Shown one piece after another: positions 1 through 64,000 of a DNA stretch of 64,000 nt. The stretch is from Antedon mediterranea. Taxonomy: Eukaryota > Echinodermata > Crinoidea > Comatulida > Antedonidae. The DNA lies in the NCBI RefSeq assembly GCF_964355755.1, contig NC_092674.1, positions 30,554,001-30,618,000 on the forward strand, in the 5' to 3' direction. A program made the translations under genes and the position numbers. Numbering within the stretch: the first letter of the stretch is position 1; each line of letters begins with the position of its first letter. A model generated the notes under the pieces. That model made no database searches and was not told where the DNA came from. It saw only the letters and a list, made by a program, of their open reading frames with translations.

Positions 1-156
1 CACAAACACATATAGATCAACAGACACACACACACACACACCAACAGTAAAGGAAGCAATTTCGAAAAAGTTTCTAAAGTTAAAAAAATATTACAAAATA
101 GAGAAAACAATTAGTTATAATTTGAAATAAGATATTCTTTAAGTTTAAAAGTTGCA

Positions 157-480
157 ATCAATCCGGTAGTGAACAAATGTTCTGATGAAGACACGTGAAA
201 CATTTTGACAATTTAAGGTTTGTAAAATGTGCTGTAGGTTTATTTAAAATTATACTTTATGTTTTTCATTGTTCTGACGCTTAAAAACTATTAAAGGGTT
301 AAAGCAAATTTAATGTATAGTAACCTATAGTTTATACACAACACAAGTAATTTGTTTAAAGTACTACTTTTAAAGAAGGATGTGGTTTGTATATATGTGG
401 GTTCGGAGTAATAGAAACGTTAAGATGACCAGTACATTGTTTGTGTTTCAGATTAATAGAAACAAGCAATGACGTACTAT
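157..480. repeat. Left copy of a ~300-bp direct repeat flanking collagen gene A
   Basis: The stretch containing GAAGACACGTGAAACAT, the tract around TAACCTATAGTTTATACAC, and GTGGGTTCGGAGTAATAGAA recurs in the same order and orientation at about 7112-7500, roughly 6.95 kb away. The two copies differ by small indels and substitutions. Together they bracket collagen gene A, so they may be the scars of the duplication that made the A/B pair, or two copies of a dispersed element. No coding capacity is evident. Positions 1-156 hold a short CA-rich tract and otherwise nothing recognisable. Confidence 0.8.
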
Positions 481-963
481 ATAGTATTCGCACACTAAAG
501 CGTGTCGCAACGAAATCCCAAACAACACGCGTCGTGATTGGTCAAAATACTTGCCTTGCGCTTACATCTTTGGGAATAATGGTGTTTCTACCGCTGTTAT
601 AAAAAAAACCACACAACACACAAATAATATAAACTGTTTTATTCTAAAATTTTCACCGGCTTATTCTTTGTTGCTTTTAGTCACAATTGGTTTTGATTTT
701 ACTTAATACAAAAAGAATAAATTGTAATAATAGAGAAAGAAATGAATGTGGCTATATACAATATTTTGTATTTTATGGTTATGCTAATATAGTCAGATAT
801 GTATCTGATAGACTTGCAACAGTCTTTAACAGAGAGTCTCGTGACAGAATCGGGTGTAATACGAAAGTCAAACATCATACAAATTTGTATATTGATAATT
901 ATTCTAGCTAGAAAGTTAGATTACTAAGAACATTGGAATAAATTCTTTAAACATGGATTCGTT

Positions 964-3900
964 TTATTTTCCATACATCCAAGCTTCCAGGCAATCAGAA
1001 CCACTTACAACTGCATGGCCTGTGAAATAAAAAGAAATCAAATATTAAAGATTGATTATATATTAGGCCTATCTTTTGTTCCAAGTTTTATTTTTAATCG
1101 GATATACTAAAATTCTACATTCTACAAAAAAGAAAGAATTTTTGACCAAAAAAGGCCTCCTTGGACGTGACCAAAATCAAAATCTAGTCTTTTTATTTGT
1201 TTAAAAGTTGCTAAGAGTTATGAAACGCCGCGCGCATAGGCAAACCTATAGCCTTTTTAATGAACAATGTCTCATACTTACTGTTGCATGTTGTTCCTCT
1301 AAAACAGTACTTGCAACTACATAGATAAGTAGAACCAAGCCTACTACATGTACCACCATTCTTACATGGATTGGGATGACAGGGACCTAAATCAAACATT
1401 AATGTTATTTAAAAGTATTTTAAAATACTGTATCACACATTCATTCACTAGCTTAAAGTATATTAGCTGATTAGTCAGAGTATACATGTTATACATAGAA
1501 TCCGAATGACGCCGAATGAACGAACGAACGAACGAGTAAAATAAGATAATTCAACGTAACGACATCAGTTTATTTTGATACGCCATGTGTGCCAAATTGT
1601 TTATCCTTTTACGATAATTTGATCGAATTCCCCCCCCCCCCCCGACAAATTTTACTGATTATACTGACGGATTTTATATAATAAATACAAATTACCTGGA
1701 GCTGGTCCCTCTGCGCCTGTGAATAAGAAATAAAATGAATTATTTAGTAATATAAAGTACTGTATGACACTATCGGAACTAAGTGTTGAGAAACCTTCTA
1801 AGCAAATTATTTAGTCCAAATGGCGGCAAAACACTAAAATAGATTCAAACAGTGACTTTTAATCTATAAAATATACTACAAGACCACTTGAAATTCAAAT
1901 ACATTTTATAGTAGCATTTACCCTTTGGTCCTCGTGATCCCTGTGATCCTTTAGGTCCTCGGGCTCCTTCTGATCCCTTTGATCCTGGTGGTCCTTGTGC
2001 TCCTCTAGCTCCCCCTGATCCCCTTGGTCCTGGTGGTCCTTGTGGCCCTTGTTCCCCTCGAGTTCCTCCTGAACCCTTTGGTCCTGGTGGTCCTTGTGCT
2101 CCCAGAGCGCCTTCTGATCCTCTTGGTCCTGGTTGTCCGGTTGGTCCTTGTGCTCCGCGAGCTCCTTCTTCCCCCTTTGATCCTTGAGCTCCTCCTGAAC
2201 CCTTTGGACCTGGTGTTCCTTGTGCTCCGCGAGCTCCGCCTGTCCCATTTGGTCCTGGTGATCCTTGTGCCCCTCGTGCTCCTTTTAATCCTCTTGGTCC
2301 TAGTGGTCCTTGTAGTCCCATTGTTCCTGTTGATCCATTGGACCCTGGTTGTCCCGGTTGCCCATTGTCTCCGGCAGTTCCTAATAAATTGTACCAATTA
2401 TGTCAATAAAAAAATCAGGCTTAGAATTAAGCCTAACGCAATGCCTAATTGACTGATTTTGAAGCACTGAGTTTCAGTGGTTCGTCGTCTGATACAATTT
2501 GGCGCCAGAATTAAGAATTTAAAAAACGTGTTTGCATAATTGCAATAACAGGACCATAATATGTAAAACAGGTGCAATATCTATATGTTTTTATCCTGTC
2601 TAAATATGTTTTAAATAAAATAAAATAGAAAAATAAATAACTGTCGTCGTATGGAACGCCAAGCAATAACATATGCCAACGCATTAGGATTAAGCACATT
2701 TTAATTAATAGCCCTATGCCATAATAAAAAAGTATGGATTATAATCCTATTACAAAATAAATAAATCGTTCAAGTACTATAGTATAATCTTATAAAAACA
2801 ACAGAGTAAGAGTAATCACTTACCTTGGTCCCCTTTCGGGCCCTTTAGACCTATAGCGAAAATAGATAATGTAAATTTTTTTTTTATTAAACCTTATTTA
2901 GTGAGGATGACCCTCAACAGGACGTTATGCTGACAATCAAAGGGCCATCATAAAAACATAAAAAACATATATGGAATAAGAAAAACGGATAAACTATGTT
3001 TAAACAAAAATATATACATAAATACAAAAATATAGGTTACAATACTATAATAATAATAATAATTATAATAATAACAGGATTTGTATAGCGCACATACCAC
3101 TCAAGAGTGCTCAAGGCGCATTAAAAAAATAAAAACAAATCATACAAATTCCTGACAAATAAAATGCAATTTCTTTGGAGGGTCCCCATCCGTTCTCGTT
3201 CTGTCGCGGTCCCGGACCCCTACCTAGGTGACCAAACAAAGGTTTTTATACAAAACGTTGAGGTTTTTCTTTTGGAATTAAATATGTTTTTAGAGCAGAC
3301 TTAAAATTGTTTATTGTTACCGCATTTATAAGTTTGGTGGGTATATTCAGGTATGTTGGTGCTCTATAGATAAAGCTGTTCTTAAAATTTTCGGTTTTAG
3401 GGAAAGGTACGACAAATGTCCTCTCATTGACACTTACTTCGGTGAATGAATTAATTAATTCGGTTATTAATTGATTATTGAACATATCCTAAATGTTTTT
3501 TCTGAAATGTGATTATAAATTTTCTTGTCTGTTTCTTTTCTGTACTTCTTACTCACCACGTTTGCCCCTTTTCCCTGGCTTCCCTACACCAACTTCGCCT
3601 TTAATTCCAGGAGAACCAAACAATCCAGTCTCACCTTTATTACCCATATTACCTTTTAAATAAATGTTAAAAAATTATTGTCTTTGTAGTGTAATAAAAT
3701 AAAATCTACAAATATTAATAAAGAATGTAATATATTATTTATCAATATTTGTAGAACATTTTATATATCAAAAATATATGTTGACCAATTTAATTCATTT
3801 GTTTGCTTAATCTAGATGTGTTGACTACTAAGTAATGTAAACAAACAATATGTTGAAGTCATGCTAATTTATTACGCATATCTACCTACCCTTTTCTCCT

Positions 3901-5945
3901 TTACTGCCCATCGCACCATGTTGTCCGGGAATACCAGGTACACCTGAAATGTTTAAACGTTATTATTGTTACTATATTGTATGACGTCATGACATCAACA
4001 TGGGCAGACATCTCGGTCCTAACGGGAAACAGATAGCCTACAGTTATTCCTGTCAGCTTACTCATATCAACTATCGGGATTTCACTCGATTTTAAACAAA
4101 ATGTCTTATCAAATCTCCCTATGTAATTTTATAATACTATTTCCCACAATATATTCCGATTCTTTATGGCGTATATTTAATTTGATCTTTATTAATTTGC
4201 AGTATAATTTTTATTTTTTAACTACTGTACCTTCACACACGCGCTGTCCGTTCCTAAAATAAACAAAAAACTGAAATGGCTATGCAATTTAAGTTCCAGT
4301 CCTACTATCGGTTTTTTTCTTCCTTCTTCCAAAGGGACACTGTATTGATTGATGGAAAGTGCCTGTTTCCAGTTACCTTTAGGGTCAAATCTATTATTTT
4401 AACTGCTCCCTTGTGTATAAAAGAGAGAAAATAGTTGAAACCAGGTTGTTGCAAGATGAACCCGGAAATTACTTTGACCCGGGAAGAATTGAAATTGAGT
4501 TGAAAATCTACTGTTGAAATCATAAATTGTGTTAAAAAACTCATTATAATATCTTCCTAAGATAGAAATATGGAAAAATAGCGTCGATGTGAAAATTAAT
4601 GTTATCAAATCTACGTTTCGCGGTACATCTGAGATAGATAAGGTAGGTGGTATCCAATGCGGAGATTTGTACCGAAGTTTTTGCATTGTGCTCGCCTATG
4701 TCAGAATTAACCATAATTTATATATATAGATACAATTCCCGTTATCAAATCGCACACATTTTCAAATTAATTACGTTTTCACATATCAGTGCCCCACCAG
4801 ACTGTCGAGTCAGAAAGTCATTCTAAAACACATGAGCATGTATATGCATCACTACGTAATTCAACCAGCACCAGTACGATTTCATCGTCATAAATCAAAT
4901 TGTATCAGCACCTCATTACTTAAATATTTCACCTTGACCACATTCGTAACATTTGATTTAGTTGTGGTTTTTAGTGGCGTGCAAAGGCGACTCTATAGCT
5001 CACAATGTCGGTCGGTCGGTTGGTTGGTCGGTCGGTAAACACTAACTCAAAATTGAGACTGCAGCAATGTATATGGCCTTGTTTATCAGAGATCCGCACA
5101 TTATATTATTTCTATACTTTACCCCAAATAATCCTTTTCCTCACATGGAGCTGCCGGGACTGGGCCGGCTGTTACCCTTCTGGCCTTTTGGGCCTGGTGG
5201 TCCTGTAGGGCCTGAAACAAATAATTATAGATATAGAAAATGTACAGAAATAGTTGATCATACCTCCTCCACCCAGATACTTATGATAATTGGCTCAATT
5301 TGAAATACCCAAAATACACATAAATGAATATTATACATATACTACGTTAATTTCGTCGTCAAACGATTATTCATTATTCTCGCATTTCCTTTATACTTAC
5401 ATGCTACGCAATTTTCATTGTCGGTGTTACGTTTCACGATGTGCTGTTGAGTCTAAAAGGAAATACATTTGTTTGTTTTGTTTTACGTTTAAAGTATAGT
5501 ATACTGTTTTATATATAGCTCAATGTTTGTATGACACAAAGCGGTAGAATGCAATCAAATTTGTATCTCTTTTTGATTATGATTTCCTTACAGTGTTGGT
5601 ATTTTACAGAAAGGTATATATGAAGATATCAATTGACGCGCGCGTACAAAGTCCGTACCATAGTATCAAGATTTTAACGCACGCGTCAAGCGTTGTCGCC
5701 TCGTTTGTTGCGTTACAGCAACGATACAAATAAGATGGAATGATACTCACCAGGTTATTACTTATTTTCTCTTCATACACATGAACTTTTGATTTCATTT
5801 CGAGAAACAAGTATCCTTGGTTGAAGAGAATCAAGGTCACAACAATAGAAATTATGACGTTGAACAATAGCTGTCCACGTGACGACGACGAAACATTACG
5901 ATTGGTTGTTTCACCAAGAATTCCGTACTCTTTCTCTGTTGACAT
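964..5945 (-). CDS. Transmembrane collagen with EGF-like tail, copy A (frameshifted relative to copy B)
   Basis: Coding exons in transcript order: 5751-5945, 5401-5452, 5145-5211, 3890-3943, 3557-3652, 2824-2850, 1922-2380, 1696-1716, 1282-1386, 964-1019. Exon 1 encodes a short cytoplasmic N-terminus (MSTEKEYGILGE) and one signal-anchor helix at about residues 25-48, so a type II membrane protein is expected. Exon 2 gives a stalk ending in a CxxC pair. Exons 3-7 encode Gly-X-Y repeats; exon 7 is an uninterrupted 153-triplet-codon block. Exon 9 is an EGF-like domain (CHPNPCKNGGTC...CSCKYC) and exon 10 a short tail ending MYGK. All junctions are phase 1 after exon 2, typical of collagen and EGF exons. 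Exon 3 is 67 nt against 63 nt in copy B because of a 4-bp insertion, which breaks the frame (total 1132 nt). The gene is therefore a pseudogene, is rescued by an upstream GTAACA donor in exon 3, or contains an assembly error. Likely role: cell-surface adhesion or matrix receptor (inference). Confidence 0.85.
3044..3125. repeat. Dispersed repeat tail with (AAT)n, SINE/LINE-like
   Basis: An AAT microsatellite followed by TATAGCGCACATACCACTC and AAGAGTGCTCAAGGCGC lies in an intron of gene A. The same arrangement recurs at 46527-46600 in the same orientation. This is a dispersed short element, probably a SINE or LINE 3' end with its simple-repeat tail. I recall similar motifs from echinoderm genomes, but I cannot name the family. 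Confidence 0.6.
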
Positions 5946-6347
5946 CTTACTTTAAGAAAATATCAACATGTTCACAGTTTAATCACAATTTAATGATGTA
6001 TTATCCCCAAAAAACATGAAAAATTAACATTAATAAATCATATTTTGAATAGGCAAATTTTGCAGTTTTAATAAATTTATTTATTTCCGTAGAAATAAAA
6101 AGCACAAATGATTTCACTTATAAAAAGATATAGTAAACGACAAATATATCTAAAACCCCAGATAGACAATTTTGCCATTTCATGCCTTAGCCTATATAAG
6201 TGAATAACCATTACCTTATGTGAAATATGTTTCAGGGACAATTAACTCTTAATTTTAACGGAAAACTGCAATAGAAGACGATTTCTGCTTTACCTTATCG
6301 TTTTGATTTAACTTTGTGCGTGTTTTATTTGTATCTTCATTGATATC

Positions 6348-6680
6348 CAGCAGCCGCTTTCAGTAATTTAATATTCCTTTTGGATTGATATTCTCTAACT
6401 AAGTTAGGCCTAAGCCTAACTTACCTTGTTATTTGCCAACCAATTACCATGTAGTAGTACCAAGATTCCTGATACACGGTACGGTATATCAATATTGACG
6501 GAAACGAAGATTCAGCAGCCGCTTTCAGTAATTTAATTATCCTTTTGGATAGATATTCTCTAACTATGGAGGCCTAACTTACCTTGTTATTTTTTAAATA
6601 GTCTAGTACACCAGTATCTTCTCATCTATCTATTATAGCAAGATTTCTGATACACGGTACTTTATACCAATATTAACGGA
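6348..6680 (-). promoter_or_regulatory. Tandemly duplicated promoter and non-coding first exon of gene A
   Basis: Two ~165-bp copies start at 6348 and 6513, each beginning CAGCAGCCGCTTTCAGTAAT. On the minus strand each contains an ACAAG|GTAAGTTAGG splice donor (donor GT at 6424-6423 and 6582-6581) about 75 bp downstream of a TATA position. Copy 2 has TATAAAG (6660-6666). Copy 1 has a weaker TATACC. Gene B has a single equivalent unit at 27418-27494. The layout fits a TATA promoter driving a small untranslated first exon that splices to the ATG exon at ~5949. Confidence 0.7.
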
Positions 6681-7111
6681 AACGAAAAGAATATATCAAA
6701 ACCACTAAATGAGGAAAACATCCTATGATACTGGTACTCTTCCAGGAATTGTTAAGGAAACCTACTATGAAAGTACAGAACCTATCATTGTCTTTTTGGT
6801 ATACTCAACTTGACTACCTGTCAGTCAGAGTTTGTGAATCTTTAGTCGACATAAATTAATTTGTAAATATATTCATTAAGTCTGGAATTTTTATTTTAGT
6901 GCCTGACGTATTTCTCCCATGTACAGCTTCATGCTTCTGTTTAACTCTCCTTTTATCATGTAGTGACAGCCATTTTCCTTCATGCTTTTTTCCTCCTTAG
7001 TACGATGTATTATGACATGTTTCTCATTCGTGCTGGTATAAAATATAAAGTTTTTTTAAACAAAATAATTACAGCACAAAATTGAACAAAATTAAATTTT
7101 CTCCTGAATAG

Positions 7112-7500
7112 TGTGTCCGGTAGTAAAAATATGTTCTCCTGACGACGAAGACACGTGAAACATGTCAACAATTCAAGGTTTGTCGAATTTTGTGCTATAG
7201 GTTTGTTTTAAAAACACTGCATGTTTCCCATTGTTCGGACGCTTAAAGCAAATTTAATGTATAGCAACCTATAGTTTATACACGACACAAGTAATTTGTT
7301 TAAAGTACTACTTTTAAAGAAGGATGTGATTTGTATATATGTGGGTTCGGAGTAATAGAAACGTTAAGATGACCACCAGTACATTGTTTGTAGGTTCGGA
7401 GAAATAGAAACGTTAAAATGACCAGTAAATAATTGTTTGTGGGTAAATTTCGGAGTAATAGAAACAAGTAATGACGTATAGTATTCGCTAGTAATTTGAC
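7112..7500. repeat. Right copy of the direct repeat flanking gene A
   Basis: Same sequence as 157-480, including GACACGTGAAACAT and GTGGGTTCGGAGTAATAGAA. The last ~60 bp (the GTTCGGAG/GTTAAGATGACCAG segment) is itself reiterated about three times here. The region 6690-7110 is homologous to the upstream flank of gene B (about 27950-28200) and shows no gene. Positions 7500-7840 show nothing recognisable. Confidence 0.75.
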
Positions 7501-7843
7501 CAACGATTTTGAGTCTGAACTGAATCGAACGGCAAACAATTTTAGAACTTCTGAACCCCAGGAAAGTGTACCGACTCTTTGTGAATTGCTTTGTTTAAAG
7601 CCACTCACTTAAATTAAACCTGACGTTAAAATTTGAAATATATAAGACAACATAGACAATTTAATGTTTTATTTAGATTATATGACATTCGGTAATGTTA
7701 AGGGACCTTATAAATCATACACATTCTTGGTAAACAACTTTTTCATGAACTGATTTATAGGCCATGTCAGTATTTTTAATGTTTCGTTACATTAATGTGT
7801 ATTTCTATTGGTGGTTCAAAAGAAAACACCTACCACAGGTTAC

Positions 7844-7851
7844 CATAAAAG
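7844..7851 (+). promoter_or_regulatory. Candidate TATA-like element of the C-type lectin gene
   Basis: CATAAAAG lies ~95 bp upstream of the lectin start codon at 7946, a reasonable distance for a TATA element plus a short 5' UTR. Position and motif only; there is no transcript support. Confidence 0.35.
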
Positions 7852-7945
7852 GGAAAACTTGTTTAAAAATATCACAATTGGAACATTGGTTCTCTTATCA
7901 AGATCACATAAGTCTGAATATTGGAAATCAGTTTCTTTAATCACT

Positions 7946-10900
7946 ATGCAGCTTAAGTAAGTATCTTGTTAATGTTAATACTTGGTGTATTCATTATGTA
8001 GAATAAGTTCTGAAGTACAGTTTGATCTGTTACACATGAATTAATGATTGTACAGTTATATATACTAGTCTAGTGTAAAAAATGGGATTGGATCCAATAT
8101 TAATTCGTCAAATAACATTCTTATTTGATTATTATTATTATTATTATTAGTGTTATTATTATTATTATTATTAATAGTAGTGTTATTGTTATTATTATTA
8201 TTATTATTATTATTGTTAGTGTTATTATTATTATTATTATACGCTCGCTTCGCTCGCGTACCATCTAGGTCGTGCCCACAGAAGGTTCTCGAATACACAG
8301 TAATTTCAGCGTTAAAAAACTGGCGATTTCAAATGTACAATAATGCAGGACAATAATATATGTCGTTTACAGGAACGATTAAAGCCCCATTCCCTATGTT
8401 TTTTAGATTTAATTTAAGATCACAAACTATATTTAAAAATAATACTATATGGTCCTATTGCGATAACTTTTTTCGTCTTTAAACGGTTAAAAATGTGAAA
8501 AATAAGTCGATTCTAATAATTATAGCGGCCCGCTATAAATCCCAAAATGCATTGCGCGCGGATAGATATTTTTGTTTTTCACCTGTAATTCGCCCACTTT
8601 TCGATCGATCGTGAGGCCAAAACAAATGGAAGACTCCTTAACTTTTCAGCGAAAATACCGGGTTTTCCCCAATTTGTATCAACGGAGTCTGGCAAAAATA
8701 GAAAGACAATTAATGCAGCAACTATACAACGTCAGGCTAGGTATATAGCTAGCGTACGATGTTCGTACGTTACCGATGTTTACCAGCTAGGCCTACAAAA
8801 CTAAGCCTAGCTAGGCTAGGCCTAAGACCGTCCACGAGAGGTCGATCGCCGCGAGCTACTTAGGTAGTGCATTGTTTTTCACTTTTTATCATAATTTACC
8901 ATAAAACGTACATTTAAGACAAGGAATGACATGGTTTAATGTTTTTAAAGTGATATATATGTATTATTTTCCAAAAAACGTCCACAATTGCAGGGAAGGG
9001 GTCTTTAAATAGACACTGTGATTGATGTACTCAACTAAAATTAGCACACTGGGAATTACTTCCGAAAGAGAAAGTTGTCACAAAATGAGACCAATTCAAA
9101 TTTAAACAAACTTAATTTGTGTTTTGTATGTAACATTATGGTTGAGAGATGGGGAAGAGGATGGGTGCAAAGAGGAACAATTTTTAAATATATTCTTTAT
9201 TTTGTAACGAAATATTAATTAACATGTTTTACAAATAATATACCACTAAACACAGTAAAACATTGCGATGTATACTTTGTTGAAACTATCACCGTCGTAG
9301 TCGATTGAAATAGTACAGTACATGTAACGATACACTACGACGTATGTTTATATATAATGTTAAACAATTTGTGAAAACCACCTCTATTCGGGGCAAATCA
9401 TAAATTCGATTTAATCGGTAATAAATATTAAATTACGGCGACTGAAAACGCTAGCTCATTATCCGTTTAAAAAAAATTATATCCAACCTCTGCAGCACAG
9501 ATTGAAAAAAAAAATGGATCGAATTTCTGTTATGAGTATACAGTACTTTCCTTTACGACGCCTGAGGGAATAGACATTTGTGGAACGACACAGAGATTGG
9601 AATGTTCCATTCATCGCAAATCAATACATTTGTATAAACGTATATTAAATCTATCAAAATAGTATTTTTTTAAGAAAATCGGCCTGTCTTCAACATTATG
9701 ATACTATACTCCAGCTGTTCAACCGGTTTTCAGCTATTAAAAACAATTATCGTAGGAGGAGATAGGAAAATGCGAAGCCTCCTCGCATTTTTGTGGCGGG
9801 TATTTTTCAAGATGGACATCCATTAGACAGTGTATACCACGATCGGAAAACACCCCTATCTGGGGCAAATCGTTGAACCTAAATTCGTTTTAATCGTCCA
9901 TAACTAATTATCTAACTTAATTTAATTAGTAAACAGGGTTACATCAGGCGGTTAAAATCAGTACCGAAAGTACGAACCAACTTTACATACCATCGAGTAA
10001 AAATTCTAAAAGTAAGGCGCGATTTACCGAATTTTGCCCTTACGTAAATTTATATATAGATTACTAGATGGTACGCGAGCGAAGCGAGCGTACCATCTAG
10101 GTCGTGCCCACAGATGGTTCTCGAATACACAGTAATTTCAGCGTCACAAAACTGGCGATTTCAAATGTACGTACCGCAGACACGATGATTTATGTAGTCA
10201 ACTAAAATTACCACTCTGGGAATTACTTCCGAAGGAGAAAATTATCACAAAATGAGTCCAAATTTTTGATTTGGACTCATTTAAAGAAACCCAATTTGTG
10301 TTTTGTATGGGTTTTTTTATATTAGGGTTGAGGGATGGGAAAGCGGATAGGTACAAAGAGGAACAATTTTTAAATATATTCTTTATCCACTCAGTAACGA
10401 AATATTTTTTTCGTGTTTTATAGGCCTATAAATAATATACCTCTAAATACAGTAAAACATTTGCGATTTAATCCCGGATTTAATACTTTGTTAAAACTGT
10501 CACTGTCATAATCGATTGAAATATTAAAGTACATGTCACGATACACCACTACGACGTTTATTTTATTGGTAATTATTAATTAATACAAACGTTGAGAAGG
10601 AACTGTCAGTATAAAGTTTATTTGTATATAATAATGTGTTTATATATCTAACAGTAGATCCTATCCACAATCTCAGTAATAAAGTTTATCTGTATATATT
10701 TTTATATTACATCTAACAGTACGAACATTCACAGTAAGAAATGTTCGATTCAAATGAGGACTAAAAATAGTTAATAGGTATTTACAGTATTGTCAAAGTA
10801 TTGCAAGTTTATTCTCAAAGGGCCCATATATTTACCTACCGTATGTGTTAAACCAAGGGCTCATAAATTTACCTACTTGTGTTAAACCAAACTCTGGCAG

Positions 10901-13354
10901 ACTGAGAGATTGGGATGTTCCATTCATCGCAAATCAATACATTTGTATAATCATATATTAAATCTATCAACATAGTATTTTTTAAAGAAAATCGGCCTGT
11001 CTTCAACATTATGATGGTGTACTCTAGCTGTTCAACCGGTTTTCAGCTATTAAAAACAATTATCGTAGGAGGAGATAGGAAAATGCGAAGCCTCCTCGCA
11101 TTTTTGTGGCGGGTATTTTTCAAGATGGACATCCATTAGACAGTGTATACCACGATCGGAAAACACCCCTATTTGAGGCAAATCGTTGAACCTAAATTCG
11201 TTTTAATCGTCAATAACTAATTATCTAACTTAATTTAATTAGTAAACAGGGTTACATCAGGTGGTTAAAATCAGTACCGAAAGTACGAACCAACTTTATA
11301 TACCATCGAGTAAAAATTCTAGAAGTAAGGCGTGATTTACCGAATTTTGCCCTTACGTAAATTTATATATAGACTAGATGGTACGCTCGCTTCGCTCGCG
11401 TACCATCTAGGTCGTGCCCACAGATGGTTCTCGAATACACAGTAATTTCAGGGTAAAAAATCTGGCGATTTCAAATGCACGTACCGCAGGACTTAACTAT
11501 AATACATTGTCGTTTACAGAAACGAATAAGTAGACACAATGATTTATGTAGTCAACCAAAATTAGCACCCTGGGAATTACTTCCGAAAGAGAAATTTACC
11601 ACAAAATGAGTCCAAATTGTTTATTCATTTAAAGAAACCCAATTAGGGTTGAGGGATGGGAAAGAGGATAGGTACAAAGAGGAACAATTTTTAAATATAT
11701 TCTTTATCCACGTCAGTAACGAAATATTGTTTTCATTTTTTATAGGCCTATAAATAATATACCACTAACGGTGACTAAATATAGTAAAACATTTGCGATT
11801 TAATACTTTGTTAAAACTGTCACTGTCATAATCGATTGAAATAGTAAAGTACATGTAACGATACACCACTACGACGTTTATATTTTTGTAATTATTAATT
11901 AATGCAAACATTGAGAAGCAACTGTCAGTAATAAAGTTTATTTGTATATTACGTGTTTATATATCTAACAGTAGAGCCTACCCATAATCACAGTAATAAA
12001 GTTTATTTGTATATATTTTTTTTACATCTAACAGTATTCACAGTAAGAAATGTTTGTATATATTTTTTTACATCTATTCACAGTAAGAAATGTTCGATTC
12101 AAATGACGACCAAAAATGGTTAATAGGACGTGTTTGCAGTACTGTATTGTCAAAGTATTGCAAGTTTATTCTCCAAGGGCTCATAAATTTACCTACTTGT
12201 GTTAAACCAAACTGGCAGACTGAGAGATTGGAATGTTCCATTCATCGCAAATCAATACATTTGTAAAAACGTAAATTAAATCTATCAAAATAGTATTTTT
12301 TAAAGAAAATCGGCCTGTCTTCAACATTATGATGCTGTACCCGAGCAGTTCAACCGGTTTTCAGCTATTTAACACAATTATCGTAGGAGGAGATAGGAAA
12401 ATGCGAAGCGTCCTCGTATTATTGTGTGCGGGTATTTTTCAAGTTGGACATCCATTAGACAGTGTATACCACGATCGGAAAACACCCCTATTTGGGGCAA
12501 ATCGTTGAACCTAAATTCGTTTTAATCGTCAATAACTAATTATCTAACTCAATTTAATTAGTAAACAGGGTTACATCAGGTGGTTAAAATCAGTACCGAA
12601 AGTACGAACCAACTTTGTATACCATCGAGTAAAAATTCTAGAAGTAAGGCGCGATTTACTGAATTTTGCCCTTACGTAAATTTATATATAGATTACTATG
12701 TTAAACGTAAAATCTCGTTTATGTTAATACTATAGTTTTAGAATGAACACTTTTCTATTCGTTTTCTGTTTAAAAAAAAGATATATTTATCGTATATTTT
12801 TCAATCAAACATGTTTTTACTTCGACAGAGTTGTGAGCTTGTTAGTGGGCATATTATTTGCTGTCACACAAATGAAGTATGGCGTGGAATCAAAAACTGT
12901 TTGTCCAACCTTTTGGGTTCCATTCCAAGAAAGCTGTTATCGTATCTTTGGAAACTTGTTGAACTGGAGTGACGCAGAGGAAAGTTGTAACAAGTACTTC
13001 AATGAGTTCGAAATGGGTCACATGGTTTCTATCAGAAGCTCTGTTGAAAATCGGTTTGTCGCAGACCTCTGGGAATCGGCTACTAATGGGCGGACCACTA
13101 CGCCTGTCCAAGGAGGTGTACCGGTTAACTACTGGATTGGCTTGAGCAACAAAGACAATGTATCTCGTTGGGTATGGAGTGATACCAGCGAAGAAGCGGT
13201 GTATACAGAATGGGCCCCATCTGAACCAAATTACTTGCAAGTGGATCACTGCGCCCATACTTGGCCAAAAAATGGAAATAGCCTAACTTGGAACAACTGG
13301 CGCTGTGACAAATTGTTGTTCTTTGTGTGTGAGCTGCCCCAAAGCCGACATTAG
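7946..13354 (+). CDS. Secreted C-type lectin, single CTLD, two exons
   Basis: Exon 1 (7946-7956) encodes M-Q-L plus two bases and ends at a perfect GTAAGTAT donor. Exon 2 (12829-13354) follows a pyrimidine-rich tract and CAG acceptor. The phase 2 junction joins them into a 178-residue protein starting MQLKVVSLLVGILFAVTQ, a textbook signal peptide, which is why I prefer this start to the in-frame ATG at 12743. The mature part is one long-form CTLD with six cysteines (VCPTFW, ESCYRIF, EESCNKYF, DHCAHTW, WRCDK, FVCE) and the WIGL core. The sugar-site loop has EPN, usually mannose type, but the usual WND is WNN, so one calcium ligand aspartate is replaced. The 4.9-kb intron is almost wholly transposon. 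Probable role: secreted carbohydrate recognition, perhaps immune (inference). Confidence 0.85.
8128..8240. repeat. (ATT)n microsatellite
   Basis: An imperfect ATT/GTT trinucleotide run directly abuts the 3' hairpin end of the first Helitron copy. It replaces the outer arm of that hairpin, which is complete in the other copies. Confidence 0.9.
8241..10060 (-). mobile_element. Helitron-like element, copy 1 (3' hairpin truncated, carries a nested insertion)
   Basis: Read on the minus strand, the element starts TCTATATATAAATTTACG at 10060. It ends at the GC-rich hairpin around 8241-8268, whose outer arm is lost into the ATT microsatellite. Its body matches the copies at 10064, 11374 and 22738. 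It differs by a ~630-bp TIR element inserted at 8379-9008. It encodes no Rep/helicase, so it is non-autonomous. Confidence 0.8.
8379..9008. mobile_element. Nested TIR DNA transposon or MITE inside Helitron copy 1
   Basis: The insertion begins TTAAAGCCCCATTCCCT and ends AGGGAAGGGGTCTTTAA, an imperfect terminal inverted repeat of about 16 bp. It interrupts Helitron sequence that is continuous in the copies at 10064 and 11374. No transposase reading frame is visible. A TAGGCCTA-rich segment lies inside it (8789-8824). Confidence 0.7.
10064..11373 (-). mobile_element. Helitron-like element, copy 2
   Basis: 1310 bp. On the minus strand it runs from TC at 11373 to CTAG at 10064. The terminal hairpin has 13-bp arms (CTAGATGGTACGC and its complement) around an 11-nt loop. 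It abuts copy 3 with no spacer (CTAG immediately followed by TC) and is separated from copy 1 by three bases. Confidence 0.85.
11374..12692 (-). mobile_element. Helitron-like element, copy 3
   Basis: 1319 bp, with the same TC start (12692) and hairpin-CTAG end (11374) as copy 2. Its right end is about 136 bp upstream of lectin exon 2. It retains a short open frame from 12401 (MRSVLVLLCAGIFQ) resembling a secretory signal peptide, which is altered in copies 1 and 2. Confidence 0.85.
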
Positions 13355-13435
13355 ATAAATTGTATGCAATTCGACATTGCGTTTTTAGTTCTCCCTTGTT
13401 TGCTTCTTAAATTGTACATAGTTTTTACACATTTT

Positions 13436-14290
13436 ATCTCGACGCGCCACCTAAAAACTCTCAATCCCAGTATAGCTTATGGCTCGACGCGTCACCTAAA
13501 AACTCTCAATCCCAGTATAGCTTTTGGCTCGACGCGCCACCTAAAAACTCTCAATCCCAGTATAGCTTATGGCTCGACGCGTCACCTAAAAACTCTCAAT
13601 CCCAGTATAGCTTTTGGGTCGACGCGCCACCTAAACACTCTCAATCCCAGTATAGCTTTTGGCTCGACGCGCCACCTAAACACTCTCAATCCCAGTATAG
13701 CTTATGGCTCGACGCGCCACCTAAACACTCTCAATCCCAGTATAGCTTATGGCTCGCGACGCGTCACCTAAAAACTCTCAATCCCAGTATAGCTTTTGGC
13801 TCGACGCGCCACCTAAACACTCAATTCCAGTATAGCTTATGGCTCGACGCGTCACCTAAACACTCAATCCTAGTATAGCTTATGGCTCGACGCGTCACCT
13901 AAACACTCAATCCCGGTATAGCTTTTGGCTCGACGCGTCACCTAAACACTCAATCCCAGTATAGCTTATGACTCGACGCGTCACCTAAACACTCAATCCC
14001 AGTATAGCTTATGGCTCGACGCGTCACCTAAACACTCAATCCCGGTATAGCTTATGGCTCGACGCGTCACCTAAACACTCAATCCCGGTATAGCTTATGG
14101 CTCGACGCGTCACCTAAACACTCAATCCCGGTATAGCTTATGGCTCGACGCGTCACCTAAACACTCAATCCCAGTATAGCTTATGGCTCGACGCGTCACT
14201 TAAACACTCAATCCCAGTATAGCTTATGGCTCGACGCGTCACCTAAACACTCAATCCCAGTATAGCTTATGGCTTGACGCGCCACCTAAA
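13436..14290. repeat. Minisatellite (~43-46-bp unit) in the lectin 3' UTR
   Basis: About 19-20 tandem units containing CTCGACGCGTCACCTAAACA and AATCCCAGTATAGCTTATGG. The first units are 45 bp and read through as one open frame; later ones are ~43 bp. The array starts about 80 bp after the lectin stop codon and ends before the polyadenylation signal at 14415, so it should be transcribed as most of the 3' UTR. Confidence 0.9.
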
Positions 14291-14414
14291 CAGTAATAAT
14301 AACAATAATAATAACAGTTAATATGAAATTCATTCATATCTTTGGAAGGAGATGATTTTATTTAACTTTAGTTATCATTTAATTGTATGTGAATTGATTA
14401 TACATCTCTGTTGA

Positions 14415-14420
14415 AATAAA
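14415..14420 (+). terminator. Polyadenylation signal AATAAA of the C-type lectin
   Basis: AATAAA in TTGAAATAAAGTGTC, 1.06 kb after the stop codon and downstream of the minisatellite. It is followed by a GT-rich segment (GTTGTTG), as expected of a cleavage site. Confidence 0.6.
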
Positions 14421-14485
14421 GTGTCTTCAAATGACATGGCGTTTCCATTATGTTGTTGTTTATTAGTATTACGGTTATCTTTCGT

Positions 14486-14650
14486 AAAGCTTCGTTCCCA
14501 CTAGGACGCAACGCAAGAACGTACGTAAGCGCAACGTAATATGACCAATCACATGCGATGGATTATACGATAAACTGTCGCTTATTGGTCAATTTGCGTG
14601 AGTTACGCTTACGTCCTTGCGAATTGCATCACATTGGAAACCAAGCTTTA
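14486..14650. mobile_element. MITE family 1 (AAGCTTGGTTCCCACTAG termini)
   Basis: An inverted-repeat element with termini AAGCTTCGTTCCCACTAGGA and TTGGAAACCAAGCTTT, internal inverted GACCAATCACA and TATTGGTC segments and no coding capacity. Other copies lie at 18460-18664, 26021-26207 and 29318-29842, and a decayed one at about 33150-33250. Confidence 0.75.
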
Positions 14651-15094
14651 TGTCATGCGTGTCTAAAGCTAGTTGAAACCAAGCTGTTGTGTTTTTTCAA
14701 GTGTGTTTAATATTAAAATAAAATTAAGCTTTTTATATTAATTTCTGACCCGTGTTATATTTCGATCATGAAGTTTCAACCTATTTTTCTATCTATCCAT
14801 CGTCAGATTTGTTTGCAAGTACCGCAGTAATATACTATAGATCTAAAAAGCACACAAGACACAATCAAATGTTGCTATACAATTTATTTTTTGGCGTCTG
14901 TCGGAATTGTTAGTGACTTTATTAGTTGTGTTAATCTTTGCTGATTTTAGCCGCCTTTTATGTATTTTGGTCTTCTTAAACAATTTATTCTTTAAATAAA
15001 CTAACATTTTATTAACAAAAAGAGGAATAAGTTACAGCTATATGTAAACATTTTATGAAACTGTAATAGAGAAAGGGAATTATCACTGGCTACA

Positions 15095-15245
15095 CAAATA
15101 TATACAATATTATATTTTGTATTTGCTAATGTGTACACTACCAAACTTGATGTGACAAAAAAATGCGATGACGTCATATCACAACCATTTGGGCACACAC
15201 TTTTTTTGTCAAACTAGTTTGATAATGTAGACAGAGCTTAATACA
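15095..15245. mobile_element. MITE family 2 (AAAGCTCTGTCTACACTATC termini)
   Basis: A near-palindromic element ending ATAATGTAGACAGAGCTTA, with internal TGACGTCATATCAC and TTGGGCACAC motifs. Copies or fragments recur at 33850-34018, 47925-47961, 52142-52282 and 58428-58472. This copy sits just downstream of gene B and is absent at the matching place beside gene A. Confidence 0.7.
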
Positions 15246-15353
15246 AAAATCAAAGGTTAAGATAAATCATACAAATTTGTATATCAATTCTTCCAGCTAT
15301 AGAAAGTTTAATTAATAAATGCAGTGGAATATAATTCTTTAATATGGATTTGT

Positions 15354-18300
15354 TTATTTTTGTAGAAGATGAGGTTCCTCCCGGCAGCGCCAACTATCAG
15401 CAGTAGGCCTACGGACTGTGAAATAAAACAATAAACAACAAATTAAATTAATTAAAATTAAATAATATATTAAGTTTGAAATAAATTTCATAATAGAATA
15501 AGCTAAAATTCTAAATTCTATATAAATAAGATGTGTGGAGAAAGAAATAGTCATGTTAACAAAAAACTAGGCCTCAGACCAAAAAAAGTATAATATGTAG
15601 CGCCCCCAGCGACCAGTTTACTTGTTGAGTTCAATTATAGTTGTGACACGCCATAAGGGGCAACAAATTTAGTCTTATCAGGGAAGAGTTAAATTGTAAT
15701 TTAACTCTTCCCTGGTCTTATGAACAATATCTAACCAATAATTACTTACTGTGGCACCGTGTTCCTGCATAACAGTCACGGCAAGTACAGTGATAAGTAG
15801 AACCACTTCTACTACACCGACCACCATTCTGACATGGGTTGGGGTGACAGGGATCTAAATCAAACATGTTTTTTCAAAAGTAGTTCACATATCAAATATT
15901 CATAGATGTCGTACTGTTGTTTATTTTTTATTGATTTATTGTCTCAATTACTTTATCTGTTTACTTGTTAATTATATTATTTTAGTTCGATAGGGTCTTA
16001 TACGTGACAAGAATAATTTGTTCTTCTGGTGTAGATCCTCAATATGATATTGAAATAAAAATAACCGTTGAAGAGTATAATTGTTCCATGGAAAAGAACG
16101 TTAAATAAATGAATGAACGAACGAATGAATGAAACGCATATGATTACTCAACGTAGCGACAACAGCATATTTTGATTCACCATGTTGGCCCAATTTTAGT
16201 TGGATTAGTTTACTGATGGATTTGATATAATAAATAAAACTTACCTGGAGCCGGCACGGATCCACCACTATTTCCTGTGAATACGGAATAAAATGAATTA
16301 ATTACTAATATAAAGTAGTGAATAACATTATTTTCGCTAAGTGTTGAGAGACTAATTGTGTTGAGAGACATTCATAGCAAATGGACTTATTGAGTCCAAA
16401 CGACGGCAAAACACTAAATAAATAGTTCGTAGAAACAACAGTGAATTTTAGTCTATAGCATACTACAAGACTGCTCTCGCACATTCATATAATATATGTT
16501 TATATAGTACTGTAGCATTTACCTTTTGGTCCTGGTGGTCCCTGTGATCCTTTCGGTCCTGGTGGTCCCCGGCCTCCTCCCGAACCTTTTGTTCCCGGTG
16601 GTCCCCGTGGCCCTTGTGCTCCCCGATTCCCTCCCGATCCCTTTGGTCCTGGTGGCCCACGTGCTCCTTGTGGTCCCCGAGCTCCTCCTGAACCCTTTGG
16701 TCCCGGTGGTCCTTGTGCTCCCCGATTCCCTCCTGATCCTTTTGGTCCTGGTGGTCCCCGTGGCCCTTGTGCTCCCCGATTCCCTCCCGATCCCTTTGGT
16801 CCCGGTGGCCCACGTGCTCCTTGTGGTCCCTGAGCTCCTCCTGAACCCTTAGGTCCCGGTGGTCCTTGTGCTCCCCGATTCCCTCCTGATCCTTTTGGTC
16901 CTGGTGGTCCCAGTGGCCCTTGTGCTCCCCGATTTCCTCCCGATCCCTTTGGTCCCGGTGGCCCACGTGCTCCTTGTGCCCCCCGAGTTCCTCCTTCCCC
17001 TTTTTGTCCTTGTGGTCCTTGTGCTCCCCGATTCCCTCCCGATCCTTTTGGTCCTGGTGGTCCACGTGCTCCTTGTGGTCCCCGAGCTCCCCCTGATCCC
17101 TTTGGTCCTGGTGGTCCTTTTGGCCCTTGTGCTCCTTGAGCTCCTCCTGATCCTTTTGGTCCTGGTGGTCCCTTTGGCCCTTGTGCTCCTTTAGCTCCTC
17201 CTGATCCTTTTGGTCCTGGTGGTCCTTTTGGCCCTTGTGCTCCTTGAGCTCCTCCTGATCCCTTTGGTCCAGGTGGTCCTTTTGGCCCTTGTGCTCCTTG
17301 AGCTCCTCCTGATCCCTTTGGTCCTGGTGGTCCTTGTGGTCCCATTGATCCTGTCGATCCCTTGTACCCTGGTGATCCCTTTTGCCCATTGTCTCCGGCA
17401 GTTCCTAATAAATTGTACCAATTATGTCAATAAACGTAGTACTGAAGAAAGTTACAAACACAATAGAATAGAGTAGAACTAGAAAACTGGGCTTAGATGT
17501 ACAAGCCTGGCTTTGATGCGATGCGCAAATGACTGCATTTTGAAGCAGTATGTAAGTGACAGAAGTAAGAATTTACTTTGTCATATTCAGGAATTATGAT
17601 GAATCAAAATCCTAATACAAACAAAGTACTTACTCTGAGGGTCCCTAATGATCAGAAATTGCTGGATGGATCACCCTCATTAAATATGGTCAACAACAAA
17701 AAAATTACTTAGTATTATTTTAAAAAAAAACAAGTAAAAGTAATCACTTACCTCGGTCCCCTTTCGGGCCCTTTAGACCTATTAGTATAAAAGTACGTTA
17801 ATATATTTAATTAATTACACACACCGTGCTATCGCAAACATTATTGATTTCAGAAATATTTATTAAACCTAAATGCTTTTCTAAAATTCTAGTACAAATG
17901 TTCTATGTGTATTTCGTTTCTGTTTTCTGACCAATGCAACTCACTCACCAGGTTCGCCTTTTTGTCCCGGCATGCCCACACCAAGTTCCCCTTTATTTCC
18001 TAGAGGACCAGGATTTCCTTTTTCACCCATATCACCTTTAAAATAAATGTATAGATTAATGTAGGCCTATATTTTGACCATTTCAATTTGTATGTGAATT
18101 TTGTTCCAGTTTTGTAATGACTATTAGTAATGTAAACAAACAAAATGTTGTACACCTCATCATATTATGGGGGACTTACCCTTTTCTCCTTTGCAACCGA
18201 TCTCACCGTTTAATCCGGGAACACCAGGTATACCTGAAATATATTAATACAATTTCATTATTTTACTGTACTATTGTGTGACGTAATTACATAACTTTGA

Positions 18301-21300
18301 TCAATGTCACCACTAAACCCCGTCGTCATAACACCTCCCCACAACCAATTAGCTATACAATTGCAGGTGTTCCCAAATCACACCATCACTTCAATTGAAT
18401 ACGTCTTTATGGAAATTACGTAGACATTCGTAACATATTATTTCGTTGTTGTTTTTACAGTTTGGTTTTCACTAGCGACGCAACGCGAGGAGGTACGCGC
18501 AACGCAAGCGAGTTGACCAATGACAAGCCACTGTTCGAATAATCAAAATATAATAATTTTTGATTGGTCAAATCACTTACGTTGTGTTATGTCCTTGCGT
18601 TGCGTCAAAGAACTTATAACTTATATGTTATAATTTCTTTGGTTGCGTCGCTAGTGAGAAAACATTCACACATAGGCTATAGTATTGCTATACTTTACTA
18701 AAATAACCCTCACCTGGAACTGCGGGAACTGGGCTGTTACCCTTCTGGCCTTTTGGGCCTGGTGGTCCTTTGGGACCTGAAAGAAATAGGGGTCATGAAT
18801 ATAGGAAATTTGGTTTCATTATGCAAAAAAAAATGTTTAAAAATATAGAAATAGTGCTTCATGATGTGTCCAGGAAAAGTTGAATTGAACAGAATTGAAA
18901 TATTTAAAATTCACGTGTGTGTAATTTAGATACTACTGTAATACCAATTGTCAGTGAAAGAGCAAAATGAACAATTATTCATATTTACTGTGTATTCTCG
19001 GTTTTAATTTATACTTACACACTACACAATTCATTTATACTTACACACTACGCAATTCATTAATACTTACATACTACACAATTCATTAATACTTACACAC
19101 TACGCAATTCATTAATACTTACATACTACACAATTCATTAATACTTACACACTACGCAATTCATTAATACTTACATACTACACAATTCATTAATACTTAC
19201 ACACTACGCAATTCATTTATACTTACACACTACGCAATTCATTTATACTTACACACTACACAATTCATTTATACTTACACACTACACAATTCATTTATAC
19301 TTACACACTACGCAATTCATTTATACTTACATACTACACAATTCATTTATACTTACACACTACGCAATTCATTTATACTTACACACTACGCAATTCATTT
19401 ATACTTACACACTACGCAATTCATTTATACTTACACAATACGCAATTCATTTATACTTACATACTACGCAATTCATTTATACTTACACACTACGCAATTC
19501 ATTTATACTTACACACTACGCAATTCATTTATACTTACACACTACGCAATTCATTAATACTTACATACTACGCAATTCATTTATACTTACACACTACGCA
19601 ATTCATTTATACTTACACACTACGCAATTCATTTATACTTACACACTACGCAATTCATTTATACTTACACACTACGCAATTCATTTATACTTACACACTA
19701 CGCAATTCATTTATACTTACACACTACGCAATTCATTTATACTTACACACTACGTAATTCATTTATACTTACATACTACGCAATTCATTTATACTTACAC
19801 ACTACGTAATTCATTTATACTTACACACTACGTAATTCATTTATACTTACACACTACGTAATTCATTTATACTTACACACTACGCAATTCATTTATACTT
19901 ACACACTACGCAATTCATTTATACTTACACACTACGCAATTCATTTATACTTACACACTACGCAATTCATTTATACTTACACACTACTCAATTCATTTAT
20001 ACTTACACACTACGCAATTCATTTATACTTACACACTACACAATTCATTTATACTTACATACTACACAATTCATTTATACTTACACACTACGCAATTCAT
20101 TTATACTTACACACTACGCAATTCATTTATACTTACACACTACGCAATTCATTTATACTTACACACTACGCAATTCATTTATACTTACACACTACACAAT
20201 TCATTAATACTTACATACTACACAATTCATTTATACTTACACACTACGCAATTCATTTATACTTACACACTACGCAATTCATTTATACTTACACACTACG
20301 CAATTCATTTATACTTACACAATACGCAATTCATTTATACTTACATACTACGCAATTCATTTATACTTACACACTACGCAATTCATTTATACTTACACAC
20401 TACGCAATTCATTTATACTTACACACTACGCAATTCATTAATACTTACATACTACGCAATTCATTTATACTTACACACTACGCAATTCATTTATACTTAC
20501 ACACTACGCAATTCATTTATACTTACACACTACGCAATTCATTTATACTTACACACTACGCAATTCATTTATACTTACACACTACGCAATTCATTTATAC
20601 TTACACACTACGCAATTCATTTATACTTACACACTACGTAATTCATTTATACTTACATACTACGCAATTCATTTATACTTACACACTACGTAATTCATTT
20701 ATACTTACACACTACGTAATTCATTTATACTTACACACTACGCAATTCATTTATACTTACACACTACGCAATTCATTTATACTTACACACTACGCAATTC
20801 ATTTATACTTACACACTACGCAATTCATTTATACTTACACACTACGCAATTCATTTATACTTACACACTACGCAATTCATTTATACTTACACACTACGCA
20901 ATTCATTTATACTTACACACTACGCAATTCATTTATACTTACATACTACGCAATTCATTTATACTTACACACTACGCAATTCATTTATACTTACACACTA
21001 CGCAATTCATTTATACTTACACACTACGCAATTCATTTATACTTACACACTACGCAATTCATTTATACTTACACACTACGCAATTCATTTATACTTACAC
21101 ACTACGCAATTCATTTATACTTACATACTACGCAATTCATTTATACTTACACACTACGCAATTCATTTATACTTACACACTACGCAATTCATTTATACTT
21201 ACACACTACGCAATTCATTAATACTTACACACTACGCAATTCATTTATACTTACACACTACGCAATTCATTTATACTTACACACTACGCAATTCATTAAT

Positions 21301-24300
21301 ACTTACACACTACGCAATTCATTTATACTTACACACTACGCAATTCATTTATACTTACACACTACGCAATTCATTTATACTTACATACTACGTAATTCAT
21401 TTATACTTACACACTACGCAATTCATTTATACTTACACACTACGCAATTCATTAATACTTACACACTACGCAATTCATTCATACTTACACACTACGCAAT
21501 TCATTTATACTTACATACTACGCAATTCATTTATACTTACACACTACGCAATTCATTTATACTTACACACTACGCAATTCATTTATACTTACACACTACG
21601 CAATTCATTTATACTTACACACTACGCAATTCATTTATACTTACATACTACGCAATTCATTTATACTTACACACTACGCAATTCATTAATACTTACACAC
21701 TACGCAATTCATTTATACTTACATACTACGCAATTCATTTATACTTACACACTACGCAATTCATTTATACTTACACACTACGCAATTCATTTATACTTAC
21801 ACACTACGCAATTCATTTATACTTACACACTACGCAATTCATTTATACTTACACACTACGCAATTCATTTATACTTACACACTACGCAATTCATTTATAC
21901 TTACACACTACGCAATTCATTTATACTTACACACTACGTAATTCATTTATACTTACACACTACGTAATTCATTTATACTTACACACTACGCAATTCATTT
22001 ATACTTACACACTACGCAATTCATTTATACTTACACACTACGCAATTCATTTATACTTACACACTACGTAATTCATTTATACTTACACACTACGTAATTC
22101 ATTTATACTTACACACTACGCAATTCATTTATACTTACACACTACGCAATTCATTTATACTTACACACTACGCAATTCATTTATACTTACACACTACGCA
22201 ATTCATTTATACTTACACACTACGCAATTCATTAATACTTACATACTACGCAATTCATTTATACTTACACACTACGCAATTCATTAATACTTACATACTA
22301 CGCAATTCATTTATACTTACACACTACGTAATTCATTTATACTTACACACTACGCAATTCATTTATACTTACACACTACGCAATTCATTTATACTTACAC
22401 ACTACGCAATTCATTTATACTTACACACTACGCAATTCATTAATACTTACATACTACGCAATTCATTTATACTTACACACTACGCAATTCATTTATACTT
22501 ACACACTACGCAATTCATTTATACTTACACACTACGCAATTCATTAATACTTACATACTACGCAATTCATTTATACTTACACACTACGCAATTCATTTAT
22601 ACTTACACACTACGCAATTCATTTATACTTACACACTACGCAATTCATTAATACTTACATACTACGCAATTCATTTATACTTACACACTACGTAATTCAT
22701 TTATACTTACACACTACGCAATTCATTAATACTTACATCTATATATAAATTTACGTAAGGGCAAAAATCGGTCAATCGCGCGTTATTTCTAGAATGTTTA
22801 CTCGATGGTATATAAAGTTGGTTCGTACTTTCGGTACTGATTTTAACCACCTGATGTAACCCTGTTTACTAATTAAATTGAGTTCGATAATTAGTTATTG
22901 ACGATTAAAACGAATTTAGGTTCAACGATTTGCCCCAAATAGGGGTGTTTTCCGATCGTGGTATACACTGTCTAATGGATGTCAATTTGAAAAATACCCG
23001 CACACAATAATACGAGGACACTTCGCATTTTCCTATCTCCTCCTACGATAATTGTTTTTAATAGCTGAAAACCGGTTGAACAGTTCGAGTACAGTATCAT
23101 AATGTTGAAGACAGGCCGATTTTCTTTAAAAAATGCTATTTTGATACATGTAATATACGTTTTTACAAATGTATTGATTTGTGATGAATGGAACATTCCA
23201 AATTATTTGGTTTAACCATAGAGGTATAGATTTAGATTTATGGGCCCCCTTGGAGAATAAACATAAATAGTATTGCAATGCGGTACAATACTGTTAAGGT
23301 ATTAACCACTTTTGATCGCAATTTGAATCGCAAATTTCTTACTGTGAGTGTTGGTACTGTTAGATATAATATAAACAAATATACAAATAAACTTTATTAC
23401 TGTGAGTGTGGGTAGGCCCTACTGTTAGATTATAAACATATAATATACAAATAAATAAACGTTATTACTGACAGTTGCTTCTCAACGTTTGTATTAATTA
23501 ATAATTTAAAAATATATAAACGTCGTAGTGGTGTATCGTTACATGTACTTTACTATTTCAATCGACTATGACAGTGAGAGTTTTAACAAAGTATTAAATC
23601 GTAAATATTTTACTGTATTTAGTGGTATATTATTTATAGGCCTATAAAACATTAAAAACAATATTTCGTTACTGAGTGGATAAGAATATATTTTAAAATG
23701 TTTCCTCTTTGTACCTATCTTCTTCCCCCCTCCCTCAACCCTTAATGTTACATACAAAACACAAATTGGGTTTGTTTAAATGAGTCCAAATAAATAAATT
23801 TGACTCATTTTGTTTCTCTCTCGGAAGTAATTCCCAGGGTGCTAATTTTGGTTGACTACATAAATCATTGTGTATATTTATTCGTTTCTGTAAACGACAA
23901 TGTATTATAGTCCTGCAGTAGGCCTATGTACATTTGAAATCTCCATTTTTTTCTCGCTGGAAATACTGTGTATTCGAGAACCATCTGTGGGCACGACCTA
24001 GATGGTACGCGAGCGAAGCGAGCGTGCCATCTAGTACTACGCAATTCATTTATACTTACATACTACGTAATTCATTTATACTTACACACTACGCAATTCA
24101 TTTATACTTACACACTACGCAATTCATTAATACTTACACACTACGCAATTCATTTATACTTACACACTACGCAATTCATTTATACTTACACACTACGCAA
24201 TTCATTAATACTTACATACTACGCAATTCATTAATACTTACATACTACGCAATTCATTTATACTTACACACTACGTAATTCATTTATACTTACACACTAC

Positions 24301-27003
24301 GCAATTCATTAATACTTACATACTACGCAATTCATTTATACTTACACACTACGCAATTCATTAATACTTACACACTACGCAATTCATTTATACTTACACA
24401 CTACGCAATTCATTTATACTTACACACTACGCAATTCATTTATACTTACACACTACGCAATTCATTAATACTTACATACTACGCAATTCATTTATACTTA
24501 CACACTACGTAATTCATTTATACTTACACACTACGCAATTCATTAATACTTACATACTACGCAATTCATTTATACTTACATACTACGTAATTCATTTATA
24601 CTTACACACTACGCAATTCATTTATACTTACACACTACGCAATTCATTAATACTTACACACTACGCAATTCATTTATACTTACACACTACGCAATTCATT
24701 TATACTTACACACTACGCAATTCATTAATACTTACATACTACTCAATTCATTTATACTTACATACTACGTAATTCATTTATACTTACACACTACGCAATT
24801 CATTTATACTTACATACTACGCAATTCATTTATACTTACACACTACGTAATTCATTTATACTTACACACTACGCAATTCATTAATACTTACATACTACGC
24901 AATTCATTTATACTTACACACTACGCAATTCATTAATACTTACACACTACGCAATTCATTTATACTTACACACTACGCAATTCATTTATACTTACACACT
25001 ACGCAATTCATTTATACTTACACACTACGCAATTCATTAATACTTACATACTACGCAATTCATTTATACTTACACACTACGTAATTCATTTATACTTACA
25101 CACTACGCAATTCATTAATACTTACATACTACGCAATTCATTTATACTTACATACTACGTAATTCATTTATACTTACACACTACGCAATTCATTTATACT
25201 TACACACTACGCAATTCATTAATACTTACACACTACGCAATTCATTTATACTTACACACTACGCAATTCATTTATACTTACACACTACGCAATTCATTAA
25301 TACTTACATACTACTCAATTCATTTATACTTACATACTACGTAATTCATTTATACTTACACACTACGCAATTCATTTATACTTACACACTACGCAATTCA
25401 TTTATACTTACACACTACGCAATTCATTTATACTTACACACTACGCAATTCATTAATACTTACACACTACGCAATTCATTTATACTTACACACTACGCAA
25501 TTCATTAATACTTACACACTACGCAATTCATTTATACTTACATACTACGCATTTTTCATTGTCGGTGTTACGTTTCACGATGTGCAGTTGAGTCTAAAAT
25601 GAACATAAATTATTTTGTATAGCAGTATACCTTGATAGAATATTTAAATTAAAGCATAATGTTTGTATGTAGATGTATGATGTAGACTAAAGCGACATTT
25701 TATCGTTTACAAAAGGTTTTTGAAAGTAATGGTGTTCTTACAGTGCTAGTACTTTGCAGCAAGGCTAGCTTGTTTGCAGAAAGGTAATTTCAAATTTACG
25801 CGCGAATGCAAAAGCCGTACCATATTATCAAGATTTAAACACACGCGTCTAGTTGTCTCCTGCGTACTAATGAGTTTTGATTCTTCGTTTTAAAAGGAAA
25901 CTTATGTTTTTGTCCTCTTTATGTTTCTTTATAGATCAGCAAGTCTAACACTTTTATGTTGGACTCTGCGTCTAAATACTTACTTATTCGCAGAGTTTCT
26001 TTTTCATGCAATACAACCATTAAAGCTTGGTTCCCACTAGAACGTAACGCAAGGACGTAAACGCAACGCAAGCGTTTTAACCAATGACAAGCGAAGTTAT
26101 AGACAGTTAGCAATCACAAGCGAATAAATAAGCCATCGCTTGTGATTGGTCAATTCACTTGCGTTGCGTTACGTACTTGTGTTGCGTCGCTAGTGGGAAC
26201 CAAGCATTACGGTATTATTACACATTCTAATTCAATATTTACTTGTGCAAAATAGAATTCTATTAAACTAGTAAAATAAATGTTACTAACTTATAACATT
26301 AGTTACTAAGGCTGCGAATATGATAGATTTAAATTATCCTTTATATAAATAATATGAGAAAATGAGATCAAAAAGACTTAACTTGCTGAGATCATGCAAT
26401 AATCGGACAAAGATCGTGCAATAGTAGGACAAAGTTCATGCAATAGTCGGACAAAGAGATATTTTAATTCATTTGTACCTTGAAACTTTTAAATGACGTA
26501 TAATTTTGTGACTTAATCTTTTTTATCTGTACTTTTTTGATGTTTTATATTTTAATGAAATATGTTTATATAAGTGTTTCAACCTAATGTTTTATTTATT
26601 TTAATATATTTTTATATTCTATGAAATAAACTCAATATATATAATATTTTCCTTTTTACTGAGGACGAAATGAATGAATTGAATTGACATAAATTTGACG
26701 CGCGCGTACAAAGCATGTACCATATTATCACGATTTTAACGAACACGTCAAGCGTTGTCGCCTCATTTGTTGCGTTACAGCAACGACACATAAACATGAA
26801 ATGATACTCACCGGGATATTACTTATTTTCTCTTCATACACATGAACTTTTGATTTCACTTCGAGAAACAAGTATCCTTGGTTGAAGAGAATCAAAGCCA
26901 CAACAGTAGAAATGATGACGTTGAACAATAGCTGTCCACGTGACGACGAAACATTACGATTGGTTGTTTCACCAAGAATCCCGTACTCTTTCTCTGTTGA
27001 CAT
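15354..27003 (-). CDS. Transmembrane collagen with EGF-like tail, copy B (intact, 517 residues)
   Basis: Exons: 26812-27003, 25542-25593, 18714-18776, 18180-18233, 17949-18035, 17752-17778, 16523-17404, 16245-16274, 15750-15854, 15354-15415. They sum to 1554 nt with every junction in phase. The protein has a cytoplasmic N-terminus nearly identical to copy A, a membrane helix at residues ~25-47, a stalk with C79 and C82, and a Gly-X-Y domain up to ~462. The large exon 7 (294 codons) is an unbroken triplet run built from 45/54-bp repeats (unit core GPPGPKGSG). Then come an EGF-like domain (~463-497, seven cysteines) and a tail ending HLLQK. One short imperfection (GVG) is shared with copy A. 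Extra length over copy A comes almost wholly from exon 7 (882 versus 459 nt). Intron 2 (18777-25541) holds the 26-bp satellite. Expected at the cell surface as a disulphide-linked trimer (inference from family). Confidence 0.92.
15679..15716. repeat. Near-perfect palindrome CAGGGAAGAGTTAAATT
   Basis: CAGGGAAGAGTTAAATT is followed directly by its complement, ending ACTCTTCCCTG. A related inverted repeat (CCAGGGAAGAGTGAAATTA ... TTTCATTCTTCC) occurs at 41524-41572, so this is a dispersed mini-palindrome. Confidence 0.7.
16523..17404 (-). repeat. Coding minisatellite in gene B exon 7 (45/54-bp units)
   Basis: The exon consists mostly of tandem units of 15 or 18 residues ending GPPGPKGSG with variable lead-ins (GAQGAQGPK, GNRGAQGPR, GARGPQGAR). 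All lengths are multiples of nine bases, so copy number changes keep the collagen register. Copy A has the same exon at about half the length. Confidence 0.85.
18460..18664. mobile_element. MITE family 1, copy in gene B intron 3
   Basis: Termini AGTTTGGTTTTCACTAGCGA and GTCGCTAGTGAGAAAACAT form a clear inverted repeat with internal TTGACCAATGACAAG and TTGATTGGTCAA. The copy lies between exons 3 and 4 of gene B and is absent from the matching intron of gene A. Confidence 0.75.
19009..22737 (-). repeat. 26-bp satellite carrying a 5' splice site in every unit (left block, ~143 copies)
   Basis: Read on the minus (sense) strand, each unit contains TGCGTAGTGT|GTAAGTATAAATGAAT, which is the last ~9-10 nt of gene B exon 2 and the first 16 nt of intron 2. 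Units vary at a few positions (GTGT/GTAT before the donor, CGTAAT/CACAAT changes, TTTAT/TTAAT), while the donor motif GTAAGTAT is almost invariant. Units rich in the CACAAT variant cluster at the left, intron-distal edge. Confidence 0.95.
22738..24034 (+). mobile_element. Helitron-like element, copy 4, inserted in the 26-bp satellite
   Basis: 1297 bp starting TCTATATATAAATTTACG and ending with the hairpin GGTACGCGAGCGAAGCGAGC... and CTAG. The flanks are satellite ...CTTACA on the left and TACTACGC... on the right, which rejoin to a normal unit. Insertion was thus exactly between A and T with no target-site duplication, the Helitron signature. This site defines both ends of the family. No Rep/helicase is encoded. 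Confidence 0.92.
24035..25550 (-). repeat. 26-bp splice-donor satellite (right block, ~58 copies)
   Basis: Continuation of the 19009-22737 array beyond the Helitron, up to the genuine exon 2 boundary of gene B at 25542. The unit adjoining the exon is the true donor (GCGTAGTAT|GTAAGTAT). Longer multi-unit blocks recur within this part, for example around 24050, 24570 and 25140, so segments of several units were themselves duplicated. Confidence 0.95.
26021..26207. mobile_element. MITE family 1, copy in gene B intron 1
   Basis: The best-preserved copy. It starts TAAAGCTTGGTTCCCACTAG and ends GCTAGTGGGAACCAAGCATT, with internal AACCAATGACAAGCGA and TCGCTTGTGATTGGTCAA. The inverted arms are long enough to fold as a hairpin. 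It has no coding capacity. Confidence 0.85.
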
Positions 27004-27417
27004 CTTACTTTAAAAAATGTGTTCATAAATTTAAAAATCACAAATTAAAGATGTTTTGTCCCCCAAATTCATGAAAAATAAAGATTAATAAACTTCCGCA
27101 GAAAAAAAACGAACAAATATAATTATTTCAAAGATAAATTAAACGGTTAAATTTCGTTATACATTCTTATAAATTTCTTTGATTGTTGGATATTTCTTAT
27201 TTCTCTTCAAGTACTCTCATGTAGCTAAAACTGTTTTCCGAAACATGACCCTTCTTTCTGGCTCTTTTACTTTTACCATTTTGGTTTAGCTTTTTTATTA
27301 TTTTATTTCTATCTCCATTGAAATGTAGCAGCCATACACACATTATCATTTTTAGTAATTATTTTCCTTTGAATAGATATTTCTGATTACTTACAAAGGT
27401 AACTTACCTTGTTATTC

Positions 27418-27494
27418 GCCAACCAAACCAAGTAGTGCACCGGGATCTTCTCCACTATCTATTATCGAGATTTCTGATATACGGTACTTTTATA
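27418..27494 (-). promoter_or_regulatory. Candidate promoter and non-coding first exon of gene B
   Basis: On the minus strand TATAAAAG (27494-27487) is followed ~30 bp later by the expected start region and then by the donor ACAAG|GTAAGTTACC, whose last exon base is 27418. This leaves a ~40-nt untranslated exon that would splice to the ATG exon at ~27007. The same arrangement is doubled at gene A. Confidence 0.6.
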
Positions 27495-27519
27495 TCATAT
27501 ATTTACGGAAATGAAGAGA

Positions 27520-29174
27520 ATATTAAACCACTAAATGGGGAAAAGTACTTTTTATATGTATTGGTACATCCTATAATACTTACTCTTCCGGAAATTGTTG
27601 AGCATTGAAAGTAAACTTACTATCGTTATTGGGTTTTATCTACTTGAAATAGATTATTATAAAAACTAAAGTAAAATTGAAATTCAGTTAATTTAAGTAA
27701 AATATTGGAATGACTTTAATTGAAGAGAGAGTGAGAGTTTTCACCAGAAAAGAAGAGAAAGATTTCAAAGATTTACAAATGATTTGTCAAGTTTCTGAGC
27801 ACTTTATAGAGATTGTTAATATCATGTTCTTGGATGTGAACACTCCAGTTTCCTTCTCAGTAAGGGTTTGGTTTATCATGGTTGATAACATTTTCCACAT
27901 CACTTATTATGGGAGTTGTACCAGGATGTAAGTAACGGTAATATGCACTTAACATTTTGAAGGCTTGGTATACTCAACTTTGGTATTCTCAACTTAACTT
28001 ATCTGTCAATCATAACCTGCGAATTTTTAGTCGACTTAAATTAATTGTTTTGTTTTGTACTTTAGTGCCTGACGTATTCTCCTATACGACTCACCACTTG
28101 ATTCTTCTACCTTGATTCTTCTAACTAGTTCAACTCTCCTCCTTTTATCATGTAGGGAAACTCCCTTTCCTCAATGTTTTTACTCAATACGGTGTGTGGT
28201 CACTTGATTACCCAAACGTTTCCTACTGTTAAGGCACTTAAAAACTATTGGAGGATTAATATGGGTTTTCTGCTGTATGATGATAATCGTAACTTCCGAG
28301 GTGGTCTTTTTCCGGTAATCCTATAATATTTATTTTCCTAATTCATATTCTGCTATACATACATTTATTTCTACAGACGTCTCTCTTCGCTTTAAAAGTT
28401 TTCTGTTATTCAGGCATGTTCGCTTTCCACGATTTGTTTCCATATTTATCTGTTTTGGGCAGGATGGTTTGTTATTGTGCTAAAGTCTACATTTTTCCTT
28501 TTAATCAGTTTTTTTATTTGGTTTATCCAGTTTTCAATTTGGTCTTCCTTGTGTTTTTTAACTTTCATTTCATTATCCTTCAATGCTTGTTTAATTGGTG
28601 TATCATCCGGTAGTCTAGTGTCCAATACCAATGGGTGTCGAGTGGTGTCGAGTGGTGTCGAGTGGTGTCTAGTGTCCAATACCAATGACATAAAACAACC
28701 GTAAAAGCAATAGATTAAATAAACTTTTTCTTTAATACAATTCATCTTGTAGGTCTACAATTGCGTAGAATATATTAAGTAAAATGCATCAATTAATATT
28801 GTTTTAAATTTCATACAATTGTATATACGTACTTATCCTTCACTTTAAGGTGTGTAAACTATATTTAGAAAACTTACGGATAATTAATAGTCCTGAATCG
28901 AACAATATGTTTACCAGCTTATTTTAACATTTATATGTAGGCCTATCCTTATATTGTTAATATAGTGATTCGACAGTACATTTAACAAAATAGAAATCGA
29001 GATATTTTATTTAAATTATACAAACTCTAAGTAAAATCTATATATGTATTCGTCATTTAATCGTAGTCAGGTTATTTTAGATGATAATAGCTAACGAACT
29101 GACTACTCGCACCCTAGTTTTTGTTGTAAAGTATGGTTTGTTATATATCACATAGACTGAAGAGCACCACCAAC
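27520..29174. other. Intergenic region between genes B and C
   Basis: Positions to about 28200 are homologous to the upstream flank of gene A (the CCTGACGTAT and CTCCTTTTATCATGTAG segments). A short tandem run of TCGAGTGGTG lies at 28638-28670. No gene is recognisable. Short open frames here show no family features. Confidence 0.5.
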
Positions 29175-32100
29175 TTAAACACCAAGTATATTTCCAGGAT
29201 TTCCTGCAAACAAGAAACAAAACAAAATAGGCCTAGGTTAAACGAGTATATATAAGGCTACATAAATTGTAATAGTGTAGGAACGACTTTGCTGTTATGT
29301 CTACTAGGCTAATAACATGAAGTTTGGTTCCCACTAGGACGCAACGCAATGAGAGAAAGTAAAGCTTGGTTCCCATTAGGACGCAACGCAATGAGAGAAA
29401 GTAAAGTTTGGTTTCCACTAGGACGCAACGCAATGAGAGAAAGTAAAGCTTGGTTCCCACTAGGACGCAACGCAATGAGAGAAAGTAAAGCTTGGTTCCC
29501 ATTAGGACGCAACGCAATGAGAGAAAGTAAAGCTTGGTTCCCATTAGGACGCAACGCAATGAGAGAAAGTAAAGCTTGGTTCCCATTAGGACGCAACGCA
29601 ATAAAAGAAAGAAAGTAAAGATTGGTTTCCACTAGGACGCAACGCAATAAAAGAAAGAAAGTAAAGATTGGTTTCCACTAGGACGCAACGCAATAAAAGA
29701 AAGAAAGTAAAGCTTGGTTTCCACTCGCGACGCAACGCAATAAGATGTGAGCGCGCGTTCGCATAGCAAGTAACTTGACCAATCACTACGCGCGCTGTGC
29801 TTACATTGTTGCGTTTCGCGTCCAAGTGGGAACTAAACCTTATTATCCCTGCATTTTACGCAGAACTGGAAAGTGTAAATGTTATTATTTTCCAACTCAT
29901 GTCATGAATGATGTTAACAATGATATTGGACTATTAGGGCTACTAATTGTGTTGACGTTACCGTTTCTTGTCCGCCGGATATGAATAATTATTACCAAAT
30001 ATATTATATTATAACAGTTACGTTTCAACATGCTATTACGAAGGAAAGATACGATGCAAGTACTGTATATGTAATTTACATTAAGACGATTACGGTTAAT
30101 ACTACATCAAAATTATTCAGTTAAATGAAGCTATACCTCCATGGTTAAATTGTGCATGGCACTGAAACTATACTTGTGGCGAGTACCTGCATGCTTGTTT
30201 TAATCAAGACAATCTCACGGATTGTTAGGTTACCTTGTTATAATACTGACGTTTTAAACCTACTGATATAAGTGCCAAATTGAGTATTAGGCGTAATCAT
30301 ACGGGACGCAACATTATACACATTGCTGTATATGGCGCCCCGTGTTTTATTTAGCGTGATGTGAGTTTGCGCAAATGATCTTAATAAAGCATAATGCTTT
30401 GTTGTGGCCCCGCGACACATCGTGAAAAAATCGAAAGTGTTTATCCAACATTGACCATACATTAGTTCCTATTATTTATCTTTAATATATTTACCAAGAC
30501 AAGATGCAGTATACTCAGATGACGATTAGACTACAATTAGTGTATAACGAGAGGTAATAAGAAACAAACTGGTTCCTAAAATGTGTATTTTTATAGGCCA
30601 ATCCGAGTATTTTTTTTAAATATAGTTACAATTTGTTTTCTTATTAACGATTTCTTCGATCGATATCAATATTTGGATCCGTTAAAAGTGAATGATCTAA
30701 ATTAATTCCTTCATGGTACAATGATATCGTTATCATGACGTAATAAAAATAAAGGAGATTGCTATCGAAGTCTGGTAGCAATGCTAATTGTTGCGTTGCA
30801 GTGTTCCGGAGCGTCACTAGTGCGTCGTCAGAACCGGAGCAATGCAACGCAACAAAATTATATCCATCATTTAAAATACACCAAAATGTTAAAGCTTACT
30901 TACATTTTAGTAGGTTGCAGTCAGTCAGCTCATTCTACTTACCAGTCTCCCCTTTGTCACCCTTTGGACCTTCAAATACACAATATAAAGTGTTACATAA
31001 CAAGTAATATAAAAGGTGATTAAAATGTAGAAAATATGTAACTAAACGCGTTTCATATCGGGTTATCGATAATTGAATGAAAAGAAATTTGTGAAATAGA
31101 TGTCATCATTTGTCGTCGTCGTCATCACCGCCATCTTCACATCGTTGTCATCCTAAAATTGTTATTCTTTTATTGAGCTCCATCAATATTTAAAGAGATA
31201 CTTAATATAAATTATCAGTCATCTTGTAGTACATACCGGGTGGTCCTGGTAAGCCATTGTTTCCATTTTGTCCTGGTGGTCCTAAAGATATAACATTAAT
31301 AAGAGTTACAAAGAAACTCTGACGTTATTTGTGACGTCGCAAAAACAAAAATCCCAAATTAATTAATTAAAATTTATATCTTATTTATTGCTAATAAAAA
31401 ATACCTTCTGAGCCTTGGTCTCCTTGTCTACCGGGAGGTCCTGTCGATCCTAAAAAAAAGCAAGTGACAACAAATAAGTATCGCAAACAATAGAATGTAT
31501 GAAAAACCTAACTTTTGACAATTCAACAATCTTGTGACAAATGATGATGAAAATGAGGAGGGTTTACTGACCTTTGAACCCGATTCCTCCTGGTTTGCCT
31601 GCTGCTCCTGGAAGTCCTAGAAAATTAAAATATTGATTCATTAAACGTTTTAATACTTAATACTTTATAATAAGATATAAATTAATAATTAATATTTTAA
31701 TTTAAATAGAATTGTATTTTTCTTACCAACAGGGCCCGGAGGTCCAACGGAACCTTGTACTCCTAGAAAACCTGGGTAAAGAAAATGAAGATGAAAAAGG
31801 TTGTCATTACAAGTATTCTATCTGTACATCTATCTAAGTAGAGCACTGCGTTGTTTAAGATGCTGGTAGTATACAACAATCATCCTACTACACATCGATA
31901 TTACTACAATTAAGTGAGTATGGATTATAGTTATCTTTTATTATATCTTCTATTTTTAGGTAATACAATGCAATAACGTACCGCGTGGGCCTGGTGGTCC
32001 GTCAGGTCCTAGCGGGCCAGGGTCACCTGTAATGAAATCATATCTTTGTTTAAGTACCTGGTATACAAACAATATTAAACTTCAATTGTGACAATAATAT

Positions 32101-35100
32101 TTGATTGCAAAAATGAATTAAAGGAAAAGTTGTAACCTAATTGAAACAATTCACATGTTGTAAACTTTAGTCAAATAAAATACCCGTACTGTAGGTCCTA
32201 CTTAGAATAAGACCAATAGTACAAAAGGCTGCATGTATATTAGTCTTTATTGATGCCTTTATTTAATTTACTAAAACTATAGGATAGGGAAACTTACCAG
32301 GTTTTCCAGGTTCTCCGGTCGCCCCGGCTGATCCTGTGGACAAATTAACATTAACTAATTGCAGATTATATTTACTTTAAACGTACACATTTTAATATGG
32401 AAGCCGTTTTGCAAATGGATATAATATAACTATACAGATTATTATGATATAAACTACAACCATGTGCCTAATAGTTTTGTTTACTTTACCTGCAGATCCA
32501 GGTACACCGGGGGCGCCGGGTGCTCCGACTGGTCCAACTTTCCCCACTGAACCTTTCCTTCCAGTTTTTCCTAATTTTCCAGGAGGTCCTTGTGGGCCTC
32601 GTTGTCCTCTATTTCCTGGTTTTCCATTTTTGCCATCTAATCCAGGTTCACCTTTCATGGGTAGATCAGGATCTGGGCCTTTTAGACCTTGTACTCCGGT
32701 CTCACCACGATCACCTTTCTGTCCTGGGGGACCGATTTGGCCTTTTGGACCAGGAACACCAGGTGAGCCAGTGATAGCAGGAGGGGGAGGGACTGACGGT
32801 GTTCGTTCTCCCTTTGCGCCTTTAGCTCCTGGTTGTCCGGCTGGTCCAATTTCGCCCGTATCTCCTTTCTTTCCTTGTGTACCTTTCTGACCGGGTTCAG
32901 ATGGTGGTGACTTGCAACAGGATCCTTTTGGTCCCCGGCGTCCTTCAGGACCTGTTTCTCCGGGTGGTCCTTGAGGTCCCGTGACACCTGCGAAGCCTCG
33001 TTTTCCGCCTGGTCCTGGTTTTCCTTGAGGACCCGGTGTTCCCTTTGGTCCATAGAACCCAATAGGACCTCGTTCACCCTTTGAACCTTCTACCCCCTTA
33101 GGACCAAAGTTTCCTAAAATGAATAAACAGTAATTATGTTATGATGACGTTAGTACAAGGCAAGCGAGTAGACCAATGTGACAATTCGAATAATCCATCC
33201 CTTGTGATTTTACGTTGCTCTTACGTCTTTGCGTTGCGTCCGTACCGTAAAAGACCACGTGTTTTACGGACGCGTACAAATCGTACGCACGCGCAACTGA
33301 CATCATTTGAAATTATACTAAGCTTATAATACCTGCGGCTCCCTTGAGACCTGATTCACCCCGAAGGCCTGGGTCACCTGGTGCTCCTAAAAATGAATGA
33401 ATTATAAGTGTCCATAATTATATTTAACTGTGTTATAATTAACATAAATAATTGGCTTATCATCATTATCATCATCGTCATCACCATCATTATCATCAAT
33501 ATCATCATCATCATCATCATCATTATTATCATTATTATTATCATTATCATCATCATTTAATATCATCATCTTCATCATCATCATTATCATCTATCATGGT
33601 AATTCGTGCCATCGTCATAATCTTACCGTCATCGCCTTGGTATCCACGAGGTCCTGTTTCACCCGGTGGGCCTGGTTCTCCAATTGACCCTGGATAACCT
33701 GATTAAAAAAAATTATTATAGACAACTGATTATTCAGATATACGGTATTTTTCGTTTACGATTTTAATATTCATAATTTGTTATATATATGTTACATATA
33801 CCAGTAGTAAAGCGCGTCTTTTAAAGATGATAATCGTATGCGGTTTAAAGCTTATGCTCTATCTACAATATCAAACTATATGTGACAACAAAATGTGTTG
33901 TGCCCAAATATGGCAGTGATGTGCACAAACATGATATGACATCATCATGTCCATATATAGTCACATCATATTTTTTGTCGCATCAAGTTTGATAGTGTAG
34001 ACAGAACTTTAAGCTTAATTAAGTAACGCAAAGCCAGTAATTTGACCAATCATAAGCGAACTGTCGCTTGTGACCAAATTAGAACAAAACGTATAAATAA
34101 CTACTTTGTTAACCTGTGATGTAATATCTGCTGACCCTTTTGTTTAATTCAATTACACATAGTTTGATGCAGACAACGATTGGGCGTGATTAAGGATGCG
34201 GTTATTATTAAAAATTCCCAGAGGTAGGCCTAATTATTTCAATCAGATTTGCTTTAGTCAGTAGTGACTATTAGTGGTAGAAAACAAACTATATAAATCA
34301 TTCACACAACGCTTGTTTCGTCTTGGCTATAACACGCGCGCGCCAAATGTAATCCGTTCGCATTTCCACCACCATTACGCGCGAGTTGCTTTTTATACAT
34401 ACATTATACCAAAGAATTTTTTTTTTTATTATACTAGCTACTATAAATTGGTATTTGGAATTGTCTAAATACCATGGGAGAACATCTAGAATTCATTTGA
34501 TGCATTTGCCGTGCCGTAGGATTACCGATAACAATGATTTAGACAAGAAGTTAGTCACCCTCAGACTACAAGTTAAGGTGATTCTCGCCGCTGGCCAAAA
34601 CAGCAGACGATGATACACCCAACTTATTATTTTGTAATAATTTTGATTGTATCACTTCGGTTTATGTTCCGTTTGCAATTTGATGTAGACGATATTGTAA
34701 TCGGTTTTGTCCCCAACATTTCCTTTTCCATAAAAAGGTTATTTTTATGTTTCTTTATAATTGGAATGGTAATTTTATTTTCAAAGGTAAATTGTTGATG
34801 AAAAAAATATGTGATCGTATTCACTAATTACTTCACTCAATGAACAGTCAAGGCTGTCTCGATCTTGGCGATATTCAGTAGGAAAATTTGTAAATGTTAA
34901 ACCCGATTTTCGACTTAGCGAAGTTAGTATTCGAAAGAGACAGCTTATACGCATGCGTAGAGAGGGATTTGAAAGATGGGACAATGAATACGCATGCGTA
35001 TAAGCTGACGCTTTCGCTTCGCGCGAACAAATTCGTCTAGTGGAAAATCAGCTTAGTGTGTTCCCTTTTAGACTTATAAGTGTCAATCAAGATTTCCCTG

Positions 35101-38100
35101 AATTAATAATCGAAATACTATATTGTGTTATAATTCCTTTGAAAGGGAACACAATAGTGACTCAATCTATGCGAGTTATTATAATTCGGACAAAATACCC
35201 AAAGTGAGTTACAGGATAAAAGTGTTTTGTCGGCAATTTTCTGGACGTCTCTTAGGATTGAACGAGTTATCCTGTTTTGACCAATTTTATATAGTTTTTC
35301 TAACAATTTAATCCGAAACACAAGTACTACAACGAAGTGCAGGTAATGTTTGAAAGTGAAAGAAAGTAAATAATTGCACGATATGATGTCTATCTATCAA
35401 CACATGATATCTCTACAATGAAGAAAAGAAAGAAGAAACAAACATTGGTTTTCTTCAATCTTGTCAATTTCCAGATTAAAGAATTTAAATTTCAAGATAT
35501 CAGCAAACCATAAAGCGATGGCATCATTTTAGTTAATACTTTCTCATTTTTGTTTGAGTATAATAACAAAAGTAAATCCAGAACGCAAGAATACCATACT
35601 TGTAGGCCTCGATTCAGCCTCGATTCAGCCTAATATTGGTCAAAAACAATTTGGCACACATGGCGTGTCATACATATACTTCAGCTGGTTAGCAACAAAA
35701 GTCAAAGGAATATTAACAACATGAAAAGACAATAATTATAATAGATTTGGGACAAGTCTACTTCACACTTTGTTCTCTTTTGCTATTATTGAACATTACT
35801 TAGATTTCCTCCAACCCGCTTATCAAAAACACGTCTGCTTAGAAAAATGTTGGTATTTTGCACTACTATACTATGCGAAATATTATGTTTACCCATGGGC
35901 CTAACTTCACTAATGGTCAGACATCATTTATACACTTAGATATTGCGTATAATTAATTGTTTAATTTGGTAAACAGCAAAGCAGTTTCTTTCTTTCGTTT
36001 TTTCGCCGCTGCTGCTGTCTGCACTGGTGTGCTGTATTTCCCGCTCACCTGTTAGGAATGTAGAATCTGTCAACTTCGCCAAATCTGCTATATCATTGGC
36101 ATATATTATAATAAATTCTTTGTCTGGTAAGGTCAATTTCGTGATGAATCTCACAATTACTTACCCAAAGCAGCGCTATGGAGATTATCGAAATATCAAG
36201 ACTAGTTTTAATACCTAATAGGCCTAACAACACCTTCCCCTACCCCGCGCTTTTTACGCTGATAAATATTCCGCAGACCTACATTAACTATATTGATTAT
36301 TTTGAAATAAACCTCATTTTAATTTTTTTTTTAACTTAAAATGATGATTTGATTAACCGACTTTCGCTCAAATATGCCTCATAATTGTGATAAATAATTG
36401 GGTTTAACACTATGTTTCCTGTATCTAAATTCTATCCACATTATCTTAATGTTTTCCATTCCTGGTAATAGAATCGTAATTTCAAAATGCATTCGTCCAT
36501 TTAATTGAAGGTGTTAATAAGTGCTTACCCATTTCTCCTTGTATTCCTTGCGCTCCTGGGCTACCTGCTCGTCCAGGTCTTCCGGGAGGACCTGGAGAAT
36601 AAGATCAAATATTAACAATTGTGGATATTTTTAGATACTTAGGCGCTCTGATTATCATTGAATAACAGGGATGATACGAAAGCGGAGCACATAGTTTAAT
36701 AGTGTGTCCAATTGAATAGTTTTAATCAATAAATATGAAATTAATTTCCTTTAAAAAATGTATTGTCCCCCTAAGAAAAACGGTTTTTTTTTACACTTTT
36801 TTTGTTGAATAGTTATTATCACTTTGACCAAAAATGGATCGAAAAAAAAAAATTTCTGAAAAAAACAACTTTATTAGGCCTAAAAGTAATTTACAGCAAA
36901 ATATACCTAAATATCTGTCTATCAATGGTTTTTGGTTAAAATTAACTGTTATTTGTCTTTTTATAAGTGAAATATTTAATTTCGTTGATTTTTTTTCCTA
37001 CAGAAGTGAATAACTTATTAAAACTGCAAAATGGCCTATTCAAAGTCTGATTTTATTAATCTATTTTTCAGGTTTTTGGGGGACAATACATCTTTCAAGA
37101 AAGTTTAGGATCATGCAAATTTAGATATTAGGCTACTAAATAGTTATTATAATTTTCCTTGAAGTTATATAGGGATTACATGAAGGTTTGATATGATATT
37201 TAGCAGGCATTGTTGATCATCTTACATTCCCAGAGGACTTTGTAAGGGAGATGTTTGCGCGCTGCATTAATCCAAAGTAATCCATTAATTAGATCACTTC
37301 CTGGAAGATGTTGACAAAACATCGATGCTGCATAGAACCTTCAAATACTCTGTATGCGTTAAAAGATAATGACAAGTCAATTATGATATCATTTGGTAAT
37401 GAGATCAGGAGTATAATTTGTTCACGACACTTTCAAAGTCATCGCCAATTACAGCCTGTGTTAATTTTGCTAATTAGGACCATTATGGTACACGTCAGGC
37501 AAGATTTGAGCCCATGACCCTGTGACTAACAGACAATCTTGTTAACCACCACTACTACCATCAACATCATCAACAACATCATCATCAACGTCACTATCAT
37601 CAACATCACTATCATCATCATCAACATCATCAACATTACCAACATCATCAACATCATCCACATCTTATTATCATCATCTGATCCTCATATGATTTGAACA
37701 ATTCAATTCCAATAAATTGATTTCATTCAAAATAACACAAATGCAAAATAGTTACACAATGCATGATGTTTGATGATATGAGACCAAACAATGACATTGA
37801 TATTATGGGTAGTGCTGAGTGTTGAGTATGATTACGATGGCAATGTTATTGATCAATACAGTTCTTACATTGGCTCGGGCATGATTCTGCTCTTGCTTTT
37901 GGTTTCTTCTTCTTCTTTTTACCGCCATTTGCTGGTTTCTTTGGTTCTTTTGGCTTACCACCTGGTTTAACTTCAGGTTCAGGCTCTGGCTCCCCCGTGG
38001 GACTTCCTGCCTGCCGTTTACTTATCCTCTATTACATAAAATATTTAATAAGCATAAGAGATATAGCACTTTTGACATATCGTACAAAATATTTTTTGAT

Positions 38101-38896
38101 GAAATACCTTCCCCAAATCAAAACGTTAAATCCTATCCAACATTTCCAAACTTTCCAGGTCCCTTTAAAACGCCAGGGTTGAGAACTCTCCAAAATACAA
38201 GGATTGAGAACTCCCCAAAACGCCCAGGGTCCAAAATACCCAGGGTCAACGACATGTTTGTGAAAGTTTACAAAATAAATTGTCCTTTGTATAATTATTG
38301 TTATATTTCATATAAAATCACCATTAAATGGCCTCGGTGGAAGTTAAGCCAACACAGATGTACTGCCCTTTTTATTGGTTTCTAAGATTAGTTTTATACA
38401 TGTCTTAATGGTAATTATCAACAGATGTTTTGAATACATAATTATTGCAATATTTTACAAGATCAGAAAAATTGATTATTGAAAGATAATTTTTCTTAGA
38501 TCGCTTACAAAATTCGGGCTCATGCGCGCGCACAGCATTGAACGTTTATATTGTTCGTGAAAGTTGTTGGCGTTTTGGAAACGCGTTTTTTGGTCGTAAT
38601 ATCTGTCATAAAAGAGGACTCACTCATTCATACGTACTTACCCTTTCTGATACTTCAAGTTGATTTTTAAGGTGTTGGATATCTAATTCATGTTCAAGCA
38701 TAACCTCTCTGATTTTAAAATATTCCAGAGTTACAGTTACAACAAAAGATGCGAAACATATTACCACGAAAATGTTAAATACCGTCTGGAAAGAAATTCT
38801 GCTTTTTTGTTGTTGCTTAGGTATAGATTCTGTTATTTTCTGAGGAGCAGACGACTTTTCAACCTTGACTTTCTTCTCAGTCGTAGTGCCCTTCAT
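29175..38896 (-). CDS. Transmembrane collagen, copy C (no EGF domain, 505 residues)
   Basis: Exons: 38642-38896, 37869-38010, 36529-36591, 33627-33698, 33333-33386, 32490-33113, 32298-32333, 31982-32026, 31727-31762, 31572-31616, 31405-31449, 31237-31281, 30943-30969, 29175-29203. The total is 1518 nt, all in phase. I start at the ATG two bases after a CAG acceptor (38896), not the longer in-frame frame. The protein has a basic cytoplasmic N-terminus, a membrane helix at ~39-57, a charged heptad-like stalk (58-85) and a Pro/Lys-rich segment with a six-lysine run, then a CPSQC motif. Gly-X-Y follows to the end (GNILGV). The domain is broken by a CC-containing interruption and a proline-rich one in the 624-nt exon. 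Many exons are 27, 36, 45 or 54 nt, as in fibrillar-type collagen genes. The organisation resembles membrane collagens XIII/XXIII/XXV; orthology is not established. Confidence 0.9.
29318..29842. mobile_element. MITE family 1 copy with its terminal repeat amplified ~10-fold
   Basis: The left terminus AGTTTGGTTCCCACTAGGA is repeated in tandem as ~42-bp units (seven with GAGAGAAAGTAAAG, then three ~46-bp units with AAAAGAAAGAAAG). The normal inner part with GACCAATCAC follows, and a single right terminus (GTCCAAGTGGGAACTAAACC). It lies in the last intron of gene C. Confidence 0.8.
33448..33598. repeat. (TCA)n/(ATC)n microsatellite in gene C
   Basis: An imperfect ATC/ATT trinucleotide tract lies just downstream of the 33627-33698 exon. 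Translations of it give His, Asp, Met or Ser runs and are not genes. Confidence 0.9.
33850..34018. mobile_element. MITE family 2, copy in a gene C intron
   Basis: Left end AGCTTATGCTCTATCTACAA and right end TTTGATAGTGTAGACAGAAC, with internal TGGCAGTGATGTGC and GACATCATCATGTCCATATA shared with the copy at 52142. The rest of this 2.8-kb intron (33699-36528) contains the repeats listed here and no exon I could place. Confidence 0.7.
34935..35060. repeat. Inverted repeat TTATACGCATGCGTA with MITE family 3 end
   Basis: CAGCTTATACGCATGCGTA (~34939) is mirrored by TACGCATGCGTATAAGCTG (~34990) across a ~33-nt spacer. Immediately right is TTCGTCTAGTGGAAAATCAG, which resembles the terminus of the elements at 40535-40650 and 59985-60110. 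Probably a decayed terminal-inverted-repeat element. Confidence 0.55.
37549..37690. repeat. (CATCAA)n microsatellite in gene C intron 2
   Basis: Imperfect run of CATCATCAACATCATCAAC-type repeats about 180 bp downstream of the second coding exon of gene C. No coding role. Confidence 0.9.
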
Positions 38897-41800
38897 ACTG
38901 CAAATTAAAGGAAATTCAAATTCAGGAAAATTCAAATTCAGGAAATGGTGATCTAAAATTCTCATTAAACGATTACGAAATTCTGTGTTTTATTTGATAT
39001 AATATTTGAATATCTAGATTTTGTTGGTAAAGATTTAGCGTTTGAATTCCAGGGTCATTTAATGTTTTGTTCTGGCTACGTTCAAATCGCATGAACCCCG
39101 GCATGAACCTGTAGAATGTTGATATTGTTTAGGCCTAACTTGCTCACTATTTTATATAAAATGATGATAAGTGAGCTTCTGTTATAAATAATTCACTCAA
39201 TTACCCACAATATCCTGCTGAAATAAAAAAGCAAAAAGGAATTCATCTGTATTTAATTGATTTAATAATAAACAAACTAAGATATAGCTTCTTCTTTCAA
39301 TTGAAAGATTCCATTAGTACCTTTCAACAGAAAGAGAGATATACTCTGCTTAAATAAGCTTAAAATAAAGTTAGACTGAAAAAAACCAACTGAAACAAAA
39401 ACTTAACGCGTATAACGATGTCTAAATATTTGTAACAAAATTTGAGATAAAATTACTGAAATTGTTTATCTTTTCTAGGCTACTTTCATTTTGCGGCTTA
39501 TACGTCGGTATTTCAATATCGATACAATCGAGTTTATAATTTATTTTTTCTTTATTTGCTATAAAACATCCCTCTATACCCTCCATGCTTCTTCTCATTG
39601 CAATCTGGTAAACTTAAGAACTTATTACGGCCATAAATTGCCAAAAGTTTCCAAAATTGTTATTGAAATATTTGGCATATTTCGTCATTTTCGTTGATTT
39701 AAATCTTTTTCTTTTACATGTTTTAGAAAATAAAATAAAACATCATGTTTTTTTTCAATATGGTCCTGCCACAACACAACGTAGTATCAAATGCGTACGG
39801 AATAGAGTGGATTCACTTTTGTTGCAAAGTTGTTTCTTTGCAAAGATATATTTAAAGACTACCTTACTTAATTTTTAACTTGATTTTTATCTTACTATTT
39901 TTAACAACCCATTATCATAAGATAAAGGTTTATAAATTAAATAGAGGGGAATAAACACCAACACTATTAATGGATTGATGTTCGAATCCAGATGTTACTT
40001 GGAAGTCAACAACTTCCTATCCATCAGAACATTGCTACGACACATCCCCTTAACAGCTAAGAGAATATGGAAAGAGCAACTTAAAATGAAGTGCTTGAAA
40101 CGGAACCGCCTATAGTTGATGTGTACATCCTCAAACATTTGCCTATGGGAGTTAATGTGAAGACAAACATTCTGCAACTTGAACTTTCATGTTTCAAACC
40201 ATCAGCCGGTTTTAATTTGAGGGTTGTCTAAGAAACCCTAATCTCTGATGGGAAGTCGTCGAAATGAAGAGAGGAAATTGAGAATGTGTTGTGCGTCTTT
40301 TCCTGATGGAATAGGAATCTGGCACGCGTACAGATTGGAGTATAAAATGTTGTTAAACAACTCACTATGGAACGCCAAAAAGGCGCCTCATATTCGTCTA
40401 ATGCATGAGAACCAGAATTACAAATACGGAAGAACGTTTGCAAAGTAAAGGCGGTCAAATTGTATGCACAGTGTCTTTGAAATTACTTATCATTGTGTTA
40501 TTTGAAAGAAGAAAGTTGGAAACAACCTTGCGTTCTAATCTGTTCCCACTAGGCGAATCTATTCTAATACGTACGTTCATTTACTTTTATTAATCGATTG
40601 TCTTAACCAATCACAACAATCGCACGAAAATATTCGCCTGGTGCAAAAAACAGAATTGTTATTTATGTTTTTTATAATAGAAGAAATCAAAAGCATACTA
40701 ATCATAATCATAACCGTCCATGACAAAATCTGCCATATTTTTATTCCAGAGGCGAAACGTGTAGATTATAAACACAGTCCTACAATTTCCGATCTTGGCT
40801 TGTGATTGACACATACAATTCCCATGAGTTTATTAGGGTATGTTCTGTCTAACAAAAGAGAAACTTTGCCCACAAACAGCCTGGTGGAAAATCAGACCGT
40901 TTAAGGTATTTTCTCTTTCTGTCTGATATTGCCCGTTATGAATACAAATTATTAAAATGAAAAAAATTTGATCGATTTTAACTCGTCGAATCGCATTTTT
41001 TAAGTTCATAATAGTTAGATAATATGTTATAATAACTATAAATCGATTTTGAATCGTCGAATCGCATTTCTTAAGTTCACATTAGTTAGATATGGTGGAT
41101 ATGTTATACTTATGCTTTTTTAAATTGATTTAACCAACGTGACCCTGTGGGAACTTGAACCCAACAAAATAAAAGTTAACATTGAATGAGTAATGTAGCA
41201 GCAGCGTTGCCGACTTAAGTAACATTATGCAGAGCATATAAGAAAAAAAAGTATTTTGTTCGTTTTGCTGCAGATTCTTAATAAATTATTATTGTGAATT
41301 TAGGCGATTATTGCACTGAAATTGATCACTAATTTATAATTGTAACACTTTATTTCACATAGGAAAACACAAGGAAATTGATATTATGTTCTTATTTAAC
41401 ACTTTGAATGTTCATGAATCCATGTGGACACAAGATTAACAAGGTTCCTTTCCGGCGGTCAAATTGTCATTTTACGTGCCCGCATTAAGATAATGACATA
41501 TTCATATTATATGTATATGTAACCAGGGAAGAGTGAAATTATAATAATAATTGTAATTTCATTCTTCCTTGCTATGAAATGTTTAAATATTGCATTAAAT
41601 GCAACATATCATGTGATTTATGTACTTTTATATCACATTTAATGCTATTTTGTTTTGCCTTGTTTTTGTTTCACATTTTTTAAACAAAACCTGGGAATGT
41701 TTTGCCTAAAGCTGCACCGTATCAGCAAAAACACAATGTTCTTGCGCAAGTTTTTTTAATCAGTTACGAATAATAATGCATATTCAAGCATAAAGCAAGT

Positions 41801-44773
41801 CCTGTACAAACACATACAAGGAAAGAAAAAGGAATAATCTGCTGCTTTAGTTTTAAAGCTAGGCCTGCAGCCTCTACTTGAACTTTCTGCTATGTTACGT
41901 TTTTTTTATTTATTATTCATTTCCGTAACAGTTCTAACTGCGCTTAATCGCAACTATGAGTAATTTTAAAACATACTGGTATTTCTACTGGTATTTCTAA
42001 ATGCAAATTAATAAAAACTAACTAATGTGATATTATTATGATTGGGCGATTTAATTGCAAGAAAGCATCGTGTAACACAGATATAACCTAGTATACATTT
42101 ACACATTTCTAAATACTTTATTCCATAAACCTAATCATTATATAATTAGAACAAAAACATTGGACCTACCTGGTAATAATAAAAGGCAGACAACTTTAAC
42201 AAAAAACGTGCCGATCCTCTGACGTATCCCTTCCAGGAGTAAATTGTTGTTACTTTGTTTCTAGAACACAGACATCCAACTTTGTTTCTGGTCATTTATT
42301 GGTGGAATCTCTCGTCCAATCAGAAAGCGGTATGAAGTTTTTTTTTGGTCTCGGTTATTCTAAAGCTCTGTTTTAAATTAAAGACTTAGTAGTTTTAAAT
42401 ATATACAATTTATTATTTATTATGAACACATGTATTTTTGGATATAGTCATTATTATCATATTTTCTAATTAGTATGCAAATGAAGTCGGTTGCATCATA
42501 ACGAAAACTATAATAATGCATTAATTCCTTAATAGTTCTATACTGTATAGAAGGTTGCATTTATACCCCAACCAGCTTACCTGCGAAGGGTTTATCAAGG
42601 AATATATTGTCTTAGTTACATTTTGACAGACCAAATTAGTAACTGACCTGACTGACAGTTTTAGTGCTCATTTCACGAGCACTTTCTTCAGAGTGACGAC
42701 TATATATTGTTAGGCTATAAAGGTTTACAAACAATCAAACATAGATGATACAGGCGTGGCAGACAGTACGCAGCACGTTATAAACGTATTTTTAACAGAT
42801 TAATCCAGATAAAGCCATGTAGTTCCAAACGTATGTTATTCTGTATTTTGCACACAGAAAAATAATATTTTAGTAGGAAAATGATCTGTAGTGATAATTT
42901 AAAGATTTCCTGTAGATGACAGTTAAAGTATTTCAATATCATCTTTTTAGCTGCCTTCTTGCTGTAGCGCCTAAGACAGGAAATACTGACTGAGAATAAA
43001 CACGAATGTTATTACGAATGAAAAAAAAATAATTCTAGGCCTAAAAAACAAAAATACAAAAACAACTGGGGGAATAGTTTTTAAACGTTTAAATTCTAGA
43101 TAGTGGCCGCTATAAATGTCCTATGGAATAGGCCTAATTAATTTCATGAACTATTCATGACTTCTGCTTGAGAACGATAGGGAAATCATGTTATGAATTT
43201 TTATTATTGATTTATAATAAACTGGTAAACATTTTTAGTTATTATTATGAAGGAAATAAATCGAATTTATTTCATAATAATTTTCATTATGAACAATCAC
43301 ACGTTTCACACAATTATATCAGTATAACCGTAGACATTATTAATTAATAAACGGTGTCTACTATCAAAAAATGAAAACATTTTTTTTTCAAGCTAAATTT
43401 TGCAATGCTCCAAACGGCGGCAATATTTATAGATATTATATAGGCCAAGTAGGCATGTAGTTATATTCTAATTAGACCAGCGCATCAAGCAGAGCGCATA
43501 AGACATTACAAAAATATAGCAGCCCTTTTGTTAGCAATAAATTACTCTTAATTCTAACTAAATTATGTACATTGGTGACCTGCCTTGTGTCTGCAATCAA
43601 GTTTCACTTTTCTGATTTGATAATCATCATGTCATTGTTCTACCTGCGACGGTCCTGCGTACCTTTTTGTTTGTTTCGATTCCAATAAGTATTTTTAGAG
43701 AAAGAAATAAATTAAATTAAAAATTCTGGAATACTAGGTTTAACAATTCTCTGTAGATCGAGTTTGAAATTATCAGGTGCATATTAGTATTTCCTAGTAG
43801 AAAAAGTTAAAGAAACATGACGTCATTTCCTTGTATAACACGTGAGGAAATTCAATTGTCGTCTGCGAGATTATGGAGTACGACCTCAGAATAAGTCCCA
43901 GACGACTCCTTGACGTACAGCCTATAACAATTAAAATATGGATTTGGTATCTTTTTAATGACTCATTTTAACTAGTTTGTCTAGTAAACTTTGGTAGCAG
44001 GTCGTGACCTTTTTTTAACGTATATCGGATCATATAGATAACACAGTACAGTATATTGATCGTCGAATTATGAGGCCCTGCTGTAGATCTGCAATTCTGT
44101 GGACCACGCCTATCTCAGCGTGAATTTGTGGATGTTCCATGGACAACATTTTGAGAATGTTGAAAGCGTCTTGAGAAAAACCAGCCTTTAGACACTATTC
44201 CAATAGATATTAGGCCTACCTATGTCAAAGCCTAAATGATCATTTCTAAAATTGTATTTTTACGTCAAGAACGACAGGATTCGTTATAAGGTTTTCGGGC
44301 ATTGACACATGGTAGCAATGATGGTTTGTTAGGACTAATCCATCGGGTTGTTGAACTTACTTTCTCGCTTACATTAGTCCAGATGACCTTAACACAATCA
44401 GCTTTGGGATTAGCTAACCGGGTTAATAATCCCAACTTATCCTCGGACCTCCCAAGTGCCTGACTTTTCCAAGTTTTCTTCCGATTTTTTTATTATGGAA
44501 TATTTAAATTTCAGCGGTTTACAAATGGACAATCTCACAATTTGGAAGCTTTAATTTTCGTTTCAGAAATGTTAGTTTATTGAGAAAATTAGTAGCGAGG
44601 AAGGAACACGGAGATTGTTCAACAACACACACTCTTACACTGTATTCCTATTCTATTTGGAAAATCATTCTACAAGAAACAATCCATTTATTAGCTTATT
44701 TGGAAAAAATGACGAAGATAGTAAATATATCATACCCCGGGGTAACGTGTTAATTGAAGTGGACTGGGAATTT

Positions 44774-45041
44774 GAAAAAAACAATACAGGACTATGTAAA
44801 TACTTCACTCCGAATTCAGTACGGTGGCTCGAGCTTAAGTTATACTTCTTTAAAACGGCTTGGGTGCCTGTTTTATTGGGTTGGATTTATACAAGCACAT
44901 CCAAAGCTGTTACACTTAGCCTTTGGATGTGCTTGTATAAATTTAACCCAATAAAACAAGCACCCAAGCCGTTTTAAAATGTGATTAGCCACCGTAGTGA
45001 ATTCGGAGTGGAGTATTTACATAGTCCTGTATTGTTTTTTC
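44774..45041. mobile_element. Foldback element: ~125-bp inverted repeat with a very short loop
   Basis: The left arm (44774-~44907) and right arm (~44918-45041) are reverse complements at about 90 percent or better. They share AATACAGGACTATGTAAATA, AAAACGGCTTGGGTGC and TTGTATAAA/GCACATCCAAAG. Loop of about 10-15 nt. The open frame across it is a by-product of the palindrome. Confidence 0.85.
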
Positions 45042-46004
45042 AGATACCATTTGATAAATATGTAATAAAGTTGTATTTTGTATCATTTTGCTATGCTACA
45101 TTGGCAAAAATATTCCCCGACTGTTGGTTTATGATACATTAATGTTACCTTAACGATATTAAGTTGTTGTTTCAACATTAATGTTTTGAAGAAGTACATA
45201 ATTGAAGGAAACCCCGTTTATTTTGTATTGAAGTGTGTGGTTTTGTTTGATTAAATAGGAATAATTGTAATTTCCCCACTTTACCTGTCTCGTGCAACAG
45301 TCGTATGTTTATGTATAATCCCATTAGACCACTCGAGGTATAATACTGTACCTCTATGATTAGGCATAGTACCAATTAAGGGGAAATGTGTTAAGAACTA
45401 TTAACTTCGATTCTTACATTACTAAATTAATATCGAGAATGTTGTAACATAGGTATTATAACTAACGCTAAGGATTTATATCAATATATTATAATACAGT
45501 AAGGATGCCTATATCAATAAAGCATTCCAGTAACTCAGAACTTTGATTTGAAAAGTACACAAATAAAATAAACAGTTTCTAACTATTATAATTTTATTTT
45601 TAAAAGGTTGCCTTATGATGACGTGGATAGTAATATGTGATTTAACAAGTCTGGAAAAAGAAAATTTTTAAAGGCTAAAAAACTACATGGGCGTGATGTA
45701 GTTGACAGTAAAAATAGATGTCTTATAATAAGTAGTAGAACTATCTAATTTGATCTTATTAGTAAAGATGATAGATATACAGTAGTAAGTACGTCAATTA
45801 AAGTGTAAGCCAACCGCAAATTGAATGAGACAAGGCGGATCACGTACACAGCAGAAGCACGTCAAACACGAGTATTTCACGTAACGTTTCTGCATACATT
45901 TCTACTATTCTAGACATCCTTCTACAAGTAAATAACAATAGCATTCTAGAATTCGTAACTTTTACAAATGGAGTATGATCGCACGTTTTCTATTGTGGTA
46001 CCAA

Positions 46005-46345
46005 CCAACCGTCATACACTCGCGCCGCGCTCTATTTGAGGATGCGCACGTACTAATAGTCACCACCCCCGCCGTGTTTTAGAGATTAACGTACGCACGT
46101 TTCGCATTTACCGGCCGTCGTGTACTCGACCGATTTAGAGAGTGCGCACGTTTCATATAGTTACCGGCCGTCGTGTACTCGCTAGCGTTTGAGGGTGCGC
46201 GTGTTTCATATAGTCCTGTACTTATTTCCGGACGGACGGCCATACTCTCGCGCCGTTTAAGGGGGTGCGCACGTTTTATACAATTACCGGCCGTCGTGTC
46301 TCGAGCACTCCAATAATCGACCTGCCGTCGTACTCGTTTTATATT
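46005..46345. repeat. GC-rich degenerate tandem repeat (~55-75 bp units)
   Basis: Units contain ACCGGCCGTCGTGTACTCG and GGGTGCGCACGTTT(C/T)ATA, repeated about five times with drift. The base composition and CpG content are far above the surrounding AT-rich DNA. No gene seen. Confidence 0.7.
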
Positions 46346-46526
46346 TTCCGACCGTCACACTTTGCCGTTTCGAATGCTGGTTACCACCCTTCTATTTTGC
46401 AAATTGCATATATTACAGTTAAGTTCAACAACCCCAATCCCCCCCCCCCCCCCACCAACCCCAATTCTACACCTTCTTGTATTATAGTGTTTTTCGTCCC
46501 TTTTTCATTGATCTAGTCGATCATTT

Positions 46527-46600
46527 AATAATAATAATAATAATAACAGGATTGTTATAGCGCACATACCACTCAAGAGTGCTCAAGGCGCACTTAGTTA
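46527..46600. repeat. Second copy of the dispersed (AAT)n element
   Basis: Matches 3044-3125 over TATAGCGCACATACCACTC and AAGAGTGCTCAAGGCGC, again with the AAT run on its left. Confidence 0.6.
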
Positions 46601-46813
46601 TTTAGTTATGATTTGATCTCCTTTTTTTAATTAAAATGCAAATATTTTTTTTATTTATATCTACATTAATCAATGCCATGTTTTTAATATATTGATAATT
46701 GAACATACTGTATTAATACTTTAACGTTTTTAAGTGCCAATACTGTATGTACAGGTTATACAATGGTTCTCACTGTATGGGGTTAGTACTTTGGCTTTCA
46801 AGTAACAGTAAGA

Positions 46814-46971
46814 GAATTATTTGAATTCTGTTAGATGATCTCATGTTATAATCTCGAATTATTTGAATTCTGTTAGATGATCTCATGTTATAATCTCGAA
46901 TTATTTGAATTCTGTTAGATGATCTCATGTTATAATCTCGAATTATTTGAATTCTGTTAGATGATCTGATG
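46814..46971. repeat. 42-bp tandem repeat (4 copies) just after the POLR1D stop codon
   Basis: Units start GAATTATTTGAATTCTGTTA at 46814, 46856, 46898 and 46940. The array begins 8 bp downstream of the POLR1D stop codon on the minus strand, so it is in the 3' UTR. The frame that translates it into a 14-residue repeat is not the POLR1D frame. Confidence 0.9.
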
Positions 46972-46978
46972 TAATTTG

Positions 46979-48724
46979 TCATGATGTCTCCATATCTTCT
47001 TCTTGATTTCTTTTGTAGTTTTCTACACTGGTCTAAAAAATTGAAAAAATGTAAAACTTCATTATGGCAAAAATAAACAAATTTCGCCATTTTCCTAATT
47101 ATTAAAATCTCACTTTTGAAAAAACAATCTGTAAGAAGATAGGAAAATGCACACAGATATATTAGTAACAAACTATAACACCATACCTCATATGTGGATA
47201 AAACGTGTTCACACAGATATATTAGTAAAACAAACTATAACACCATACCTCATATGTGGATAAAACGTGTTCACACAGATATATTAGTAACAAACTATAA
47301 CACCATACCTCATATGTGGATAAAACGTGTTCACACAGATATATTAGTAAAACAAACTATAACACCATACCTCATATGTGGATAAAACGTGTTCACACAG
47401 AGATGATAAATCTTGTAGACCTTTTCGAAGAACATCAGAAGTACTTGCTCCTAAAAAACCATAAAGTAGAAAAAAGAGTATGTGTAATTATTTATTTTAT
47501 ATAAGTTAAGCATTGCTCCCATTGGTCCCATACTTCACTGAATGTACTCTGTTCTTTTTATATGTTAAGTCTTTTCCTTTCTTTGTATGTACATTTTTGG
47601 TGAGAATTTGAATAAATAAGAATAAATTTAAATAAAAATAAACCTTTTAAAATATTATTAAACATTTGTTGGCGATGTTTTGGCAGCAACAGTAACTATG
47701 TGTAGGAGTTACGTTTTCTGAGAATCTTTAATTTGGTTTGACAACAGAATTGTTAAACTCAGACATTATAATTAATGATTTTTTATAGTATATAAACATA
47801 ACTCCAAAGTAAGCATGTACTTTGTAGCTAGCCATGTATAAACTGTGGTGGCAGCAAACAACTTTAAAAAAAAAATGAATTTAAATTAATTAGTCTGGTC
47901 CGTGAGTTTGATTCATTTTTTTGTCACATAAAGTAGTTTGATAGTGTGGACAGAGCTTTACCCTTCGTTTGTATCCTCAGATTAATCTTATTTTCTGTTG
48001 GATGAGGAATGCAATATCCACAAAAATCAACATCTGGGCTAAAATGAAAAAAAAAATTATTCATTATTTTGTTAATGTCAATAATAATTTTGCTATATTT
48101 GAAATTGAATAATATGTTTTCATGGAAATACCACATAAATTATTATGTTGTCTAATTTTTAAGTGCATACTTTTTCATGATCATGTATCGAAGAGAGTTT
48201 CCAAGTGTGTGGTCCTCACCACGCATGACATAAGTTGCACACGTCTCATCCTCAATGTCTTTAGCTTGAACCTTTTTAAAAAAAGAATGAATTTTAAATA
48301 TAAATAAAGCAATTTATAACAACATTTTGATTGATTTATATAAAAACATAGTTTATTTACAAAAAAATATTTAAAGCCAGACCCATTTACCACTGACAGT
48401 ACTATTGGCCTAAATTTACTAAAATTATGTGATGATGTACTACTTCGTATATCTAACTACTGTAATATAATTTAATGGTTTTCGACAAGGGACGAAACGG
48501 CCCTACAACTGCGCCAACTAGCTAAATGTATCACTTGCTGCAGCAGCAGTAATAACAACAACCCACACCGCCGCAGGACAACTTGGCCTAGCTTGGCCCA
48601 ATGTTTTATTTGTGAAATACTGTCCTTCTAAATTAGTAAATGACTGCTAGAAAACTACATATACTCTTACAACTTCTAGTCGTCTTGTTTTTCCATCTAA
48701 ACCTTCATTTTGACTGTTTGCCAT
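46979..48724 (-). CDS. POLR1D: RNA polymerases I and III subunit RPAC2
   Basis: Exons 48671-48724, 48171-48271, 47962-48038, 47371-47450, 46979-47032 total 366 nt (121 residues), all in phase. The family hallmarks are clear: [17 protein letters not shown], then [13 protein letters not shown] and [10 protein letters not shown], then [13 protein letters not shown]. This is the RPB11/AC19-like dimerisation fold that pairs with RPAC1 in Pol I and Pol III. The protein ends NQEEDMETS, with TGA reached 17 codons into the last exon. The length matches the short animal form. The exon 4 donor lies inside a tandem repeat and the exon 3 donor abuts a MITE end (see findings). It is head to head with VAMP7. 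Confidence 0.95.
47150..47399 (-). repeat. 60-62-bp tandem repeat duplicating the POLR1D exon 4 splice donor
   Basis: Four copies of the exon end and its donor (minus-strand CCACATATGAG|GTATGGTG) lie at about 47186, 47248, 47308 and 47369. Spacings alternate 62, 60, 62 because AGTAAAACAAAC and AGTAACAAAC variants alternate, so the array is a doubled dimer. The copy at 47371 adjoins real exon 4; the others are downstream in the intron. Confidence 0.9.
47925..47961. mobile_element. MITE family 2 terminal fragment at the POLR1D exon 3 donor
   Basis: GTTTGATAGTGTGGACAGAG followed by CTTTAC matches the terminal repeat of MITE family 2. Its outer end coincides with the splice donor of POLR1D exon 3 (G|GTAAAGCTCTG on the minus strand). 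Only one terminus is recognisable. Confidence 0.7.
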
Positions 48725-48962
48725 TTCTAAAAATTAATCGGACAAAAAAAAAAAACACGTGTGGTGGACGACGGACGTGCGTATTTAATTTATGAATATT
48801 CATTATGACCTTTTGACGAGAGATGACGACATGGGTCATCATCATGTGACAATACAAAATTTCAACACGGAATTTACGTAGGCCTCCTAGCAGTAGTTGT
48901 GAGTTTTCGAGACAATATTTGTAATGTTTTTGTGATGATATAAGTTTCAAGAACCATTTCAG
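48725..48962. promoter_or_regulatory. Shared divergent promoter of POLR1D and VAMP7
   Basis: The POLR1D start codon (minus, 48724) and a candidate VAMP7 untranslated first exon ending CATTTCAG|GTAGGTTGG (donor GT at 48963) are about 240 bp apart in opposite directions. No TATA box is obvious on either strand, as is common for divergent housekeeping promoters. The VAMP7 leader exon is inferred from the donor and from the acceptor at 49580-49581. Confidence 0.6.
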
Positions 48963-49582
48963 GTAGGTTGGTACATTTTGTTATTTTCTACACTATTTAA
49001 TTGAATTATTAAAACAAGAAAACTGAGTTTGCTTGGTAGCATAAACCCTACACTTCCTGGCTATATATGGCCTACTAGTACTAGTACGTAACTAGGCCTA
49101 GCCTAGTAGCTAGGCGGCCTACCTAGCCTAGCTAGCTAATCCTGTACGTAGTGTGGGCCAAGGCCTAGTAGTTTTAGAGGAGGCCTACCTAGGGGCCTAC
49201 TGCTCTCTCGAGTTAGTAAGCAGTCTGTAGCATAGCCTAGACCTACTACTAGGTAGGCCTATCCTAGGAAAATTAAACTGCAATTAAATTTTAATAATAA
49301 TAATTAATCAACACAGCTGCGAAGCATGCATGCAGAGTAGAATAGGGCTTATTATTAAGCCTAAAATGTTATTAAGGAATGTTAAATAAGTTAATAATAA
49401 ATATAGGTATCTTGTTTCAAATTAATTAATTAAATTTCAGTATATCACCGGGCGGTTTAGAATTAATAATAATATTCTGTGCCTGATGTGTTAATGATAA
49501 AAATATATGATATTTTACAATGTAATTTATATTGTTAACAATTTCATTAACCTACTCATTAACTAACAAATGAATTTACAGA

Positions 49583-52500
49583 ATGTCAATCTTGTATGCA
49601 ACGGTCACACGAGGGACTACCATACTTGCACGGTACGCATCATGCCAGGGGAATTTCTCGGAGGTAGTGGAGCAGATTTTATTAAAAGTTTCACCCGAGA
49701 ATGCCAAACTGACATACTCGCATGGCAGCTACTTATTCCACTATGTAACAGAAGACAGGATTACATATTTATGCATCACAGATGATGTGAGTATTTTAAT
49801 GGAGATAGATTATCAATAAAATTGTTGAAATAAAGTACGTACAGTAGACGATTTACAAGCCCCTTCTCCCTAAATTTTGAAAATTACAATGCAAAAAATT
49901 TAACATTACATTAAAATCTCTGGTTTATAGAAAATAAACATAGATATGCAAAAATTAACCAAATAAAGCACAAGTATGAATGCACTGTGAACAATATGAC
50001 GCACTCTCATCTTTATATATATCTTTTATATTTATTTATTTATTTATATTCAACTTATACAAAAAACATATTAATGAAGGATAGGACCAGACAGGTGGTA
50101 AACACCTAAAACGGTCCAGCCCAATTGCACAACAAAAACGTATATAAAATTATAATAAATCCATAGGCAAATTACTGAAAAAAATGACAATGCTGTGGGT
50201 ATCAGTGGCTGGATATCAATGGAGATACAAAAAAAAAGCGAAAAGCTAAATCAAAATGATAAGTAAAACAGCCAGAAAAGTTAGCAGAGCTTTCGGACAA
50301 CACTAGCCCTTCATCAGTGCAAAGTAAAATAAAATTATAATAAATATATATAATGGCCAATATAGCATATTAAAGAAATAAGTATTTTATAAGACATTGT
50401 GTACTAAAATGTTGAGATTATTAATATACTTTCACTTTCATTATTATCTACACAATTGGCTATATAACAATTTTCTTAATATTAAGTAAGGATTTCTACA
50501 TTCTGTAAACATGAAACTAGAAAGTAGAACTAGAATGTCCAGGCCTTTGCAACAACATTCTTTTCCGATTGTTATAATTAAAGATAAATTGTCCCCTAAA
50601 CATTTTTTTTGTTTAAACATCTTTAAATAAACATTGCACTTTTATTATTTTTTAGGATTTTCAGCGGTCTAAAGCATTTATGTATTTGAGTGAAATATCC
50701 AGAAAGTTTTCCAACAACTATGGATCTAGAGCACAAACAGCTCTGCCTTTTGCAATGAATAGTGAATTCTCACAGATTTTAGCAACAGAAATGGTAAATA
50801 TTAATCATTCACTAGCAGGGCAATTTGCTAATTTTGTCAAAGATTGGTCTCCCAGAAGGCCCAGTTATGATCAGTGGCTGTGTGAGTACTAGTACACCGG
50901 AGTAACCCCCTTACTAGAAGGGCAATTTGTTATTGGTGTATAGACTACTCCTCTCCAACCTTTAAAGACCGTTATTGGTGTATAGACTACTCCTCTCCAA
51001 CCTTTAAAGACCGTTATTGGTGTATAGACTACTCCTCTCCAACCTTTAAAGACCGTTATTGGTGTATAGACTACTCCTCTCCAACCTTTAAAGACCATTA
51101 TTGGTGTATAGACGACTACTCTCCAACCTTTAAAGACCGTTATTGGTGTATAGACTACTCCTCTCCAACCTTTAAAGACCGTTATTGGTGTATAGACTAC
51201 TCCTCTCCAACCTTTAAAGACCGTTATTGGTGTATAGACAACTACTCTCCAACCTTTAAAGACCGTTATTGGTGTATAGACTACTCCTCTCCAACCTTTA
51301 AAGACCGTTATTGGTGTATAGACTACTCCTCTCCAACCTTTAAAGACCGTTATTGGTGTATAGACGACTACTCTCCAACCTGTGGAGAGATATCCTCAAT
51401 GCCTACAATAATTATTATATTTATTTTATCAATGTAATACAAGCATAATGTAATGTAATACAACTGTTTTGATTCAATCTAATATTATTTTCAGATGAAA
51501 TTTGCAGACAACAAAGGCGGTGACAAGCTAACTCAAGTACAGAATGATTTAGATGAATTAAACAGGATTATGGTGAAAAATATTGGTAAATATCTTGTTT
51601 GACCTTAGAACAATGACCTGGGATCGTCCCAGTTGATACAGTCAACTCTCCCGATACCGAACACCTTTGAACTGGCCTAGTAATATTTCTGGTTTTCAAC
51701 AAATTCTGGTATTGAATTTGGGACCTTTTGGGCCTCAAGAAAAGTCTGGTTTTTGGAGAGTTTCCGGTTTTCACAGAGTCCAGAGAGTTGACTACCCTAT
51801 ATATTATTAAGTCTGTATTCCTTTACCTGTAATAACTCAATAATAAAAAAACTACTGTTGTTTCAGATACGATAACAAACAGGGGAGAGCGCTTAGAATT
51901 ACTTGTTGATAAGACAGAAGACCTTGAAGCTAGTGTAAGCAGAATACATTTATTGTATTACAGTAACTAACAACTTTTAAAAAAGAACAACCCATGCAGT
52001 TTTCAAAAGAATTGATTTTAAGAGATCCACTGTATTAAATAAAATGCATTCAGTCATATTTAAGAGGTCCACTGTATTAAATAAAATATCATATTTCTTT
52101 AAAGTAGTCGCTAGGCAATGCTTAGTTTGTACTGATGTTTAAATCTCTGTCTACACTATCAAATTGTATGACCAAAAAATGTGATGTGTCCATATATGGA
52201 CATAATGATGTCATATCACCACCATATTTGGGCACATCACACTTTTTGTCAAACTAGTTTGATAGTGTAGACAGAGCTTTATACAGAAAGACTACTGTAC
52301 TTTCTACTGCACTTCTTATTTGAGATTATAACTTTACTTATTGTCAATTGTTTAAATAGTTAAAATGTGTTGTTTATTTGTAGTCACTGACATTTAAGAA
52401 GACAAGTAAAAACCTCTCCCGATCAATGTGTTTAAAGAATGCCAAGTTTACCATCATTCTTGTTGTTATTATAATTGTAAGTATAAACTAATTTCTTCTT

Positions 52501-53350
52501 GGTATAATTATCTGCTGTTTTGGATTTCTGAGATGAGAGCATGTATACATGTTTGTATGATTGAGAACTTGTGATATTCTACACTGTACCATGTTAAGAA
52601 TAGAAAGAAGTACTTGAACCTGATTTGAGCATCACTTTTCAAAAGGCTGAGTTTACATCTTGATTGACATGTTTTGTTTTCACAATTTTTGGAATTTCAT
52701 GGTGTTAACTATGGTTCTGTGAGCATATACAAGAATATACCTTTTGATATTGATACATCTACCCTCACAGTAATTACTAATATTCTATTCAATTCTAACT
52801 GACCTTTTTGATTATGTGTTAGAGTGTTATTCTCATAAACAAATTATGACCAAGCTGTTTTACAGATTACATTTTTTTTTTAATGCTGGTACGTAAGTTG
52901 ATTACAGTAATGAGTAACACACTCTGCATTCAAACAGTAATATGATTCCCTGATCTGTCATTCATTTTTGAATAAAACAATTAAAGTATTACCAAATTAT
53001 GGTGCTTTTTTAATATTAAAATAGTAAATAAATGTTAACTAATTCTATTATAAATGTTGTTTTATTAATTATATTTTTCTATTTATTTATTTAATTATTG
53101 TACAGTAACCTCATTGTAATTTTTTTCTCTATTTTGTTAATGGTGGTCTCTGCCTAAAAAATTATATTCTTAAACTTATTTTGACCACCATCCACATTAC
53201 CTAATGATTTATAAAGAAATATATGTATTATTTGAGGAAAATCAATGAACATCAACAATACAATAAATGTTGTTTATTTTTCAGCTTGTTATTTACTTCA
53301 TCATCTCAGCAGCCTGTGGTGGCTTAGCTTGGAACAAATGTGTAAAGTAA
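49583..53350 (+). CDS. VAMP7: VAMP7 longin R-SNARE
   Basis: Exons 49583-49786, 50656-50793, 51495-51585, 51867-51934, 52384-52476, 53285-53350; 660 nt, 219 residues, all in phase. The N-terminal longin domain is plain (RGTTILARYASCQGNFSEV, KLTYSHGSYLFHYV, YGSRAQTALPFAMNSEFS). The SNARE motif follows (DELNRIMVKNI ... NRGERLELLVDKTE), with the zero-layer arginine at residue 150. A C-terminal anchor starts at FTIILVVIIII and continues in the last exon. The family acts in fusion of late endosomes, lysosomes and secretory vesicles, with the longin domain autoinhibiting the SNARE. Length matches the vertebrate protein (about 220). The first exon begins two bases upstream of the ATG, so a separate leader exon is required. 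Confidence 0.97.
50170..50330. repeat. Dispersed repeat (copy 1) in VAMP7 intron 1
   Basis: Contains TGCTGTGGGTATCAGTGGCT, CAATGGAGATACAAAAAAA and GAGCTTTCGG...CTTCATCAGTGCAAA. The same sequence occurs in inverted orientation at 61085-61260 beside ILK, so it is a dispersed element, family unknown. Confidence 0.75.
50929..51386. repeat. 42-bp minisatellite (11 copies) in VAMP7 intron 2
   Basis: Units GTTATTGGTGTATAGACTAC + TCCTCTCCAACCTTTAAAG + ACC, highly uniform. A variant with GACGACTAC or GACAACTAC occurs every third or fourth unit, which suggests a higher-order pattern. It starts 136 bp after the exon 2 donor. Confidence 0.95.
52142..52282. mobile_element. MITE family 2, full copy in VAMP7 intron 4
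   Basis: Starts AATCTCTGTCTACACTATCA and ends TTTGATAGTGTAGACAGAGC, an almost perfect terminal inverted repeat. The centre carries ATATGGACATAATGATGTCA and TTTGGGCACATCAC. This is the best reference copy of the family in the window. Confidence 0.85.
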
Positions 53351-54063
53351 CAACTTAAAATTACAGACATTCTAGACACCAGACTGATTGACCCCATGTT
53401 GCCTACAAATCATCAACTTATTTTTAGACGGGGATCTTGAGGTAGCTACACCGGCTGTCTTCCATACATTTACACTGCCTGCAGTTCTTTCCTGAGGTTA
53501 CACAAAAAACATTGAAATTATATATCCTCACGACTGCATGGATGATTCCTAATTTAAATGTGGACTTTTACATAAGGGTGGAGTTATATATACAAGGGTG
53601 GAGTTATATAAGGGTGGACTGTTATATACACCATTCTGTGGTTAATATACACCATGTATGGTACATTTAGCTTAAATGACAGATTATTCTAATTTTTGTT
53701 AAATCTGTCGTTTTTTTTTGTTCTGACCAATTAAAGTGTAAAAATAATTGTATGTGTATATCATTATCAATTTAATTCCAGCATGATGACAAATTATATT
53801 TGTTTAAAAAAATGAAATATATTTTTAGTTAAAACCAAAAAGTAGCTAAATATTAAACTACTAAGCTGTATTTTGCTGTACAAAGTAATTGTTATTGTTT
53901 GTTCATGGACTGTCCATGGTTTGTTCTGTTTTTTTTATCTGTTCAGTGCAGCATAATATATGTAAATTGTAAAATTTCTTATTTAATATTTAAATTATGT
54001 TTTTTAAATTTTAGTTAATCTTACTTAATGTAATATATTTCATGCAATGTTCTTTGTCGTACA

Positions 54064-54069
54064 AATAAA
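54064..54069 (+). terminator. Polyadenylation signal AATAAA of VAMP7
   Basis: AATAAA in GTACAAATAAACATG, 714 bp after the stop codon. Earlier variants in the 3' UTR cannot be excluded. Confidence 0.5.
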
Positions 54070-54142
54070 CATGATAGTTAGATATAGCAAATACTGAGAG
54101 TATATGCCCTGTGGCGACAACATACATTAGGAAACTCTTGAA

Positions 54143-54450
54143 AGATGACAAAAGATACTCCCAGGAGGCCTACACCTGAAGAGACACTCACAAAAGGCCC
54201 CTATACACCAGGAGACACTCACAAAAGACCTATATACACCAGGAGACACTCACAAAAGGCCCCTCTATACACCAGGAGACACTCACAGAAGGCCCCTCTA
54301 TACACCAGGAGACACTCACAAAGCCTATATACACCAGGAGATACTCACAAAAGGCCTCTATACACAAGAGGCCCATAAACCATAGAGATATTATATCTCT
54401 ATGCATAAACCAAGACACTCCCAAGCTATCCACATACATCAAGACACTCC
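54143..54450. repeat. ~33-bp tandem repeat (about 8-9 drifting copies)
   Basis: Units contain ACACCAGGAGACACTCACAA and AGGCCCCTCTAT. It lies between VAMP7 and ILK. It is open in one frame but shows no protein features. The following interval 54450-56469 is AT-rich with no recognisable gene. Confidence 0.85.
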
Positions 54451-56469
54451 TAAAAGGCTCACCATAAGGCCAAGATTAAGCAGAGGCTAATAAAATGGAC
54501 AATTGTCTCAAGATTTGTTTTGATAAATAAATTTAGCAAAAAATTATATGAATATGATATTAGTAAAATATACAATTGGCAAAAATATTAATTGATGTCT
54601 TTATCTTTAAATGGTTGCCTTAATAAACTGATATATTAGCACTTTGCAAAAAAACTTGTTTTATGTGTTTTAATTTGTGTACATATATGATTCTCTGTAT
54701 TACCGTATCTCCACAATGGCAAGTTATGTAATATAGTGCCACGTATGCATCACATGTGTGATATGGTTCGGTTATATGGCTTCTGATACAGCTGTCACAA
54801 TGTGTCGCTGTATTATAGAATTTTAAATTGATACTGTATATTGAAATTCCAAACAAAAGGTGGATAGACTGAGACATACTATGTGGTCTGTCTGGTAAAA
54901 ATCAGCAACTTCTGTTATAATTACTCATCAAAAATGCATTTGTATTTCTGGATTTCTTTTCAGATTAAAGTCACTGATAGACAATGAAATAAACGATAGA
55001 AAATATATAATGTTGATGGTTTCACTAGATTTAATTCCCTACTGGTAATTTAATACAAGCAGTTAGCACCAGTTGATTTATTTAAATATGTGTATTGTCC
55101 TCCTTCTTTCATGCAAAAGTTTGCTTTTGTTTGTCGGAATACTATACTTAAATTTGTTTTTTGTTTTTTTTTAATTCTATAGTTTAAATTTGTAATTGTC
55201 AATAATGCTATTTGGCGCTGATGATACCAGGGGCGGATCCAGGACAACACCAACATATAATGTTATGACTATTAGTCCCTGTCAAAAATAGATATCAAAA
55301 AGTACTTTAGATAATAGCATTTAAGCGGTCAAAAGGAAGGAGCCTGTGAACCTACTATACCCTGGATTCACCCCTTCTACAAGCTCTGTCAAATTTGCAT
55401 TTTCTTCAATAATTAATTATTCTAATAATAAAATACTGTGTCTTTTCAAGAACTGAACTTGCTACAAATTCAGTGATTTAAAATGCAAATCTTTTCTACA
55501 TCTATATAGAATTTATTTTTTAAAAAGTCTGGAAAATATAAATAAAAAACTACAATATATCAATGGAAGCCTATGTTGTTAGCCATACAAGCTCTAAGCT
55601 TGTTCTTTTTATATACAGTAAAATGAGTAATTAAGGTCCTTGCTTCAGATACTTGCTAATAAGCCTATAAATACAGTTTGTGTGCACTAAATTGTAGTAA
55701 AAACTGCATAAAATTGACTGATATGCTCATATACCTGTACTGGTTTTTTTATCCCCCTCATTAAATCTTAATTATGCACTATTTATACTCTATTTGTAAA
55801 TTTTAATACACTATATATATCTAAAATGTTTGAAGTATAAATATAAATTTTCATATGTATACATTTTTGAGTCATCATAGGAAGACAAGGTTTCTTAAAT
55901 TTAGGGTAAAAAGTTAACAAACATGCAATAAATTACAATTATATAAATTGTATTGTAAAAAAGGTGAGTTCTCTGGCTAATTAATTTGTTGACATAGCAT
56001 CATATACTTCAATTTCTAATTGTATTTTGGAGGGAACTTTAAACAATTATACAACCTCTTCTATTAATATGTTACCTTAATTACATTTTTTTTATATAAA
56101 AAGGTCACTTTCAGCAACTTGGGTTCAGCTTTCTGCTCATTATTTAATTAGTTTGTAGAAAAAAAGAATTTTTCACAAGATACATTTTTAAAAGCACATC
56201 TAGAACAGATAAATTGTATATTAAAAACTTTGATGAGTTTTGACAAATTGTTCAAATACACAATACATGCATTATGTTTGAGGTGGTTTTTGCTAACATA
56301 AATATAATGGTGTAACAAACATAAACAAATACATTATGATGAATGTACACAAAGTAAATATACAAAAAGAAAATCAAATATGTACATGTGGCAACAATAT
56401 AATAGTATTTAAACCCTTAATGTATTTCAACTTGTGAAAATACACACGATATCAGGTTTATGAAATTGG

Positions 56470-59400
56470 TTATGCTGTTCGCATTTTTTCTAAAATCGGC
56501 AGGATCATATCAAAGCGAGGGCGCTTTCCAGGATCTTCATTCATGCATATCCTAATTAGCTTACTCATGTGCGCAGACGCTCCTGTAGGTGGGGTTATTC
56601 GTAGTCCTTCGCACACAATCTGGAAAAATAACGTTTTATATTTGTATGAAAGACATTCTGCTTTTGAATTAAACTTTGTGATTGACATATCAACAATAAA
56701 TTTCACAGATCTTTTTTTACCTTTTTTTAAATTGGTCTGCTTTTCATTCATGATTCTCTTAACATCTTTTTAAATAACATTTTATTTGTAACTATTAATC
56801 ATTTAAAAGTACTGGGACTGATAATTTTTATCTTAAAAAAAAATAAATTAAAAAATGTGAAGATAAATGTACACATACTTTCATTCCAATTTCCATTGGT
56901 GATTGGCCAGCAAACGGCACTTCCCTCGTTGATAATTCCCACAGAAGTATTGCGTAACTCCACATATCTGCTGCCCTCACATTTGCTTCTTCTGGTTTCT
57001 TTTGAAGAGCTACAAATAAAGGCGTTTTCCGTTTAAAAAGTAATCCATATTAGCAAATAGTTGTTGTCAGTCAGTCAATTTGTTTTTTTAATCCAAATTT
57101 TGAACTATTACTTAGTCAGACAACAAAGATCTCCTGCTCCTCTATATTTCTTTTAGTTTGAAATCAAGCATCTATTTAACTTCTATTATCCATTAAAACA
57201 AAACCAAGATACAGTACCTTCAGGTGCCATCCATGCTGGGTTAAACACCTTGGCTTTATTTTGAAACGAAAACCGTGTGTCAGCCATATTCAACTTGGCA
57301 GTGTATTCCTCATCAATCTAAAACAATGACAAAATGAATTTGTACTGTAAAGTGTAAAAAAGTAGAATTTACCTTTCAAAAATACTGCAGTAACTGACAG
57401 ATTGGCACAGATTTTATATTTTAAGGGTGTCTAGAAAACTCAGATCTCAGATATTCTAGACACCCATATTTTAAACTAGGGAATGTTGTCTACAACAAAG
57501 GAGTAATGGTTACTGCAGTAATTGCAGTAATTGTATGACTTACCATGACATTTTTACTGTTAAGGTAGAATTTAGGTATCAAAGGATCCATTGAGTGTAG
57601 AAAGGACATTCCTCTTCCAATATCTAATGCAAAGCTGACTGCTTGCGTATGGTCAAAATCCATGCCTACAAACAATATATTAATAGTATTGTTTTTATAT
57701 ACTGTATTTCACTAAGCAAATTCATTCATTATCCTTCTTATAGGTGACAATAATGTAGTAGTCCTAGTCGATTTACATTTGTTACATTTCTAAATTTGCT
57801 AAATGTAAGTAACTACATTATTTAGAGTATTTTAGAAAAAATATCAAACAAATCAACTAACCTGAGCCTTCATGAAGTACACGATACAAGGAACCGTGAG
57901 GGAGTGCTTCACTCAGGGTCACCATCTTTAACGGTGAACTTTGATTGACACACGCTAAAACAGGGTGAATGTTGGGATGCGAGAATATCCTAAGACGTGG
58001 GTATTCCAGGGCGAAGTCACGAGTTATCCGTGACGTGCAGTTGCGCACTTTAAGCATCTTTGCCATAACAGCAGTACCTTGCCATAACGCTCTGTACATC
58101 TGAAATAAAGACATGAAAGAAATCAATATCAGATTGAAAAAACACCTGATATTGACACAAAGTAAAACACATGCTCTGTTAGTACACTTTTTAAACTTTT
58201 CTGTATTCGTTGTACAGTATATATGATATTTCTACATTTTCATATTCCTGCTTTGTTGTTTTATATTATAAGGCACCCTGTAATTAGCTTCTCCCTGTTG
58301 AAAGTGTTTTGAAAAACAAAGAAAAAAAAGGATAGTAAAGCCCATTATGACGAATGCTATACAAATCTCATGTTCTTATTAAGATATAGTAATTGTGACA
58401 TGTTTCCCCAAACTTGAATATCCTAAGCTCTGTCTACTAAACTAGTTTGATAGTGTAGACAGAGCTTTAACCTTCTATAAGTTAAGATTTAAATAAACAA
58501 ACAACGTACAGTTCCTGCTGCACTGTCATTGATCTGTCCCTGTAATTTGATAGATTTTAATTCGATGCCAGCAAACCGGGACAGAGTTGCATCTCCTGAA
58601 AAACATAAAATCATTTTTTATTATTTAACAATTGTAGTTGTAGCTTTGCTTGTACAGTCAGGGACGTAGCGAGAGGTTACATTACAAACAATACAAGATA
58701 TCACACTGTACTTACTGCTTCTAGTTTTTGTGCCACCCCAATTAGATGTCTTGTACGGAATTACTGTGAGATCTTGCCCTAAAGCTTGTGCCCGATCTGA
58801 AGATTATAAATCAATCAATATCTTATCCATATTATTCAATATTAATCAATATATTATCAATATATTATCAATATATTATCAATATTTTATCTTGACAAAA
58901 ACAAAAAACAATTTTTGTAAAATAAAAAGTTAGGAAATGTATATAGTACAATTGAGGGTCAAATGTTTTCCTTTCTTGTTCACTAGATAACAAATTATTG
59001 AATTACAAACTTTATGAACTTTTAAGTAGGCTCAGTTACTCAAAGATGTACTGTAGTCAAGTTGAATGGGTATTCAACAAGAAACTTGAAAATTCACAAT
59101 GAAAAAAGTACTATTGAATGCCATGTGACCCACAATTGTCCAATCAAATGACAGGAAATTATTTAGGTGTTTATATAATACCTCTTAGTTTCTCTGCTAA
59201 TAATGGCTTTGCTTTGGTTAATGGTGTCTGTCCAAGTTTATTACATAATGTTACTCTTGCTCCATGGCTCACTAATTCCTATGGCAAAAAAAGTATGCTA
59301 TTTAAAACTGCATTGAAACATTACTAAGATGATGGTTTGTATAATGTAATTTCATGGTTCAAACAATAATTCCTATGAAAAGTGTAGTACATAGTAGAGG

Positions 59401-61034
59401 TCACAATAATAACACCTATGTTTGTTACATAATGTAATTTCATGGCCAGGCTCACTAATGCATTTAAAAATCAGCGATTAATGATACAAAAAGGAGTTTT
59501 TAAAATATGATATACAACATATGGTTTATTATACAATTGGAGGCTGGCTTATCATTTCCTTTACAACATATTGGGTGAACATGCTTTATATGCATTTACA
59601 GACTGTGAATGTGGAAGTGTCGAACATAAACAATGTGTATGATTACTAGTACTACCTCAAAAAGCTTGCTAAATAATGGCATAAACAGGTTTACAGTACA
59701 CACAATTTAGTACTGCAGTAGAAAGATATCAATGCACGAACATTAATTAGAGCAGTACATAAGGTGGATTAACCACCTGATTAATTATTATCAGCATTAC
59801 AATAACAAAAATAATGTTTTCACATTAAATATATGCCACCATCTTTTCCTGCATGTGTTTATCATATGCCTTCAACATCAAGAAACTGGCCAATTATCAT
59901 GCTAAATATATACAGTACAGTAAACTAACTCTCTTTTTTTTTGTCCTTAGAGGGTGAAGTAAAAAGAGTCAAGAGTTAAGCTCGTTTTCCATTACTGAAT
60001 ATATTCGCACGAATCGAACATTCTTTATTATGTTATGATTGGTTGCGTATTATTTCACACTTTCGATTCGCCCGAATAAATTTGCCTAGTGGAAAACCGG
60101 CTTTATAAACCTGATTGATTTTTCCTTCCACACCAACACACCAGAGTTTTGCTTTTGGTGTGAAAGGGGTACACCCTGTAGGTCAGGATTGAACCAAGGG
60201 CCCTGGGATTGAAAGGCAAGCTACAGAGACTACTTGTTAACACTACACCAAATTACTAACCTGCGCAACCATTTCATAATTCCAGAAGCATGCATAATGT
60301 AAAGGTGTATTTCCATGTTCATTGATAGCATTGATATCTGCCTTAGAGTTGATAAGCTGCAGGTAAAAGAGGATTTAGGAGTACATACTAAATATATGCA
60401 TTAGGCAACCACTTAAGTACTTCGTTTATGATGTTTATAATCCACAATGATGCTGGAAACAAAGCTTGTTGCTTACATTACATGTACAGTAATAATTAAT
60501 TTATAATTTTAAAATTTAAATTTATGTACTGTACATGATAATATAAAAATAATTTATTCAAATAATATTAACCAATTTGCATAGGCCTAATGGGGGTACA
60601 GTATTCTGTTCAGTGTTCTGTCAGTGCATCAATTACAATAAAAATATTGAAAATAAAAACTCTAAATAAAAACATAGACACTGAATGAATAATCTCATAA
60701 TTGTTAATAACATGTTTTGATCCCGAATTTTGGGAAAGCATTTAGGGTGCTGTGAATATGGGTTCTTCCAAACAATACCCAGAAGCCCCTTTCCAACTTC
60801 AACTTGAATCCACACATAAATTAAATAATAATTAATGTTATTTGATTGTTCAACTAATTGATGAATACCCTCATAACGATTTCATCATGTCCATGGGCAG
60901 CAGCCAGATGTAATGATGTATCATCTCCCATATTGGTAGAGTTTATTTTAGCACCTCTAGCTAACAACATGTCAACGATGCCGGTACGTCCCTCCTTGGA
61001 GGCCCAATGCAATGCGCTGAATCGGTGATCATCA
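56470..61034 (-). CDS. ILK: Integrin-linked kinase (first coding exon outside the window)
   Basis: Exons in order: 60869-61034, 60261-60356, 59182-59278, 58716-58796, 58510-58595, 57862-58099, 57544-57665, 57218-57317, 56879-57009, 56470-56619, all junctions in phase. The N-terminal part is ankyrin repeats ([57 protein letters not shown]). Next come the linker ([10 protein letters not shown]) and the pseudokinase domain ([10 protein letters not shown] with its lysine, [15 protein letters not shown]). As in ILK generally there is no HRD (FYLNSKNVM) and the DFG position reads MAD. The C-lobe has [13 protein letters not shown] and [21 protein letters not shown]. The protein scaffolds integrin-PINCH-parvin adhesions. 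The first exon here starts with the third base of a codon, so the N-terminal ~30 residues must come from upstream. I could not find that exon up to 64000. Confidence 0.96.
58428..58472. mobile_element. Minimal MITE family 2 (termini only)
   Basis: AAGCTCTGTCTACTAAACTA runs straight into GTTTGATAGTGTAGACAGAG and CTTTA, leaving both ends of the family with no interior. It lies in an ILK intron. Confidence 0.7.
59985..60110. mobile_element. MITE family 3, copy in ILK intron
   Basis: Left AGCTCGTTTTCCATTACTGA and right CTAGTGGAAAACCGGCTTTA ends with inverted internal ATATTCGCACGAATCGAAC and TTCGATTCGCCCGAATAAA. Related ends occur at ~35030 and 40535-40650. Confidence 0.65.
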
Positions 61035-61084
61035 CTAAAACAAAATCATCGTCAATGGGTAATTTTTATTCCAAATATTTCAAA

Positions 61085-61260
61085 TATATATTAGCACTTG
61101 CACTGATGAAGGGCAAAGCCCGAAAGCTCTGTTAACTTTTCTGGCTGTTTTACTTATTGTTTTGATTTAGCTTTTCGGTTTTTTTTTTGTATCTCCATTG
61201 AGATCCAGCCACTGATACCCACAGCATTGTCATTTTTCAGTGCTTATTTTTTTTGTATCT
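61085..61260. repeat. Dispersed repeat (copy 2, inverted), partly doubled
   Basis: Reverse complement of 50170-50330. The segment TTTTGTATCTCCATTGAGAT plus CCAGCCACTGATACCCACAG is repeated at 61186 and 61251. Confidence 0.75.
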
Positions 61261-62282
61261 CCATTGAGATCCAGCCACTGATACCCACAGTTGTCATTTT
61301 TATTATTACGCCCGTCAGGGATGTCACCACGCTGGTCGGCGCTGGTCGGCCCCGACCAGCACTCAACATTTCCGACCAGGATTTACAGGCTGCCGACCAC
61401 CACTATTTTAATCATTTACGATATTTATATTAGGCCTAGGCCTAACTAAAATTCGTACTAAAACATTTTACCTAGCACATCGTTAATAACAGACAAGCTA
61501 GCCTCATATAGATAAGACAAAAGACTACAGCAAATGTTTCCGTGGTTACGTACGTTACTTTATTTGTAACACAACACCAGGCCTACCCTGCCCTGGTATT
61601 CATTGTTACAGCTTGTGAGTCATGGCGAACAACGTGCTACACAGCACAGTGTACAACTACAAGTTTAAAGTTCACATAGCGACCATTCAAGCGTTTTATT
61701 TTGCACAGATTAAAAATACAAACAAGTACGCAGTAATTAAAAATGTGCAACTACATAGACCCAAACGAAATCATTTTTAATTGCTGAATGTTTTGTCACC
61801 CTGCTTTAATTATATTATGTTACTAGTTTTACATTTTTGTACTCTACGAACTATTAAAAAAAATAAAAAACATGCGCATGGTTCAGTGAGACCGGGCAAG
61901 TTCGTTCGTTTATGATCGCCGAGCATGGTACAATAATTACACGTCCCTGGGATAACTTCAGGTTGCTGAACTTCAGTTAACCCATAAACACGTGTCTGTT
62001 CTTGCCGGTGTAAGATTGAATTGTGTCCAGCATTCAAAAGTGTCCGGGTGGACACTTTTCAGCATTGGATAGTGTCCAGTTGCATGTTTCAACGGGTTCG
62101 TGGGCGTTTTTCAACAATTTAATGCTGTCCGGCCCGTTTAATAATGTCTGACCCATGGATTGAAATGCGTCCACTATTAAATACTGTATCATACGTTTTA
62201 TGATAGGTGGTTGTTTTTATCACGCCTGTACTTGACTTGTCTTCTTTTAATAACCAATAATACTTAATGATGCCAAACAAAT

Positions 62283-64000
62283 TTTTTTTTCTAATTAAAG
62301 ATCGCTTTGCCTAAACACCTCCAATTAGGGACCATTATATTATTTGGTATGTGAAAAGACAAGAAGAATAAATAATTGTTAAGTATGTGACAAAAACAAG
62401 TAAATGAAGTGGTCCTCTTCCAATTAAAAATCACTTTACCTAAAACACCTCCAATTAGCGACCATTTTATTATTTAGTATTAATAAAGCAAGAAGAATAT
62501 ATAGTTATTAATTATGTGACAAAAAACAAGTAATTGTACTGGACCTCTTTCAATAAAGGACCACTTTACTTAAAACACCTCCAATTAGCGACCATTTTAT
62601 TAATTGGTATGAGTAAAGACAATAATAATTAATAGTTTTAATTATGTGACAAAATTAAGTAACTGTCTGACTGGTCCGCTTCCAATTAAAGATCACTTTA
62701 CTTTAAGACACCTCTAATTAGTGACCATTTTTATTAATTGGTATGAGTAAATACAAGAAGAATACATAGTTTTAATTATGTGACAAAATTAAGTAAATGT
62801 ACTGGTCCGCTTCCAATTAAAGGTCACTTTACTTTAAGACACCTCTAATTAGCGACCATTTTATTAATTGGTAGGAGTAAATACAAGAAGAATACATAGT
62901 TTTAATTATGATAGTGACAAAATTAAGTAACTGTACTAGTCCTCTTCCAGTTATAGATCACTTTACTTAATGAAACCTCCAATTAGCGACCATTATATTA
63001 TTTAGTATTAATAAAGCAAGAAGAATATGTAGTTATTAATTATGTGACAAAAAACAAGTAATTGTACTGGTCCTCTTTCAATAAAGGACCACTTTACTTA
63101 AAACACCTCCAATTAGCGACCATTTTATTAATTGGTATGAGTAAAGACAATAATAATTAATAGTTTTAATTATGTGACAAAATTAAGTAACTGTACTGAC
63201 TGGTCCGCTTCCAATTAAAGATCACTTTACTTTAAGACACCTCTAATTAGTGACCATTTTTATTAATTGGTATGAGTAAAGGCAAGAATAATTAATAGTT
63301 TAATTATGTGACAAAATTAAGTAAATGTACTGGTCCGCTTCCAATTAAAGGTCACTTTACTTTAAGACACCTCTAATTAGCGACCATTTTATTAATTGGT
63401 AGGAGTAAATACAAGAAGAATACATAGTTTTAATTATGATAGTGACAAAATTAAGTAACTGTACTAGTCCTCTTCCAGTTATAGATCACTTTACTTAAAG
63501 AAACCTCCAATTAGCGACCATTATATTATTTAGTATGAATAAAGACAAAAAGAATACATAGTTTTAATTTTGTGACAAAAACAAGTAATATTGTACTGGT
63601 CCTCTTCCATTAAAAACCACTTTACTTATAGACACCTCCAATTAGCGACCATTTTATCAATTGGTATGAGTAAAGACAATAATAATTAATAGTTTTAATT
63701 ATGTGACAAAATTAAGTAAATGTACTGGTCCGCTTCCAATTAAAGGTCACTTTACTTTAAGACACCTCTGATTAGTGACCATTTTTATTAATTGGTATGA
63801 GTAAAGACAATAATAATTAATAGTTTTAATTATGTGACAAAATTAAGTAACTGTACTGGTCCGCTTCCAATTAAAGATCACTTTACTTTAAGACACCTCT
63901 AATTAGTGACCATTTTTATTAATTGGTATGAGTAAAGGCAAGAATAATTAATAGTTTAATTATGTGACAAAATTAAGTAAATGTACTGGTCCTCTTCCAA
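62283..64000. repeat. ~130-bp satellite in the presumed ILK intron 1, running off the window
   Basis: About 13 units, each with CACCTC(C/T)AATTAGCGACCATT, ATTAATTGGTATGAGTAAA, TTTTAATTATGTGAC and TACTGGTCC(T/G)CTTCCAATTA. Variant units recur roughly every four repeats (for example the GATAGTGACAAAATTAAG form at ~62910 and ~63437), giving a ~525-bp higher-order period. Positions 61300-62280 hold no recognisable gene. Confidence 0.92.

Follow-up and report, generated by a model that had tools for sequence, protein, structure and literature searches.

How a gene comes to carry a splice donor repeated in tandem some 200 times beside one of its exons, and how it can do so and still encode a protein, is the question raised by a locus of the crinoid Antedon mediterranea. 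The locus lies in a window of 64,000 nucleotides (contig NC_092674.1, positions 30,554,001 to 30,618,000 of the forward strand), which is the whole stretch of DNA analysed, and positions given below without a contig label refer to this window.

The gene concerned, gene B, is read from the minus strand, from exon 1 (27003-26812) to the stop codon in exon 10 (15354). Its ten exons, joined at AG/GT borders, give 1,554 nt and an uninterrupted protein of 517 aa, in which a membrane segment is predicted and collagen repeats and an EGF domain are recognised (Pfam Collagen and EGF). Exon 1 encodes the N-terminus with the predicted membrane segment, and ends at the donor GTGAGT. Exon 2 (25593-25542; 52 nt, phase 0 to 1) ends at the border TGCGTAGTAT/GTAAGTATAAATG, with the true donor GT at 25541-25540. 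Exon 3 (18776-18714), in which the collagen repeats begin, lies at the other end of the expanded intron, behind the acceptor TTTCAG, and is followed by exons 4-6 (18233-18180, 18035-17949, and 17778-17752) and exons 7-10 (17404-16523, 16274-16245, 15854-15750, and 15415-15354), which carry collagen repeats, the EGF domain, and the stop. The initial annotation held that the array is bounded by a genuine exon 2 donor, and this is confirmed by an exon that is in frame with the nine others and whose acceptor, frame, and donor are conserved in the paralogs A, C, D, and E.

The array itself occupies positions 19007-25551 on the minus strand, with a period of 26 bp (TRF) and the gene-strand unit GTAAGTATAAATGAATTGCGTAGTGT, which directly adjoins the last base of exon 2 and continues down to 19007. 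The unit carries the tail of exon 2 plus GTAAGTAT. It is of minisatellite size and spans a genuine border, with sequence from both the exon and the intron, and the array begins with the canonical donor, which it repeats. On the gene strand, GTAAGT occurs 202 times in this stretch; mononucleotide shuffles of the stretch contained its complement, ACTTAC, 5.6 times on average and at most 12 times. Two hundred of the spacings between the GTAAGT sites are exactly 26 bp, and the remaining one is 1,323 bp, due to the presence of a Helitron-like insert of 1,297 bp. An array of about 200 copies of a 26-bp unit, which had been placed at 19009-25550, is thus borne out almost to the base. The TRF figure of 251.8 copies was dropped as a unit count, since it includes the insert. 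Only five of the 26 columns of the unit are variable, and GTAAGT is intact in all 202 units.

The insert (22738-24034, plus strand), the ends of which were read from the sequence, begins with TCTATATATA, finishes with a hairpin followed by CTAG, and lies in an A/T target, ends that we take to be of the Helitron type. Related pieces appear to be present elsewhere in the window, where similar frames are found near 10951 and 12275. An open frame of 753 aa on the plus strand (19810-22071) is formed by the array alone, which is free of stops in that direction. Other minisatellites of the window have units of 42-43 bp (13438-14292, 29320-29745, 46814-46972, and 50929-51381), and a 130-bp satellite runs past the end of the window (62289-64000).

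The single-copy state of the locus can be read from the paralogs. The genome contains exon 1 of this gene family five times, within 80 kb of contig C5, and the intron that follows exon 2 has an identical position in A, B, C, D, and E. In paralogs A, C, and D, there is a single donor segment, with alignable flanks on both sides; in A, for example, exon 2 lies at 5452-5401 on the minus strand and its donor, GTAAGT, at 5400-5395, and the intron measures approximately 0.18 kb, against approximately 6.8 kb in gene B. The proposal that the array grew in place from a splice donor, with A retaining one copy of the segment, is therefore upheld, and the array of gene B appears, from this alignment, to have expanded in situ from the donor of exon 2. 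Paralogs A and C are identical over the aligned stretch, 19,781 bp apart, and represent a recent duplication.

Paralog E has a second array with the same unit as gene B (C5:30499741-30504546), of approximately 170 units and with inserts of its own, in which the donor has been lost in nine of the 171 units. The two arrays differ in length within this one assembly, and a genome search that skips very common words did not find the unit outside B and E. They may derive from one ancestral array, with a subsequent loss in A, C, and D, or from an exchange between B and E. A recent exchange was dropped as a firm claim, given that B and E share only about 68% identity in their intron flanks, even though the coding dS is approximately 0.08-0.1. 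Intron 1 of gene E (C5:30504k) matches that of A, C, and D almost perfectly, with a lower match in exon 1, a pattern that likely reflects a patch of gene conversion. In A (5150-5213) and C (C5:30539k), exon 3 has a 4-bp insertion and its donor has changed from AG to AT, so that the exon measures 67 nt rather than the 63 nt found in B, D, and E, which is probably a frameshift.

The process would have begun when the 26 bp that span the exon 2 donor were duplicated in tandem. This event may have been seeded by TGCG or AATTGCG, which forms a short direct repeat, 26 bp apart, on either side of this donor. In paralog A, TGCG is repeated across the donor at exactly this distance, but 4-bp matches are also present at several other offsets, together with one 6-bp match at 44 bp, and seeding by direct repeats is thus plausible rather than significant. 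The array may then have reached 202 units through slippage or unequal exchange, in part by the duplication of about 22 units at a time. The order of the unit variants in gene B is a sign of such events, as a block of approximately 22 units has been copied again and the autocorrelation is highest at 22 units.

Splice signals are also involved in the tandem duplication of AGGT segments that leads to the gain of introns (for a review, see PMC4974935). That process creates a new intron, whereas the intron of gene B was already common to the five paralogs, and this origin was rejected on the basis of the shared intron position.

The consequences of the repeated donors for the RNA can be predicted in some detail. 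The U1 genes of the host genome begin with ATACTTACCTG, and every unit of gene B pairs perfectly with this 5' end at positions +1 to +8, with the exon side (TGT or TAT) remaining unpaired. The predicted pairing energy is −7.3 kcal/mol, equal throughout the array, against −14.0 kcal/mol for CAG/GTAAGTAT, and the donors of the array are predicted to be weaker than most of the other donors in gene B. The description of the units as near-perfect consensus donors is therefore appropriate for the intron side, but fails on the exon side. Given the equal predicted strength of all the units, the real donor can be distinguished by its position only. Use of the second or any later donor adds 26n nt to the message and leads to a stop four codons on, and the products extended by one to three units all end at aa 85, with ...CVVCKYK and the stop. 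The full-length protein is obtained only via the first donor. Blurred donor choice, the loading of U1, and a splicing or expression dial, as put forward in the initial annotation, are hypotheses. The genes of the U1 snRNA number at least 42, in one tandem cluster (C5:15664856-15752909), and with U1 genes so abundant, the sequestering of U1 by one gene is unlikely.

The initial annotation knew of no described tandem repeat of this size built from a donor site, but comparable elements have been published. In amphioxus, minisatellites known as "mirages" extend across the exon-intron boundaries of Adh3, the globins BflGb6 and BflGb9, TnC, and PGBD5, with units of 10-160 bp and, in BflGb6, six and three copies, and regular mRNA with undisturbed splicing is either expected or reported (PMC3087553, PMC3902484). 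Like the present arrays, mirages consist of a short exon-edge segment in tandem, with its AG or GT signals, and involve both donor and acceptor edges within one genome; their copy numbers are low in the cases counted, in contrast with the 202 and approximately 170 units found here.

The VNTR in intron 18 of the human ABCA7 gene has a 25-bp unit and 12-427 units, reaching 10.7 kb, and the first two bases of the unit form the donor of exon 18 (PMC5954066). The donor of its second unit is sometimes used, which results in the retention of one unit and a frameshift to a stop, and an increase in its length is correlated with reduced expression and more frequent skipping of exon 19, although the authors did not ascribe the lower expression to the retention of units (PMC5954066). 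As in gene B, the repeat begins at the donor, the unit is short, and a later donor leads to a stop. The ABCA7 repeat is, however, C-rich and is described as beginning with the GT, whereas the unit of gene B is AT-rich and includes exon sequence, and it is in ABCA7 that the effects of length were measured. The minisatellite of human IFI6 (6-16), with its multiple splice donors (Turri et al. 1995, as reported in PMC4526556 and PMC2915984), resembles the array of gene B in that its units lie where an exon ends. In IFI6, these units act as alternative donors and yield different protein isoforms, whereas in gene B every later donor leads to a stop. The array of gene B belongs to this known kind of element and is unusually large, albeit with a size within the ABCA7 range.

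Taken together, the array is best explained, with a probability of roughly 0.78, as an exon-edge minisatellite of the mirage or ABCA7-VNTR kind that is tolerated through the use of its first donor. The spliceosome would normally take the exon-proximal donor, which is the first to be transcribed, leaving the mRNA unchanged and the later units as inert intron, and the array would be tolerated, as a nearly neutral feature, because this donor is used. If unit 2, 3, or a subsequent unit were occasionally used, the message would gain 26n nt and soon meet a stop, and would be non-productive. The anatomy and position of the array, the single-copy paralogs, the coding consequence, and the recurrence at other exon edges are observed, while the route of duplication, the preference for the first donor, and the near-neutrality are inferred from the exact spacing in an intact gene, the block duplications, the losses in array E, the arrays at independent loci, and the undisturbed splicing reported for mirages. 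Given the use of the second unit and the effects of length in ABCA7, strict neutrality may nevertheless fail in the case of 202 units.

In an unlikely, although not negligible, alternative, copy number would act as a dial, with additional units diverting splicing to unproductive donors, or slowing the splicing of exons or causing them to be skipped, and lowering the expression of genes B and E. The equal predicted strength of units that are all perfectly complementary to the U1 5' end at +1 to +8, the unproductive outcome of all the later donors, and the correlations of VNTR length with expression and exon skipping in ABCA7 (PMC5954066) would be consistent with such a role. The decay of donors in array E argues against it, as does the fact that the ABCA7 authors did not blame unit retention for the lower expression (PMC5954066). 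A broader version, in which donor copy number would set the productive fraction of B (and E) transcripts, as a rheostat maintained in the two paralogs, and the genome would tolerate, and perhaps exploit, such arrays in DHX8 and other essential genes, is more doubtful still.

The complete preservation of GTAAGT in gene B could be taken as a hint of constraint, although the probability that the five variable columns would all miss this motif by chance is 0.24, or 0.13 for GTAAGTAT. Selective protection of GTAAGT is not supported, given these values and the nine donors lost among the 171 units of array E; special sparing of the donors was seen in neither of the two arrays, and their sequences offer no support for selective maintenance. 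This makes it very improbable that the donors have been kept by selection as binding sites for U1, which would shield a long intron from premature polyadenylation. That view draws on the absence of broken donors among the 202 units of B and on the growth of the intron from approximately 0.18 kb in A to approximately 6.8 kb in B, but it is weakened by the 0.24 probability of chance avoidance and the losses in E, and no need for protection would have arisen had the array not lengthened the intron in the first place.

Arrays whose unit contains an exon end, a prospect raised by the initial annotation, were found at other loci in addition to paralog E. The survey covered all the sites with three AGGTAAGT motifs within minisatellite distance, and recovered approximately 16 arrays, two of which are simple repeats; the flanks were examined for the larger AGGTAAGT arrays and for several AGGTGAGT arrays. 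A survey with a fixed pattern misses arrays with an imperfect exon-side consensus, and B and E themselves have no AGGTAAGT match. Control patterns read backward matched arrays as frequently as AGGTAAGT, and there is thus no evidence of a genome-wide excess of AGGTAAGT arrays. Some overlap between arrays and exon edges is what many genic minisatellites would give. The placement of the array at a donor was not established on inspection for the AGGTAAGT or AGGTGAGT arrays L051, L054, L055, L061, L063, L065, and L069.

These counts also bear on the possibility that the array of gene B is an ordinary intronic satellite that contains GTAAGT by chance, or an artefact of the assembly. The genome is rich in minisatellites, the backward controls match as many arrays as AGGTAAGT, and several AGGTAAGT arrays lie away from exon ends, all of which would suit a chance satellite; an array that begins precisely at the donor of exon 2, with a unit that contains the tail of the exon, the recurrence of the same unit in the same place at a second locus (E), and the presence of a Helitron-like element within the array leave this explanation with almost no probability.

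Beyond gene B, exons were called from open frames, splice signals, and protein similarity, where given. In DHX8, itself a splicing helicase, a donor-edge array of approximately 23 units of 37 bp (C1:17776256-17777062, in locus L053, C1:17776132-17777323) lies between an exon that ends ...MQIHLTEPP/GTAAGT and the next exon, GDILMFLTGQEEID (GDILMF). The gene is single copy, and its match to human DHX8 across the junction is free of gaps (102 aa, E 6.7e-58). In TDP2, also single copy, approximately 29 units of 31 bp are found at a donor edge (C1:41208070-41208946, in L052, C1:41207899-41209233), and the match to the homologue is contiguous across the array (1.3e-18). A PNPLA6/7-like gene (C4:23.49 Mb, L080, C4:23486500-23495500), so named from a reading of the domain order, has about 26 copies of a degenerate 20-bp unit at a donor edge, with exons for cyclic-nucleotide binding downstream (domain tested). 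A rabaptin-like gene (C3:18.14 Mb, L081, C3:18135500-18144500) has 23 copies of a 17-bp unit with GTGAGT at a donor edge, and the Pfam Rab5-bind match falls on an exon further downstream. Two weaker donor-edge cases, a three-copy array (L067) and an array at a possible 5'UTR exon (L062), involve exons for which no protein similarity was found.

Acceptor edges are affected in DDX54 (39-bp unit, 2.6 copies; L077) and in two unnamed genes with units of 24 bp (L076) and 28 bp (L071), and in all three the exon-proximal acceptor is retained. These arrays refute the idea that donors are the sole seeds of such elements, and expansion at exon edges thus recurs at several genes, and on both sides of the exon, within one genome. 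In each of the coding donor-edge cases, read-through runs into a stop after no more than about a dozen codons, and in all the exon-edge cases, the intact protein needs the exon-proximal site. The strongest support for the prevalence of the first donor, albeit indirect, comes from DHX8 and TDP2, which are conserved and single copy.

The array of gene B is not the first of a new kind of element, but an intact gene that would choose the first among 202 donors of equal predicted strength represents a clean natural test of 5' splice site choice, in which position and transcription order, rather than sequence, are at issue. Its recurrence in DHX8, TDP2, and other genes within one genome provides replicates of what would otherwise be a curiosity, and supports the recognition of exon-edge minisatellites, including the ABCA7 disease VNTR, as a recurrent class. 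A further 34-bp array with AGGTGAGT recurs within 1.6 Mb (C3:20094304-21652347; L068 and others), seemingly after a short exon-like stretch, DAPIAAPLATSSLGTGIG, and possibly represents a gene family with donor arrays.
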